This document shows, piece after piece, positions 1 through 64,000 of a stretch of 64,000 bases of DNA. The notes under the pieces were generated by a model. It ran no database searches and had not been told where the DNA came from. It saw only the letters and a list, made by a program, of their open reading frames with translations. Numbering within the stretch: the first letter of the stretch is position 1; the number at the start of each line of letters is the position of its first letter. Origin of the DNA: Asterochloris sp. CNOR1 (lineage: Eukaryota > Chlorophyta > Trebouxiophyceae > Trebouxiales > Trebouxiaceae); assembly GCA_963969365.1 (NCBI GenBank), contig OZ017756.1, forward strand, positions 248,001 to 312,000, given 5' to 3'. The translations under genes and the position numbers were made by a program.

Positions 1-2948
1 CAGGCGGCCTTGTGCTGCTTTGCAGAGGGCACTGGACCCTGGAAGCACATCAGCATGTGCGGCCTACCTGCTGCAGGGGCACGCTGCTCTGTCCGCTCAG
101 CAGAGGGGTGATGGCCAGAACTGCGTTGACGTCCCCCGTCAGCTGCTGCAGCGCATCCTCTCCGCAAGCGCAGCCTGCAGGCCAACAGGTCAGGCTGAGT
201 CTGGGGAGCAGGCAGCAACATGTGATGCTGCAGCTGCCCAACCAGGGTCCAACAGGCTGGGCTGAGTCTGGCAGTGCTGGCAGCAATGTGTGGTGCGCAT
301 TGGGTGCAGCTTTATAAGCAAGAGTCAACAGGCTGAGCTGAGTCTGCCAAAGCTTGCAGCAACGTGGGGTGCCTTGAGGAGTTAGGTACTGCAGCACTCT
401 CGCACAGGGAATCTGGCAGACCAGCATGCTGCTGCGCTACAAGGGCTGATGGTACCAAGCACAACAGGGTCAAACAACAACCAACCAGCTGCATGGGCTG
501 GTGATGTTGTGAAGGCCGGGTCTGGTTCAGGTTGCATAGGCTGCAGCGACTGCATTGCGATACGTTCAAAGCCGCACAAAAGTGAGCGTTCTGACACAGA
601 TGTCGTTTGCACGCTGCGTGGCTGAGTTTGTATGACACCGCCTTGAAAGCTGCTGTCTGCTCTGGCGCCCCAACAAGGTTGCACGACGCAGAAGCATGGC
701 AAATGCTTGCCTCTCATGTCAGCTACCATACCAGCGCAAAATGCACATACCTGCGCCCCTCAGGCTACCCCTCAGGCTCCTGCCCTGAGATCGGCACGAC
801 TAGAAGAGTTGGCAGCAATAAGAAACATGCTCACGCAGAGGCTGACGGTAGCTACAGGGCTGCCCACTCGACTCGATTGCCAGAGCCAAACTCTGGCAGC
901 CGCTTCAAAGCATGCCGATGCGTTTGCTGAGGGAAAGTAACTGCCTTACGCAGGGGCCGCGCCGCCACTGTGAGTCCCAGGGCTGCCCTTTCAGGTTCCT
1001 CCGCCAGAGCAAGCTTGAAGATGGATGGCAGGACACGGGCGACCACCAGGGCCGTGCACCAAGCCTCAAAACGGCTGGCTTCTGCCATGCAACCATAGGC
1101 AGCGTCCCTACAGCGCAGCAGAATCAGTGATGAATGAGCGGCACTGGGTGTTGGCAGGTGCTCACACTGCAGTGACACACGCTGTCCAGCTTTGACAAAC
1201 CTGCCAAAATGCTGCACATGCTGTGGGCCGCATGTGATGCCCAGTTCTGTGGTGTGTCGTAAATGGATGGCAGGCAGCATGTCCTGTAGGACATCAGGCC
1301 CGACAGAGCCATGCACTGCACTCTGGCAGCAAACCCCGGCTGGCCATCCTCGACTACTTCGGTGCACCTCACCTGATGGGAGGCAGCATATCCTGCAGCA
1401 GGACTTGCACTCCCACTCCCACGCTGAAGCAGAGGTGGGCACAACAGCAGTGAAACCAGGAGGGCCAGTTTGTGCTGCAGCAGTGCCTCCAAAGCCATGA
1501 GAGCTGTGCACCTCATGCAGGGCATGCAGCAAATGCAGGGCATGCAGCAACCCCATGGCTGTGAACCTGTGCCACCTTTGGTGCGCCTGACCTGACAGCA
1601 GTCAGCTCGTCCTGCAGCAATGTCACCCAAGCCACAAGCCCGATGTCGTGCAGTCTGGGCAGCAACGCCCTGACATGAGATGCTTGCTACACAACCCTGA
1701 CGGCGCGTCACTTATGCTGCACCCACTGCTGCCAGAGCTGCCAACAGCCTGCATCCCGGAGCTTACATGCTGGCCTCACCTGACGGCCGCAGATTCTACT
1801 CAAGGTACGCCACGGAAGCTGCCGGCCTGGTACTTTGGGCAGCGAAAGCCCGACAGGAGATTCCTGCTACACCCATCTGACGGCAGGCAGCCAGTGTTGG
1901 CCCCAGTGCCGCCAGAGCTGCCAACAGGCTGCATCCTATGGCACCCTTGCTGCACCTCACCTGACAGCAGGCAGCTTGTTCGTGAGCAGACCCGCTAGGG
2001 CTGCCAACAGTTTGCAGCCCTGCCTCACCTGACAGCAGGCAGCTTGTCCTGCAGCAGTGCCACCAGGGCTGACAGGGTGTTGGAGCGCAGCATGGCATGG
2101 ACCCCAGGCGCCTTGCCGGCCACCAGGCGCATGGCCACTGCTGCCTGCAGCCGCGCAGCGTCGTCCTGCTCCTGCATGAGTAGGCGACCTGGTTTCAGAG
2201 CTGGACTCGGGCTGACACTCGGAAGCCGTGGGCACCAAGGGCAGCTTGCAGCCGCACAGTGCGCTCCTGCCTCGGCACCAGAAGGCAACCCTGTTTTCAG
2301 AGCAAGATTGGGGCACCAAGAAGGTTCTGTTGCAGCACTACAGCTTGCAGCTGGCCCATTGAGCTCCTGCAGTGGCAGACACAAGTGCTACAAGAGCAGT
2401 GTGATGTAAGTACAGGGCAGTCATGTGTAGCCGTTTGCTCCTGCACAGCACATGCGGGAAAGCGGCTGGCAACAAGGCTGGAGCACCGCCAGATAATTGC
2501 TGCAGCTGGGAAGCTTGGCTATCATGCTGAGCGGCTCGCTGCACTGAAGAAGCTCTGGCTCCTGGACGCCACAAAGTCCAGCGCTGGCAATGGCAAACAG
2601 CACAGTGGTAGCTGCTTTGGTCAGCAGCTCTGTATCGCATGTCGACAGATGGTGGATTGCGCACAGCCGCACCTTCAGGAGATCTGTCAGAGCTGCAGGC
2701 ATCTCCGCTGTCAGGCACTGCACGTATGTGCCTGTCTGCGCCAGCAGCTGCTCAGCCGCAAGCAGGGCTTGGCACCTTACTGCAAGCTCAGCTGACCTGA
2801 GCTGCTGAACACACTTGCCAGAGGCTCTGTTGCCAAAGGCTTTTGTCACAGCACTATCTGGCAGCTGTTTGACGTCTGGCTTCGCAGCAAACCTGCAGAT
2901 GTGACGCATGTTGCTTTCCAGCGTCATTGTGGGCCTGCAGAGGTGCAC
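1..2948 (-). CDS. RSP8: Radial spoke protein 8 / RSPH14-like armadillo-repeat protein (3' end outside window)
   Basis: Likely a structural protein of the axonemal radial spoke in the cilium (RSP8 in Chlamydomonas, RSPH14/RTDR1 in vertebrates). Exons on the minus strand, high to low: 2948-2673, 2171-2029, 1107-950, 174-68; phases join without break and the gene continues past position 1. The first exon has the family pattern of a basic AxxxRAxxK start and an RCQALLAAEQLL helix followed by YVQCLTAEMPAALTDLLK. Exon 2 gives an armadillo repeat ending LVALLQDKLPAVR. Exon 3 contains RFEAWCTALVVARVLPSIFK, which lines up with the RSPH14 stretch ending GLIPSLVWKL. Exon 4 gives EDALQQLTGDVNAVLAITPLL. 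Identification rests on remembered RSPH14 sequence, not a search. The start could be Met at 2948 or 2927. Introns 2 and 3 are full of degenerate repeats (listed separately). Confidence 0.72.
180..375. repeat. Degenerate tandem repeat in intron 3 of the RSP8-like gene
   Basis: About three copies, spaced roughly 70-75 bp, of a block reading approximately 'caacaggctgrgctgagtct' followed by 'gcagcaaygtg'. The first copy directly abuts the 3' splice site of exon 4 (position 174), so the array appears to have grown outward from that junction. Confidence 0.6.
1250..2080. repeat. Serial copies of the exon 2 / 5' splice-site junction inside intron 2
   Basis: The true exon 2 end reads, on the plus strand, 'cctcacctgacagcaggcag' near 2023. 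Related blocks occur near 1955 (the same 20 bases), 1873, 1774, 1695, 1590, 1367 and 1270, mostly 70-110 bp apart. Several are followed by a 'gccagagctgccaacag'-type segment. Read on the gene strand, most copies encode a degraded LLQDxLPAVR followed by a GTGAGG-like donor. The plus-strand spacing and order are what one expects of repeated tandem duplication of the junction, later diverged. Confidence 0.65.
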
Positions 2949-4089
2949 AGATTGCTGTAAGTGCAGTTCAAAGACCTCATGAACTTACCTGACTACAATG
3001 CCAATTTCCGGACATGCAGACTTGTCTCGCAGCAATGCGAGCCTGCAGACAGGGACCCACAGCACTGCTCCTCTGATCATTTGGACGCATTGCGTCCCAC
3101 TATCAAGTTTGCACGATCCCGTTGCCCAAGCTCTGCTGCTGGCCACTCCACAGCAATGGCTACTCCTGGAACACCTGCCGCCGACTGTCAGGCTGCAGCC
3201 CCTATGCTGCCTTGGGAGACTGCGCAGACAATGCTGGCAGCGCAGCGAGCCCAGCCAGGTGTGCATTGCTGTTGCTGCATCAGCAGCCTGCAGACTGAGT
3301 TCATACAAGGCAGGGGGGCCTCGCCGCTAATTCAATGTTCCATGGACGTGGTGCATGCACTCGCCATGGAGCGCATGTCTGCTAGGCAGGGGCAGCAAGC
3401 TGGCGACGACTCCGTCAGCAAGTACAAGCGCCTGCAGCAGAGGCAGCCAGCGTGGACCTCACAGATGCCGTCACCGCAGCAATCTGATGAGCGGAGGCGG
3501 CAGCGCCACCTGCAGACTCAGCCATTCAGACCATCTGCCTCAGCCCCAGTGGCGCTGTCGAGACTGCAGTGCGCCTGATGCGTGGAGGCAGCCCCTGCAT
3601 GCAGGGCTGCAGCCGTCCAGCTTTGCAGGCCTGCCTGGCCAGCGGCAGAGATTTGAAGTAGTCAAGGTGTTGAAGCCAGGACAGATGCTGCAACAGCTGC
3701 GGGCCTGCCTAAAGAGGTGGCAGCCAGGTGGTCCGCATTCTGACAGCTGCGGTGTGCAGCAAGATGGCGCTGGGTACCTTGGGGGAGCGGTGACCTTCCC
3801 AGAACCAACACTGGGGCTGCGCAGTGATGGAGGTGCTGGCTGACAAGCAGCTGGCAGCCCCTGCCGCCTTGTCATTTCTAGTGAGAGTTAGTCGCCCATG
3901 CTGGGTTGGGGGCTGGGCTGCGCCAGTCTGTACAGAGACTGCTCAACCTGACTGCGGCGCTGCAGCACCTTATCTCCCCACTTCCAGCTCTGAGGCTGCT
4001 TGACATGAGCATGGCAGCACCAGCTGCGGGCTGGCCAAACAGCCTATTTGCCTGAGGCCTACCCCAAAGCATGCTTGCATACACTGTTG
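2949..4089. other. Region between the RSP8-like gene and plastid DNA; unassigned ORF 2961-3578 (+)
   Basis: The longest open frame is 2961-3578 on the plus strand (205 codons). It is Gln/Ser/Arg-rich in its second half and resembles no family I recognise. A second frame (3355-3843) overlaps it. Neither has a convincing start context or splice structure, and composition is like the surrounding introns. The stretch may be promoter and 5' UTR of the RSP8-like gene plus non-coding DNA. Confidence 0.25.
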
Positions 4090-5312
4090 CACTTCTCAAT
4101 CAGTATAAAGTCAAGATGCAAACCTTCAAAATTTCCTTGTTACTCCATTTGTTGCCAGTCTTGTTAGCGTTTTGCTTAAAGCTTGTGCCTAGCAAGTGAC
4201 CGTGCGAAGCATCACGGTCACTGTTTTTTTTCCAGAACACGTGACCGTGCGAAGGGTCACTTTGATTTACTAACAAGACTTCTTGATCGATTGAAGGTGC
4301 TTTGCTCTTGCTGCTCAAAGCTTTTAACGGCCTTTTCAACGCATTCCTGTGTTCAAAGCTTTTAGCAAGGACAGGCAATAGTTTTCGCTGGCGTTCTTGC
4401 TTGTGCGTAAGGGTGTGACCCTTCGCGCCAAGTCGCACACCACCTTTCAAACCAAAAGCGCCCAATTTTTGTTGGCGGGAGGAAGTGGGATTAAAAGCAA
4501 AGAAAATTATTTTAGAACCCTTGGAGAAATGACTTATTAAAGCACGGCCCTCTGGATAGTTGAGCTGTTTCAAGCTTCGTTCTAAATAATCTCTAAACTT
4601 TAGATCAAAGAGAAACAGTTCACCGTAATGGTAATTACTGTACCACGGGGAGTCATACTTTCTATTGGTCTCTTGCAACCCTTAAAGAGATAGGGTTAAT
4701 TTTTTGTCCCATAGATGTTTCTTTTTCTTGTTTTTATGTGTTTTTTCTTAATGTATTGTTTCCTTATGCATCCTAGTAGCAACAAAAGATTAGGGTCGAC
4801 CGAAGGCAGTACCACGACAAAGTAAAACCTTTACGTGACCCGTCCTGTGCTGCGCATCAGGATGCACGCAAGTGGTTGCGTGGAGTTTTGTCGTGATGCA
4901 AGCAAAATTTTCTTGTTGCTATACGTGCGAAGCAAGTCGCGAAGCAACTACTTGCGTGCTTCGCTGTGCGAGCGTAGCACGCAAGAAGGTAGCACAGCAA
5001 TTGCTAGTGATGGGTACCAAGAGCCTGTGCTCTGCTGACCGAAGGTAACAATTGACTTGTTGCTAGTTACCTTCAATTCACTTATTGCTAGTGATGCAGA
5101 GCAAGTGCGAAGCAAGGTCGTGCTACCTTCGGTTAGAAGGGCGGAATTGCTTCGCATGCGCAAAGAGCAAGAAGCAACGACAAGCACAACCTTGTGCTCT
5201 GCATCAATTGCTTGTGTTTTTTTGTGTAAAGCAAGGACCGGCCTCGTGCTTCCTACAAATGCAATTGGTACGCTTGTGTTGCTTCTTGCTACTAGCAACA
5301 AGAAAATTCACC
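4090..5312. other. Nuclear plastid DNA insertion (NUPT)
   Basis: Base composition changes sharply: flanks are GC- and CAG-rich, while this block is AT-rich with runs such as 'tttttgtcccatag' and 'gtttttatgtg'. It contains many copies of short repeats typical of chlamydomonadalean plastid spacers: 'gcgaagcaag', 'gtgctaccttcggt', 'gtagcacgcaagaaggtagc', and the near-palindrome at 4241-4260 ('gtgaccgtgcgaagggtcac'). The left part is a plastid-like reading frame (4100-4678). No intact plastid tRNA is visible. Edges are estimated from composition to within about 20 bp. An assembly chimera joining plastid and nuclear reads is the main alternative. Confidence 0.7.
4100..4678 (-). pseudogene. rps3: Plastid rps3-like reading frame within the NUPT
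   Basis: An open frame of 192 codons, Lys/Ser/Phe-rich and unlike nuclear genes here. Its N-terminal part contains SPWYSNYHYGELFLFDLKF and a later RALISHFSKGSKIIFFAFNP. The spacing of W, Y, D, R and the following hydrophobic strand fits the beginning of chloroplast ribosomal protein S3 (consensus S-W-[FY]...Y...L..D...R..L). The C-terminal half is translated plastid repeat: SDPSHGHVF and SDRDASHGHLLG come from the 'gtgacc...ggtcac' palindromes. Chlorophycean rps3 genes often carry long inserts, so this could be a fragment of a large plastid gene. It lacks the usual MGQK start. Nuclear expression is unlikely. Assignment to rps3 is tentative. Confidence 0.42.
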
Positions 5313-5508
5313 TGTAATGAGATGCATAGACCATCAGGAGTAGGGATTGTCAGATGAGATGCAAGCACCAGAAAAGGACACAGCCCTTCAGGCAGGTCAT
5401 CCGCTTGGGACTAGTTGCACGGTGACGATCTGAGCGCAAAAATGTGCAGGCTCACACTTCAGAGTGGGATCAGACGACCTTCGGTAAGGCACAGGTGGTC
5501 AGGAAAGG

Positions 5509-8500
5509 TCACCGCTGGGGCAGTGGCTCCTTGCTGCTGGGTTTGCACTGCTTCAGGATGGCAGCTGCAGGCAGCCCTAGGTGGCGGTTGGCTGCCAGCA
5601 CCCTACGCCCCATGACGTCGAATGGGCCGCCAGTGGGGTCCAGCACCTGGCCGCCAGCCTCCTCCACAATGACCGCGCCAGCTGCAACGTCCCAGCAGCC
5701 CCCAAAGCCAATTTCGTACATCACATCCAGCTTCCCCGCCGCCACATTACACAGATTCATGGCGCATGCTCCCGAGCAGCGAACCGAGCGCATCTGGCTG
5801 CTGAGGACTTTGATGCGGTCAAAGATGGCGGCCTGCAAGCACAAAAGCGTGTGCAGCTTGTTCTGTGAGCTGCAAAGCCTGGACGGGGAGGCAGGTACGT
5901 GAAGAGGCTCAGGCTTGGGCAAGCGGCAGAAGCTTCTTACTGGAGGCTGGATGTCAAGTGCACTGGCTGCTACCAGGGAATGCATCTTCCGCTTTTTACA
6001 GCCTCAGCAAGCAGGCAGTATTGCCCAGCAGGTGCTGTGGTGAGTGGGCAAAGATGACGTAGAAGCGTCTGTGGCTTGTGCTCACTGGGCAAGACCTTCC
6101 CTGGTTGTACATGCTCAGCACGCAGGCAGTGTTGCCGTAGGGGTTGCTGTCGTGAATGACTAGCACCAGCTGCCTCCAGCCCGCTGCTCTGTTGCCAGCT
6201 GTGGCACCCCGCTGCCTCACCATGGTCTCAGCGTCCCGGCTGATGCCCAGCTCTGTGCCCAGCATGGCCTGCTCCAGCTGCTTCTTTTCTGACACACGAA
6301 TGGGCTGGTTGTTCAGGAAGGCCCCCTGGCCGCGCATGGCTGTGTACAGCTCCTTGAGAATGGGGTTGTACACCACGCCCACCTGCACAGTTGCAGTACA
6401 GACCCAGTCAAAGCTGCACAGCTGTCCACATGAAACTTCAGGAGAGTGTTGTACCCCACATCCACCTGCAAGGCAACGGCACAGGGGCTGGGTGGAGGTG
6501 CAGCTTGGGCAGGCTGAGGCTGGCGCACACAAAGGGTCAGCAGGCACGGTCGTCATACATGCCGAGCCCATTCATCTGGTCTCAGCACTTGCATTGTAGT
6601 CTAACCGCCGCGGAATCAAGATTCCAGGCAGATGCAGCTCCTCCATACAGGCTTCGCCCAGAAGGAACAGTGGGGATTCAGTCAGGTGCCCCAAGCAAAC
6701 CTCGGTGCTTGGTGGTCAGCACTGCATACGCACAGGATGGGGGTCAGGCAGTGCTGGCCAGGCCGACTGACATGCAACTTGCACCTTGATGTTCAGTCTG
6801 GTGCTGCCCAAAACAGAGGGGCCATGTAGATGTACGCAGGCCACGGCATGCGTACAACAGCCATCAAGCACAGGGATGGGGGACACAGCCACACTGACCT
6901 TGCACTGGATGGGCCACGTGCACATGAGGTCAGGCATGAGACTGCTCAGCCCAACAGGCGGATGTCAAGCCGTCAGACAGACGTGACCGTGCGAAGGGTC
7001 ACGTGCTACCTACTTGCTTTTATTGCATGCGAAGCAACACCGACAAGCAATGCGCCCTTCTTCCGCCCTTCTTCCGCCCAGGTAATTGCGTACAAATTCT
7101 GTTGGCAGGCAAATCCGGGCAATGTGTTCAGGCCTACCTGCCCCTTGCGCTTGATGGTCAGCCCGATGCTCACGCACACAAAGGGCCAGCGGTGCACGAA
7201 GTTGGTGGTGCCGTCCAATGGGTCCACCATCCTGCAGGCACAGTCGCGCTCGGCTGAGCAGGCTTGTGGGGTGCGGTGAGACATGGTATGAGCAGGCTTC
7301 TGGCATCCTTTGTTGCAGCTGACATCGACAGGATGGATTACTGCCTGACTTCAGCCAGGCTGCAGTACACCGCTATGCACACCGCTACTCGTCAGGTAGA
7401 CTCGGCCCACAAGTCTGCTGATGTGTGTCCCACGCAGCTCTGCCCCAATTCATCTGGCACAGCTGCCCAGCACAGCCGGCCTTGTAGCACCTCCAAGTCG
7501 CCCCTGGCGACCACATTGACTCATCTGGAAGCTCACTGGCTGAATGCTACACTGCAGAGCACTCCTCCCTCAAGTGGGTGTGAATGAGATAGCAGCTCTG
7601 CAGCACCCCAACTCTATTGCTGCACACTGATGAACCATGCTGACCCAGCTGTGAGCTTGCTGATCCTGCACTGCATAGGCCCTCTGCAGGGTCTGCAGCC
7701 TGCCCACAGCTGTGGCCCCACATACAGGCTGCTCTGCACCAGCCCAGGCAGGCTGCTCTGCAGCGACACTGGTCTCAACAGTTGTTGCGTTCTATAGATG
7801 GCTTGTGAACTCCTGCACGGCTGAACGCTTTCTCCAGGGAATCTGAGGCCATGAGGCAGCTCTGCAGCATCCCAAGCCTGTGCCTCGAGACTGCCCCACC
7901 ACTGGGCTCACCACTCAGCCCCATGACGAGCTCCTGGGCAGCTGAGCCCTCCTCAGGCTTGTGCAGCCTGATGCTCGGCAGGCTGTCCTGCATTACCACT
8001 CATCTCACCACGTCGGCTCATCTGTGAGCTCGCTGGTGTATCCCTGCGCGGCTGAGCCCTCCTCCCCAATGAATTTGTGATTGGGGAAGGCCTGCCTGAT
8101 GCTGGACAAGATGACCTCCTCGCACTGTTTATCTGTGGCCGTTACCAGGTCCACGGATCCCTTGTACTCCACTGCCTTCTCCTACAGGCAGCAGTGTGGG
8201 GTGTGTCCAAGACACTGCAGGTGGCACTCAGAGCTAGCCGCTGCAGTGGCGGGCCGGCATCATGGCAATGAACAGGGAGATGCAATGCCATGCAGCTGAG
8301 CCACGCGGTCAGTGCTTGTAATCTGGACCAGACATTGATGATGCTTGACGGTGCACTCCGGGTCAGCCAGGCATTCTCAGTGCCAGCAGCCATGCCCACA
8401 TGTGCATGCCCATGCCTGCCCATGCTGATAAACTCAAGTAACACTTGCCTGGTGGAATGCCGCCTCGATTATTGCTCCTGCAGCCTTTGCAGCATCCACC

Positions 8501-8538
8501 GCCACCTTCTGGAAGTCAAGAAGATCCTCCTTTCCCAT
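5509..8538 (-). CDS. VTC4: Inositol monophosphatase / L-galactose-1-phosphate phosphatase (VTC4-like)
   Basis: Mg-dependent phosphatase of the inositol monophosphatase superfamily; plant VTC4 makes free myo-inositol and L-galactose for ascorbate synthesis. Five exons: 8538-8449, 8181-8009, 7231-7138, 6382-6221, 5832-5509 (stop at 5509), all in phase, giving 280 aa against about 270 in plants. Motifs in order: metal-site FIGEEGS (~residue 75), catalytic [12 protein letters not shown] (~residue 100), [18 protein letters not shown], and second metal site [18 protein letters not shown] near the C-terminus. The start [10 protein letters not shown] matches the family N-terminus. No transit peptide is visible, so probably cytosolic. 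Intron 1 uses a GC donor (CAG|GCAAGT). Intron 3 holds a plastid-type repeat at 6979-7100. Choice between inositol- and galactose-phosphate specificity cannot be made from sequence. Confidence 0.93.
6979..7100. repeat. Plastid-type repeat in intron 3 of the VTC4-like gene
   Basis: Contains at 6983-7002 the same 20 bases as 4241-4260 in the NUPT ('gtgaccgtgcgaagggtcac'), followed by 'gtgctacc', 'gcatgcgaagcaac' and a doubled 'cccttcttccg'. It appears to be a second small plastid-derived fragment, independent of or moved from the NUPT 2 kb away. Confidence 0.6.
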
Positions 8539-9605
8539 TGTGATCGTGTTTGCTGCACAAGAGCTGTGCAATCGGCCTGGGCAATACAAAGAGGTAGCTT
8601 GGAGCCTGCTGATGAGTGGCAGGGAAATGGCAGGGCGGGCAGCAAGCATTGGCTTGCTGAAGGTCGTTGGGCACCCTATCTGACATTACTGCGGTGCCTC
8701 CCTGATCAGCATGCTGCAGGCGAGCTTGACAAACATGGCAAGGACCAGTTCGCCCTCCAGCTTCTGATCTGCACAACATGCGAGCTTGCCAAAGTTGTCG
8801 ACCCCGTTGCCGTGCAGCAGGCAGTGAGGTACCAGCCCTGAGCCGTGGATTCTGGGTTTGGTCCTCAGCCAGCCTCTGAGGGACAGTAGCCTAGCTCACA
8901 CAAAGCAGTTGCATGCGCACAGCGGTTCTAGTCCTGCTGTCCATTGCATGCAAACCAAACATGGGACTTTGTGGCACGCGGTCGCAAAAGGCTTCAGGCT
9001 GGCATGGCGCAAACTTGAGAGCAGCCTTGGTGCAGAAGTTTGAGATGGGCCTGTTAAACGACTTCGCTGCTGGTCAGGAGACCCTCACTTCTGGCCACTG
9101 AGGCGTGCTTACATACCAAAGAGATTGCAGGTGTGTCCGCGCAAACGCTGTTGTGGTGTGCTTCATGAGTGTAGTGTAGCACATCCAGGAGCCCCTCTAA
9201 TGGCAGAAAATGTTCAACAGGCACAAGACTTTCTGCTGCCTCAATAGATACAGGTGGCAGGTCTTGCAGGCAGCTCCTTTCATGAAGCAATGGGCAAGCA
9301 AGGGGAGTTGTTTGCGGATGACAATTGCTCAGCTGCTATGCTTGTGAGAACACAGCTGCTCAGATGCAGCGAGCTAGGAGCTCTGCATCCAATTTTTAAC
9401 CAGCATTAAGAGATCACTGCAAGACCAGCATGGCAACTCCCATGCAAAGGTCAGCGTGCGCAGGGATTGTTTGAAACATGCACACTCAGGACATCACCTC
9501 TTGACTGATCATATGCGCAGCAACCTCAGGCATTCACGCAGTGCTGAAGGGAGGGCAGACTGGGGTCTGACTATTACGAGAGTCTTTGGGTCAGGCTAAT
9601 TTATA
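8539..9605. other. Intergenic region between VTC4-like and TLC genes
   Basis: Upstream of the VTC4-like start and downstream of the TLC gene stop. It should hold the VTC4 promoter and the TLC 3' UTR. A minus-strand frame at 9054-9290 (78 codons, containing LPLEGLLDVLHYTHEAHH) looks slightly protein-like but has no traceable splice partners. I see no RNA gene or repeat. Confidence 0.3.
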
Positions 9606-11435
9606 CTAAGATATCATGGCAGTCGGGCGCACCACGTGTGCGTGCCTCCTGAAGTTGGAGGCGTGGAGGGTGTCATAGAGACTGTGTTTCCTTTGCCTTT
9701 GAAGCAGCCGCAGCACCGCTTTGCTGATGCCCCAGACCCAGTACAGGTTAAGGAGGTAACATGAAAGCAATACAAGCAAGAGAGTTCTGTGAACTTTGTT
9801 GAAGGCTGGCGATGGCACATCATACCAGGAGCCCCTGAACAGACAGCCATGGGACCATTAGGGGAGGTCTGCACAGAAACAGATACTCATCACCCGACAG
9901 GCGCTACACCCACGGCAGCATTTGAAGCATGACCGCTGAACATTCAGGACCTTTGAAGTTGAAAATCACATGACAAGCTTGAGCTCACCACATATGCCGC
10001 CAGCTCATCAGGAGCCCAGCACCCATGACCACCACTCTTGAGAACATGAAAGCCACCCACAATGCCATTGCATTCCAGACATACAACTGGCCTGCCTTCT
10101 GGCCTGTGACTGCCAGATGCCACCTGCAGAACATGCTCTACTATCTTGATTGTGAAAGGAACCAAGCGTTTCCTGGAGCCGCAGGCTGCGTCTTGTCCAA
10201 GAGAGGGCCAGGGCAGGCCTGAGTGCTCTTCAGGCATAGCAGCTTGCATAGAGAGACTGAGGTTCTGCATCGGCAACTGCCTTGCTTTGGTTTGCAAGTA
10301 TTGTATGCAGCAAGCTGCCGGCCGGCCATCTGCAGGTAATCCAGCTGGCTGCGATGCGGCTGAGCAGGTGCAGCCCAGAATCAGACACTCGACTCCTCCT
10401 CCAGACCGTCCGTCACCTGAGGTTCATGAAGGGCACCACTACCTCTCCCACAGCGAGGAAAATGAATTGCACCTTGTACAGGCTGCCGGTGCCCAGGTGC
10501 CAGGAGGCTAAAAAGACAAAGAGGGCATGATGTATGATGTCGCATGTGTCCCACATTTCCATGTACACAAAGTTGAAGCCTGCAGGCACAGAGCTGGGGG
10601 TCAAGCAGCATCAGGAGGCTGGGCAGGGGACCTGCGCACATGGGAGAGAAGCTGAACTTGCTCATGACCAATTGAACAGACGCACGCCTTTCAGAAAGCA
10701 GTCGTCAGAAGCTCTCATACAAGCTGGTGCCAGACACAGGAATGATCCTGACAGCCTGGCTGAGGAGCTTCAGAGCACCCTACCTGTGTCAAATAGCATG
10801 TAGCCCACCATAACTGAGCACATGATCTCCTGCACAGGCCGATAGCCAAACACCCAGCTCACATCATAGGGCCGGGCCTCCTGAATGCAGATCAGACACC
10901 CTGCAGCCATGGGTGCAGGCTTGAAGACATCATGGGGGAGCAGTTGGCTGGGAAGCTGCATGGTGCATCAAGTTTGCCTGCTACCACGACGAATGCGTTC
11001 ATGGTCTCCATGAGCCTCTGGTTCCAGTCAGTCACCTGCAGGCACCTGGTTGGTGTGCGACCTGAAGCAGTATGAACACATGCCAGCGCAGGCAGGTTGT
11101 CGTCGAGGCATGGATGCAAGCGCAAAAAGTGTTGCTGTTGAGGCATAGAGGCAAGCATAATGCTACAAATGCAGCCAGCAGTGAACACTTCTGTTCTGTT
11201 GATTCAACAGGCAGCAGGGGATGCAGCTGCACACCGTACTTACATGCTCCTCCTTGAATGTGCTGAATAGCTTCTTGGGAAGGCTGGTGGTCTGACAGAT
11301 GCTGAACAGTGCTGAATAAATCAACATTGTGATGATTGCTGTTTGATGAAAGTGTTGCTGGTCACCAAGCTGGTGCTCTTTAAACCAGGCAATGTTATCA
11401 GCTTGTGTGAGGGCTATCTTCCCCCCTTGCAGCAT
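9606..11435 (-). CDS. TLC-domain multi-pass membrane protein (TLCD4/TMEM56-like)
   Basis: TRAM/LAG1/CLN8 family membrane protein, expected in the ER or Golgi. Six exons: 11435-11244, 11035-10978, 10900-10784, 10579-10417, 10123-9989, 9834-9606; phases join to give 297 aa. Recognisable elements: WNQRLMETMNAFVVVAG (TLC entry helix), the conserved DIIHHALFVFLASWHLG with its His pair, the FLAVGEVVVPFMNLRW segment that marks TLCD4-type proteins, then LYVWNAMALWVAFMFSRVVV and the C-terminal helix LLSCYLLNLYWVWGISKAV. Intron 2 seems to use a GC donor (CAG|GCAAAC). The frame stays open upstream of Met 11435 (RRTYFTL precedes it), so the protein may start earlier. Activity is unknown for this subgroup; ceramide synthase is unlikely because it lacks the longer Lag1 motif. 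Confidence 0.83.
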
Positions 11436-11692
11436 CAGGGTGAAGTAGGTGCGCCTGGGCCTGCCAACGTGTTGTTGGTATCCAAACAGTCTTGTGATTT
11501 TGATGATTGATGTGAAGGACCGGTCAGCAGCTCACTGAAGAGTGAAGAGTCAGAGCGTGCGACGAGAATGCGTGACTGGGCAGACAATGCCGCCGACGCG
11601 AGGATTCCTCTTGCTTTGACCTGTGCTAAAGTGAGCTCGAACTGAGGACATCGCTTCAAGTGCGGTCCTAGCAGGACTTGGAAATTCGATCC
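11436..11692. promoter_or_regulatory. Shared divergent promoter region (TLC gene / ABCG gene)
   Basis: Only 257 bp separate the predicted start codons of the two divergently transcribed genes, so they probably share a bidirectional promoter. I see no clear TATA element. If the TLC gene has a further 5' exon the region would be shorter. Confidence 0.45.
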
Positions 11693-14600
11693 ATGCAGAC
11701 CGCCAAAGGAGCCGCCGTCGAGCTGCAAGCACCCAGCACTTCATTCACCAGTGATGCCACGCAAATTCCCCGGCAGCTGGACTCTGTCAACCTGGACTTC
11801 TCAGGTGCAAGCCTCCTTATGATCATTCTGCAAGGATGCTGCATTCTGTGGCACGGTGTGATGTTGCTTGTGACGCAGCCAGGGGTTGTAAAACTTGTCA
11901 GCTGTTGCGTTCAGCTCCTGGGCAGCAGGCGCCATGTCTCGTCCAGCAGCGCCAGGGCGCTGCTCTTCTCCAGCACCTTGCAATGATTGTCGCATTTTCG
12001 TGCCACAGCTGGCACCGTTGTATGGGTTGGCTCCTGCCTGGCAGTGGCCAGCGTTGTGCCATATAGTATGAGTGCACTTCCTCTCAATCAGTTGCTAACA
12101 TGTGCCTGGAAACGCCTGCAGATGTCTGCTACAGTATCCACAGCAAGTCCATTGGGGCAACGGTGGACATCATCAAGCATGTGTCTGGCAGCTGCCGCAG
12201 CGGGCGCCTCCTGGCGCTCATGGGGCACAGCGGAGCAGGCAAGACCACACTGGTGAGCCTGGATCATGACCTCAGCAAACTTGGTGATCACACGTCACTT
12301 TTCGGATCTGTCCTTTTTCCTCCTGACTGCGCTGCCTGATGTGTGGCACCAGCTCCTGTATCAGATGCACCAAGTCGGAGCGGGGTGATCCTTGCCACAC
12401 TTGTGCAAGCCCGCTGAGTTGCAGGGAAGTTCCCAGCAGCTCAACTTCTCTCATGAATTTCTGTTAAGGAGCACCTGGGCTCACCAACATCAGCACTTTT
12501 GTTTGCATGTGGTTGCAGCTGGACATCTTGGCTGGTACCATCAGGCGCGGTAACCTGACAGGCAGAGTGCTGGTCAATGGGCGGCCCATGCAGCCTTCCC
12601 ACTTCCGGAAGCTCAACTGCTACATTCTGCAACGTGATGTGCTGCTGGCGACTGCAACAGTGGGTATTGAGGCAGACCAGGGCAAAGGCTTGCTGGTTAA
12701 AACCTTCCAGTGGGTCAAGATGGCTGTTGCAGGGAGCATTGGCTGCTTGCACCATTCAATTGCTCTGCAGCACCTGCGGTCCTCACAACAACTCCTGAGT
12801 GGTGAACTCGGGAGGCAGCATCCAATCGCTGCTCTGCCCTGCTCTCATGTACTCAGCTCAGCATGATTGTTCAGGTGCGGGAGGCGCTCATCACGGCGGC
12901 GCTCCTGACGCTGCCCCAGAATGTGCCGTATCGCACCAAGGCGGCTGCCGTCGACCAGATCCTGCAAGAGCTGGTGGGTCGCTTTGTCCTAGCAGATATG
13001 TGATTGGTGACAACAAGCACAACCCTGGCAGCCAGCAAGGTCTTCTTGCAGGTGCAAGCATTGGCAGTGACAAATTTTGAGTTGCAGGCAGCTGTTGCAT
13101 CTACTGGGTCCCTGCATGAGCTTTAGGAGCAGCATTGTGCTTGTTGCACAACATGCAAATACCACTGTTGCATGTTGCTGAAGGGCAGAGTTTTGACAAG
13201 TTGTAAGTTGGGGAGCAGCATTGCAGCCAGCCCAGAGGCCCGCGTGCCAGTGGGCCAATGACATTGACCAGGGAGCTCACAGAGACAGCTTTGAATTGTC
13301 ACTGTTGCAATGGGTGTCCTTTTGAGGCAGGACCTGAACAGAACCTTTACCAATGCACCGCTGAGGGCGTCCTGGTCTGAGTCAGCGGCATGCTGCCGGT
13401 GCAGGACCTCACAGGCTGTGCCAGCACCCTCATTGGTGATGATGCAAGAGGCATCAAGGGCATCAGCGGAGGCGAGAGGAGAAGGCTGTCCGTGGGGATA
13501 GGCTTGGTCACAAACCCCAGGTCAGCCCTATCTGGCATGCTTGTGCTCTGTGCATCCGCTATCTGAGTCAGGCTGCTGCCTGTAGGCCAGATTTAGTTGT
13601 CAATCTCTGTTGAAAGAACCAGGCAGTTGCACTGACACTGGCACTGCCGCAATGGAGACTGCTACCACCGGCTCAAAGGCTTTGACATCTGAAGGACAAG
13701 CATGCATCATGTCTGCTGCAGGATCATATTCTTGGATGAGCCCACCTCAGGTGGACGGCCTGACACCTCCAAAAGCTGCTACGCAGCATGCAAATGCATG
13801 CACAGGGTCAGCAGCATTGTCAGCACTATCATGAAACCCTGCTAACAGTGTCATTGCTCCTGCAGGGCTTGATAGTGAGAATGCTATGTCGCTTATCAGC
13901 TGCTTGAAGCAGCTGGCTGAAGCCGATCGCACGGTGAACTTCTGGACCAAAGCAATGCTGGGTCTTCTTGACTTGAGGGCTTGTCTGCAGCTTTTCAGGG
14001 CTCATGTTCATTTGCCTGACCTGATCATTCCTGCCATCATGTGCACGGTGATGTGTGCTACACCTGTAGGCCAGGATGTACACAATCATGGGACCTTGCA
14101 GGTGGTTTGCACTATTCATCAGCCAAGCAGTGATATCACAGACATGTTCGATGATCTGCTGCTGCTAGCACAAGGACATGTGGTCTATCACGGACAGTGG
14201 GCGCTGGCTGTCAACTACTTTGCCTCTCAAGGCTTTCAGTGAGCTGCTGCAACATGTCTGAGCATCAGTCCCAGCAAGCTGTAGCATACTGCGGTGCTAC
14301 AAAGCAACCTGCTAATGGCAAACTCCCAGACTTGCATGCACCTTGCCAAGCAGGCTTAGTCATCCCTGGCCACATGCAGGTGTCCAAACTACAAGAATCC
14401 TGCCGATTACTACATGAGGTGAAGCCTACCACCTAGCAGACCACCAAACAGCATTACAAGGGGCTAGGCTGCTCCTGGCCTTTGCTACACTCCCTGCAGG
14501 TCCTGCTGCATAACTCCTTCTTGTGCTGTGTTGTGCAGCATTACGAAAAACATAGAGTCTGCAACACAGCTGATAGCTGCGCACCAGCATGAGTGCGCAG

Positions 14601-16698
14601 CTACGCCGGCGCACGATGAGTCCCGCACGCTTGGCTTGAAAGGCGATCATGAAGAGGGTCTTGTGCCAGCGGTGCCTCAGCGTGGTGAGTAAGCAGCTCT
14701 GACCCGGTCATTGCCTTGTCTGCTGGCAGCTGTCCTGCAGCCTGGCTGTGCAACGCTGACCAAGTGCATAAGCTTACGCGTGGCACTGCTGGCAGTTGCA
14801 ATGCAAGCACCCTTGCAATGCACAGAGCAGTTGCTCATGCAAGCTTTGGAGGGGTTGCCCATTTTGGCCACATACTGCTCTCCTTGCTTGCAGAGTTGGG
14901 TGCAGACATTGCTCCCACCAGCTGTTGGTGGTACCAAGTCTGGGTGCTCAGCATCAGGTGTGTGCACCTGCAGCAACATGCTTGTTCAGCCAACAAGCGG
15001 CAAGCTAGGACTGACTTTTGACGTGGGAGGCACTCTCTTCCCTGAAGTCAGTGAGCTCCCCCAGCGTCATATGGTGTTGCAATTGCAGGTTTTGCAGGAC
15101 CTGGTACCGAGACCAGGCACTATTGGCTTCCATGGTGGGCCAGTACGTCTTCTGCAGCATCTTCATTGGTAAGCTGTTTGGGAGGTAGGCAGTCTTTGGG
15201 CGGAGCAGCATCAATGTTGGCTCATCAAAGCACACGCAGCAACAAACACCCCCTCCCTTGCTTCATGGGCTTTCAGTGTCTGCCAATTGCTGGTTCCGTT
15301 GGATCTGGGCAGCCCTCCAGGGCGCCTCAGACATCTGCAGCTGCAACTGCAGTGCTGGCCATGGCAGCTGTGCTGAGCTCTGCTGAGGCAGAAGTGCCTG
15401 CAGCCTTGACTTGCTTGGCGGACAAGCCAGGCCACCCTCCTTTGCCTGCAGGCCTGATATACCTGCAGCTGGGTCACACCAATAATACAAGTTCAGTGTT
15501 TGATCGCCTGGCTAGCCTGTGGCTGCTGCTGGCGGTGCTGGCTTTCACCCCCTGCGAGACGGCCTGCACCCTGTGGGACTCTGAGCGCCTGCTCTTGCGC
15601 AAGGAGATCACCTCAGGCACATACTCTGTAAACACCTTCTACCTTGCCAAAACTCTGACAACCATTCCGTTCCAGATGGCGTGCACCACACTGTACGGTG
15701 AGCAAGGTTGAGCACTGCCATGCCTGAGCAGCTTGCTCCTTGAATGTGCTAGTAATGCGAGTACTGATGGGCTGACTGTTGACATGGCCTGCATGGCTGG
15801 CCAGCAATCTTGCACCACAGCTACACACACGCAGTCAGCTGCAATACACCTTTTCCAGCCAGTTCGTGGGCTGCTTCTGGCAGAGACCAGCGGACAACAG
15901 TGTAGACTTGTCATCAACTGCATGGAATCGCAGCATCACTCACATCTGCTGCCTGCTCTGCCAGATGTGATAATTTACTTCCTCATTGGCTACCAGCAGC
16001 TGTTTGGCAAGTTCTTGCACTTCTGGGTGATCACGAACCAATTTCAGCTCATCTCAGAAACCATTGGCCTGTTGTGCGCGGTGGTGACCCCCAGCTCCAC
16101 CTACGCCATCATTGTCGCATCAGCCCTCCTTCTTGTCTTGCTGTCATTTACTGGATTCCTCGTGACCCAGACACCCGTCTACTTCATCTGGATCAGCAAG
16201 ATCAGCTACCTGAGTTTTGCCTTCACAGGCCTGTATAGGCAAGTACCGCACCCCCTATTGCTCAGCTTGAGCGCCAAGAGGCCATGGTGCTTGACGTCCT
16301 CACCTTCACAGTGTGCATAGCTGTATGGTGGCAAACAAGCTTCTCAGTTGCCCTGGTTTCAGGAATGAGATGACGGGGCTCTTATTGCCTGTCAGAGCAA
16401 AGGGTCAGAAGACCAAGCTGGAGCCAGTGCAAGGGAACAACATCCCCACTTTTGGACACACCTTCATTGGTGTTCAGGGTGGCAACTCCTACTCTGTAAG
16501 TGGCGACCGCATGTTGATTCATTTGCAGCGCTTGTGACCCACTTTGCATGCCTGGTGGCGATTTTGCCCTGTGATTGTCCTCATGTCTGGTGTGTGATGC
16601 TGCAGGTCGACGAAAACATTGCCTGCTTATTTGCCATCTTGGTTGGCTGCCGCATTCTGCTTTGGGTGATGCTCAAAGTGGTTGCAAAAACCAGGTGA
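11693..16698 (+). CDS. ABCG-family half-transporter
   Basis: ATP-driven exporter of the ABCG/WBC type: one N-terminal nucleotide-binding domain and a C-terminal six-helix domain; works as a dimer, commonly for lipids or hydrophobic compounds. Sixteen exons: 11693-11804, 12122-12252, 12519-12659, 12875-12973, 13405-13520, 13722-13750, 13866-13933, 14102-14238, 14380-14418, 14539-14684, 14894-14957, 15089-15168, 15452-15697, 15965-16238, 16363-16495, 16606-16698; every junction is in phase, total 635 aa, the usual half-transporter length. Motifs: Walker A GHSGAGKTT, Q-loop ILQRDVLLATATV, signature GISGGERRRLSVG, Walker B IIFLDEPTSGLDS split across a 29-nt exon, H-loop CTIHQPSSD, then FCRTWYRDQALL and helices such as YAIIVASALLLVLLSFTGFL. 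Intron 14 has a GC donor. The stop TGA lies inside AGGTGAGT, so a further 3' exon is conceivable. Substrate unknown. Confidence 0.93.
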
Positions 16699-17497
16699 GT
16701 GACTTTGAGAGAGTCAGCTGCCCAGCTAACACCACTGAGGATGGTAGCTACTTTGGGCAGTTGCTTCAGGACTTCTCAGGTTGATCATCATACTGCAGGT
16801 TGCTGTGAATGCCCATGTAACCCAGATAACCAGAACAACAAATTGCACTGCCTCAATGAGCGAATGCATACATCAAGTCCCTCATGATCAGTAAGCTCTT
16901 TTGTACTTACTATGAGTGTCAAACCCATGACAGAGCGGCTCAGGTGACTTGTAGGCCAGTGGCTGACAGATGCCAGAATCTTCCACAAACATGCTCAAGC
17001 CCCTTGCCTGTGCTGGTCTGCACCAAATGATTGCTATACATCAGTCTAAATGCTTGGTACAAGGCTTTGCTTGTGACTGCTTCAAAATTCAGAACCTCTC
17101 AATGTTGCTCATTTTATAGGAGTGAACTCTGTCACCAACACCTGTATCATAGTATTAGAGATGATGTACAGAGTGCTGGCATTTTGAATGACTGACAAGA
17201 CATCATTGGTGCGCCACCTCTTGCACTGACACAGCAGGAGTAGCTACAAATAGCATCAGGATTGCCAGGAACAAAGTCAGCAAGCAGAGCGTGACCTCTG
17301 CCACCCCCAACCCTGCACTCTACAAAATTGCAGCATGCCTGCCCCACTCCAGGGGGACCCACCCTCCACTGCGCGCATCCCAAAGTGCCTGCTAGAGACA
17401 TGAAGCCCGAGAGGTCAGTGTGTCGCTGCCACTGCCTCCGAGTCACAGTGGAGGTCAGGTCGCATCCTATCACACTCAAAGACCTCATCCGCGGTAT
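16699..17497. other. Intergenic region 3' of the ABCG gene
   Basis: Probably 3' UTR of the ABCG gene followed by spacer. Open frames on both strands are short and not protein-like. Nothing else recognised before the tRNA gene. Confidence 0.4.
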
Positions 17498-17618
17498 GGG
17501 TCGTTGGTCTAGTGGTATGATTCTCGCTTAGGGTCCTAAGCAAAATTGCGAGAGGTTTAACAGTAACTGTTGCTCTTCCCCGAGTTCAATGGCAAAGTGA
17601 ACGCTTCTCGGACGACCC
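17498..17618 (+). tRNA. tRNA-Pro (AGG) gene with three insertions
   Basis: Removing three inserts leaves a perfect plant-type tRNA-Pro. Acceptor stem GGGTCGT (17498-17504) pairs fully with ACGACCC (17612-17618); D arm GTCTAGTGGTATGAT; anticodon stem CTCGC/GCGAG with anticodon AGG at 17530-17532; T stem CCGAG (17580-17584)/CTCGG (17607-17611). Insert 1 (13 nt, 17534-17546) is at the canonical position 37/38 and its CCTAAGC pairs with GCTTAGG, covering the anticodon as usual in eukaryotic tRNA introns. Insert 2 (22 nt, 17557-17578) lies in the variable region and contains hairpin AACAG-taa-CTGTT. Insert 3 (15 nt, about 17591-17605) splits the T loop and the B-box promoter; its TGAAC can pair with GTTCA of the T arm. 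A T5 run follows at about 17633. Either a multi-intron tRNA gene or an elaborately disrupted pseudogene; intact stems favour the first. Confidence 0.8.
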
Positions 17619-18221
17619 CAAACGGCACCTTGATTTTTGGTGTAGTTGCAGAGCCACACAATGTTTCTTATGGAAACCTGGCATGCAGGTACGATTGATC
17701 TAGGGGCCGGATGGCATAAGGTAATTGACTATTGATAAGGAAGTGTTGCAAAGTGAAAGCATGAGGGGTGCACCTCATAAGTGCTTTTTGAACCTCAAGT
17801 CATCCCCACAAAGTGGTAAACAGAGTACACTGTTCTCACACAGCAAAATGCATCAAAAAAGTGCAGTAGTGGTGTGGGGCAGACGGTGTGATTGTAGTGT
17901 ACTTAGGTGTGAAATTTGACGTGAAAAGAGTGTGGACAAACAAGTGTGGTAGGAGTGGACAAAGAGTGTGAAATAAGTGTGATACAAGTGTGGGAACAAG
18001 TGCCTTACAGCAAACAAGGCAGGAGCCAGGCAGCTGGCCCTGTGGGCAGCTGGCTCCACGTGGTCCCAGCTGCTGTAGGCAGCTGCGCAGTCATAGCATG
18101 CTGTAGGTTGGCCCACACTTGGAGCATGTCTTGGTAATCGTACAGGCAGATCAAGAAATGTACCGGGCTAGAGCTGCCTGAGACAGGTACAGGCAATGGA
18201 TCTACTGCGTCATCGCTGGTG

Positions 18222-18742
18222 TCAATTGGCTGCATCAGCTAGAAGCGCCACCAGCGCTGCTGCCGCTGGGTTCTCAGTGTCAGGCTGAGAACCCCTCTGC
18301 CAGCGAAGTATGCGACCAGAGGCTGGAACTCCCTGCAGGACAGAGGCGACTGTGTTGCCTGGCATGCTAGCTATTACAACTCCGCACGTGACTGCATTGA
18401 CTGCAGTGATGTTAGCGTTGGCGGCAATCACTTGTGCTGTGACTGTGCACAGCAGGTATTGGCACCACATCCACATCCACAGGAACACAGTACCTGGGGA
18501 ATGTTCTCTTGGTCAGCGCGACGCCTCTTGCCCTTATTGGGGACGGGCTGTGTAACCTCCTCAAGCGCATTGCAGGTAGCGCCAACCCCAGAGGCCAGTC
18601 TTGCCTGGTTCGCTGCTATGTTGTCTACGCAATGTTGCGCGTACTCATTCAGTGGCTCGAGTGGCCCCTCCTGTAAGTGCATGACCATCAAGACTTGAAG
18701 CAGTTGTTGCAGGAGGCTGCACTTATCGCCTCCAAAGAGCAC
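18222..18742 (-). CDS. Hypothetical protein, paralogue A of a tandem pair
   Basis: Not recognised. The first frame (from Met at 18742) begins MLFGGDKCSLLQQLLQVL and includes LNEYAQHCVDNIAANQARLA and a basic KGKRRRADQENIPQ that could be a nuclear localisation signal. A GT donor follows at IPQ, and an exon with VIAANANITAVNAV and NTVASVLQGVPASG runs to a stop at 18222. The same arrangement recurs in copy B with many conservative changes, which hints at past protein-level constraint. A Gly/Lys-rich stretch (GKGKGGGRKGAGRKGG) upstream on the same strand may be an additional 5' exon. Function unknown; a mobile-element origin is possible. Confidence 0.35.
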
Positions 18743-19254
18743 CGTGGGTGCTTGTCACACTCAGTGAAACTCTGGAGATTCAAAGAGGACCCTGGGACTA
18801 TCTGGTCCCAGATAATCCCAGCCTGGGACTATTCGGCCTCAATAAGTCCCAGCCTGAAATACAGCCAGCTTGTGGGGCCCTGAGCAGGAGGCTGCCAAAC
18901 AGAAGAGGTACTCTTGCGCTGCTAGCCAACACTACAAGCACAGGGACGCCAAGGCAGATGAAAGGTCACAAGAGCCGCAAGGGCAGAACTGTGATCAGAC
19001 ACTGTGGGAGGAGGCAACGGTACTGGTGGTTGCTACAGAGACAAGCACCTGCACTGGCTCCTTGTGCGATCCACCCTTGCGCCCTGCGCCCTTGCGCCCC
19101 CCACCCTTGCCCTTACCAGTTGTTTGTGTGGCAGCCCCTCTGTCGACATCAGCCTGCAGCAGCTACAAATTGCTCTGCTTGGGCACAGCAGCAGCCTGCA
19201 TAGAGGCTGAGGAGGAGGTGAAGATGCTGCAGCCAACACTGCGGTCAGGGAGCC

Positions 19255-19460
19255 CAGACAGGGGGGCATGTGGCAGGGAGGACACCGCCTCAGGCACAAA
19301 GCATATGACAGGAGGCAAGGAGCACCCCGCCTATTGCAGAAAGGACCTCACCTGAGGCACAAAGCATTGTGCCATGAGGCAGGGAGGACCCCGCCTGTGA
19401 CACGAAGCACCCCGTATGAGGCAGAAGGCAGGAGGCAGGGAGGTGACACAAAGCATCTAG
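19255..19460. repeat. ~33-bp minisatellite, copy A
   Basis: Degenerate head-to-tail units of the form 'ggcagggaggaccccgcct' followed by a 'gaggcacaaagcat'-like half. It closes tandem unit A. Confidence 0.7.
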
Positions 19461-19879
19461 CTGACTCACCTCTGAATGAAACTCTTTGCTGTATGTCACT
19501 AGTGATAAACAGAGCACACTGTTTTCACACCAAAATGCAGCAAAACAGTGCAGTAGTGGTGTGGAGCAGAAGGTGTGATTGTAGTGCATTAACAGTGTGA
19601 AATTTGATGTGAAACGAGTGTGAGCAAACAGTGTGTTAGAAGTGCATGAAAAGTGTGAAATAAGTGTCATACAAGTGTGAAAAAAGTGCTTTTCAGCAAC
19701 CAAGGCAGGAGCTAGGCAGCTGGCCCTGTGGGCAGCTGGCTCCACGTGGGCCCAGCTGCCTTTAGGCAGCTGCTGTAGGCTGGCACACTTGGAGCACGCC
19801 CAGCTAATCGTAGAGGCAGACCAAGAAATGTACCGGGCTAGAGCTGCCTGAGACAGGTGTGGGCAATGGATCTACTTGG

Positions 19880-20354
19880 TCATTGCTGGTGTCGATTGTC
19901 TGCATCAGCTGATAGCATCACTAGCGCTGCTGCCGCTGGGGTCTCAGCGGCAGGCTGAGACCCCTTCTGCCTGCGAAGTGTACGACCAGAGGCTGAAACT
20001 GCCTGCAGGACAGAGGCGACTGTGTTGCCTGGATGTTGGAGGCAGCCAGTTGTGCTGTGACTGTGCACAGCAGGTATTGGCACCACATCCACAGGAACAC
20101 AGCAGCTTAGGGATGTTTTCTTGGTCAGCGCGACGCTTCTTGCCCTCATTGGCGGCAGGCTGTGTAGCCTCAAGCACATTGATGGTAGCGCCAAGCACAG
20201 AGGCTGCCAGTCTTGCCTGGTTCTCCGCAATGTTGTCTACGCGACATTGCGCGTACTCATTCAGTGGCCCAAGTGGCTCCTCCTGTAAGTGCATGATCAT
20301 CAAGATTGGAAGCAGTTGTGGCAGGAGGCTGCACTTATCACCTCCAAAGAGCAT
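19880..20354 (-). CDS. Hypothetical protein, paralogue B of a tandem pair
   Basis: Counterpart of the copy A gene: MLFGGDKCSLLPQLLPILMI, LNEYAQCRVDNIAENQARLA and GKKRRADQENIPK are kept with conservative changes. The second exon is less well preserved (NTVASVLQAVSASGRTLRR). The upstream Gly/Lys stretch differs from copy A by a 1-nt length change, so if that stretch is coding, one copy is out of frame there. Function unknown. Confidence 0.33.
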
Positions 20355-20899
20355 GGTGGGTGCTTGTCACACTCAGTGAAACTCTGGAGATTAGAAAAGG
20401 ACCTTGGGACTGTTTGGACCTCGATAGTCCCAGGCTGAGACTATCTGGGCCTCGATAGTCCCAGCCTGTAGATGCAGCCAGCTTGTGGGGCCCTAAGCAG
20501 AAGGCTCCAAGCAGAAAATGTACTCTTGCGCTGCTAGCCAACACCACAAGCACAGGGACAGTCAAGGCAGATGAAAGGTCACAAGAGCCTCATGGGCAGC
20601 ACTTTAATCAGATACTGTGGGAGGAAGCAACGGTACCGGTGGTTGCTACAGAGACAAAGCACCTGCACTGGCTCCTTGCGCGCACCACCCTTGCGCCCTA
20701 CGCCCTTGGGCCCCCCACCCTTGCCCTTGCCAGCTGCTTGTGTGGCAGCCCCTCCACTGACACCAGCCTGCAGCAGCTACAGATCTTACTGCTGGGCATA
20801 GCGGCAGCAACAAGTCTCGCTGTCTGGGCACAGCAGCAGCCTATACAGCGCCTGAGGAGGAGGCAGAAAATGCTGCAGCCAACACTGCAGTCAGGGAGC

Positions 20900-21130
20900 C
20901 CAGACAGGGGGCATGAGGCAGGGAGGACACCGTCTTAGGCACGAAGCATGTGACAGGAGGCAGGGAGGACACCGCCTTAGGCACAAATCATGTGACAGGA
21001 GGCACAAAGCATTGTGCCATGAGGCAGGGAGGACCCCGCCCATGACACAAAGCACCCCACCTGAGGCAAAAGGCATGTGGCAGGAGTTATGAGGCAGGGA
21101 GGACCCCGCCTGTGGCACAAAGCATCTAGC
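20900..21130. repeat. ~33-bp minisatellite, copy B
   Basis: About six units of 'gaggcagggaggacaccgcc' plus 'ttaggcacaaagcatgtgac'. Longer and more regular than the copy A array, so the array has changed length since the duplication. Confidence 0.7.
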
Positions 21131-21170
21131 TGACCCACCTCTGACTGCAACTCTGCGCTGCATGTGTCCA

Positions 21171-22217
21171 CCTTGTACCTGTCTCTGATATGGGCATGCC
21201 TGAGCCCGCCTTCTCGTAGACCCTCGTCTGCTGAAGTACAAAGGGCTTGGCTTCCCAGCAGGGCCTTCCAACAGGACCTGGGCAACCGGCATGGCGGTCC
21301 CGGGATAGGGTACCGCTGTATTCGGCCGGTCACTTGTTTGTTATGTTGAGTTGACTCTACTTTCCGGCGGGCACTGGAGTCGCCTGCCAGGCCGGACACC
21401 ATGGCTGACAACGATGGCTCCAGGAGACCTCACTCCATCTTCGGAGTCTGGAGCAACCATGCAGCATTGGTCACACGCCAGGCCATGCAGCATGAACTCA
21501 AATTCTGTGCAGCATGCACCTACGCTCCATAGCAGCATCCTTTCACACTACATGCAGCATGGAGCAGGCAGTGGGAAGAGAGGGCTGCTTGTTGCAGTCT
21601 CACAGGTTGCGCAGCGTGAGTCCTGCAGGAAACAAAACTTGAATATCAGGCCCCAGGCTTTTGCATAGCTGCACGACTCCTGCATTACCATGCTGTGGTG
21701 AGGCCAGGCTGCATCAGCATGGGCGCAGGCAGTGTAAAATGATCATGCTGCGCTGTCTGGCTGCTCAAAGTTTTTGGGGTACTGCGTATCAGCAGCTGAG
21801 CAGCGCTACACAGGCAGACTCTGCCCTGGGTCAGGGGGTGCCTGACGGGCACAGGAACACGTCAGACCTGACAAATTCCAGGCCAGTCTGGTCGCAGCAA
21901 AATCGGGCAACCTTTCCTGGACTCATCATAATCACTGACAGGTCTGATCGAGCACGCCTGCCTTTGCAACGGGGCCCCTTAAATTCCCTCTTCCTTCCCC
22001 ACCTGGTGGACTCAACCTTGGGTTTAGGGGCCACCAGCAGAGTTTCTCCCCTCTGACCCTCACTGCCCTCCTCAACAGTTCCTTACATGCCTGCACAGCC
22101 AGTTCAGAGTTGAAATGAGGAGGCATTCACCTGGATGAGACAGATGCCAAGGGGCAGCAGTCCCAGATGTCATTTGCAGCTGCAGCTACCCCTCGGCATT
22201 AAGACTGCCATGTTCGT
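21171..22217. other. Unassigned region after the tandem repeat
   Basis: A well-placed ACCATGG at about 21399 opens a 44-codon frame (MADNDGSRRPHSIFGVWSNH) that may be a first exon, but I could not trace its continuation. The remainder shows no recognisable gene. Confidence 0.25.
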
Positions 22218-22637
22218 TTGCCTGGCTTCACAGCACCTGCTGGCACTGCATGTTCAGCATCAGGCCGCAGACAGTGCTGTGCGGTGCTGATGTTGCAATG
22301 TGGCTTACTCCTTGCTGCAGTCCTGGCAGCTTTGCGCAAGTCAGACATCGAATGTGAGTTACCATACTCAGATTTGCTGGCAAGGCATGTGAATTTGCGG
22401 GCCCTCGCAACCACCAGCGACGCTGAATACCTGCATAGAAGGTGGCCAGACCTGGTGGCTGCTGTGCAGGGACTTGATGCAGACATGTGCCCTTGCCTTG
22501 CCCAGCAAATGCTGAAGCATCTGCATTCCATGGGCGGCACCTGTCAACAGGGCAGGTCTGACACGACTGATGTGATGAAGCAGTACCAGCAGCTCATCAT
22601 CAGGGGGGGCCTGGCCACAATACACAAGCATCCCTGA
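22218..22637 (+). CDS. Hypothetical ORF or exon
   Basis: Not recognised. The middle of this frame looks protein-like: AAVLAALRKSDIECELPY, LLARHVNLRALATTSDAEYL and RRWPDLVAAVQGLDADM suggest amphipathic helices. No start context, splice partner or family could be established, and an antisense frame of similar length overlaps it. Confidence 0.25.
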   Translation: MPGFTAPAGTACSASGRRQCCAVLMLQCGLLLAAVLAALRKSDIECELPYSDLLARHVNLRALATTSDAEYLHRRWPDLVAAVQGLDADMCPCLAQQMLKHLHSMGGTCQQGRSDTTDVMKQYQQLIIRGGLATIHKHP

Positions 22638-23635
22638 CCTGCAACAGGCGCCTGTTTGATGCATGGCTGCGCGCAAAGTTGGTGCCAGCCGACAGAATGC
22701 CATTGATTTGCTACCATGTTGCTGTAGCAAACAACGCTCTGGGTCTGTCACTGGTGTCGTGAGATGTGGCTCACCCAATTGGCAGTGCACACCACCAGCG
22801 CATGCTTGCCAGTGAACTGAGTTGCTGGGGCTTATCTGCCACCACTACACAGAGGATGGTCCGCACTGTTACCCCACATGAGCGCCTCCCCAGTCCTGCA
22901 ACAGTGTATGCAGAGCTCTATCTCAGTGTGTCACCAGTGTGCAGCTTGCTTTCAGTGATCGCTGCTGTAGAAGCGCAGAAAACCGTAGCCTATGCACGCA
23001 TGGCTATGGCCAATGACAACATGTCCCAGGAGTCTGTACCTGCTTCAGACCAGCTGCTTCCCAGCCCTTCAGCACTGCACACAGACCTTTGTGATGCTGA
23101 ACTGTGCCATGCAGGCAATGGCGTTGTAGCTTGTGTCCTTGCTGCCATGCAGACGGGGCACCCCAGCCTTGCAATACCACATGTAGAGCTCTCGCCCAAC
23201 AAGCCACAGTGCTGCGCACACCTGGTGCCCCAACCAGCTAGGCGCAACATTGCCAGGCCCCTGCCTCACGGGTAAGGGTGCAGTGGGTGCCCTACCAGTC
23301 CACTTACGTGCAGCATGTCCGTCAGAGCAGAGCATGCTTTTGAAAGGTCCCAACTGGGATGACAAGGGAAAGACGGAGGCTGCAGAGAAGGCTTGATCAG
23401 CATGTTGCCTCCTGCATGCCCTGCGACCCAACAGAAGGGACTCACTGCTGTTTTGGACGTGGCTGCACACCTCAAGGCGTGCAACCCATGCGGCAGTTAC
23501 CACATGCAGAGTGCAGGCCGCGAGGGGAGTCCAATGATGGTGTTGGTGGAAGTGGGCGTGGTTTTGCATGGGAGATGACAAGGCAAGCAGTGCATCTATT
23601 TGAACAACATTGAGCTGATCACCTCTGGTAGAGAG
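22638..23635. other. Unassigned region, partly an inverted duplicate
   Basis: A minus-strand segment near 23210-23275 could encode VCAALWLVGRELYMWYCK, vaguely like the third helix of MAPEG-family glutathione transferases; this is weak. The part 23380-23590 is the inverted duplicate described separately. No complete gene could be built. Confidence 0.22.
23380..23590 (-). repeat. Inverted duplicate, arm 1 (partner 25655-25835)
   Basis: Read on the minus strand this segment contains 'catgcaaaaccacgcccac', 'gttgcacgccttgagg' and 'aacagcagtgagtcc', closely matching the plus strand at 25690-25830. Translation on the duplicate strand is alike in both (VARLEVCSHVQNSS versus GARLEACSHIQNSS), so it may be a duplicated exon. 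Confidence 0.6.
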
Positions 23636-24125
23636 GTCATTGGCTTGATGGCTTTTGTTCCCAGCGCCATGGAACGGGCACGTCCATGTGTGGCAGCTGG
23701 CAGGCATGACAAACACTGCTTGCTTTGGCAGGAAGACAGTATGAATGTAGGCACACAGCCTGTGCAAGTGTGGGTCCCTCTGCTTGCCTGGGGTCACGGA
23801 TCAAGGGCACCACAAAGTACCGCCTGAGCAGAAGGATGGAGCTTGCATTGCTTGCAGTGCTCACCTGGCTGAGAAACTCCTGCTTGATGTCCCTAAAGTT
23901 GCTCGTGCTGACTGTCAGGCACTCGCGGAGCTGCAGGAGGGTGGTGCACGATCGTGTTGTATCGAGTCCATTTGCTGATTGCCACTTTGATATGCAAAGG
24001 AGCCCAGTCTCACCTTGATGAGCTGCTGAGAGGGTCTTGTTCTCCGCTTTGCTCTGCTCGCATACCACAGCAATGATAACGGCCACAGCCAATAGTGCAC
24101 TGATGGCAAAGGTTCTGGCAGACAA
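23636..24125 (-). CDS. Hypothetical membrane or secreted protein, N-terminal exons
   Basis: The frame from Met 24125 starts MSARTFAISALLAVAVIIAV, a clear signal peptide or signal anchor, followed by a charged linker and a GTGAGA donor near 24014. Downstream on the same strand there is a plausible exon LRECLTVSTSNFRDIKQEFL ending in a GTGAGC donor, and later RRYFVVPLIRDPRQ. The phases of these pieces do not join with the splice sites I chose, so the model is incomplete. Family not recognised. Confidence 0.3.
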
Positions 24126-24239
24126 CGCTGGCCATACTCTCTGTTGGCATGCCCGTTACTAGCAAGCCAGATGTCCCTTAGGGACCTGAGCGACCTGCTG
24201 CTGAAACCCCCGATCCGACCTAACATATTTGTCTGACAT

Positions 24240-25393
24240 CTGCAGCTTTAGCTCCAGTGGAAATGCAAGGATGCAGCAGGCTTCCCGGCATCACCCGGCT
24301 CGAATCTCACAATCAGGGTACAATGCTGTTGAGGTCCTGCTGCTTGCTGTGGGAAGCTGTTGCCTGCATGATGCCTGGAATGTGAACGTGGCCCCCTGGT
24401 CCTGAGCCTCAGGTCCCGAGGCGGAGACACAGTGATCTTCTGTAGCTCACACATGGCCTGAGACTTGAGTGCTTCCTCTGCAGGATGACATGTGGTACCA
24501 TGATCTCTATTGCCTCTGCCACAATCGCGTATCGCCCCAGGCTTCTTGATTTCGTTGCCCATAATCCTTGTACTACTTCAATGCTGTGAGACTACCCTTC
24601 TGCTTCAGAGGCAGGTGTGTCCGTACACTCCCGATGCCTGCGCACCATGAGCTTACCCTGCTGAGGGCCCAGGCTACAATGGCCTTCTGCAGCTGTGGCC
24701 TGCAGACAGGTACAGAACAGGCAAGCTCATGACTCAATGGTGGCAGCTCCAACCTTTCTATACACCACCCGCATTCGAGAACTTGATGCCAGCATTTGCC
24801 AAGGGCTTCACGTGGCGCGCGTCTCTGGCAGGGCACGCAGTGGCAGCCCCTGAGGCGCCAGCCTGATCCTTTCCCACAGCCCTCAGGACGCGCATGGCTT
24901 CACCCTGCAGCGCACACAGTGGGTGTAGGAGCACAGCTCCCAAGTGCTCCTGGACAGGCATGAAAAGACAGGTGAGGGCTTACAGCCCTGCACCCTCCAC
25001 CATTGTGCCAGTCTCTGTCTGTCTAGTCTGACACACAGCAGCATGCCACTGGATTTTGTGCAGGCGCAGGTGTCATGTCTCCTGTGAATGGGGATGAGAA
25101 CAATAAACTATGGGGCTGTGTTCCGCACCCCAGTGGAGAACAGTGAGGGCATTGCCCACGTTCTTGAGGACCACGCGCTCTGTGGCAGCAGGTAGGCCCG
25201 CAAATGCCTCCACCAGGCCTGAAAGGGTGCTGCTGACCCAAAGCTGGTGTGCAGCCTGTGGCAGTGCATGGGCCTGCCCAGCCAGCTGGAACATCACTGG
25301 CAGCCCTAGCCTGCAGCTGAGCGGCCCCAGCAAACTGCAGCCTTCTGGCAGCTGAGCTTTGCTGGATGTGCCTGAAGCGCTGATCGTTACCAT
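24240..25393 (-). CDS. Hypothetical minus-strand gene, exon candidates
   Basis: Three protein-like stretches on the minus strand: 25393-25073 (LPEGCSLLGPLSCRLGLPVM and VVLKNVGNALTVLHWGAEH, ending in a stop), 24961-24758 (GAVLLHPLCALQGEAMRVL, ARHVKPLANAGIKF) and about 24500-24400 (AEEALKSQAMCELQKI). They could be exons of one gene or remnants. No conserved domain recognised and splice joints not resolved. Confidence 0.25.
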
Positions 25394-25654
25394 CTAGAGT
25401 ACTGCATTGGGCATTGCTGACCAACGACAACGCTTGTCGTGCTGGCTTGTCTGCTGAGACTTCAGCCTGACCTCTTATGCAGGCTGCTCACCTGCTTGTG
25501 GCGCCTTCAAACAACATTGCACCACAATGGCCTGCCACTCATCAGCGGTGCTTGTCTTGTCTGCCAGCCGTCACGTGTACACCTACTTGATGCCCTCGCA
25601 CCAGCAATGACCGAAAGCCAATGTGCCCATCACCTTCCCACCGACTGTGAAAAA

Positions 25655-25835
25655 TCCAAGCAGCCTTGTTTTTGCCCTGTCATCTTTCATGCAACTCCAC
25701 GCCCACCTCCACCAAAACCATTATCACAGTTGCCCCCCCAATGGCCTGCTCTGCATTGGTGACTTTGCATGGGGTGCACGCCTTGAGGCCTGCAGCCACA
25801 TCCAGAACAGCAGTGGGTCCCTCTCATGAAAGGCC
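25655..25835 (+). repeat. Inverted duplicate, arm 2 (partner 23380-23590)
   Basis: Contains 'gcatggggtgcacgccttga' and 'cagccacatccagaacagca'; these match the complement of arm 1 with scattered differences. Flanking exons of any host gene were not identified on this strand. Confidence 0.6.
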
Positions 25836-26154
25836 CCTCAGGACACAACTTGTTGGCCAAGCCCATCTCCTCATCTGTCTAATATGCTGCCCGCCGTCCA
25901 GCCTCTGCAGGTACAGCCTGTCTTGTCAACTGGAGCAGAACCCCTTCGACCAGGAGTATTGACTCTGTCTTCACCCTTCAGGGCTCAGTTGTGAAGGTGG
26001 AGTGCTTTACCTAATATCTGAACTTTGACTGGACCAAAAAATTTACCCAGATCTGTTCGAGTTGCAAGTTACAAGTCACAGAATCCTTTCCTGCCGGATA
26101 CCAACAGAGTCACTCAGCTGAGAAAGAGTCTGGCAGCTGTTTCTGACAAGGTCA

Positions 26155-26430
26155 GCTGCTCATCTGGCTCCCTGTCCTTGTGTTGCCACCGCCACCACCA
26201 CCACCAGCAACAGGGCTGCTGCCTGCCTCAGAACACGAGCTGAGCTGCAAGGCCAGGGTGTCATGCTGTGCTGGCATGCTGGGCTGGCATGCGCCCCAGC
26301 GCTGCCCTGTCCCTTGTCGCAGAAGTCAATGAAGAGCACCTGGGCATGCTTTGCACCTCACAGCACAGCCAGAGGCCCCAAGCCCTCCCTTGTGACACCT
26401 TGCCCTCCTTGGCTTCTTCTACAGGCGTCC
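26155..26430. repeat. Direct duplicate, copy 1 (partner 26560-26825)
   Basis: Shares with copy 2 a 'ctgctcatctggctccctgt' start, a CCACCGCCACCACCACC trinucleotide run, 'ctgagctgcaaggccagggt' and 'cctcacagcacagccagagg'. Unit spacing is about 400 bp. Copy 1 has a GC-rich insert (26378-26400) absent from copy 2. Confidence 0.75.
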
Positions 26431-26559
26431 TCACCTGAGCCAACCCCGCACTGCCCCCCTGGGGCACCTCACCTGCCCAGAACTCTACCTCTGCGCGGTG
26501 CACGCACCACAGGTGACTGAGGGTGCCTAATTCTGGGATGGCATGATGGGCATCTTCTG

Positions 26560-26825
26560 CTGCTCATCTGGCTCCCTGTCCTTGTGTTTCCACCGCCACC
26601 ACCACCACCAGCAGCAGGGCTGCTGCCTGCCTCAAAACACCAGCTGAGCTGCAAGGCCAGGGTGTCATGCTGTGCTGGCGTGCTGGGCTGGCATGCGCCC
26701 AGCACTGCCCTGGGCCTTGTCGCAGCAGTCAGTGCAGAGCACCTGGGCATGCCTTGCACCTCACAGCACAGCCAGAGGCTTCTCTTGTGACACCTCGCCC
26801 TCTTTGATTTCCTACACAGGTGTCC
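26560..26825. repeat. Direct duplicate, copy 2
   Basis: Second copy of the ~270-bp element, ending about 110 bp before the first traced RPA1-like exon. Identity to copy 1 appears above 85 per cent by eye. Confidence 0.75.
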
Positions 26826-26935
26826 TCAGCCGGGCCAGGCCCTGGCCGCGCTGCCTCCAGGCCACCTCTCATCACAGCACAGCTGATTGCAGCGTGGCAA
26901 GCAAGGCTCCGAGACATCTGTGTTGCCACCTGCAG

Positions 26936-28472
26936 ACTCATGTGCATATGTCCAACCGCAAGGAGGTCGCCAACCTACTGTCTACAGACACAGACTGGTT
27001 CACTGAGTGCCGAGTGACAACAAAGTCTGAGTTTACAGGTCAGAGCTGCACTGCTTCCACTGGTAGCTCACATTACCTGCACATGCTGCAGATAAAGTAT
27101 GTTGCCCATCCTGCGGCGCTGACGATCAATGCTGCCCATGCCTTGTGTCAAGGTCTGTAAAATCATGTTCCGAGCCGGCAAGGCCAGAAAGACCTCATGC
27201 TCCTGCACAGCCGTACAGGACGCGCCAGAGTCTTCAAGTGGCAGATGTGCGACCACTCTGGAGACATCACTTGCGCTGCGTTCCGGGACGATGCAGAGAC
27301 CTACAAAGGCATGACAGAGTGTCATGAGTGTCATGAGTGTCATGAGTGTCTGTCATGCCATTGTAGGTCTCTGCATCGTCATGGAACGCAGCGCAAGTGA
27401 TGTCTCCAGAGTGGTCGTGATCAAGATCCAACTGCATCGTGTCTACACCATCACCCATGCCAGCCTGCAGGCCAAGACCCCTGTGAGTCATGGGCATGTA
27501 ACGACTGCCCTGGATGTTGCCTTTGCGGTGCGCATGGTCAGCCTGACTGCTGGCAACACATTGTAGTGTGGTGCCGGTGGCTACTCCACACGCTCATGTG
27601 CGCTTCTGGTGTCAAGGGGTCTATCGTCAGCAAGGGCAGCTTGAGTCTGTGAGGCCAGTGTGCACTGCTGCCTCTGTCCGCTTCTGGCTTCGCAGGTCTC
27701 CTAGCATTGCAATCGATTGAAGCACCTGCAACGTGTGTGAGTCAGCCATCAGCAACCTTCAGCAAGCTGCTGGATCCCTGCTTGCCACCCACTAACCCCA
27801 CCTGAAAAGCCTGTTTCTTTGTCCTCCAGGTGTGGGACCACACCAGCGCAGCGTGCAAGCTCTATGTACGGCCGGACACAAAGATTGTCCCGGTACCGGA
27901 GCCGGTGCCTGGGGTCCCCTACATCACGTACAATGTGAGCTGCCCAGTTGTGCTTGCTGGTGGACACCATCAGAATGCAGGCTCTGCTGCCCACTGCTGC
28001 CAGTCGCTGTCTTTGCATGCCTGTGCAGCCATTGTCAGGCACATACATGTGAAGGGAGGCACCCCTGCCGCATTTGATGTTCAGCTGTCTACTCATGCCT
28101 GAATGGCAGCTGTGAGCAAGCCCCTGTACAAGGCGTGTGACACTGCGCTGTGAGACAAGGGCTGCCATCAGTGCCCACTGCCCAGCGTCCATCTGCCTTG
28201 CAGGTCTCTGTGATGTGCGGTGGCATGTGACCTCAGACCTCTCCACTCTTCCTGACAGGGCTCCTGTACTGACACACTTCCTGCCACCCAGCAGTCTCAC
28301 CCCATCACCCACTTGTGTGTGCCATGCCTGACACAATCATGCTGCCTATATGCAGTTCATGGAGATCGGTGGCATCCGCGGCCTTACAGTCGGTAGTGTC
28401 ATCGATGTTGTCGGCGTGGTGGTGGCCTGTGAGCCTTCTGTCACTGTCAGGATCAGGGAGACCAACGAGCAG
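26936..28472 (+). CDS. Replication protein A large subunit (RPA1)-like, central part only
   Basis: RPA1 is the single-stranded-DNA-binding subunit of the replication and repair complex RPA; its central OB folds bind DNA. Exons traced: 26936-27038, 27183-27318, 27410-27482, 27830-27934, 28356-28472, in phase. Matches: WFTECRVTTKSEFT to the RVTxKS strand of the first DNA-binding fold; RARVFKWQMCDHSGDITCAA to the KLFxFDLLDxSGEIRATAF strand; VYTITHASLQAK to VYYISKGSLK; LYVRPDTKIVPVPE to the ETxIxPCED linker; VIDVVGVVVACEPSVTVR to the VDVIGVxxSxxDxTKITVR start of the second fold. I could not find the N-terminal domain or the C-terminal zinc-binding fold in the window, so the gene is either highly diverged at its ends or a partial, possibly dead, copy. 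The exon 2 acceptor (CAAG) is unusual. Confidence 0.55.
27251..27416. repeat. Perfect-register inverted repeat (hairpin) made of an RPA1-like exon and the following intron
   Basis: Left arm 27251-27317 and right arm 27350-27416 are reverse complements over about 67 bp with only about three mismatches; the loop is a 'tgtcatgagtg' microsatellite. The left arm is the 3' half of an exon and the right arm fills the next intron. Read on the minus strand, the right arm encodes the same peptide (DHSGDITCAAF). Confidence 0.9.
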
Positions 28473-28829
28473 GTCGCCAGGAGGACAGGCCCCTGCTGGC
28501 TCACTTGGACACTCTCTTGTCTCCAAGTGTGTGAGTCCCTCCGTGATGACTGCAGGTACGACAACCCTGTCGCCCACGAAGGGGTGCAGCCCTGACCGCA
28601 TGACCAGCACGTCCTCCTGTCACATGGACTTCTCTGATGATGCTGGGCCACTTAGATGGTCTGAGCGACAGGCCATGGTTGACAGATGGTTGGGCCAGAA
28701 TGCAGCAGTGCTGTCACGCTTGAGCACATCACCCTAGCTCAGCCATGCAGCATGTCCCACACCGGCAACAATGACATGCAGTGATCACTTCATGAAGCGC
28801 AACAAATCGAGCCGGTGTCTGCATCCACA
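28473..28829. other. Region after the last RPA1-like exon
   Basis: No further RPA1 exon could be joined. A plus-strand frame to 28737 contains WSERQAMVDRWLGQNAAVL but does not match the expected second OB fold. Confidence 0.25.
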
Positions 28830-29085
28830 TTGTATCAAGCTAGTGTCTTGACCAAAGTCTCTACTCATTTGCCTCAGCTCTTGAACCTTGGCTCTGCGTG
28901 CGTCAGCCACATTGGCTGCGGCTGTGTTCAACTGCTCTATGTCTACAGCACGTTGCTGCTGAAACTGTGCATGCTCCTCATTTCACTCCTCCAACTGCCT
29001 GCTGGTGCTACTGACTTGCTTCATGGCTTCAGCCAGCTTATACTTCAGCTCCGTGGTTGCTGTAAGCATGCTGCTGGCCTCAGCC
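28830..29085 (-). pseudogene. Coiled-coil gene fragment with an in-frame stop
   Basis: The minus strand reads AEASSMLTATTELKYKLAEA, then KQVSSTSRQLEE, a TGA codon, and on in the same frame with NEEHAQFQQQRAVDIEQLN and RAKVQELRQMSRDFGQD. The heptad-like, Glu/Gln-rich composition on both sides of the stop shows a coiled-coil coding past. The family cannot be named from this fragment. TGA ends several intact genes in this window, so recoding is unlikely. Confidence 0.5.
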
Positions 29086-29563
29086 TGTCAGTACACAAAG
29101 TCTGAGAAGCATTTTTCCACATCATTGCTGATGCCGCGTGGGCTCACATGAAGGCACCAAGTCTGCTGTTTCAGGGAGTGCCAATCACAACAGGGCAGTG
29201 AGCAATCCACCAGACATGCACACAACACCTGTCAGAGACCACACCTATATTGGTGCCACAGGCCCCGCCACGCAGCCCATGCTCGCCCCCGCTGAAGCTG
29301 GCTTTGACATCCTAGGGGGCTGCCTGGACAAGCTCTGCTTGGCCTGCCATGCAGATGCTGCCAGGGTGTTAAGTGGCTCATCTTTCACTACTCTGTTCAG
29401 CAGCAGCGGATGCAATGCCTGCCCTGCAAAGTTGCCTGTGATGCAGCAGCAGGCAGCTCTCTGGCAATCGCTGCGCTGAGCAGCCTTCAGGAGGCACGCC
29501 TGAGGTGCACAGGGCTTTCTCTGGCGAAAATCATCAATTCTTTTATATGTGGATTAACCTTTT

Positions 29564-29708
29564 AAAAAATGGGAGACCTATTCTCGATTTGTGCGTTTGA
29601 TGTCATAGTGTGTCATGTGCGACAGCACCACGATGTCATCTCTGCGCGAGGGCCATGCTAATCTTCTCTGTATCGTTCCAAATTTAGCTTATGCCCGAAG
29701 GCGATATT
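29564..29708 (-). ncRNA. U6: U6 spliceosomal snRNA gene with a 38-nt insertion
   Basis: The minus strand carries a 5' hairpin GCC-TTCG-GGC, then 'ttggaacgatacagagaaga' followed by TTAGCATGGCCC, which contains the catalytic ACAGAGA box and the start of the internal stem-loop, then GCGCAGAGATGACA. In canonical U6 the next bases are CGCACAAATCGAGA. Here these follow only after 38 extra nucleotides (plus strand 29596-29633). The 3' end has GGTCTCCC and a T6 terminator (complement at 29564-29569). The insert holds two further ATGACA copies and hairpin GTGC-tgtc-GCAC. It has no GT...AG borders. It could be an expressed variant, a gene with an unusual removable insert, or a pseudogene created by local duplication. 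Upstream TATA not evident. Confidence 0.75.
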
Positions 29709-31201
29709 GATGTGATTGATGCTGACAACACCCTGCAGGGCGACCGCTCTTTGCGCAGTATGGGTCGCTTGGCAACACGGTCTCAAGCGGTGCATGCCTG
29801 TACCTGTATGACCGCCACATCTGCTCCTGCAGGGCTTTAGGCATCCTGTCTGGGACATATGCTCCGCTGCCTGCAGTGCCACATGCGCTTCTTGGCCATG
29901 GCATTAACAGCACCGCTTCAAAGCCGCCTCTTACCTCTGCTGAACGCCATATTGTTTTGAGCTTGACAGACAAGCTTGCAGTGTGTGGTCCTCAAGGTCA
30001 TGCACACCACGCACACATAGCATCTGAAAGCACATGGTCCAAGTGTGCGCAGCACCCTGCCCACTTTCACCAGAATATCAGCTGCTGAACGGGCCTTTAT
30101 TGGTCAAGGCGAACGTTCATGCAGGCATGTTGCCCTCAGCTGAGCATCTTGCCAGTTGACAGCCTCCAAAAAAATTGGGTCGCCTGACAACACCACTTGC
30201 ACCCCCAAGCCAGGTGTGCTGCCATGCTGTTGGATGAGGTAGGGAGGTTCATCCCGGGGTGTATCAGATAGGCGGAGCCCGGGTCTCACATAGCAATTGA
30301 TTGTGCGTGCACCCTTGCCCGGCAGGCCAGGGCTAGCAGCCAGTCCACTCAAAGCTGACCTCAGCAAACTGTACCTCTTGCCTACTACCTTGGGTTCTAT
30401 TCAGCCCCTCATAAACGCCCAAGGGCTGCAGACATTGGTCAGTCTAGCTCACCAGGGTGAGCCTGAGGCCAGATCTGCATTGAGGCAGCCCTGTCATCTT
30501 GCCAGCTCCATGTGCGCCTGCAGAGCGCTCCCCCTTTGGTACCTGCAGGGGGTGCCTGGCTTGCTTTGGTTGCTGCGCACGCAGCAGCAGGACATCAGAC
30601 AACAGACCTGTAGAAGTCAGGGCTAGCGAGACAGAGATGAGCAGGAGGGGGTCGCGAGTCAAGGTGGGCTGTCAGGACAACCAACTCATGTACAGCTACC
30701 ACCAGCATGCCAAGTGCCTCAACGGGAGTAGCAGCGGCGCAGTGCAGTGTGCTGGCTGACTGCCTCGAGAGGTTCTTGGCTGCCCAGCTGCAAAGCTGCC
30801 CCCGCTGGGCAGACTCGTGCTGTCACATCCTCTCAGGCTTCAGTGTCTGGTTTGGGTGGAGAGGCCTGGCGTGGGTGGGAATATCCCAGTTCACATCTGC
30901 TTTGTGGGGCCATGCGATGCGGCGCTGCTGCCTTGCTGCTGCTGCCTGGCCTGGCAGGTGCTGTCCCAAAGGTGGCCACCACCTGATGCAGGCAGGGCCC
31001 CACCTCTAGCCAGCAAAGCGTCTCGGCCTCTGGTGCAGGTCCTCCTGGCAGACAATGCTGAGGCTCTGTTTGCTCACGACCATGCACTGTGGTGTGTCAG
31101 CTGTGCAATGCGGCAGCTGACATCTAAACATGGGCAGCCAGTACAGCAACAGATGTGCACCCCCACTGGTATGCTGCACAGCCGCTGTATCTCTGCTGCA
31201 G
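29709..31201. other. Region between U6 and the DCN1-like gene
   Basis: A minus-strand frame at 30367-30104 (87 codons; GKGARTINCYVRPGLRL, SGDPIFLEAVNWQDAQ) looks like coding sequence but is unrecognised, and another at 29973-29710 (VPDRMPKALQEQMWRSYRYR) runs into the U6 region. The 5' exon of the DCN1-like gene should lie near 30900-31200 but was not found. Confidence 0.3.
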
Positions 31202-34200
31202 ATCCCCAAGGCGGACAAGGCTGAGGCTCTGTATGCCAAGTACAAGGACGCCGAGGAGGATGGCATTGGGCCAGAAGGTACCCTGCTGGGCTGCTGAAGC
31301 AGGGCAGCAACGTGCTGGTTGCTGGAAGCACAGAGGTGCTTGCACTGCTGTCCTGCCATGTGGGCTGCAGCCTGAGCCTGTCTGAGGCCCGCACAGCACT
31401 GTCCAGCACAGCGGCATGACACTGCCTGCTTGAGGCCAGTCTCAGAGGCCAAGCCTGCTGCCTCTTGACCTGGTACCCTGCAGCCAGGGCTGGCTGCAAG
31501 CGACGAAACATCCCAAACCTTGTGCTGTACACATGCTACCAGACTACGCCGGGACTCAACCCAGGCCTTGACGACTCCCCTGCCTGCTGCAGGGGTGGAA
31601 GCCCTGTGCCAGGACCTCAAGTTGGATCCCTCTGATCGCAAGGTGGTTGCCTGCCTGCCAGATGTGACATGATGGTTGTTGACAGCAGGCCAGCCAGCCT
31701 TGCTTTGGGCCCCACTCCCGCTCTTCCCAGTACAACCTGCTTGGCCACCTGACAGGCCTGCAGTTGTTCGCTGCTGTGCCTGGCAGAAGAGACCCGTCTC
31801 GCCTCCCACTGTGCACACCCTGCTCAGCAGCAGCACAAGCAAAGCAACTTCAAGACGCCAGCCTGTCACATCACGGCCCTACACTGCTCCCCGCAGGTCC
31901 TTGTCTTTGCGTGGAAGGCGGGTGCCAAGCGCATGGGCTTCTTCAGCCACGATGAGTTCCTGACAGCGCTGCGGGGCTGCAATGGCGCAGGTGGGGAGCT
32001 GCACCCTTTTGTTGCCTCAGGCCTGGGCCGCATGTGCATGCCAAGGTCGATTGCGCTTGACATGTGGCCCATCATTTGCATCGCCTACCTCCTGCCCAGT
32101 AAAGCCCTTGCTGGAGTCGGGGTTGAGCAGGACGTGCTGTGTGATGCTGCAATTGCCAGGTGAGACAACATCCGCGCCTGGTGCAGGGGAGGCACTGCAC
32201 TGGCAGAAATGCCAAGATGCTGCTGCCTTCTGATGCCTGGCATTGGGCACCTAGACCAGGGTGGCAGCTGGCATGCACAGACATGACAGAGCATGAGTCT
32301 GTCCGTCCTTCTCATTGCTGCTGGCCCCCTTTCTGCAGACCCTGGCCGTGGCAGTGCCTGCATCCACTCGTGGGATCTAGGGTCCCTGCTGAGAGGGCTG
32401 CACTCACACCGCCATGTACTGCACAACTGGTCCACGCACTAAAGGCCGCACATGCGCTGCCTGCAGAAGCACTGGCCGCCCTGTGGGTGGCGCTTGTCTG
32501 CCTGTCACCCTAAAATATGTAACCATTCCCTGACACTGAGAGCTTGCTAGGCTACCCTGCACTGCAGAAAGACGCGCGTACACCCTCTTTCACTGAACTC
32601 GCCGTCCTGCTTGCACACGAGTGGGCTGCCCTGTGCAAGGTGCTCATCTACCTGCCGCCCTGGATGCAGCACCCTGACGCTGACAACTTGCTGTGCTGCT
32701 GCGCATCTGGGCTCTTGACAAACATGCGCGCAGAGACTGAGTCCATCCTGTACAACGTCGTCGCCGCCCTGATTGCAGATACGCTGGCCACCCTCTGCAG
32801 TCTGCTGGCCATCATTACCGCTCAGAGGGCTGCACACACACTGCCCTGTGCTGCTCTAAAGCGGCTCATGAAGTACGTGTTACATGTGCTGCTTGTAGGC
32901 GACAGTGGTCCCCCCTGCATGTCCATGTCCTTTGGCGAACAGCACCGCAGCGTTAGAGCAAAGCTGCCATGACCTGCAGTCACGAACTGCAGACACACTG
33001 TTCATGCCTGTGAACCCTGCTTGCAGACACAGTAGCCGCCCTGCGCAAAGCGCTGGCCACAATCGAGGAGGTCCTGGACGACGACGACGAGGAGTTCCAG
33101 CAGTTCCATGCATACGCCTTCACCTTCTGCCTCACAGTGAGTGATTCTGATGCGCACTCACCAGCGATTGGCAACAGCTTGTGGGCTCAGGTCAGCTTGT
33201 CACACACAAGTCATTGGGCTGCTGTATGGCTCCACCTTCTGCCACACAATGAGTGCCCTGGCCAACATGAGCTATCCAGCACTGCACCTGTTTGGCCTTG
33301 ATCAGCCGTTCCCCTGGCCTGGTGCGATTGATCAGCACTGCAATTGGTGCTTCACGTAGAGCACGTCCACGCCTACGCCTTCAGCTTCTGCCGTATGGAG
33401 AGCGATTGCACTGCGGATGAGCTGCAGCAGTATCACGCTACACCTTGTGTCTCACAAAGAGTGACGTAGCTGCGGACAGGCTGCAGTGTCACATCAAGTT
33501 CCCTGCCTCACAGTGAGGGATGTAGCTGCAGATGACCTGCAGCAGTGCTAGGCGACAAGCAGTGCCGCAGATAACGCAGTTGCCTGTTTGCAAGCCTACA
33601 CTTTCTGCCTCACAATGGGAATGGGCTTGTTGATGTGTTTCTGCCCGTGCTCTTGGAGCAGTAAGGTGGCATGCACCGCCTAGGCAGCATCATGCATGCT
33701 GATATTGGCCGACTATCCCTTTGGCAGCTGCCTGGCTGCTTCTAGCCAGCCATGAAGAGGTAATGCCTTCCGGGTTGTGAGCATCTTAGTAGACACCTGT
33801 CAGGGTCTGCGAAGCATGCAGAGGTCTGTGCTGCCAGCACTGCTCATCCCACTGCAGCTTCAATGAGGTGTGCAATAGGTGCTGCATGGCTTGTTCTGGT
33901 GACAATGCGATGCGTGCTACGTCTCTGGCTGGCAAAGCCGCAAGGAGCACTCAGCACCAGTCGTGTATGCCAATGCCCCCACATCAGCTGCCATGCCCTC
34001 AAGATGGGCAATGGAGTGCTGGTGCCATGCACCGGCCTTAACAGCAAAGCATGAGCTCAGAGCAGCATTCAGCCCTGTCGGCGGCTCCTGCTTGGGCTGC
34101 AATAAGGGCGGGGCTGGAGCTGTCTGGTCTGGTGGTGCCTTGGGCACCTTGGCCTGCCCCAAGTGCAATGTGGGCACTGGTGCTGGAGGCAGGTCTCAGA

Positions 34201-35158
34201 TGTACAATTGGGTCAGGAGGCGCAATGCCCCTCGTCCCTGCAGGAGGAGGGCAAGAAGATCATAGATGTGGACACAGCCGTCCAGATGCTCAGCGTGGCC
34301 ATGCCCACCTGCAAACACCTGGAGCCCTTCACAGAGTTCCTCCAGGAGCAGACTGAGTACAGGACCATCAATCGGGACCAGTGGATGGGGTTTCTGCGCT
34401 TCACGCAGCAGGTGGGCTCTCATGCTGCAATGTGCGCCTTTGTGCTGTGGAAAGGGACCCTGTTGAAGCATGCAGCAGGCCTGTGTCACCACCTTGCTTG
34501 GGGTGTTGAGCTCTGCCTGTAGGAGGGTAGCAGAAACAGTGGACGGGCTTCCTGCACTTGTGACACAATAGGCAGGGCTGAGTTGCTGCCTGTCATGCTG
34601 CACTCACTAGGGTTGCAGCTTATGGCACTGCTGGATGTCTTTAGCAAGCCAGGCCACTGAGGGACCAAGCGCCCCGCTTGCTAGTTTCTTGAGTGCTGCA
34701 TGGCAAGGAGTCGAGCAGGGTTAGTGAATGGTGATTTTGTTACTTCATGCACAGACCAGGCTTCTGGGCATGACTGCTGCTTTGTGAGAGTCTAGATGAA
34801 TGGAGGTGCAAGAGTGCACTGCAGCATGGGTGGACGCCATCAGGTACTGAATGCATGTTGAATGCAGTTGGTGTGATGATGCAATGCGCCTGTCCGGGGC
34901 ACTCCCCTGACCTTATTACTGTGCTTTGTGTGCGACGCTGCCATCCAGGTCGCGTCAAAGCCGTACAGGGCTGTGGTGGCAGTGCTTGCCATGCAGTCCG
35001 CCTGGACAGTGCTGCACCTGAATGTTTTGTTGGGTGCGCAGGTGTCGCCTGACTGCAGTAACTTTGACGAGGCAGAGGCCTGGCCCCTGCTGCTAGACAA
35101 CTATGCAGAGTGGGTGCAGAAGAAGGAGGGCGACGGCGGCAGCCAAACAGTGCTTTGA
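31202..35158 (+). CDS. DCN1-like (DCUN1D) cullin neddylation factor
   Basis: Scaffold-type E3 co-factor that helps transfer NEDD8/RUB to cullins, acting in cytosol and nucleus. Exons: 31202-31277, 31593-31642, 31897-31990, 33027-33136, 34244-34411, 35042-35158 (stop at 35158), in phase, 204 aa of the potentiating-neddylation domain. Motifs in order: AEALYAKYKDAEEDGIGPEG, LCQDLKLDPSDRKVLVFAWK, GFFSHDEFLTALRG, EEFQQFHAYAFTFCLT, TEYRTINRDQWMGFLRFTQ, and the diagnostic C-terminal FDEAEAWPLLLDNYAEWV. The order and length match plant and animal DCN1-like proteins. The first traced exon starts at a splice acceptor, so a short 5' exon with the start codon is missing. Intron 4 (33137-34243) is long and contains degenerate copies of the preceding exon end. 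Confidence 0.88.
33109..33630. repeat. Serial copies of the exon 4 end / 5' splice site in DCN1-like intron 4
   Basis: The exon ends 'acgccttcaccttctgcctc' ACAGTGAGT near 33113-33140. Recognisable decayed copies follow near 33230 (CCACCTTCTGCCACACAATGAGT), 33372 (TACGCCTTCAGCTTCTGCC), 33438, 33505 (CCTGCCTCACAGTGAGG) and 33597 (TACACTTTCTGCCTCACAATG), with 'agctgcagatgacctgcagc'-type spacers between the later ones. Confidence 0.65.
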
Positions 35159-35411
35159 CCCCCTGCTGCGCCCATCAGCTTCAGGTGCTGACCATCAGAA
35201 GCAACTGTCCAGACATGTTGAATATAGACAGCAGCTGCATTCTGTAGATTGTAGGTACGAAATAATGCCTTCTATACTGCCTCTTGCTGTAGCAGGAACA
35301 CTTTTCAAACATTGCAGCCTCAGGGCTTGCATTTCGAAAATACCCAAATTACACTGAATGCTGATCAGCAATTCACAGAGAGTGGTGGGCCAGTGCACTG
35401 GCGCAGACTGA

Positions 35412-39745
<4,334 letters not shown>

Positions 39746-40408
39746 GGCACCTGCAATCAAGCGCATGAAACATGGGGGGCCTAGTGATTTGGAGCTGTGC
39801 TAGATCTGACAGCAACAACTTGTTGCTGCCCAAGCAACAGGCAGAAAGCAGTGTGGCTGCTGTTGCATTCCCATGTAAGCCCAGACACTTGCAGAGCTGA
39901 AAGAGGCTCTTGGCCTCTCAGCAGGCAGTGATCTGAGAGCTTCAATCCCCCACACAGCTAGGTTGCCGGGCTAAGGGGGGCTGAATGGGCTGGCAGCCAT
40001 GCAGGCTCACCCAGGCGCTACGGCTCACAAGCCCTGTCGCCCTTCCTCGGGCTGTGGAAACTTTCCAACCGGCAAGACTGGCTCACTTAGCTGACGGCTG
40101 TGGGGTTTTCCCATTGACCTGAGCGTCTTCTGCTTGCTTTCTTGGATTGATGTCCAGGATGTGGCTCTGCTTGGTTTGTCTCAGACCGCTCTGCCAGGCA
40201 TAAATGTGACCTGGCGACGTACCAAGCCAGTGGAGCAGGTCATTCACTTTCATCACCTCGAACAAGTTCCTCAGCTTGCACACATCCCAGTCTCAAAGTC
40301 ATCAACGTATAGGGATTTGACAGAGACCTCTTCTCACAGGGTACATTATATGTGGCCAGTTTGCATTGTGGGAAGTTGGGCGCTCTCCTCTCCTTGACAG
40401 GGGCCAGA
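39746..40408. other. Intergenic: RPS3A promoter and 3' UTR of the next gene
   Basis: Holds the RPS3A 5' flank and the 3' UTR of the small plastid protein gene. A minus-strand frame at 40283-40083 has no protein-like features beyond chance. No repeat or RNA gene seen. Confidence 0.4.
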
Positions 40409-41825
40409 TCAGACGCTGCCGGTCACCCAGCTGAGGATTGCCAGGAAGGAGATCACCCCAATGATAACCAGGAACCAGTTGGTCTGGAGGGGCTGCAGCA
40501 GGAAGGCACCAGCATTGAATTACTGTTTTAGGGGTGGAAAGGCGCAGCACAACTGCATCAGGGGGACTGATGCTCCTCTTATGCACCAGTTTGTGTGGCG
40601 GGCGAGCAGACGACACAGCTTGCATGCTGCCAGACAACGAGCGTGGCGCCAGCCTCTCAGGGTTGGTCGTGTCTCTGGCGGGTGGCAGCCTCAAGGCCGG
40701 TGTGGCGCCAGCATATTGGCAATGCTGGTTGGTCACAATGGCGAAGGCAGTTGCACCTCGGGATGAAAGGGCGGCAGCAAGGCCACCAGCATGGCACAAT
40801 TCATCTGGCAAGATGCAGAGGACCTCAGAAACCATGCCAGGCGGGTACCAATGCAGCATGGTACGCTGCCGAGTTCCCCCATCATTACTAGGCACGTGAT
40901 GGCAGGCAGCTTTTCCTGCACCAGAGCCACCTGAGCTGCCCAGCAAACTGCAGGTCACAGCTGCCATGCTGCTCCTCACCTGACTGAGCCAGTGCAGCTT
41001 GAGCTGCCTGCAAGCTGCAATCTGGTACACCCATGCTGCGCCTCACCTGATGGTGGGCACACTGCCCTGGAGCAGTGCCACCAGGGCCGGTGCAGCCCGG
41101 GCAGGAGACCCCTCATCTTTCCCATCTCAAGATTCACGACTGCTGCTTGTGGCTGAGACCCTACCAGCCCAGGGCTGCTCGGCCAAAGCCTGTTGAGATC
41201 AAGTCAGGCATGAGCAGCTGCTGCTGACTGCTACCACCACAAAGTGCCACCCATCCCGCACCTTATTTGGGGAGCCTCCAAGTCCAAGATACTCTTCTCG
41301 CATGCGGCGCTTCATGTCAGCGGACGGTTCACTCTTGGGTGTTGGCTGCACAGACACAGAAACAACTGGCTCGCTGATGCACATTAGTGCATCGATGCAG
41401 GCACGGCGCAGTGAGGCACATGCCTCCTGACTCAAAGTCATGGTGGTAGCTCTTGATGCACAAGACTGGTTGAGCATTTGTCCAACACCTGACGTTCAGC
41501 CCATGGAAGCTGGAGATTTACCCTTGAAGTCGCATTGGTGAAGATGCTGGTCAGAGCATGCAGACCTGCATGTGCCACCTCAGAGCTGCACAGAGGGTTG
41601 CATTTCTCCACTCACAGGCAACTCATCAATGTAGGCGGATCCGCCTTGGTTGACAGGCTGCTCTGCCTCCTGGCCCTTCTGGCCCTCTTCTGCTCTGGTG
41701 ATAAATCTGTTGTGCCGGCTGCACGGCACTCGCGTGCTGATAGTCTGTGGTCTACATGGAGGTGCCGGGCACCTCACACTGCACAGGCTCTGCTGCATGG
41801 TTCCTGAGTTCCACTTGGACAACAA
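40409..41825 (-). CDS. Small plastid single-pass membrane protein (MREEYLGLGGSPNK family)
   Basis: Conserved green-lineage type of small plastid membrane protein of unknown role. Exons: 41825-41616, 41345-41262, 40492-40409, in phase; 125 aa from Met 41825 or 116 aa from Met 41798. The N-terminus is Ser/Arg/Cys-rich without acidic residues (MQQSLCSVRCPAPPCRPQ), as in a chloroplast transit peptide. Then come NQGGSAYIDELP, the basic conserved core MKRRMREEYLGLGGSPNK, and a C-terminal helix NWFLVIIGVISFLAILSWV with a short GSV tail. I recall similar proteins from plants but cannot name one with certainty. Location in thylakoid or envelope is inference. Intron 2 contains a stray armadillo-exon-like segment near 41040-41100. 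Confidence 0.72.
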
Positions 41826-41969
41826 GCAATCGGGAAGGCTATTATAGTGGTGCTTCCGGTCTGCCGCAAGGAAATAATACCAAGAAGGTAAACACGTTCA
41901 TGCCAACTGAGATCTTCAAGATCTCAGTTGGCAAGCTCTGTTGTCAAGCTAGAACTGAACAGGTAGGAA

Positions 41970-44900
41970 TCAATCCTCTTCATCCTGCTCGTCTGTGTCA
42001 CTGCTGTCACTCTTATCCTGCTCCTGCTCTAGGAAGTATTGGTCCTTCACATCATCAACAATCCACTCCGTGTTGTCTGACTCGTCAAACAGGTACTCCA
42101 GTGTGTTGGGTTTGGGGGCCAGCCCATCCTCCAGGTCCTCCTCCATGTCTTCCTGTTCCGCCGACTTTGCTGGCTGCTTCTCTTCCTGATCCTCATCATC
42201 GCTGTCGCTGACATAGGGGCCTGGGTATCCTTGGACGCGCTCCTCCATCTCTGCAGCAGGTGCAGGGGGGCTGGAACGATATGCACACAGCGCTTGACCA
42301 TCTATGCTGCCCTGGGGACATGGCATTTTGCACGCTCCCCCGGTTCTGCAATACAGACAGAGGGTTCCATCGCAGCAGCGCTCAGCCACAGCAGGCACAA
42401 GCTGGGTGCAGACAGAGTAGCTCTGCAGCACGTGCTACGATGAGCCTCGAGCCTTATCTGGCAGGAGGGAAGCTATCTGGGTGGTGTCTGACAGCAATAT
42501 GGGTCCCTGAATGTGCAATGCACTGGCAGGCCTAGCTCTCCAGCTCCATTGGCAAGCGCCTGATCCCAGCATCAACAGAACATGCCCACAGCAAGATCCA
42601 GGGCACCCGCCAAGACCTGCCTCACGCTACCATTCAACCCCTGCATCAGATCACTGCAGCTGTTCACCCACGACGTGTGCCCACGTGTATCATCATGGAC
42701 TGTCACCGCCTGCATATAGGCACCTCACATGCAAAGCTTGCAGAACAGACTGCAGCTAGCATTCATTACAGAGATGCGTCCCAGTAAATCAGGTTAAACC
42801 TCTGAGACCTGCAGTACACGGCTGCCATGCAGCCCTTGCACACAACCAATGCAGCTTGCACCCACACACAGATATTTACCCCAGCACCTCACCCTCAGTA
42901 CTGTGAACTGCCTCACAGTGGCTTAGCCTTAGCACAACAGAAATGCAGCTCACAGCCATGGCAGACCAATGCCACGCAGGACATTCAGAGGGCATGCCAA
43001 ATGGTCAGTGCTCAACACACTGACCATTGACCGGTGGTACCTGCAGCTCAGTGACTCCTCGAGTGAGGGGGCTCTCAAACACATCGCCTTCTGGAAGTGG
43101 TATAGGAAGGCGATAGGGCACCCACTGGGGCCAATCTGTCGTTCCCAAGCGACTCACCGGCGAGCATGGGGACATGGTGTGCTATCTCTCTCGAGGGGTA
43201 CTCCAGATACTTCCGGTTCCAGCCTCGCGGCTTCTCCTCAAAGTCCATCGTGGTACCTCCCCAGCGCTGCGCAATCTGCAAAGCACAGCAACAGCAAGGC
43301 TGAGCAGGGGAGCACTGACTGGGCTCTGGACTGTGCCCAAAGCCCAGTGATGGTGCCTCCCGAGCGCTGCGCAATCTGCACACAACAGCACGGCTGAGCA
43401 TGCAAGCATGAACCCATGTCGGGACTGCGCTCCACAATGGTGTCACAGCGCCATGCTGCAGCAGCTTGTACACTTCATGCGGGAGCTTGCTTGGCTGCAG
43501 GCTGGTCAGCCAAGATATCAGCACAGTGCAGGCTGCACAAAGAACCACACCGCAAAGTTTGATGGACTGCCTGGGTACTAAAGGCTGCAAACCTGACATG
43601 GATGTGAGCCCGCAAGGAGCAACATGTTGCAGCCCAGAGGCTGCCGCACATGCTGGCATGCAGCCTGTCCTCAGCAGCAATCTGCATGGCAGCAGTGCAC
43701 GATGCCAGCACTGAGGCACCCACCCAAGGTCTGCATGCTGCTCACCTCAAAGTCCCAGGGCCAGCCCATCTTGAATGCCCCAAGGATGTCAGGCGTATGC
43801 CGCTGGATCACTGGGAACCCGCCGCATGCATTGCATTCCACCGTGCCTGCCAGCGGCTTCCTTGGGTGTGGGAGCTTCCTGCAGCCGCGGCAGGCCATGA
43901 GAGAAGTGCTTTCCAGGCCATGCACTGCAGTTTGCCGAGCTAGCCAGCAGCTTCCTCTGATTGTGCAGCATCCTGCAAGCAGTAAATGACTGATAGTGCA
44001 GCAACTGGCTAGCATCCTTGTGCTTGCTGTACTCTGGTAGACAGTGACAGGCAGCCTTGGTGCGCGGCCCTTGCACTGGCCAAGGTCAAGACGGCATGAC
44101 CTGCTGAGTCGAGCCCTGAGTCACTGACTTGCTCGCCATGGATCTTGACAGCCGTGCGTGTGCACTTGTCATTGAATGATTCCATCAAGCAGTGTGCACC
44201 CCCAGCCTTTTCGAGCTCACATGACGATGCCAGCACCTGCCCCTGAGGTACATGTCCCATGTGTGCACCAACAGACAAAGCTGTACCAGCCGACACCCTT
44301 ACTTCACTTGCCCATCATTGCAGCACTGATATCCTTCTTGTATGGTTTTCAATGCACAGATGCTTGTATCAGTCCAGTTCACTGATGACCCCAAGGTATC
44401 TCCTCAGCTCCTTTGTCTGCCCTGCATCAAGGTTCTCACTCACAGAAACTTGTAAGTCCAGCTCCCTGAAGGCCCCCATTGTATCCCACACTTACTTGCC
44501 CGCCATTGCAGCATTGAGGTTCTCAAACAGGTCCATGGCCTCATTATCATTGTCATCCATCTCTTCCGCCCCGTCCCAGACCGACAGGTCACCACAGAAG
44601 ACGCATGTCTGGCTGCAGGCAGACAGGTAGGCGGGGTGGGTGAGCAGGTGCTGGGCCAGGGTACCAAGCAGCTGCTGTACTGCGCATATGCCTGGAGGCA
44701 TCAAGCTTGACTGCTTGGTCTGCAGCTGCAATGCATGAGGGGCTGCAGACATACAAGCATGGCTGCTGAAAGGTAGGCAAAGGAAAGAAAGTCTGCATGC
44801 GGAGCAGCTGCTGTTATGCACAGTGCAGAGCAGGCAGGATGACTTGTGATCGGGGGGCCAAGCCTGCACGCAAAGCGGCTGCTGATTGAGGAGGGACTCA

Positions 44901-46478
44901 ATTAAAGTGCTGCAGTGCATCATGCCTGTCACACCATACATAAGGCCAGGGCTGCTGCACGCATGCTTGACTCCAGGCAGGCAAATGAGCACGGTGGACG
45001 GCGCAGTGCTTTGCAGCCGAGCGGCCTGAGGTAAAGAGGGGACCAGCTACAGATGAATGCTACCCTGTCTGTGGGCATGCTGCACTCCTTGGCGCAGTGC
45101 ACCCAGCAAAGTGCAGCTGGCAGCACAGACACAGAGCAAACCCAGCCCTCTTGGCAGCAGCTTTCTGCCCTAGAGTCACCCTGCCTCGTACCCCCTGGCA
45201 GACCCGCTACAGCGATGTCCGCTGCCCAACACTCACCGCGAATCGACGGGGTCGTGCGCCCGCAAGCTCCTCAGCATGAAGACGCCCGGACGCTTGCGCA
45301 GTGCCTTGGTGCCGTGGCAGTAGGGGCACGTCATGATACCTGTGCCCCTGCACAGCTAGTAACACACTCTTGGTGGAGCACCCTTGGTGCTCTTGGTGGG
45401 TTCCGCTGTTGATGGCAGCAGCCTGCTTGCATTCCCCAGCCCTGTGGCTCGCAAGCCAATGTAAGCACAAATAGGGGCAGCACAAGTGCCCTGATAGTGT
45501 CTGCTGCTACCGCTGCAATCACAGTTGGTCAACTGATGCTGAGTCCCTGCTGTAGCAAAGCATTGAGTGGGTGTTACCACAGCCACTGCAGTCACACTCG
45601 GTCTTCTGGCACCCAGTCTGTGCTGGACTGGAGGCAGCCTTCAAGTGTGGTCCAATTCCAGCCACAGTTGCCTGCTGATGTCAGGCTTCTCCTGGAGGCG
45701 CCCCACTGAGTGTGGCAACTACCGCTACCAAGCGTAATCTTGTTATTTGCTGAGGACATCAGACAGAGCTGGCAATGCTTATTCACAGGCTGCTCGTGCA
45801 GGGACCTGTTTGCTTGATGGAGGTCTGGACTTACCACCCACAGCTGCCAAGTCCAGACCTCTGCCGAAGATTCAAATCGGTCATCCTATGAAGAGAACAA
45901 CCCAGGCAACCTGCTTTTCGGAAGAGACGTCTCAAGCGCCCTCACCTGCACTGGGCGCACTCGCTGGTAAACAGCTTCTCCCATGTGCGGGTGATTGTGT
46001 CCTTGATAAGGAAGGCTGAGAAAACCTGCAAAGGCCATGAATGAGGCTGGATCTGAAAGCACTCACTGCTGCGCAAGCCTGAGCCGGTGCAACCTGAGCA
46101 TCTCCAGCTGCTGCCAGGCCCTACAGTAGACCTCAGCTGCCTGGAGAGACTCAGCATGCTCCAGGATGGGCAAATGATGGCAAGCAGGCAGCCTGGTTGT
46201 GCACTTGGCAGAGAGAAGCAGTCGCCTTGCAGTGGCACTCACTGTACTGATTCCCCTGACGATGTCAAGGATGGGCTCTGCAGTCAGGCCTGGTGTCTTG
46301 TCTGGCATGCTGGGGGATCCGGGCCTGAGCCTGCTGATGAGTCTCGAGGAGCTGGCCTACCAGTGAAGCTGCCCCTAAACTCTGCAGTCCCCCCACCTTT
46401 ACACCGCAAATGCGCACTAGGACGGCCGAGTGTCACTTGCATTCTTCTCAAACAATCTTGACCTGTGGCTTTGACCAT
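41970..46478 (-). CDS. Four-CxxC (DnaJ-type) zinc-finger protein with acidic tail, probably plastid
   Basis: Eight exons: 46478-46361, 46277-46243, 46025-45946, 45347-45237, 44612-44496, 43878-43746, 43275-43158, 42250-41970 (stop at 41970); all phases fit, 330 aa. After a basic N-terminus the protein has ILDIVRGISTVFSAFLIKD, then four CxxC pairs: CAQCRGTG, CPYCHGTK, CVFCGDLS and CNACGGFP. This resembles the DnaJ cysteine-rich zinc domain without a J domain. Next come TPDILGAFKMGWPWDF and EKPRGWNRKYLEYPSREIA, and a strongly acidic tail (DSDDEDQEEKQ, DEQDEED). DnaJ-type zinc domains without J domains are common among plastid assembly factors; a role here is inference. The start could be the second Met (46442). 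It faces the LINE ORF1 start only 30 bp away. Confidence 0.75.
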
Positions 46479-46508
46479 TCACTCAGCTCCGAGGGCGCCC
46501 CTGCAGCG

Positions 46509-47858
46509 ATGCCGCCTCGAGCAGGCCGCAAGGCCGCGCCAGAGGCGTTGACCATGCCTCGAGAGCATAGGCCACGAGCGTCGAAAACGGCTGCCCCCAC
46601 AGCGTCCGAGCAACTCAACCCCCCTGAGCTAAGTACCATTGATGAAAACGCTGTCAGTCAGGCTGCACCTAGCATGGCAGTAGTGCATGATGTTGCAGAA
46701 GGGAGCACTGTAGATGTGGAGACTGTAGTTGAGGCTGCAGCGGGGAGCATTGTGCCTGTGGAGGCCGCAGTTGAGGAAGCAGGCGCCAGTGTGGTTGAGG
46801 AAGGTGAATGGCCTGCTCCCAACTCCACCCAGAGCAGCCCTGCTGCACCAGCTGATGATGCTGCTGCAGAACTTTCAACACCAACAACAACACCGAGCGA
46901 TGACCGAGGGGAGATCAGCAGCCTGCAGCTGCTGGTCACCCAGCTGCTGCAGCAGAACAACCAGCTGCTGCAGCAGAGCAACCAGCAGCAGCAGCAGATC
47001 AACCAGCTTGTCGCCCAGCGGCAGGCTGACAAGCAGCAGCAGGGTGCTGAGATCCAGCTGCTGAAGCAGCAGCAGACTGCTGAGATCCAGATGCTGAAGC
47101 ATGAGGTCGCCAGGCTACGCGACGATGTGGGCAAACGGAGCAGCCACCAGGACCAGGCTGCCAGCTTGGAGAGGGCAAACACACAGCTGGCCGCTCTGGG
47201 CCGGGACGTTGAACAGCTGCAGAGGCAGCAGCCAAAGCAGGCTCAGCGGACTGGGGCGGAGACCCACACAGCCATACCTGGGCAGCAGGCCCGCCGAGGC
47301 AGCCCAGGCGTGGCTGATGATGCTCATGGAAGTATTGCGCATGAGCGTGCCCATAACTTCCTGCTGCACAGATTTCCTGAGGGTGCAGAGAACGAGCAAT
47401 GCTTAATGCAGCTTGTGGAGGGTGTTGTGCATGGCGATCTGGGGGTGAAGGGAGTGGACATATTAAGTACCAAGAGGGTCAATGGCCAGAATCCAGCCTC
47501 CCCGGTGCTTGTGCAGGTTGGTGACGCCGCCCAGTGCATCAAGGTGCTGCGAGCTGCCAGTCAGCTGCGACACAGCACACGCTACAAAGGAGTGGGCCTC
47601 ACGCCAGACCTCACAAAGCAGCAACGCGAGCACAAGCAGAAGCAGTGGGGGACGTACCTGTCTCTCAAAAAGCAGGGCTACACAGTGTGCTTCCACGGGG
47701 ACGCCCTGGTGATGTGGAACAACAAGCAGTGGATGCCTATCCAGCCCCCCACTGGCCCGCCGCCACCGCCGGCGGGGCCACCGGCGCAGCCTCCAACCCA
47801 GACATCACCTGTGCCACAAGCACAACTGCCTGGGCCACCCTCTGAGAGGGCGGCCTAG
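46509..47858 (+). CDS. LINE ORF1 protein (nucleic-acid-binding, coiled coil)
   Basis: 449 aa from Met 46509 (MPPRAGRKAAPE). A basic N-terminus is followed by an acidic Val/Glu-rich region, then a long Gln-rich coiled coil from about residue 140 (QLLQQNNQLLQQSNQQQQQ) to 240. A globular domain follows (FLLHRFPEGAENEQCLMQLV, SPVLVQVGDAAQCIKVLRAA, RYKGVGLTPDLTKQQREHKQ), with the strand-helix order of the L1 ORF1p RNA-recognition and C-terminal domains. The end is Pro-rich. Such proteins trimerise and coat the element RNA. The frame is also open upstream to 46410, so an earlier start is possible. Confidence 0.8.
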   Translation: MPPRAGRKAAPEALTMPREHRPRASKTAAPTASEQLNPPELSTIDENAVSQAAPSMAVVHDVAEGSTVDVETVVEAAAGSIVPVEAAVEEAGASVVEEGEWPAPNSTQSSPAAPADDAAAELSTPTTTPSDDRGEISSLQLLVTQLLQQNNQLLQQSNQQQQQINQLVAQRQADKQQQGAEIQLLKQQQTAEIQMLKHEVARLRDDVGKRSSHQDQAASLERANTQLAALGRDVEQLQRQQPKQAQRTGAETHTAIPGQQARRGSPGVADDAHGSIAHERAHNFLLHRFPEGAENEQCLMQLVEGVVHGDLGVKGVDILSTKRVNGQNPASPVLVQVGDAAQCIKVLRAASQLRHSTRYKGVGLTPDLTKQQREHKQKQWGTYLSLKKQGYTVCFHGDALVMWNNKQWMPIQPPTGPPPPPAGPPAQPPTQTSPVPQAQLPGPPSERAA

Positions 47859-47903
47859 GAAGAGGGGGGTCACTGCGTTGAGCTCTCATGTGTTCTCTGG
47901 AAC

Positions 47904-50900
47904 ATGCATGGCGGGCTCAACCATGCTTATAACAAGGCTGATGCTTTGAATGACCTGCATACTTTGGACTGCACATTTATTTGTTTGACTGAGACCTGGA
48001 CTGCGCCTGGGGATGCTGTGTATGACTTGCCAGGCTATGTCTGTCATGAAGTGCACCGCCCCCAGCACCTGCAGAACCGCAATGGCCCCAGGGGTGGCAT
48101 TGCTGTGTACATGAAGCAATGCGTTGCTGACCATGTTAAATTTTGGAAAGCTGCAGATGACGGGACATACATTTGGCTGCACATTGAGCCGCATGGCGGT
48201 TGTACAGAGCATATTGCCTTTGCCACTTGCTACATGCCTCCTTACTACGCTAACAAAACACTGGACACTTTCCGCAGATTGACTGCAGACATGGACAACT
48301 TTGCCAGCAGGGTGCCTGCCGGCAAGCAGCCGCACTACTGGGTGTGTGGGGACACCAATGCACACACTGGCACAGCACCAGACTTTATCAGACTCATTGG
48401 ACATGGTATCTCTTCTGAAGTGCAGGCCCTTGACCAGCTTCCAGCTGACCTGAAGACGCGCGCAAACCTCTGCACCCACAAGGTTGATGTCCGTGGCAAG
48501 CAACAGCTGGACTTCTGCAAAGACAACGAGCTGCTCATTCTCAATGGCAGGGCACCTGGCGACCCATCTGGTAAGGTCTCGTTTGTGGGGAGGGGCGCAG
48601 GCACCCTCATTGACTACCACATGGCCTCTGCGTGGCTGGCCAGCTGCTGCATGCAGCTGGCGGTGCTGGACATGGCCAGCGGGGCGTGCCGGGTGTGCTC
48701 AGATCACCTGCCGGTTCAGGTCTGCTTCCAGCTGCCCACCACAGATGGGGAACCACCAGCAGCATCAGCACAGCAGCAGCCAGCTGCAGTCCCGCGCGTA
48801 CCAGACATCAGACTTGACCCAAGTCAAACAGAGGTCTGGCACCAGAACTTTGCAGCGGTTGCAGAGCGGTTGCGGTTACAAGTTGCGGTGACAGATCCAG
48901 AAGCAGGGGTCAGAGCCTTCACAGAGTGCATTTCAGAAGCGGCCGCAGACACCTTCCAGCTCAGACGACGGCAGCCTTTGAAAATTATGCAACGCCCACC
49001 CTGGTTTGATGAGGAGTGCCGGTATGCTTGGAGGGAATGGAAGGATGCTGAGCGCTCCCCCATTATTGTTCCTTTTGCTGCTTTGAAGCTTCGCAACATG
49101 TACAGGGCAGTGCGCCGCAGGAAGCAGCGACGGTTCATGCACCAAAGGATGGCTGACATCGATAAGCTTGCATCGAAAAACATGGCACATTTATACCGCG
49201 TGTTTGGCTGGCGCAGGCACTCAGCTTGCCCCAGGGCGCTGCACAGTCAGCATGCACACTGGCAAAGCAAGCTGGGTGGCCGCCCAGAGCCACGAGGAAT
49301 CCCTGAGCTGTTGACAGAGGACTGTCCCGGTGGGCCTGTTCCATCTGCTGCTGCCTTGAATGCACCTATCACCACCCGTGAGGTTTATGACAGCTTGCAG
49401 AAACTGAAGGGGGGCAAAGCAGCAGGGCTTGATGGCATGCCTGCAGAACTGCTCAAGAGTGGCCCCTTCAGCATGATGGAGTGCCTCGCGAGTCTCTTCA
49501 CTGCAATCCTGCATGGAAGATATCCAGAGCAGCTGAGCACTGGCCTGATTACTGCAGTTCACAAAAAGGGAGACAAGGCAGACCTCAATAACTACCGCCC
49601 CATCACAGTCATCCCGGTTCTGGCCAAGCTATTCGCCTCTGTGCTCACGCGCAGACTGGCAGACTGGACTGAGAGGAACAATCTCAGGGCGCCCACGCAA
49701 GCGGGCTTCCGGGCCAATCGCGGCACATCAGATCAACTGAGTATCTTGAATTACATAGTCAAGAAATGCCTGTCACAGGGGAAGAAATTGTACTGCTGCT
49801 TTGTGGATTCTGAGAAAGCGTTTGACACAGTGGACAGGGAAGTGCTTTGGGCTGTCCTGGCCAACATTGGAGTGCGGGGGCAGTTCCTGAAGTGTCTGCA
49901 GAGCCTCTATGGTGTTGACTCTGCTGCAGTGAGAACTGCACAGGGCACCTCTGGGGCTTTCAGGTGCTTTCAGGGGGTACAGCAGGGGAGTCCCCTCAGC
50001 CCCCTGCTGTTCGGGCTGCTGCTTGACTGCTTGCACAAGGTCCTGAAAGCTGTGCCAGGCAATGGCGCTCCAAGCCTTGCCGATTACTGGTTCACAGCTG
50101 CGGGCCGCGAGTGGAAGATGCAAAAGCCTGTGCCGCTGCTGCTCTACGCAGACGACCTTGCCATACTAAGCACCAGAGCAGAGGGGCTACAGAACATGCT
50201 TGATGCATTGCAGGTCTTTAGCAAGAAGAGGCGCCTCACAGTGAACCTGGAAAAGACTGAGGTGCTGGTCTTTGAGCTGCGGCACACCCCCTGCCGGGAT
50301 TTCACATACGGCGGGAGAGTGCTCACCCGCAAGGACAGCTTCAAATATCTGGGCCTGTGGTTCCATGCCACGCAACGGGACTTCCGCCTTGCTCTGGGGA
50401 GTCTTGCAGCTTCTGCATGCAAAGCCATGCATGCCATGCGCCGCAGATGCTTCCAGCTTGGCTATGTGCACCCCCAGCGCATGTGCAACTTGTTCAATGC
50501 ATTGGTGCTGCCCATCCTCAGCTATGGCTGTGAGGTGTGGTTCTGGCACCATGATGCCAGCAGCACAGTCACCAAAGTGCTGGAAGGCGTCCACCTCCAG
50601 TTCTTACGTGGCCTGCTGGGAGTGAAACGCACCACGCACCACTTGATTGCCCTGGCTGAGTTTGGCAGATACCCGCTTGCTGTGCATTGGCAAAAACAAG
50701 TTGACAAGTTCAGGCTGCGCATCTGCAATGTCACTCGCACTGCATCTGACAACCCACTGTTCTGGGCGATGTTTGACGGCACACCCAATGTGGAAAACCT
50801 TAGGCTCCTGCGTACCCCTGCTGGATTTGCTGCCTTGCAGGCCCGCGGGAGGCCTGCCAGCGCCCCCAGCACAGAGCGCCATGAGCGGCTCTTTGCGGAG

Positions 50901-51305
50901 AACTCAGACAGCACCGTGGCAACGTACAAGCAGATGCGCGGCTTCAGCGCAGCGTACACCACGCAACCTTACATCCAGCAGATCAGAGGCTACAGACTGC
51001 GCAAATCAATGGCCCATATCCGCTGCAGCAGCCACAGGCTGAGAGTTGAGACAGGCCGCTACACATCAGAAGCCAGACACGAGAGGACCTGCCGCCTCTG
51101 CATATCAGCAACCGCCATAGAAGACGAGCAACACATCTTGCTGCACTGTCCCCAGCTCGATGACCTGCGCAACGCCCACAGCCACCTATTCAAGACGCCA
51201 GGACAGACTCTGACAGACCTCTTTGATGACCATCCCCCAATTTTGCTTGCTAAGTATGTGCGTGCAGCGCTGCTTATGCATCAATCAGTGCTGCTTTTGC
51301 CATGA
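47904..51305 (+). CDS. LINE ORF2 protein (APE endonuclease / reverse transcriptase)
   Basis: 1133 aa from Met 47904. Endonuclease: ICLTETW, GGIAVYM, CGDTNAHTG, and SDHLPVQVC near residue 270. Reverse transcriptase: KGGKAAGLDGMPAELLK, NYRPITVIPVLAKLFA, AGFRANRGTSDQL, CCFVDSEKAFDTVDREVLW, GVQQGSPLSPLLFGLLL and the active-site YADDLAIL. The C-terminus has CRLC...H...C (residues about 1080-1105), a CCHC-type knuckle. It performs target-primed reverse transcription. The conserved endonuclease start (CVELSCVLWNMHGG) extends 15 codons upstream of Met 47904, as far as the TAG stop of ORF1, and is in the same frame as ORF1. No RNase H domain seen. Confidence 0.93.
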   Translation: MHGGLNHAYNKADALNDLHTLDCTFICLTETWTAPGDAVYDLPGYVCHEVHRPQHLQNRNGPRGGIAVYMKQCVADHVKFWKAADDGTYIWLHIEPHGGCTEHIAFATCYMPPYYANKTLDTFRRLTADMDNFASRVPAGKQPHYWVCGDTNAHTGTAPDFIRLIGHGISSEVQALDQLPADLKTRANLCTHKVDVRGKQQLDFCKDNELLILNGRAPGDPSGKVSFVGRGAGTLIDYHMASAWLASCCMQLAVLDMASGACRVCSDHLPVQVCFQLPTTDGEPPAASAQQQPAAVPRVPDIRLDPSQTEVWHQNFAAVAERLRLQVAVTDPEAGVRAFTECISEAAADTFQLRRRQPLKIMQRPPWFDEECRYAWREWKDAERSPIIVPFAALKLRNMYRAVRRRKQRRFMHQRMADIDKLASKNMAHLYRVFGWRRHSACPRALHSQHAHWQSKLGGRPEPRGIPELLTEDCPGGPVPSAAALNAPITTREVYDSLQKLKGGKAAGLDGMPAELLKSGPFSMMECLASLFTAILHGRYPEQLSTGLITAVHKKGDKADLNNYRPITVIPVLAKLFASVLTRRLADWTERNNLRAPTQAGFRANRGTSDQLSILNYIVKKCLSQGKKLYCCFVDSEKAFDTVDREVLWAVLANIGVRGQFLKCLQSLYGVDSAAVRTAQGTSGAFRCFQGVQQGSPLSPLLFGLLLDCLHKVLKAVPGNGAPSLADYWFTAAGREWKMQKPVPLLLYADDLAILSTRAEGLQNMLDALQVFSKKRRLTVNLEKTEVLVFELRHTPCRDFTYGGRVLTRKDSFKYLGLWFHATQRDFRLALGSLAASACKAMHAMRRRCFQLGYVHPQRMCNLFNALVLPILSYGCEVWFWHHDASSTVTKVLEGVHLQFLRGLLGVKRTTHHLIALAEFGRYPLAVHWQKQVDKFRLRICNVTRTASDNPLFWAMFDGTPNVENLRLLRTPAGFAALQARGRPASAPSTERHERLFAENSDSTVATYKQMRGFSAAYTTQPYIQQIRGYRLRKSMAHIRCSSHRLRVETGRYTSEARHERTCRLCISATAIEDEQHILLHCPQLDDLRNAHSHLFKTPGQTLTDLFDDHPPILLAKYVRAALLMHQSVLLLP

Positions 51306-51375
51306 TCACATGAATTGTCAGTCCCATGCCCGTTCATTGTGGCCCCCGGACTTTAAATCCATCTCTCTCTCTCAG
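51306..51375. other. LINE 3' flank with CT microsatellite
   Basis: Seventy bases between the ORF2 stop and the tRNA-like sequence, including 'atctctctctctcag'. Either the LINE 3' UTR or the target flank. Confidence 0.4.
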
Positions 51376-51445
51376 CTGCAATTGCTTAGTGGTAAAGCAC
51401 CAGACTGCAAATCTGGGGACCCAGGTTCGATTCCTTGGTTGCTGC
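51376..51445 (+). tRNA. tRNA-Cys(GCA)-like sequence
   Basis: Anticodon arm CCAGA-CTGCAAA-TCTGG is perfect (anticodon GCA at 51407-51409). The D arm GCTT-AGTGGTA-AAGC pairs fully. The T arm CCAGG-TTCGATT-CCTTG has one mismatch, with a good B box GGTTCGATTCC. The acceptor stem pairs at six of seven positions. The two mismatches and the non-standard first base suggest a slightly decayed tRNA-Cys, or the tRNA-derived head of a SINE. No T-rich terminator follows closely, which favours the SINE or relic view. Confidence 0.55.
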
Positions 51446-52989
51446 ACCCCCACCAAGGGTATAAATTGGGAAGCAGGAGGAGTTGGCATGCCAAATGCGA
51501 ACATGTGCTCAAGAGGGCCGCTAGTGCCATCAGATAAATTTCTTCTAGCTAGACTTGACTCAGATTCCGACCAGACACCTAAGGACTTGCTCACATGAAG
51601 CCAGAGCCACCAGGTGAATCAGTTCATGCCGAGGTCCTTGCCTGCAGTGTCAGAGACAATGGGACAGTGGCTGCATCAATGACAAAGCTGCTGGGGTCGA
51701 GGCGCGGTTTGTGCCTGCATGTTGTATCTGTTGTGCCAGGGCCTGTGAAGTATCTGCTCTGGGACAGCAGGCAGTCTTGCAGGAGGGGCTTCCATGTCCT
51801 AACATGGCTTTAGTTTGGGCAGACAATGGTAGCATATTCGTCGTGGGGCAGCCAGAGCCAGGACGGGGCCTGCATGCCCTATGAGAGGTGCTGTACAGAC
51901 TTTTGCCAGCCCCCTCATCTTTTGAACTCTGGAGCCTGAGCCCCCAAGTAAGATTGGGGGGTGCTGAGGTCCATCTGCAGGCAATGCATGGCCTGCTGGG
52001 CCATGGGACACTGTGCTGGGATGGATGTGTGTGGTTCTGGCAGGCCTGGTTGGGCATGGTGCAAGGCAGCTGGCACCGTGCCTTGTGTGTGACGAGGTCC
52101 ATGGTGCATGCATGTGCTTGCCATCACGACTTTTTGTCTAATGTTTGCGCAGCTGCCCATTCAGACCTGATGTCATCCAAGTTTAGTATTTGCGGGGCCT
52201 GTGCTGTGCACAAAGAGCCAGATGGTGACGCCTGCAACACACCCACAGCATCGTCCTGGTGCTCAGGGGAAGCGGGGTGTGGCTGGTGCCTTCTTTTATG
52301 CACCTGGGAAGGCTGTGCCAGCAAAGCACAATCTGCTGCCGTCCCACAGGTAAGCTTAGCCTTGTCTTTTTCAGCGTCAAGTCTGTTGCTGTTGTGTAGT
52401 GGCATGTGCAATGTGTGCTGTGCAGCAACAGCTCAGTTGCCTCTCTCGTCGAGGACAAGTTGTCCTAAGCTGCTGAAGAGTGGGTGCGTCATAGATGTTG
52501 TGTTAATGTTCAGCAGCAATTTCAGGAGTTTGCCCTCAGTCTTTGTGGGGTTGGCACGACGATGGAGACTTAGCATCAACACACAGACAGTCTGAGTCAA
52601 TGTGCAGAGCGGAAGCCATAAATTTTGACTGGCTCTTCTGGGGGGTGGCGCCGCTGTGCAAGATGGTGCGTATGCACTGGTGATGCACCAGTATCATGCT
52701 CAGCCTTGGTCAGGGACCCAGGAGTGCTCCTCAAGGGAAGCCCTGGCGCTGTGCTCCTACCAGGGCGGTCTTCGCAAGCTGTCGCCGGAGTTTGGAGAGG
52801 GCGCTGCCATTGACATGGGGCTGTTGCCGGCTTATAGTTGCAAGCTGTCTGAGCAGCCATCTGCCACACGAGTTGAGCAGCTTTGCCGGCAACTTCAAAT
52901 GTGCAGTCCTCTCAGGCCAAACGCAAGTAGGTTTGCCATGGGCAAGGAGCTCCGCGCAGAGGTCTGCATTCTCAGGGAGGGGAGGCCCA
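51446..52989. other. Unassigned region
   Basis: Open frames occur on both strands (for example plus 51888-52595 and 52656-53117) but are rich in Cys/His/Trp typical of translated non-coding GC-rich DNA, and none matches a family I know. It may hold the 3' part of the F-box gene. Confidence 0.3.
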
Positions 52990-54321
52990 AAGTGCTCTTA
53001 AGGGGAGTTGTAGCAACATGCTGCGCCTTGCAATCACGCAACAGGAGAGAACACGTTGTGGTCTATTCAAGAGCAACCCTGATGGTGCTGCAGCATCAGT
53101 GTGTGGAATACCTGTGACATCATGTTCCAATGAAGCACTGTTTACCATGTAGAAGGTCAGCTTCAAGCACATAAAGGTGAGGTTACAGCGGCAAATGGCG
53201 TGTCCATCTGACAACATACTTGCGCATGGTGCCCATGCTGTTGACATATAGCCGCCAGCAGGGAAGTCAAACACCGCGTGTACCTCAGGTCTATGCCTAG
53301 CAAGATTTGAGAGCCTCTGGATATGTTGTCCATGTAAAATAGTGATCGAGCAAAGGGTCGGGGGCAGCACTGCGGGGCTGAAGTTGCAAATCCTATCAGC
53401 TTCCTCATATGTCTGTACAGACAGGGTGTGCAGGCATGTGAAACGAGTCAGGGTACCAGGCTGCCTGAAGTCAAAGCAGTTTGCATGCAGATGGAGTTCC
53501 TGCAGTGTTGCCGCAACAGAGGACATGGTCTGCAAGACTTCTGTTCACATGTGTCTGTGCATATGCAAACACAAAGACAGGAAAGCAGGCAGCTGGGGGA
53601 GGGGCTGAGTGGGTGGGGTAGGGAGCCAATTCAGGGTCATATTCTTGAGCTGCGTCAGTCTGGCCAGCAGAGCTAAATCTGCATGGTTCCTCTCGCCACC
53701 CACGTAGATGTGTGGCGGCTTGAGATTGTACAAGTCACAGATGAGGTACTTCATATTGACTGGTACCAGGGGCGCCATGATGCTGAAGCACCCTTCCTCC
53801 CTGCAGAGAGGGATAGGCGGTTGTGTGAGGCTCTGCAAGGTGGAATGCACTGGAAAAAGAGCATGCAACATGTGGCTCTCAGCACCAGCTCACATGACGA
53901 CCGCCTCGAGCGCCGTGGCCTCAGCGCATATGCGAGTGAAGAGGGCGCCCATCATGAACTGTGCAGGCTTCTCTTCAGAGCAGGTGATCTTCAAAACAGT
54001 GCTCATGATGCCTGTCTTTCTGAACAGCGCACACAGCTCTGCCAAATTTGCGTCAGACAACTTCACATATCAAGGCACTGCCTGGGCTGCAGCCGCCCTC
54101 CAGTGCCTCGACACCAATGCACAGACTGCAATGGCCTGCGGAGGAAGGAGGCTCAGGAGTGTGACGAGCAGCTCCAGAGGCAGCGTGCCTGCAGGCACCT
54201 CTGGTGTCAGAGCAGCCCCAGGTAGAGAGGAGTGGAGGCAGGCAGCATGTCCACTGAGGTCGGCTGCACAGGAACATCTGCAAAGCATGGTGAGCTCAGA
54301 TGCTGCAGCGGGCCTGGTCAT
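52990..54321 (-). pseudogene. F-box / leucine-rich-repeat-like gene with an in-frame stop
   Basis: The N-terminal exon (Met 54321) contains an F-box: GTLPLELLVTLLSLLPPQ then AIAVCALVSRHWRAAAAQ. F-box proteins recruit targets to SCF ubiquitin ligases. After AQAVP a TGA codon follows, and the same frame continues YVKLSDANLAELCALFRKTG and KITCSEEKPAQFMMGAL to a GTGAGC donor. Later exon candidates on the same strand: 53780-53640 (MKYLICDLYNLKPPHIYVGG, LLARLTQLKNMTLN) and about 53535-53340 (LQELHLHANCFDFRQPGTL, FTCLHTLSVQTYEEADRI), with irregular leucine-rich repeats. The stop sits between F-box and repeats, so the copy is probably inactive or a sequencing error is present. The 3' end is unresolved. 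Confidence 0.55.
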
Positions 54322-54633
54322 GCTGCCCTACAAAATTTGAGCTGCCAATGAATTGCTGTATGCATCATGTGGGGCTGCAGTGGCCAGGAAGCTCTCAGCT
54401 TGGCTGCTCTCCTGTAGGCAGAGTATGATTGTCATTGCAAAGTCTGCACAGGGGAGGGACGTGCAGATCCTCACCATGGCTTCAGCTTGCCCGGAGGTAG
54501 AGCTAGAGGTGCAGCTGGCTGAGAACTGAGATCATCCGTCACGTTCTGGACACTGATCCTGAGCTCCTGTCCGACAGGGTGAACATCAGATCGACTGCCC
54601 TAAAACAGGTCCGGCCAGATCGCAAACCGCAGC
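54322..54633. other. Divergent spacer between F-box gene and ZPR1
   Basis: Upstream of both divergently oriented genes; should contain the ZPR1 promoter and 5' UTR. No distinct element recognised. Confidence 0.4.
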
Positions 54634-57600
54634 ATGGCAGCCATGGATGCTTCCAGCCAGCCTGAAGTCGTTCATGTCGATGTTGAGGACGATGAGCCGG
54701 TCAAGATGGAAAGCTTGTGCATGAACTGCTATCAGAACGTAAGCTGCTACTCAGCGACGAGCCCTTGGCTGTGCTTGACAATACTGCTCTCAGAGTTGAG
54801 AAGCCTTGTCAGGAACCCAGGCTGACAGATGCAGCTTCTCAGGGGACCCCTGCAATGTGCAGGGGACGACAACCATGCTGCTCACAAAGATTCCCCACTT
54901 CCGGGAGATCATGGTGTGCAGCTTTGACTGCCCGCATTGCAACGCCAGGTGAGAATGGTTCAATTGCCTGCCGTGCCCGGCCACTGGCACAGCCTGGTGT
55001 TCATGCTCATGAGGTGCTGAATGTGGACCAGTGCCGCTGCAGAAACAATGAGGTGTCCTTTACAGGCTCATTTGCAGAAAAGGGCATTGAGTACATCCTG
55101 AGCGTCCCCAAAGGAGACCTGGAATGCATGAGCAGGCAAGGGCTGCTGCCAAATTCATCACTAGTGTGCTAAGCTCCAATTGTCTCGATGCATTGTCGGC
55201 ATGCTTTGGAGGCAGCAGTGACCCCATCACTGCTATGCGGGGCTCTGCCCTGCTCAGATCTGGCAGCTTATGTGACAGCCACGCTGTGTGTCGTGCTGCA
55301 TGACCTGCTCAGGAATTTGGCTGGTGGTCCTGTTGCTTGAAAGGCCAGCAGGGACAAGCTTGCCTCAGTAGCTGTCACAGGATGCCGTCCACTGCAGCGT
55401 CTGGGGTGCAGGCAGGTGGTCAAGTCAGACTCAGCCACAGTCACCATCCCCGAGCTGGACTTTGAGATCCCTGCAGCCACCCAGAAGGGCTCCATCACCA
55501 CCGTGGAGGGCCTGCTCAGCGACGCCTCAGACAATCTGAAGTAAGCGCTGCAAAGATTGTTCTAGCATGTCTTTGTCATGCATCCATCCATACTATTGAG
55601 CCTGACGTCCTTGTTTCTGCAAGATCGTGGCACTCATGCACCGCGCCAGCCCTGCAGACACCAGTTAGTTGGCCCCTGCCTGGTGTCTGCCTCCAAGATT
55701 GGGCTGCACCAGGATGCTGCATGTGCAGGTGGCACACCTGCCATCTCTGGCCCAGAAGGTCACCTCTGTCGGGCTGCTGCAGGCTGTTGCCAGACCATTC
55801 CCGACAAAATGCTGCTGGTACTTGCATCAACACTGGAAGACATGTCATGGCTGCTGCAGGCTGCTGCAAGATCAGCGGCGAGAGGCCAATGCAGCCGTTG
55901 CAGCCCAGTTAGACTCCTTCTTGGAGCGGCTGGATGCTTGCCGCGACGCCCAGCAGAGCTTCACAGTCCAGATACATGACCCCGCTGGAAACAGCTACAT
56001 TGAGAGCCCATCGGGAAACCCACAGGCAGACCCACAGCTGAAGGTGAGGCTGGACTGGCCAGTTTCAACCAGCTGGAGTGCAGCACAGCACGCGGGCAGT
56101 ACAGCAGCTGGTCTGATATCGCCACACAAGTTTGCGTGAGCTGCATGAGACTCTTGACCTTATGGAGCACCTGCACAGCATATGACAGAGGCTCCCATTT
56201 ATCTGTTCTCAGCTTGCAGTGTCAATTCTGTGATCAGCTGCATGCGTGTCAAACATCTCCTGGCGCCTGGCCCTGCCTGTTGGCACCCCAACAGGTTGAT
56301 CATTAGGTTGTAGACAGGCAGGCTGCGCACACTGGCCAGGGCGCTGATGTGTCTCATGTTATGGAGGTCCCTGCACCTGATAAATTGTGCTGGGTAACAA
56401 GCAAATGGTGTCTCCTGGCAGTCACATGTAGCAGACGCAGCTTCAGGGCAACTTGATGACTGCAATGCCTGCCGGCCAGAGGGCAGGCTCCAGCAGCACA
56501 CGACTGACGCATCTAGCAGCTGCGTGTGCCTCTCCGCAGCCCAAAAGAAAAGGCATGCGCTGCCTGCAGGTGAAGCACTTTGAGCGCACCCGGGAGCAGA
56601 GCGAGGCCATCGGCCTCAGCGTGCCCCAGGATGAGTCTCACGGGGCAGGTCAAGGAGGCAGTGAGGTGAGCAGCACACTGGCATGCCCTCAGTGTGCTAA
56701 GGAAGGGCAGATCCAAAAGGCAATATGGGGAGCTGCAGTCCGCCCAGTTGCCCTTGAGTGATCCAGGATGGAATCAAAGCAGTTCAATGCCTGTTTGTTG
56801 CTTGGTCCACCCCAGGTGGCCACGCCTGAGACCAGCACCCACAGCACCCACCTTGGCCCTGACCTGAGGGCACACACCCTGGTTGACAGTGTCAGAGCAC
56901 ACTGCTCCTGCCTGCAGGGCCCACCCCAGGTGACCACGCCCGAGATCAGCGCCCATGACCCTCACCATGGCGCGCGCCCTAAGGGCAACCCTGCCTTGCA
57001 GCAGGCTCTTGGGCGCACCCAGGGAGATCGGGCAGACAAGATCATGGGCAAGTATGCTGCCCCAGAGGAGGTTCTGGAGCTGCCAGGCAGCTGCTATGCC
57101 TGTGGGGTTGAGGGCACCACCAAGATGTTCCGGACGAGCATCCCCTTCTTCAAGGTGAGTAGCTGACACACTGCCCGCTGGGTAGCTGTTGTGCGTGGGC
57201 ATGGAGGGCGCCAGTATTTTGTCCTGCATCAACATGTCCTTTCCTCAGGTGGGGCAGCCCTGTCCTCCAATGCGCAGCAGCTGCTTTGTACTGCCTGCTG
57301 GGCAGCTGCTGTGGAGGGACACCATCAACATGATATGAATGAAACAGCTCACTAATCACAAGCTGGGGTGGAAGTGAGCACACGCATGCAGCGCCTGCTT
57401 TGCACTGCCTGCTGGGCAGCCATTGGAAGGGTCAAGTATACCACACAGTACAAAGTGCTGAGATGACACAGTGCTCTAGCTGCAGCGGGTGCTGTTTTGC
57501 ATTGTTGCAAATTTTGTGGGCTATAAGTGCCGAAGACAGGCCTGCCCTTTTGTGATACCACCAATGCGCTATACACCACAGCAATTTGTGAGATTTGACG

Positions 57601-59495
57601 GACAGCAATGTCTTGCTGACCACTAGTACAACGTCTTTGGCCCCTGTCTGCTAGCAAGTCATCTCCTCCTCCACTGTGAGAGGCCCCCAATTTGTGCAGT
57701 ACCTGCCACACCTGCACCCATGGCTAAGGGCCGGTCTCAAGCCAGCTGAACTGTCTCAGCCTGTGTGCCTCCCCCCAGCCTAGCCTCACTGAGCCTGTGG
57801 GTGCACCCCCCTGCAGGAAGTCATCATCATGTCCAACGCCTGTGACACCTGTGGGTACCGCAACGCTGAGGTCAAGGCTGGCGGCGGCATCAGCGAGCAG
57901 GGCAGCACGGCCACCCTGGCAGTACAAGAAGAGGCGGACCTGCAGCGAGATGTGATCAAGTCTGAGCACGCCACAGTGGAGGTGAGCTGTTGAGCTGCAT
58001 CAAAAGCAGATTTCGGGCGCCCTCTTGGAGGAGATGAAGGCTTCAGCTTATCTCAGGACGCAGGGCAGCCCTGTCGCCCCGGCAATGCAATTATCTTGGG
58101 CCAGGAGGAGGCTGACCTGCAGCGAGACAACGTCAACCCTGAGCAAACAAGATGAAACATACAGTCAGCACTGCTACCTCAGTGCACCACCAGCCATTTT
58201 GTCCCGTATATGCGGATTGGCTTTGCCTCTTGAATTTCATAAGCTGCCCTGGAGCAGCTGTCCTGCACTTGTCCCTTGCAGCTCAGGCCACGGGCCATTG
58301 TGGGTGTCTGCTGCTCTTGCCAGGAAAGTCCAACTTTCACGCCCAGGTTGGGCCACTGTGTGCGCTGGCCCTCATAAACCATGCGAATTCTGTTTGCGCT
58401 TTGCAGCACGATGCTGCCGGCGACAGACTTGGTGTCACTCGAGCTGGCTTGCACTGTACCGAGCCCCACTTGAAGCACTCAAAGAGGCATGCTGCTGCTT
58501 TTCCCTGAGCTGTGCTGGGCCTCAGCACAATCACTGGACAGCATCAGATTGGGCAGGCTTACGCAATGCCATCCACTGTGTTTGGCGTTTATGCTGCTTA
58601 AGCAGGCCTGTACGCGTACGGCTGCAGGTGCCTTGGAGGTCCTGGGACGGGGAGGGATTGCTCCGCACTGAAGCAGCGCCTTTACTGGCAGCTTGCCAGC
58701 TCTGCCAGGCCTGACCCATGGTCTTCGTCTCCAGCTGCAGGTCCCTGAGCTGGACCTGGAGCTCAGTACAGGGACCCTAGGGGGTTTGGTGACTACCGTG
58801 GAGGGCCTGCTGGACAACGTGGCCACCGCACTTAAACAGATGCAGAGCTTCAACCTGGGGGACAGCGCACAGCAGCTGACGAGACAGAAGTGGGGCGACT
58901 TTTTCAAGTGAGTGTCGTTGTTGGTGGGATCACAGTGGCAGACATATACCGCGCTGCTAGCAACTGCCCCTACATAACGCACATGAAGTGGTGGAATTCA
59001 TGAAGTGAGACCTGCTCTGCAAAGTGGTTGAATGGGCGCACGCAGCAAGGCTCATGGCAGGTGACAAGCTTCAGAGAAAGGTTGTCGTTGGAGAGTCAGC
59101 TGGAAAAGCAGCTGTGCAGCCACCAGCATAGGCTCACATTTTCTGCCGCCCTGCCAGCGCAAAGTTGATTGATTGAAAGGCTTTGCGGCAGCTTAAACGT
59201 GTACAACATGGACTTGTGCCAAACAGCTCATGGGTTGTGCTGACAAGTTGCGATGCCCTGCTGCAGGAGATTGGATGACTGCATAGCTCTGAGGCAGCCC
59301 TGGACGCTGGTGCTGCGGGACCCCCTTGCGAACAGCTTCATAGGGCCTGCAACTGATCTGGCGGATGTAGACTCAGACCCCAGGCTGCGTGTTGACAAGT
59401 ATGACAGGTCAGCAGAGGAGGACGAGCACTTCGGCATTGACCACCTGCGCCAGCACGAGGAGCTCAGCCAAGACACGCAGAAGCCTTCCTCATGA
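54634..59495 (+). CDS. ZPR1: Zinc-finger protein ZPR1
   Basis: Conserved eukaryotic zinc protein that binds, and in yeast acts as a folding chaperone for, eEF1A; moves between cytoplasm and nucleus. Ten exons: 54634-54738, 54863-54948, 55043-55135, 55412-55540, 55860-56043, 56540-56665, 56918-57154, 57817-57981, 58741-58907, 59267-59495; all in phase, 506 aa. It has the family's two halves, each a C4 zinc finger plus an alpha/beta domain. First half: CMNCYQN...[46 protein letters not shown]. Second half: [12 protein letters not shown]...[56 protein letters not shown]. Intron 3 has a GC donor. Exon 7 could start at 56817 instead, because a near-duplicate of its 5' end (GTGGCCACGCCTGAGAC) lies about 115 bp upstream. 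Confidence 0.95.
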
Positions 59496-60128
59496 CCTGG
59501 GCGGTTCAAGATAGACACCAGTGGCTGCCTGCTGTCGCTCTGCTGTCCTACTGTCGCTCTGCATTGCACCAACTCACAGGGCCATTGTAGACTTGCACAG
59601 CACCTCAAAAGCCTGACAGGAAGATGTGAAAGCTGGCTTTGCCCACAGTTGCTGATGTTTAGCAAAACAGATGTGTTTGCTGGTGATGATCGATTCACTT
59701 GGTCGACCATACAAAATGCTAGTGATCACGGTGGCCAACAAGACCAGCAGCAGGCACTACACGACCAACGGTGTGGCCAGGCAGCTTGTGCAGCATGACA
59801 AGGGCACAACAGCTGCCTGGGCCATCTCATAGGTCCTGAGGGTGTGTGTGCTGCTGAGTCAGAGAATTTGAAATACTTGGAACTTGCATTGTTAATGAGT
59901 TCTACAGATGGCACTGCACTTGGTCTCCGTCACGATCCTGGGCTCTTTGCTAGCTTACTAACTCTGCAAAAGATGAGTGGAAGATCAAGATGAGATGAGC
60001 TGGAATGTTTTGCATGCAGCTCTGTAAGAGAGAAGGGCACTGCAGGCAGAATGGCCTGATGTAACATGTAGCTTTCACCTTCTGTGGCTGGAGGCTGTTG
60101 AACTTGACAGTATAGTGCAGTCTCTCAC
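59496..60128. other. Convergent 3' region of ZPR1 and the FAD monooxygenase gene
   Basis: Should contain the ZPR1 3' UTR and the terminal exon and 3' UTR of the minus-strand gene. A minus-strand frame ending at 59726 is in phase with the last traced exon but does not look like a family C-terminus, so the terminal exon stays unresolved. Confidence 0.35.
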
Positions 60129-63100
60129 TGTCTTCATAGGTTGCACCATCATGGCCATTCTTGACAACATCCTGGATGCGTGGGGTGCGCTCTGCCTCAT
60201 ACCTGCAGCCAGCTTGGTGAGAGCATCAGCGCCAAGGACAGACAGGCAAATAGGGCACTTCACTGCACACAAGTCAACATACCAGCCTTGCACAATGCCG
60301 CAATGTGCTTAAGGCGCATGGCCTAGATTGCACACTAACGTGCTGAAGCGCTTTATTTACAGGTTCACATGCGATGGCAGCGTGCAGGCACAGCAGAAGC
60401 TGCCTCAGGGAAGCACATGAACCTTCGCATAGACTCTGCATTGAGACCGCCCTGCTGCAGGTGCCACGCCAGCACGGCCGCATCCTCCAGCGTCAGCATC
60501 ATACCCTGGCCTGCAACGCAAACACCATGCTGGAGGGTTTGCCATTCAAATCGCGCTGACCTTTACTGCCTGTCGAGGGTGGCAGACACTCTGCCAGCAA
60601 GAGGTGTACGGTGTTGAGTTTGGGATAAGCAGTGTGCCCGAACCCCCCTTTAGTCAAGAAGTGCAGCTGCGCTGCCAAAGAGGCGCGAACAGGGCCCGAG
60701 TTGCTGGTCCATCTGTTGGCAGCCTAAAGCCATGAGGGCTCACCGTTTGGGATAGTGGCGTGCATGGAGTCGCCCACAAAGGTGACCAGGCCCTTGCCCC
60801 ATTGCCTGGGCAGGCTGTCGATGTCCCTCATGTACAGCCCATGCTGCGTGATGGTGCTGCAGTCTGTGTTGGCCACCATGCTGCGCATTTCCTCAGGGTA
60901 GTCTGCGAACACCTTGAGGCAGTTCTGCAGGCAGCATGGATGTCTCATAGGGGAGTTGCTCTGCTGCTCTTTGAGAGGGTGCAGCATCAGGAACTTCCGC
61001 AGCCCAGGCAACGCAGTCACAAGGATGGCAAGGCAGATCAGGGAGCGAAGGCTGGGCACGGAGTCTGCAATGCCATACGTTACTGGTGTGTTGGCCAACG
61101 GCTGGGGCAGGAGTCTCGACACCTTAAAAGACCTCTGCAGGTCTCACATAGTCGGATGGCCCCTAAGGCAAAGTAGGGGCGGCGTGATCAGCATGGAGGG
61201 GCAGCAGTCTTGGCATATCACAAGATAAAGTGCCGCAGGCAGCACATGTGTCACAGCGCTTTGCAGCCTTCCCAAGGCCAGCAGGCTTCGCGCATACACA
61301 GGATGGAGTCCTGCAAGCAGCACATGTATCACAGCGCTTTGCAAGGTTCCCAGGCAGCAGCAGGGTTGTGCCTTGTACCTGCCTGGCATGATGACCACTT
61401 TGCACTGTGTTCTTGACAAGAGCAATGCAGCCCCCAGTCCAGGCAAGCTGTTTGAAGACCTCTCAGAGGGGCCTGGGGTGAGCCCAGTGCACACCTGCTG
61501 AGCTGAGAGGTCTGCTGCCTCATGGTGCACAGACAGCATCTGCTTGGTGTCCGCATCAAAGGTGATGCCTCTGGCCTCCAGCTCCTTCAGGGGGGCCACG
61601 CACGTCCAGGCAGCGCCGTGCTTGCCACACTGCAGACAGCTTCAGGACTTCAACAGTATGGAGGTGCCATGGGCTGACAGCCAGACGACCTGATCCCAGA
61701 CTGCAAGCTGCACCATGAGGAGCGCCATCTGCTCACCATACCACAACGTGTTTGCTGCAGCTGGGGTGTATGTGTGCTGGCGCAAGAAAGCAAGAATGGC
61801 AGCAGGAGCCATGTCATTTCTTAGCAGAGGGGCTCACCGAGAAGCGCATCGCAAACTGAGGCCTCAACCCATCCTCTCGAGGGGGGGAAGTCCAGATCCT
61901 GAAGAGCATGCGGAGTCAGGCAGCAAGGCTGTGAATGTCTGCTGCCCTCTCAGAGCCACTGCTGCCATGTGCAGGGCAAGCTGCAGATCCGTGCCCTACG
62001 TGTCGAGCGGACATGGCAGCGTAGCTCTGGGCTTTCCAGGCTGCAGAGTTATTGCAAGACCGGGGCACAAGCCACTGCCTGTCAGGTGCATGCAGGCCCA
62101 GCAGGCATGGCGCATCTGCGGAAAACAGCAGTGCCTGCACCAAGTGGGGGCAGTGGCTTGCCTGACTGACAGACTCACCAGGCATCCTCTGCGCTGTGCC
62201 CCTCTGGCTGAGCTTCTCTGGCGCGCCACCTGCGGTGCAAAGTGACCAGGCTTGCCCACTGCCACCTTCAGCTCTAAGTCAGCCGGCCCTGCTCCATGAG
62301 ACATAGGCTGACACCCACACTTTGATGGGACATGAGACATAGGCTCACTAGGCCCTCTGGCAGAGACCATGGCAGGATGGATGCTGTCACACTCACTCCG
62401 CTACCAGCCGCATGAGGCAGAGTGCGATCTGAGCAATGCTCCAGAGCCACACAGTGCCTGCATCAGCATCAGCTGCCTACAGCAGAAGCACAGTCTCCCG
62501 CAGGCTCACATGACTGTCCCCGCAAAGTTTGGGGGGCCATCGCCCAGGCACTGCTGGCGCAGGCGGCTCCAGTACCCGTCGCAGATCACAAGCGCACTGC
62601 CCTGCACAGAGTCGCCCTGCTGGAAATGCAGGGTCACGCCCTCATCGTCCGTATCATAGCGCGTCGCCTGCATGGGGATGTGAATGGTCTCCCCGGTCCC
62701 ACCAAAAGATAAAGACACTTGGGCCAACCCTTATCAGTCAGTTTCTTGATCAACTCCAGAGTCAGACATGAGTGCACTCGGAGTCCAAGTCAGGGCGCCA
62801 CCAGGCCTACGCCTGCAGAGGCGTGGTGACCCTACCATAAAGAGCACATTCTGGCTGTGGTAGGGGCCCGACCATGGAGATAACTGCTTGTGAATTGCAT
62901 TGGGTCCTGTCAGAATAGCAGTAAGCAGCGTTCAGCAACACACAGGGCTGTTTGAGCAATGAGACAGATCACGGCTGCCACCTACACTGAAGCGGTGGGG
63001 TATGGCAAGTGCGACACCTTGCGCTTAAACAGCACTGCAGTGCCACCCTGCTAGGCATGGGCAATTGCTGAAGAGCAGATGTGGCTGTGCCTCACCTTGT

Positions 63101-63974
63101 GCTCAAATTGCACCAGGTCGGCCACAGGTTCATACAGAGCCTGCCTGATCTCGTGCCACCCTGTTAGGAAGGGCTTGTAGCCATAGCGCTTTGGCAGGTC
63201 CCCTACGTAGTCGTGAGGTGGCATTGCTTCCGCCTGCATGAGGGGTGGAGCTGTGTGGGAGCAGAGGAAGTTTGTGTGACATGCTGCGCCCACCAGCAGC
63301 ATAGGTGACTCTAGGGCGGGACAGCCTTAATGTGCACCTCCACAATTGCTGTAGCTGGCTGGAAGCACAGGTGCAACTGGGTTTGACGCATTCTAAGCTG
63401 AGCACCGAAATGCACATTTCAGTGCATGGGACGTTGGACAGTTGGTGCAGGTGACACTGCCTCTGTCTCCAAGCTGTGCCAGACCTGGCGGATGGACAAT
63501 GCTCGAGCATAGCGGAGTGCCTCCATCTGCAAATGGCAGGGTCAGTGCAGGCAGCCGAAGCAGAGCTGGACAGTCTGAGGGCGCCATGCATTCCCCTGCT
63601 GCGTGGGCCATATTGCAGGGTCAGAGCGATAGAAGCATGACTTGTACCAGTGAGAGACTTCAAAACTGCTGTTGCGTGTTGGAACCAGCCTGAAGGCCAT
63701 GGCCCTGCCCGGCAATGAGGGGAGCAGTGTCGAGCTTGTGTGACCGCCAGTACATTAAATCCCTGCTAGACAGCAGACGGGCAGTGCACTACAAAGCTTG
63801 CCTTCTTGCCGTGAATGGTGAAGCGCTTGAGGTTCTGAGGGGGTGCTCCTCCATCGCGCAGCCTGGAAAGAAAGATGTGCCAAGATCAAATGACAGACAC
63901 ACCAACATGCCACACCCTTCTGCTGTGGCATAGGAGCTGGGCTGCACTCGGCCTTTGGAGGTCAGGCGCACCAC
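60129..63974 (-). CDS. FAD-dependent monooxygenase, zeaxanthin-epoxidase-like group (5' end outside window)
   Basis: Flavoprotein aromatic-hydroxylase-fold monooxygenase. Exons traced: 63862-63802, 63526-63485, 63233-63096, 62667-62510, 62229-62179, 61898-61838, 61629-61495, 60924-60744, 60510-60423, 60202-60129, consecutive and in phase. Evidence: DEGVTLHFQQGDSVQGSALV then ICDGYWSRLRQQCLGDGPPN (the xxDG motif), TVMWRAREA, and the second FAD motif GKGLVTFVGDSMHATIPN joined to GQGMMLTLEDAAVLAWHL, then YEAERTPRIQDVV. The GDSxHA form resembles zeaxanthin epoxidase, but the typical PNLGQGGC is shortened to PNGQGMM. The N-terminal GxGxxG lies beyond the window and the last exon was not found. The first traced exon uses a GC donor (AAG|GCAAGC). 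Substrate unknown. Confidence 0.8.
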
Positions 63975-64000
63975 CCTGAAACATCCACAACGGGCAGCAG

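Follow-up and report, generated by a model that had tools for sequence, protein, structure and literature searches.

An interrupted tRNA-Pro(AGG) gene

The window, which is the whole stretch of 64,000 nucleotides analyzed here, contains on its forward strand a tRNA-Pro(AGG) gene (17498–17619) split by three inserts of 13, 22 and 15 nt. An earlier sequence-only reading of this DNA gave the same three insert sizes and closed the gene at 17618, one base before its actual end at the discriminator C73. The parts of the gene are as follows:

17498–17533, + strand: exon 1, with the acceptor 5′ strand, D arm, anticodon stem 5′ strand and loop to nucleotide 37, including the anticodon AGG
17534–17546, + strand: insert 1, 13 nt, at 37/38, with a CUUAG/CUAAG pairing with the anticodon loop
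17547–17556, + strand: exon 2, with nucleotide 38, the anticodon stem 3′ strand and the start of the variable (V) loop
17557–17578, + strand: insert 2, 22 nt, in the V loop, with an exact bulge–helix–bulge (BHB) motif; its V-loop position was picked using the BHB score
17579–17589, + strand: exon 3, with nucleotide 48, the T stem 5′ strand and the T loop to nucleotide 58
17590–17604, + strand: insert 3, 15 nt, in the T loop at 58/59, with the helix GUUC/GAAC; it splits the B box
17605–17619, + strand: exon 4, with nucleotides 59–60, the T stem 3′ strand, acceptor 3′ strand and discriminator C73
17634–17638, + strand: TTTTT, likely the Pol III terminator, 14 nt 3′ of the gene

Removal of the inserts leaves a 72-nt tRNA with a complete cloverleaf and an AGG anticodon. 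The claim that all four stems are intact holds for the acceptor, anticodon and T stems, which are fully paired, whereas the D stem carries a single U–U mismatch (U13–U22) that, as read from the sequence, is common to the other proline genes of the genome. We take the mature molecule to resemble a plant tRNA-Pro, in agreement with the earlier reading. The parts stand in normal order, rather than with the 3′ half upstream of the 5′ half as in a permuted gene.

As had been proposed, only insert 1 lies at 37/38, and insert 3, by its position at 58/59, breaks the B box. The three local pairings described before (GCTTAGG/CCTAAGC, AACAG/CTGTT and GTTCA/TGAAC) are all present. In its strict form, the BHB motif has its splice sites in two 3-nt bulges, which flank a helix of 4 bp (PMC3978253). 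The suggestion of such a motif at each junction stood for two of the three inserts: inserts 2 and 3 have the exact 4-bp helix, whereas insert 1 forms only three of the four pairs of a strict central helix. Insert 2 combines the helix AGAG/CUCU with the bulges GU^U and UC^C and the intron stem UAACAG/CUGUUG. Insert 1 instead has the A–I pair, as U–A at −6/−3, and it is the only one of the three with these hallmarks of a canonical eukaryotic 37/38 intron.

The gene was called neither by ARAGORN (bacterial setting, no intron option) nor by Rfam. We give its structure from our own solver, which permits inserts in the anticodon loop, V region, T arm and 3′ acceptor strand. With the first 36 nt of the gene fused to 200 stretches drawn at random from the window, the solver returned any solution at all for 15 of them, none near the real gene (best total 22.5 versus 35.5 for the real gene; best pairing score 17 versus 25). 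The solver likewise came back empty for all 10 of the D-arm matches that were taken as chance. The MFE of the whole precursors is not unusual against shuffles (z = −1.24 for the window gene and −1.00 for the second copy described below).

A second tRNA-Pro(AGG) copy and the other proline genes

The D-arm and anticodon-stem sequence of the gene has three close matches in the genome (56.4 Mb in 21 contigs): the window gene itself, the tRNA-Pro(TGG) gene L009 and L011. The last, on another contig (C17:1838430), is a second tRNA-Pro(AGG) gene, interrupted at the same three positions. The mature bases of the two AGG genes are identical at 72 of 72 positions, exon 1 included, while their inserts agree at only 10/13, 16/27 and 8/15 positions, and their 100-bp flanks (59/120 and 60/122 alike) at the level of random 100-mers (mean 0.51). 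Despite this divergence, the helix AGAG/CUCU of insert 2 occurs in both copies, with a different intron stem (CAGC/GCUG) at the same place in L011, and the helix GUUC/GAAC of insert 3 is kept. The V- and T-loop inserts of both copies thus have the 4-bp central helix with the splice sites in 3-nt bulges. The inner (intron) stem, scored as the inner helix only, comprises 6 and 4 bp for insert 2 and 1 and 0 bp for insert 3 in the two copies.

An ordinary, uninterrupted tRNA-Pro(AGG) gene had been named as the finding that would undo the multi-intron reading. We found none genome-wide, either with the D-arm and anticodon-stem sequence or with the spliced sequence, searches that a strongly altered or permuted copy could escape. 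As a DNA query, the spliced tRNA gave four matches: one is the TGG gene, and the other three are pieces of the AGG pair. Among the other proline genes, Pro(TGG) is uninterrupted, and Pro(CGG) (L064) has one insert at 37/38 and one in the 3′ acceptor strand. Spliced tRNAs and loci from the genome served to train two covariance models (R1 and R2), of which R2 gives the window gene 31.9 bits; with a copy of the gene in its training set, this score lends no independent support. As a separate observation, Pro(AGG)-2 and a tRNA-Ile gene (L067 and L042), both interrupted, form a close pair in opposite directions.

These copies bear directly on the idea that both AGG loci are defunct genes disrupted by their inserts, the codons CCU and CCC being served by a different gene or by tRNA-Pro(TGG) through wobble. 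The intact Pro(TGG) gene fits this idea, as does the account in PMC4090602 of eukaryotic D- and T-arm inserts, which mostly affect a single member of a large synonymous gene set and mark genes regarded as pseudogenes. Yet the exons of the two AGG loci are fully identical while inserts and flanks are not, a pattern repeated by the Ser(GCT) and Gly genes described below, no plain AGG gene was found in the searches above, and the inserts carry BHB helices. We consider the death of both loci highly improbable.

Interrupted tRNA genes across the genome

A genome-wide scan for further tRNA genes with ectopic inserts had been suggested as a check. Our gene set, drawn from four D-arm patterns, Rfam matches and one Ala pattern, comprises 42 readable nuclear tRNA genes; a tRNA-Cys-like repeat family and the unsolved Ser(TGA) locus L076 stand outside it. 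The sample is biased: only genes with an intact D arm can match the patterns, and plain genes are favored by Rfam. Within it, 23 of the 42 genes have at least one insert away from 37/38, four have a 37/38 insert only, and 15 have no insert. A multi-intron nuclear tRNA gene in a green alga, the reading first offered for the window gene, is the best account of this locus, with many more seen in this partial genome-wide check.

In 18 of the 23 genes, 32 inserts of 11–38 nt could be placed. Nine are at 37/38, nine in the T loop and three in the V loop; the stems hold the rest, with two in the 5′ and four in the 3′ strand of the T stem and one in the 5′ and four in the 3′ strand of the acceptor stem. 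At least two inserts occur in 10 of the 18 genes, and four have three. The remaining genes, coding for tRNA-Phe (L033, L039), Ile (L042), Arg(TCT) (L052) and Leu(CAA) (L083), have inserts without unique splice points and are outside the BHB test below. At a lax cut-off, the Rfam tRNA model added a single locus, Ile(TAT). The recurrence of the same pattern at many loci and contigs, with conserved exons and coherent structures, makes an assembly error or contamination extremely improbable as its source, and we saw no sign of either.

Two patterns, one requiring an intact D arm and the other the usual anticodon arm, found no initiator tRNA-Met genome-wide, and tRNA-Glu was absent among the matches of one of the D-arm patterns. 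The initiator Met and Glu genes may have D-arm inserts, a permuted order or a sequence unlike our search patterns. Neither D-arm introns nor permuted genes were found with search anchors that themselves require an intact D arm.

With respect to transcription, a run of at least four Ts starts 1–38 nt 3′ of the gene end in all 21 listed genes, a count that stands without a random control. Such a downstream T run is expected of Pol III genes. The upstream regions share no motif: across 40 genes, none of the 60 columns just before the gene exceeds 50%, and a TATA-like element occurs in 5 of the 40.

Several individual loci merit description. Leu(TAG) (L092) has a 17-nt insert at 5/6 of the 5′ acceptor strand, whose central helix borrows one base of the 5′ leader. 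Asp-2 and a Phe gene (L061 and L039), both interrupted, form another close pair in opposite directions. A tRNA-Cys call at 51375–51448 of the window is the head of a repeat; comparison of 11 genomic copies revealed over 100 bp of similar downstream sequence common to them, and the repeat is a tRNA-Cys-derived SINE-like family. L040 is a separate, different tRNA-Cys gene.

The BHB motif at ectopic inserts

An exact-register 4-bp helix occurs in 16 of the 23 placed ectopic inserts, compared to 1.06 expected from shuffled inserts. Setting aside the V-loop inserts, for which placement is free, leaves 13 of 20 versus 0.96 expected. Excluding ten partly chosen placements (the V-loop inserts, Tyr, Arg(CCT), Leu(TAG) and all Gly ectopic inserts) leaves 8 of 13 versus 0.73, summed by hand. 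When both real and shuffled inserts were allowed to slide freely by ±3 nt, the expectation rose to 4.10, against 16/23 observed, with a maximum of 13 in 100,000 simulations. The 37/38 inserts, in contrast, are indistinguishable from chance in this test (1/9 versus 0.42; with sliding, 3/9 versus 1.11).

These counts are to be read with the manner of placement in mind. Placements were mostly the solver's first choice, and the solver score includes a BHB-helix bonus. The departures from first choice are Gly-1 (second), eMet (third, 22.0 versus 22.5), Ile(TAT) (a tie) and Asp-2 (set by the plain Asp gene). For Arg(CCT), the solver preferred a four-insert solution that shares both placed inserts, and the chosen one has one acceptor mismatch; the 5′ acceptor insert of Leu(TAG) was spotted by eye and taken out before the solver run.

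The exact helix is missing in seven of the 23 ectopic inserts: those of Ile(TAT), both of Asp-2, the eMet acceptor insert, that of Ala-2 and both Gly T-stem inserts. In isolation, moreover, the exact BHB of insert 2 is outcompeted by a fold in a shifted register, by 1.6 and 2.3 kcal/mol in the two AGG copies. The seven inserts favor a reading in which the endonuclease splices only the 37/38 insert, and the V- and T-loop inserts are either retained in a tRNA with long arms or excised by another nuclease; PMC4090602 and PMC3978253 likewise describe introns of the Guillardia nucleomorph that are removed though many form no defined BHB. Against it, a retained 15-nt T-loop insert would destroy the T-loop fold, Ala and Asp have insert-free genes with identical mature sequences, and the BHB helix is enriched as above. 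We regard such restriction of splicing to 37/38 as highly improbable.

Identical exons with different inserts

Paired copies of other tRNA genes show the same contrast of constant exons and variable inserts. Asp-1 has no insert and Asp-2 has two, yet their mature sequences are identical (72/72). Similarly, Ala-1 lacks an insert while Ala-2 has a 12-nt insert in the T loop, without an exact BHB helix; their mature sequences are identical (73/73) and their flanks unrelated. The two genes (L096 and L097, on contig C2 near 3445840 and 3447083) lie 1.2 kb apart in opposite directions. Since the plain and interrupted genes have identical exons, the mature sequences of these two tRNAs are fixed. The Ser(GCT) copies, with identical exons (81/81), have different inserts at 62/63 with the same helix site, and the exons of the Gly(GCC) copies are also identical (70/70). 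Constant exons amid drifting inserts and flanks are what selection on a spliced product would give; exon-limited gene conversion, as an alternative cause of the identity, seems less likely.

The splicing endonuclease and the host

The catalytic domain of the tRNA endonuclease (PF01974) has two matches over cut-off in the genome, each read as a single exon. The first fragment has Sen34 as its nearest solved chain (3.4e-07), and in a by-eye reading its tyrosine, histidine and lysine regions align to those of Sen34; for the second, the nearest solved chain is Sen2 (4.8e-04). The genome thus contains homologs of both catalytic subunits, Sen2 and Sen34, as judged from these matches. As to the host, contig C20 (110,056 bp) encodes a cytochrome b. 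Among the best 120 of 8000 matches, the closest are 88% identical, and the few with a species name are green (79–85% identity): Chloroparvula, Jaagichlorella, Prototheca, a prasinophyte and Coleochaete. An ORF on C21 (215,390 bp) is presumably a plastid-type ribosomal protein S12, by recognition.

Proposed processing and its meaning

Taken together, the locus is very probably a functional nuclear gene for tRNA-Pro(AGG), in which a canonical intron and two ectopic ones are spliced by the tRNA endonuclease. This reading is favored by the same sites and identical exons in two AGG copies with diverged inserts and flanks, by the constant exons of the Asp, Ala and Ser(GCT) pairs, by the Sen2 and Sen34 homologs and by the failure of our searches to find a plain AGG gene. 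It is also favored by the exact motif of the V-loop insert in both AGG copies with different intron stems, by the 16 of 23 exact helices against either expectation and by the 8 of 13 that remain without the partly chosen placements. Weighing on the other side are the seven inserts without the helix, the register-shifted fold of insert 2, the ordinary stability of the precursors and the placements chosen by BHB score or against the solver's first choice. So does the reliance of the human endonuclease on the mature body and the 37/38 site for recognition, as described in PMC10539383 and PMC8479045.

In the proposed pathway, Pol III would make the Pro(AGG) precursor, in which exon pieces would pair with the 3′ part of each ectopic intron to form the 4-bp central helix with splice sites in the flanking bulges. 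A Sen2/Sen34-type endonuclease would cut each junction, recognizing the ectopic introns by their BHB shape and the 37/38 intron in the usual eukaryotic way, and a tRNA ligase would then join the exons. The anatomy, the conservation, the BHB enrichment and the enzyme homologs in this account are observed; transcription, cutting, ligation and the order of intron removal are its proposed steps. In the tRNA-Ile(UAU) of Cyanidioschyzon merolae, the anticodon intron is reported to be removed last (PMC9602550).

More tentatively, we would put somewhat short of even the likelihood that the splicing endonuclease of this green-algal lineage has escaped the 37/38 ruler and that BHB introns have come to occupy 23 of the 42 readable genes, acceptor stems and B boxes included, with the Asp-1/Asp-2 and Ala-1/Ala-2 pairs still recording recent gain or loss. 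If this is true, transcription of the nine genes with placed T-loop inserts would need a TFIIIC able to cope with an interrupted B box, or else a promoter that does not depend on that box. Reviews place eukaryotic ectopic multiple tRNA introns in a red alga and relict algal nuclei (PMC3978253); a green alga with introns in most tRNA arms would let an independently relaxed Sen complex be set beside the human and yeast ruler mechanism. Such a genome would offer a system for asking how Pol III reads split-B-box genes and for watching tRNA intron gain and loss between identical gene copies. In practical terms, much of the tRNA set of a genome of this kind escapes the standard tRNA model.

Comparison with known systems

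Chondrus crispus tRNAs have introns in the D or T regions. More generally, ectopic and multiple tRNA introns are described from Crenarchaeota, C. merolae and the Guillardia nucleomorph (PMC4090602, PMC9602550). The closest parallel is C. merolae, likewise a nuclear system in a photosynthetic eukaryote, with two to three introns in different arms of several tRNA genes and BHB-type motifs: its tRNA-Ile(UAU) has introns at 12/13, 37/38 and 53/54, and processing intermediates were observed by RT-PCR (PMC9602550). However, C. merolae is a red alga with D-arm introns and permuted genes, whereas the present system is green-algal, with introns in the V loop, T loop, both T-stem strands and the acceptor strands.

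Among Crenarchaeota, Pyrobaculum islandicum has a tRNA-Pro(UGG) with introns at 25/26, 37/38 and 56/57 (PMC4090602), and thus also three introns in one tRNA-Pro gene, with BHB motifs at ectopic sites; acceptor-stem introns are known there too (PMC3978253), although enzyme and host are archaeal. The Guillardia theta nucleomorph shares ectopic and multiple introns, with three in some genes, and their excision is reported as confirmed by RT-PCR (PMC4090602, PMC3978253). It differs in being the relict nucleus of an engulfed alga, with introns of 3–24 nt, many without a defined BHB. Disrupted tRNA genes are also described in green algae, namely the permuted genes of prasinophytes and Auxenochlorella, in which, unlike here, the halves are swapped and the junction is mostly at 37/38 (PMC3978253, PMC12636532).

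The sources differ slightly on ectopic introns of green derivation. A 2014 review states that B. natans nucleomorphs and green algae have almost none (PMC3978253), whereas PMC4090602 attributes ectopic introns to chlorarachniophyte nucleomorphs, which are of green origin, as well as to those of cryptophytes. In the open-licence literature, at the level of titles and abstract openings, we found no report of green algae whose nuclear tRNA genes have ectopic or multiple introns. The kind of ectopic intron seen here thus appears to be one already known, and the green-algal lineage a place where it was not expected.
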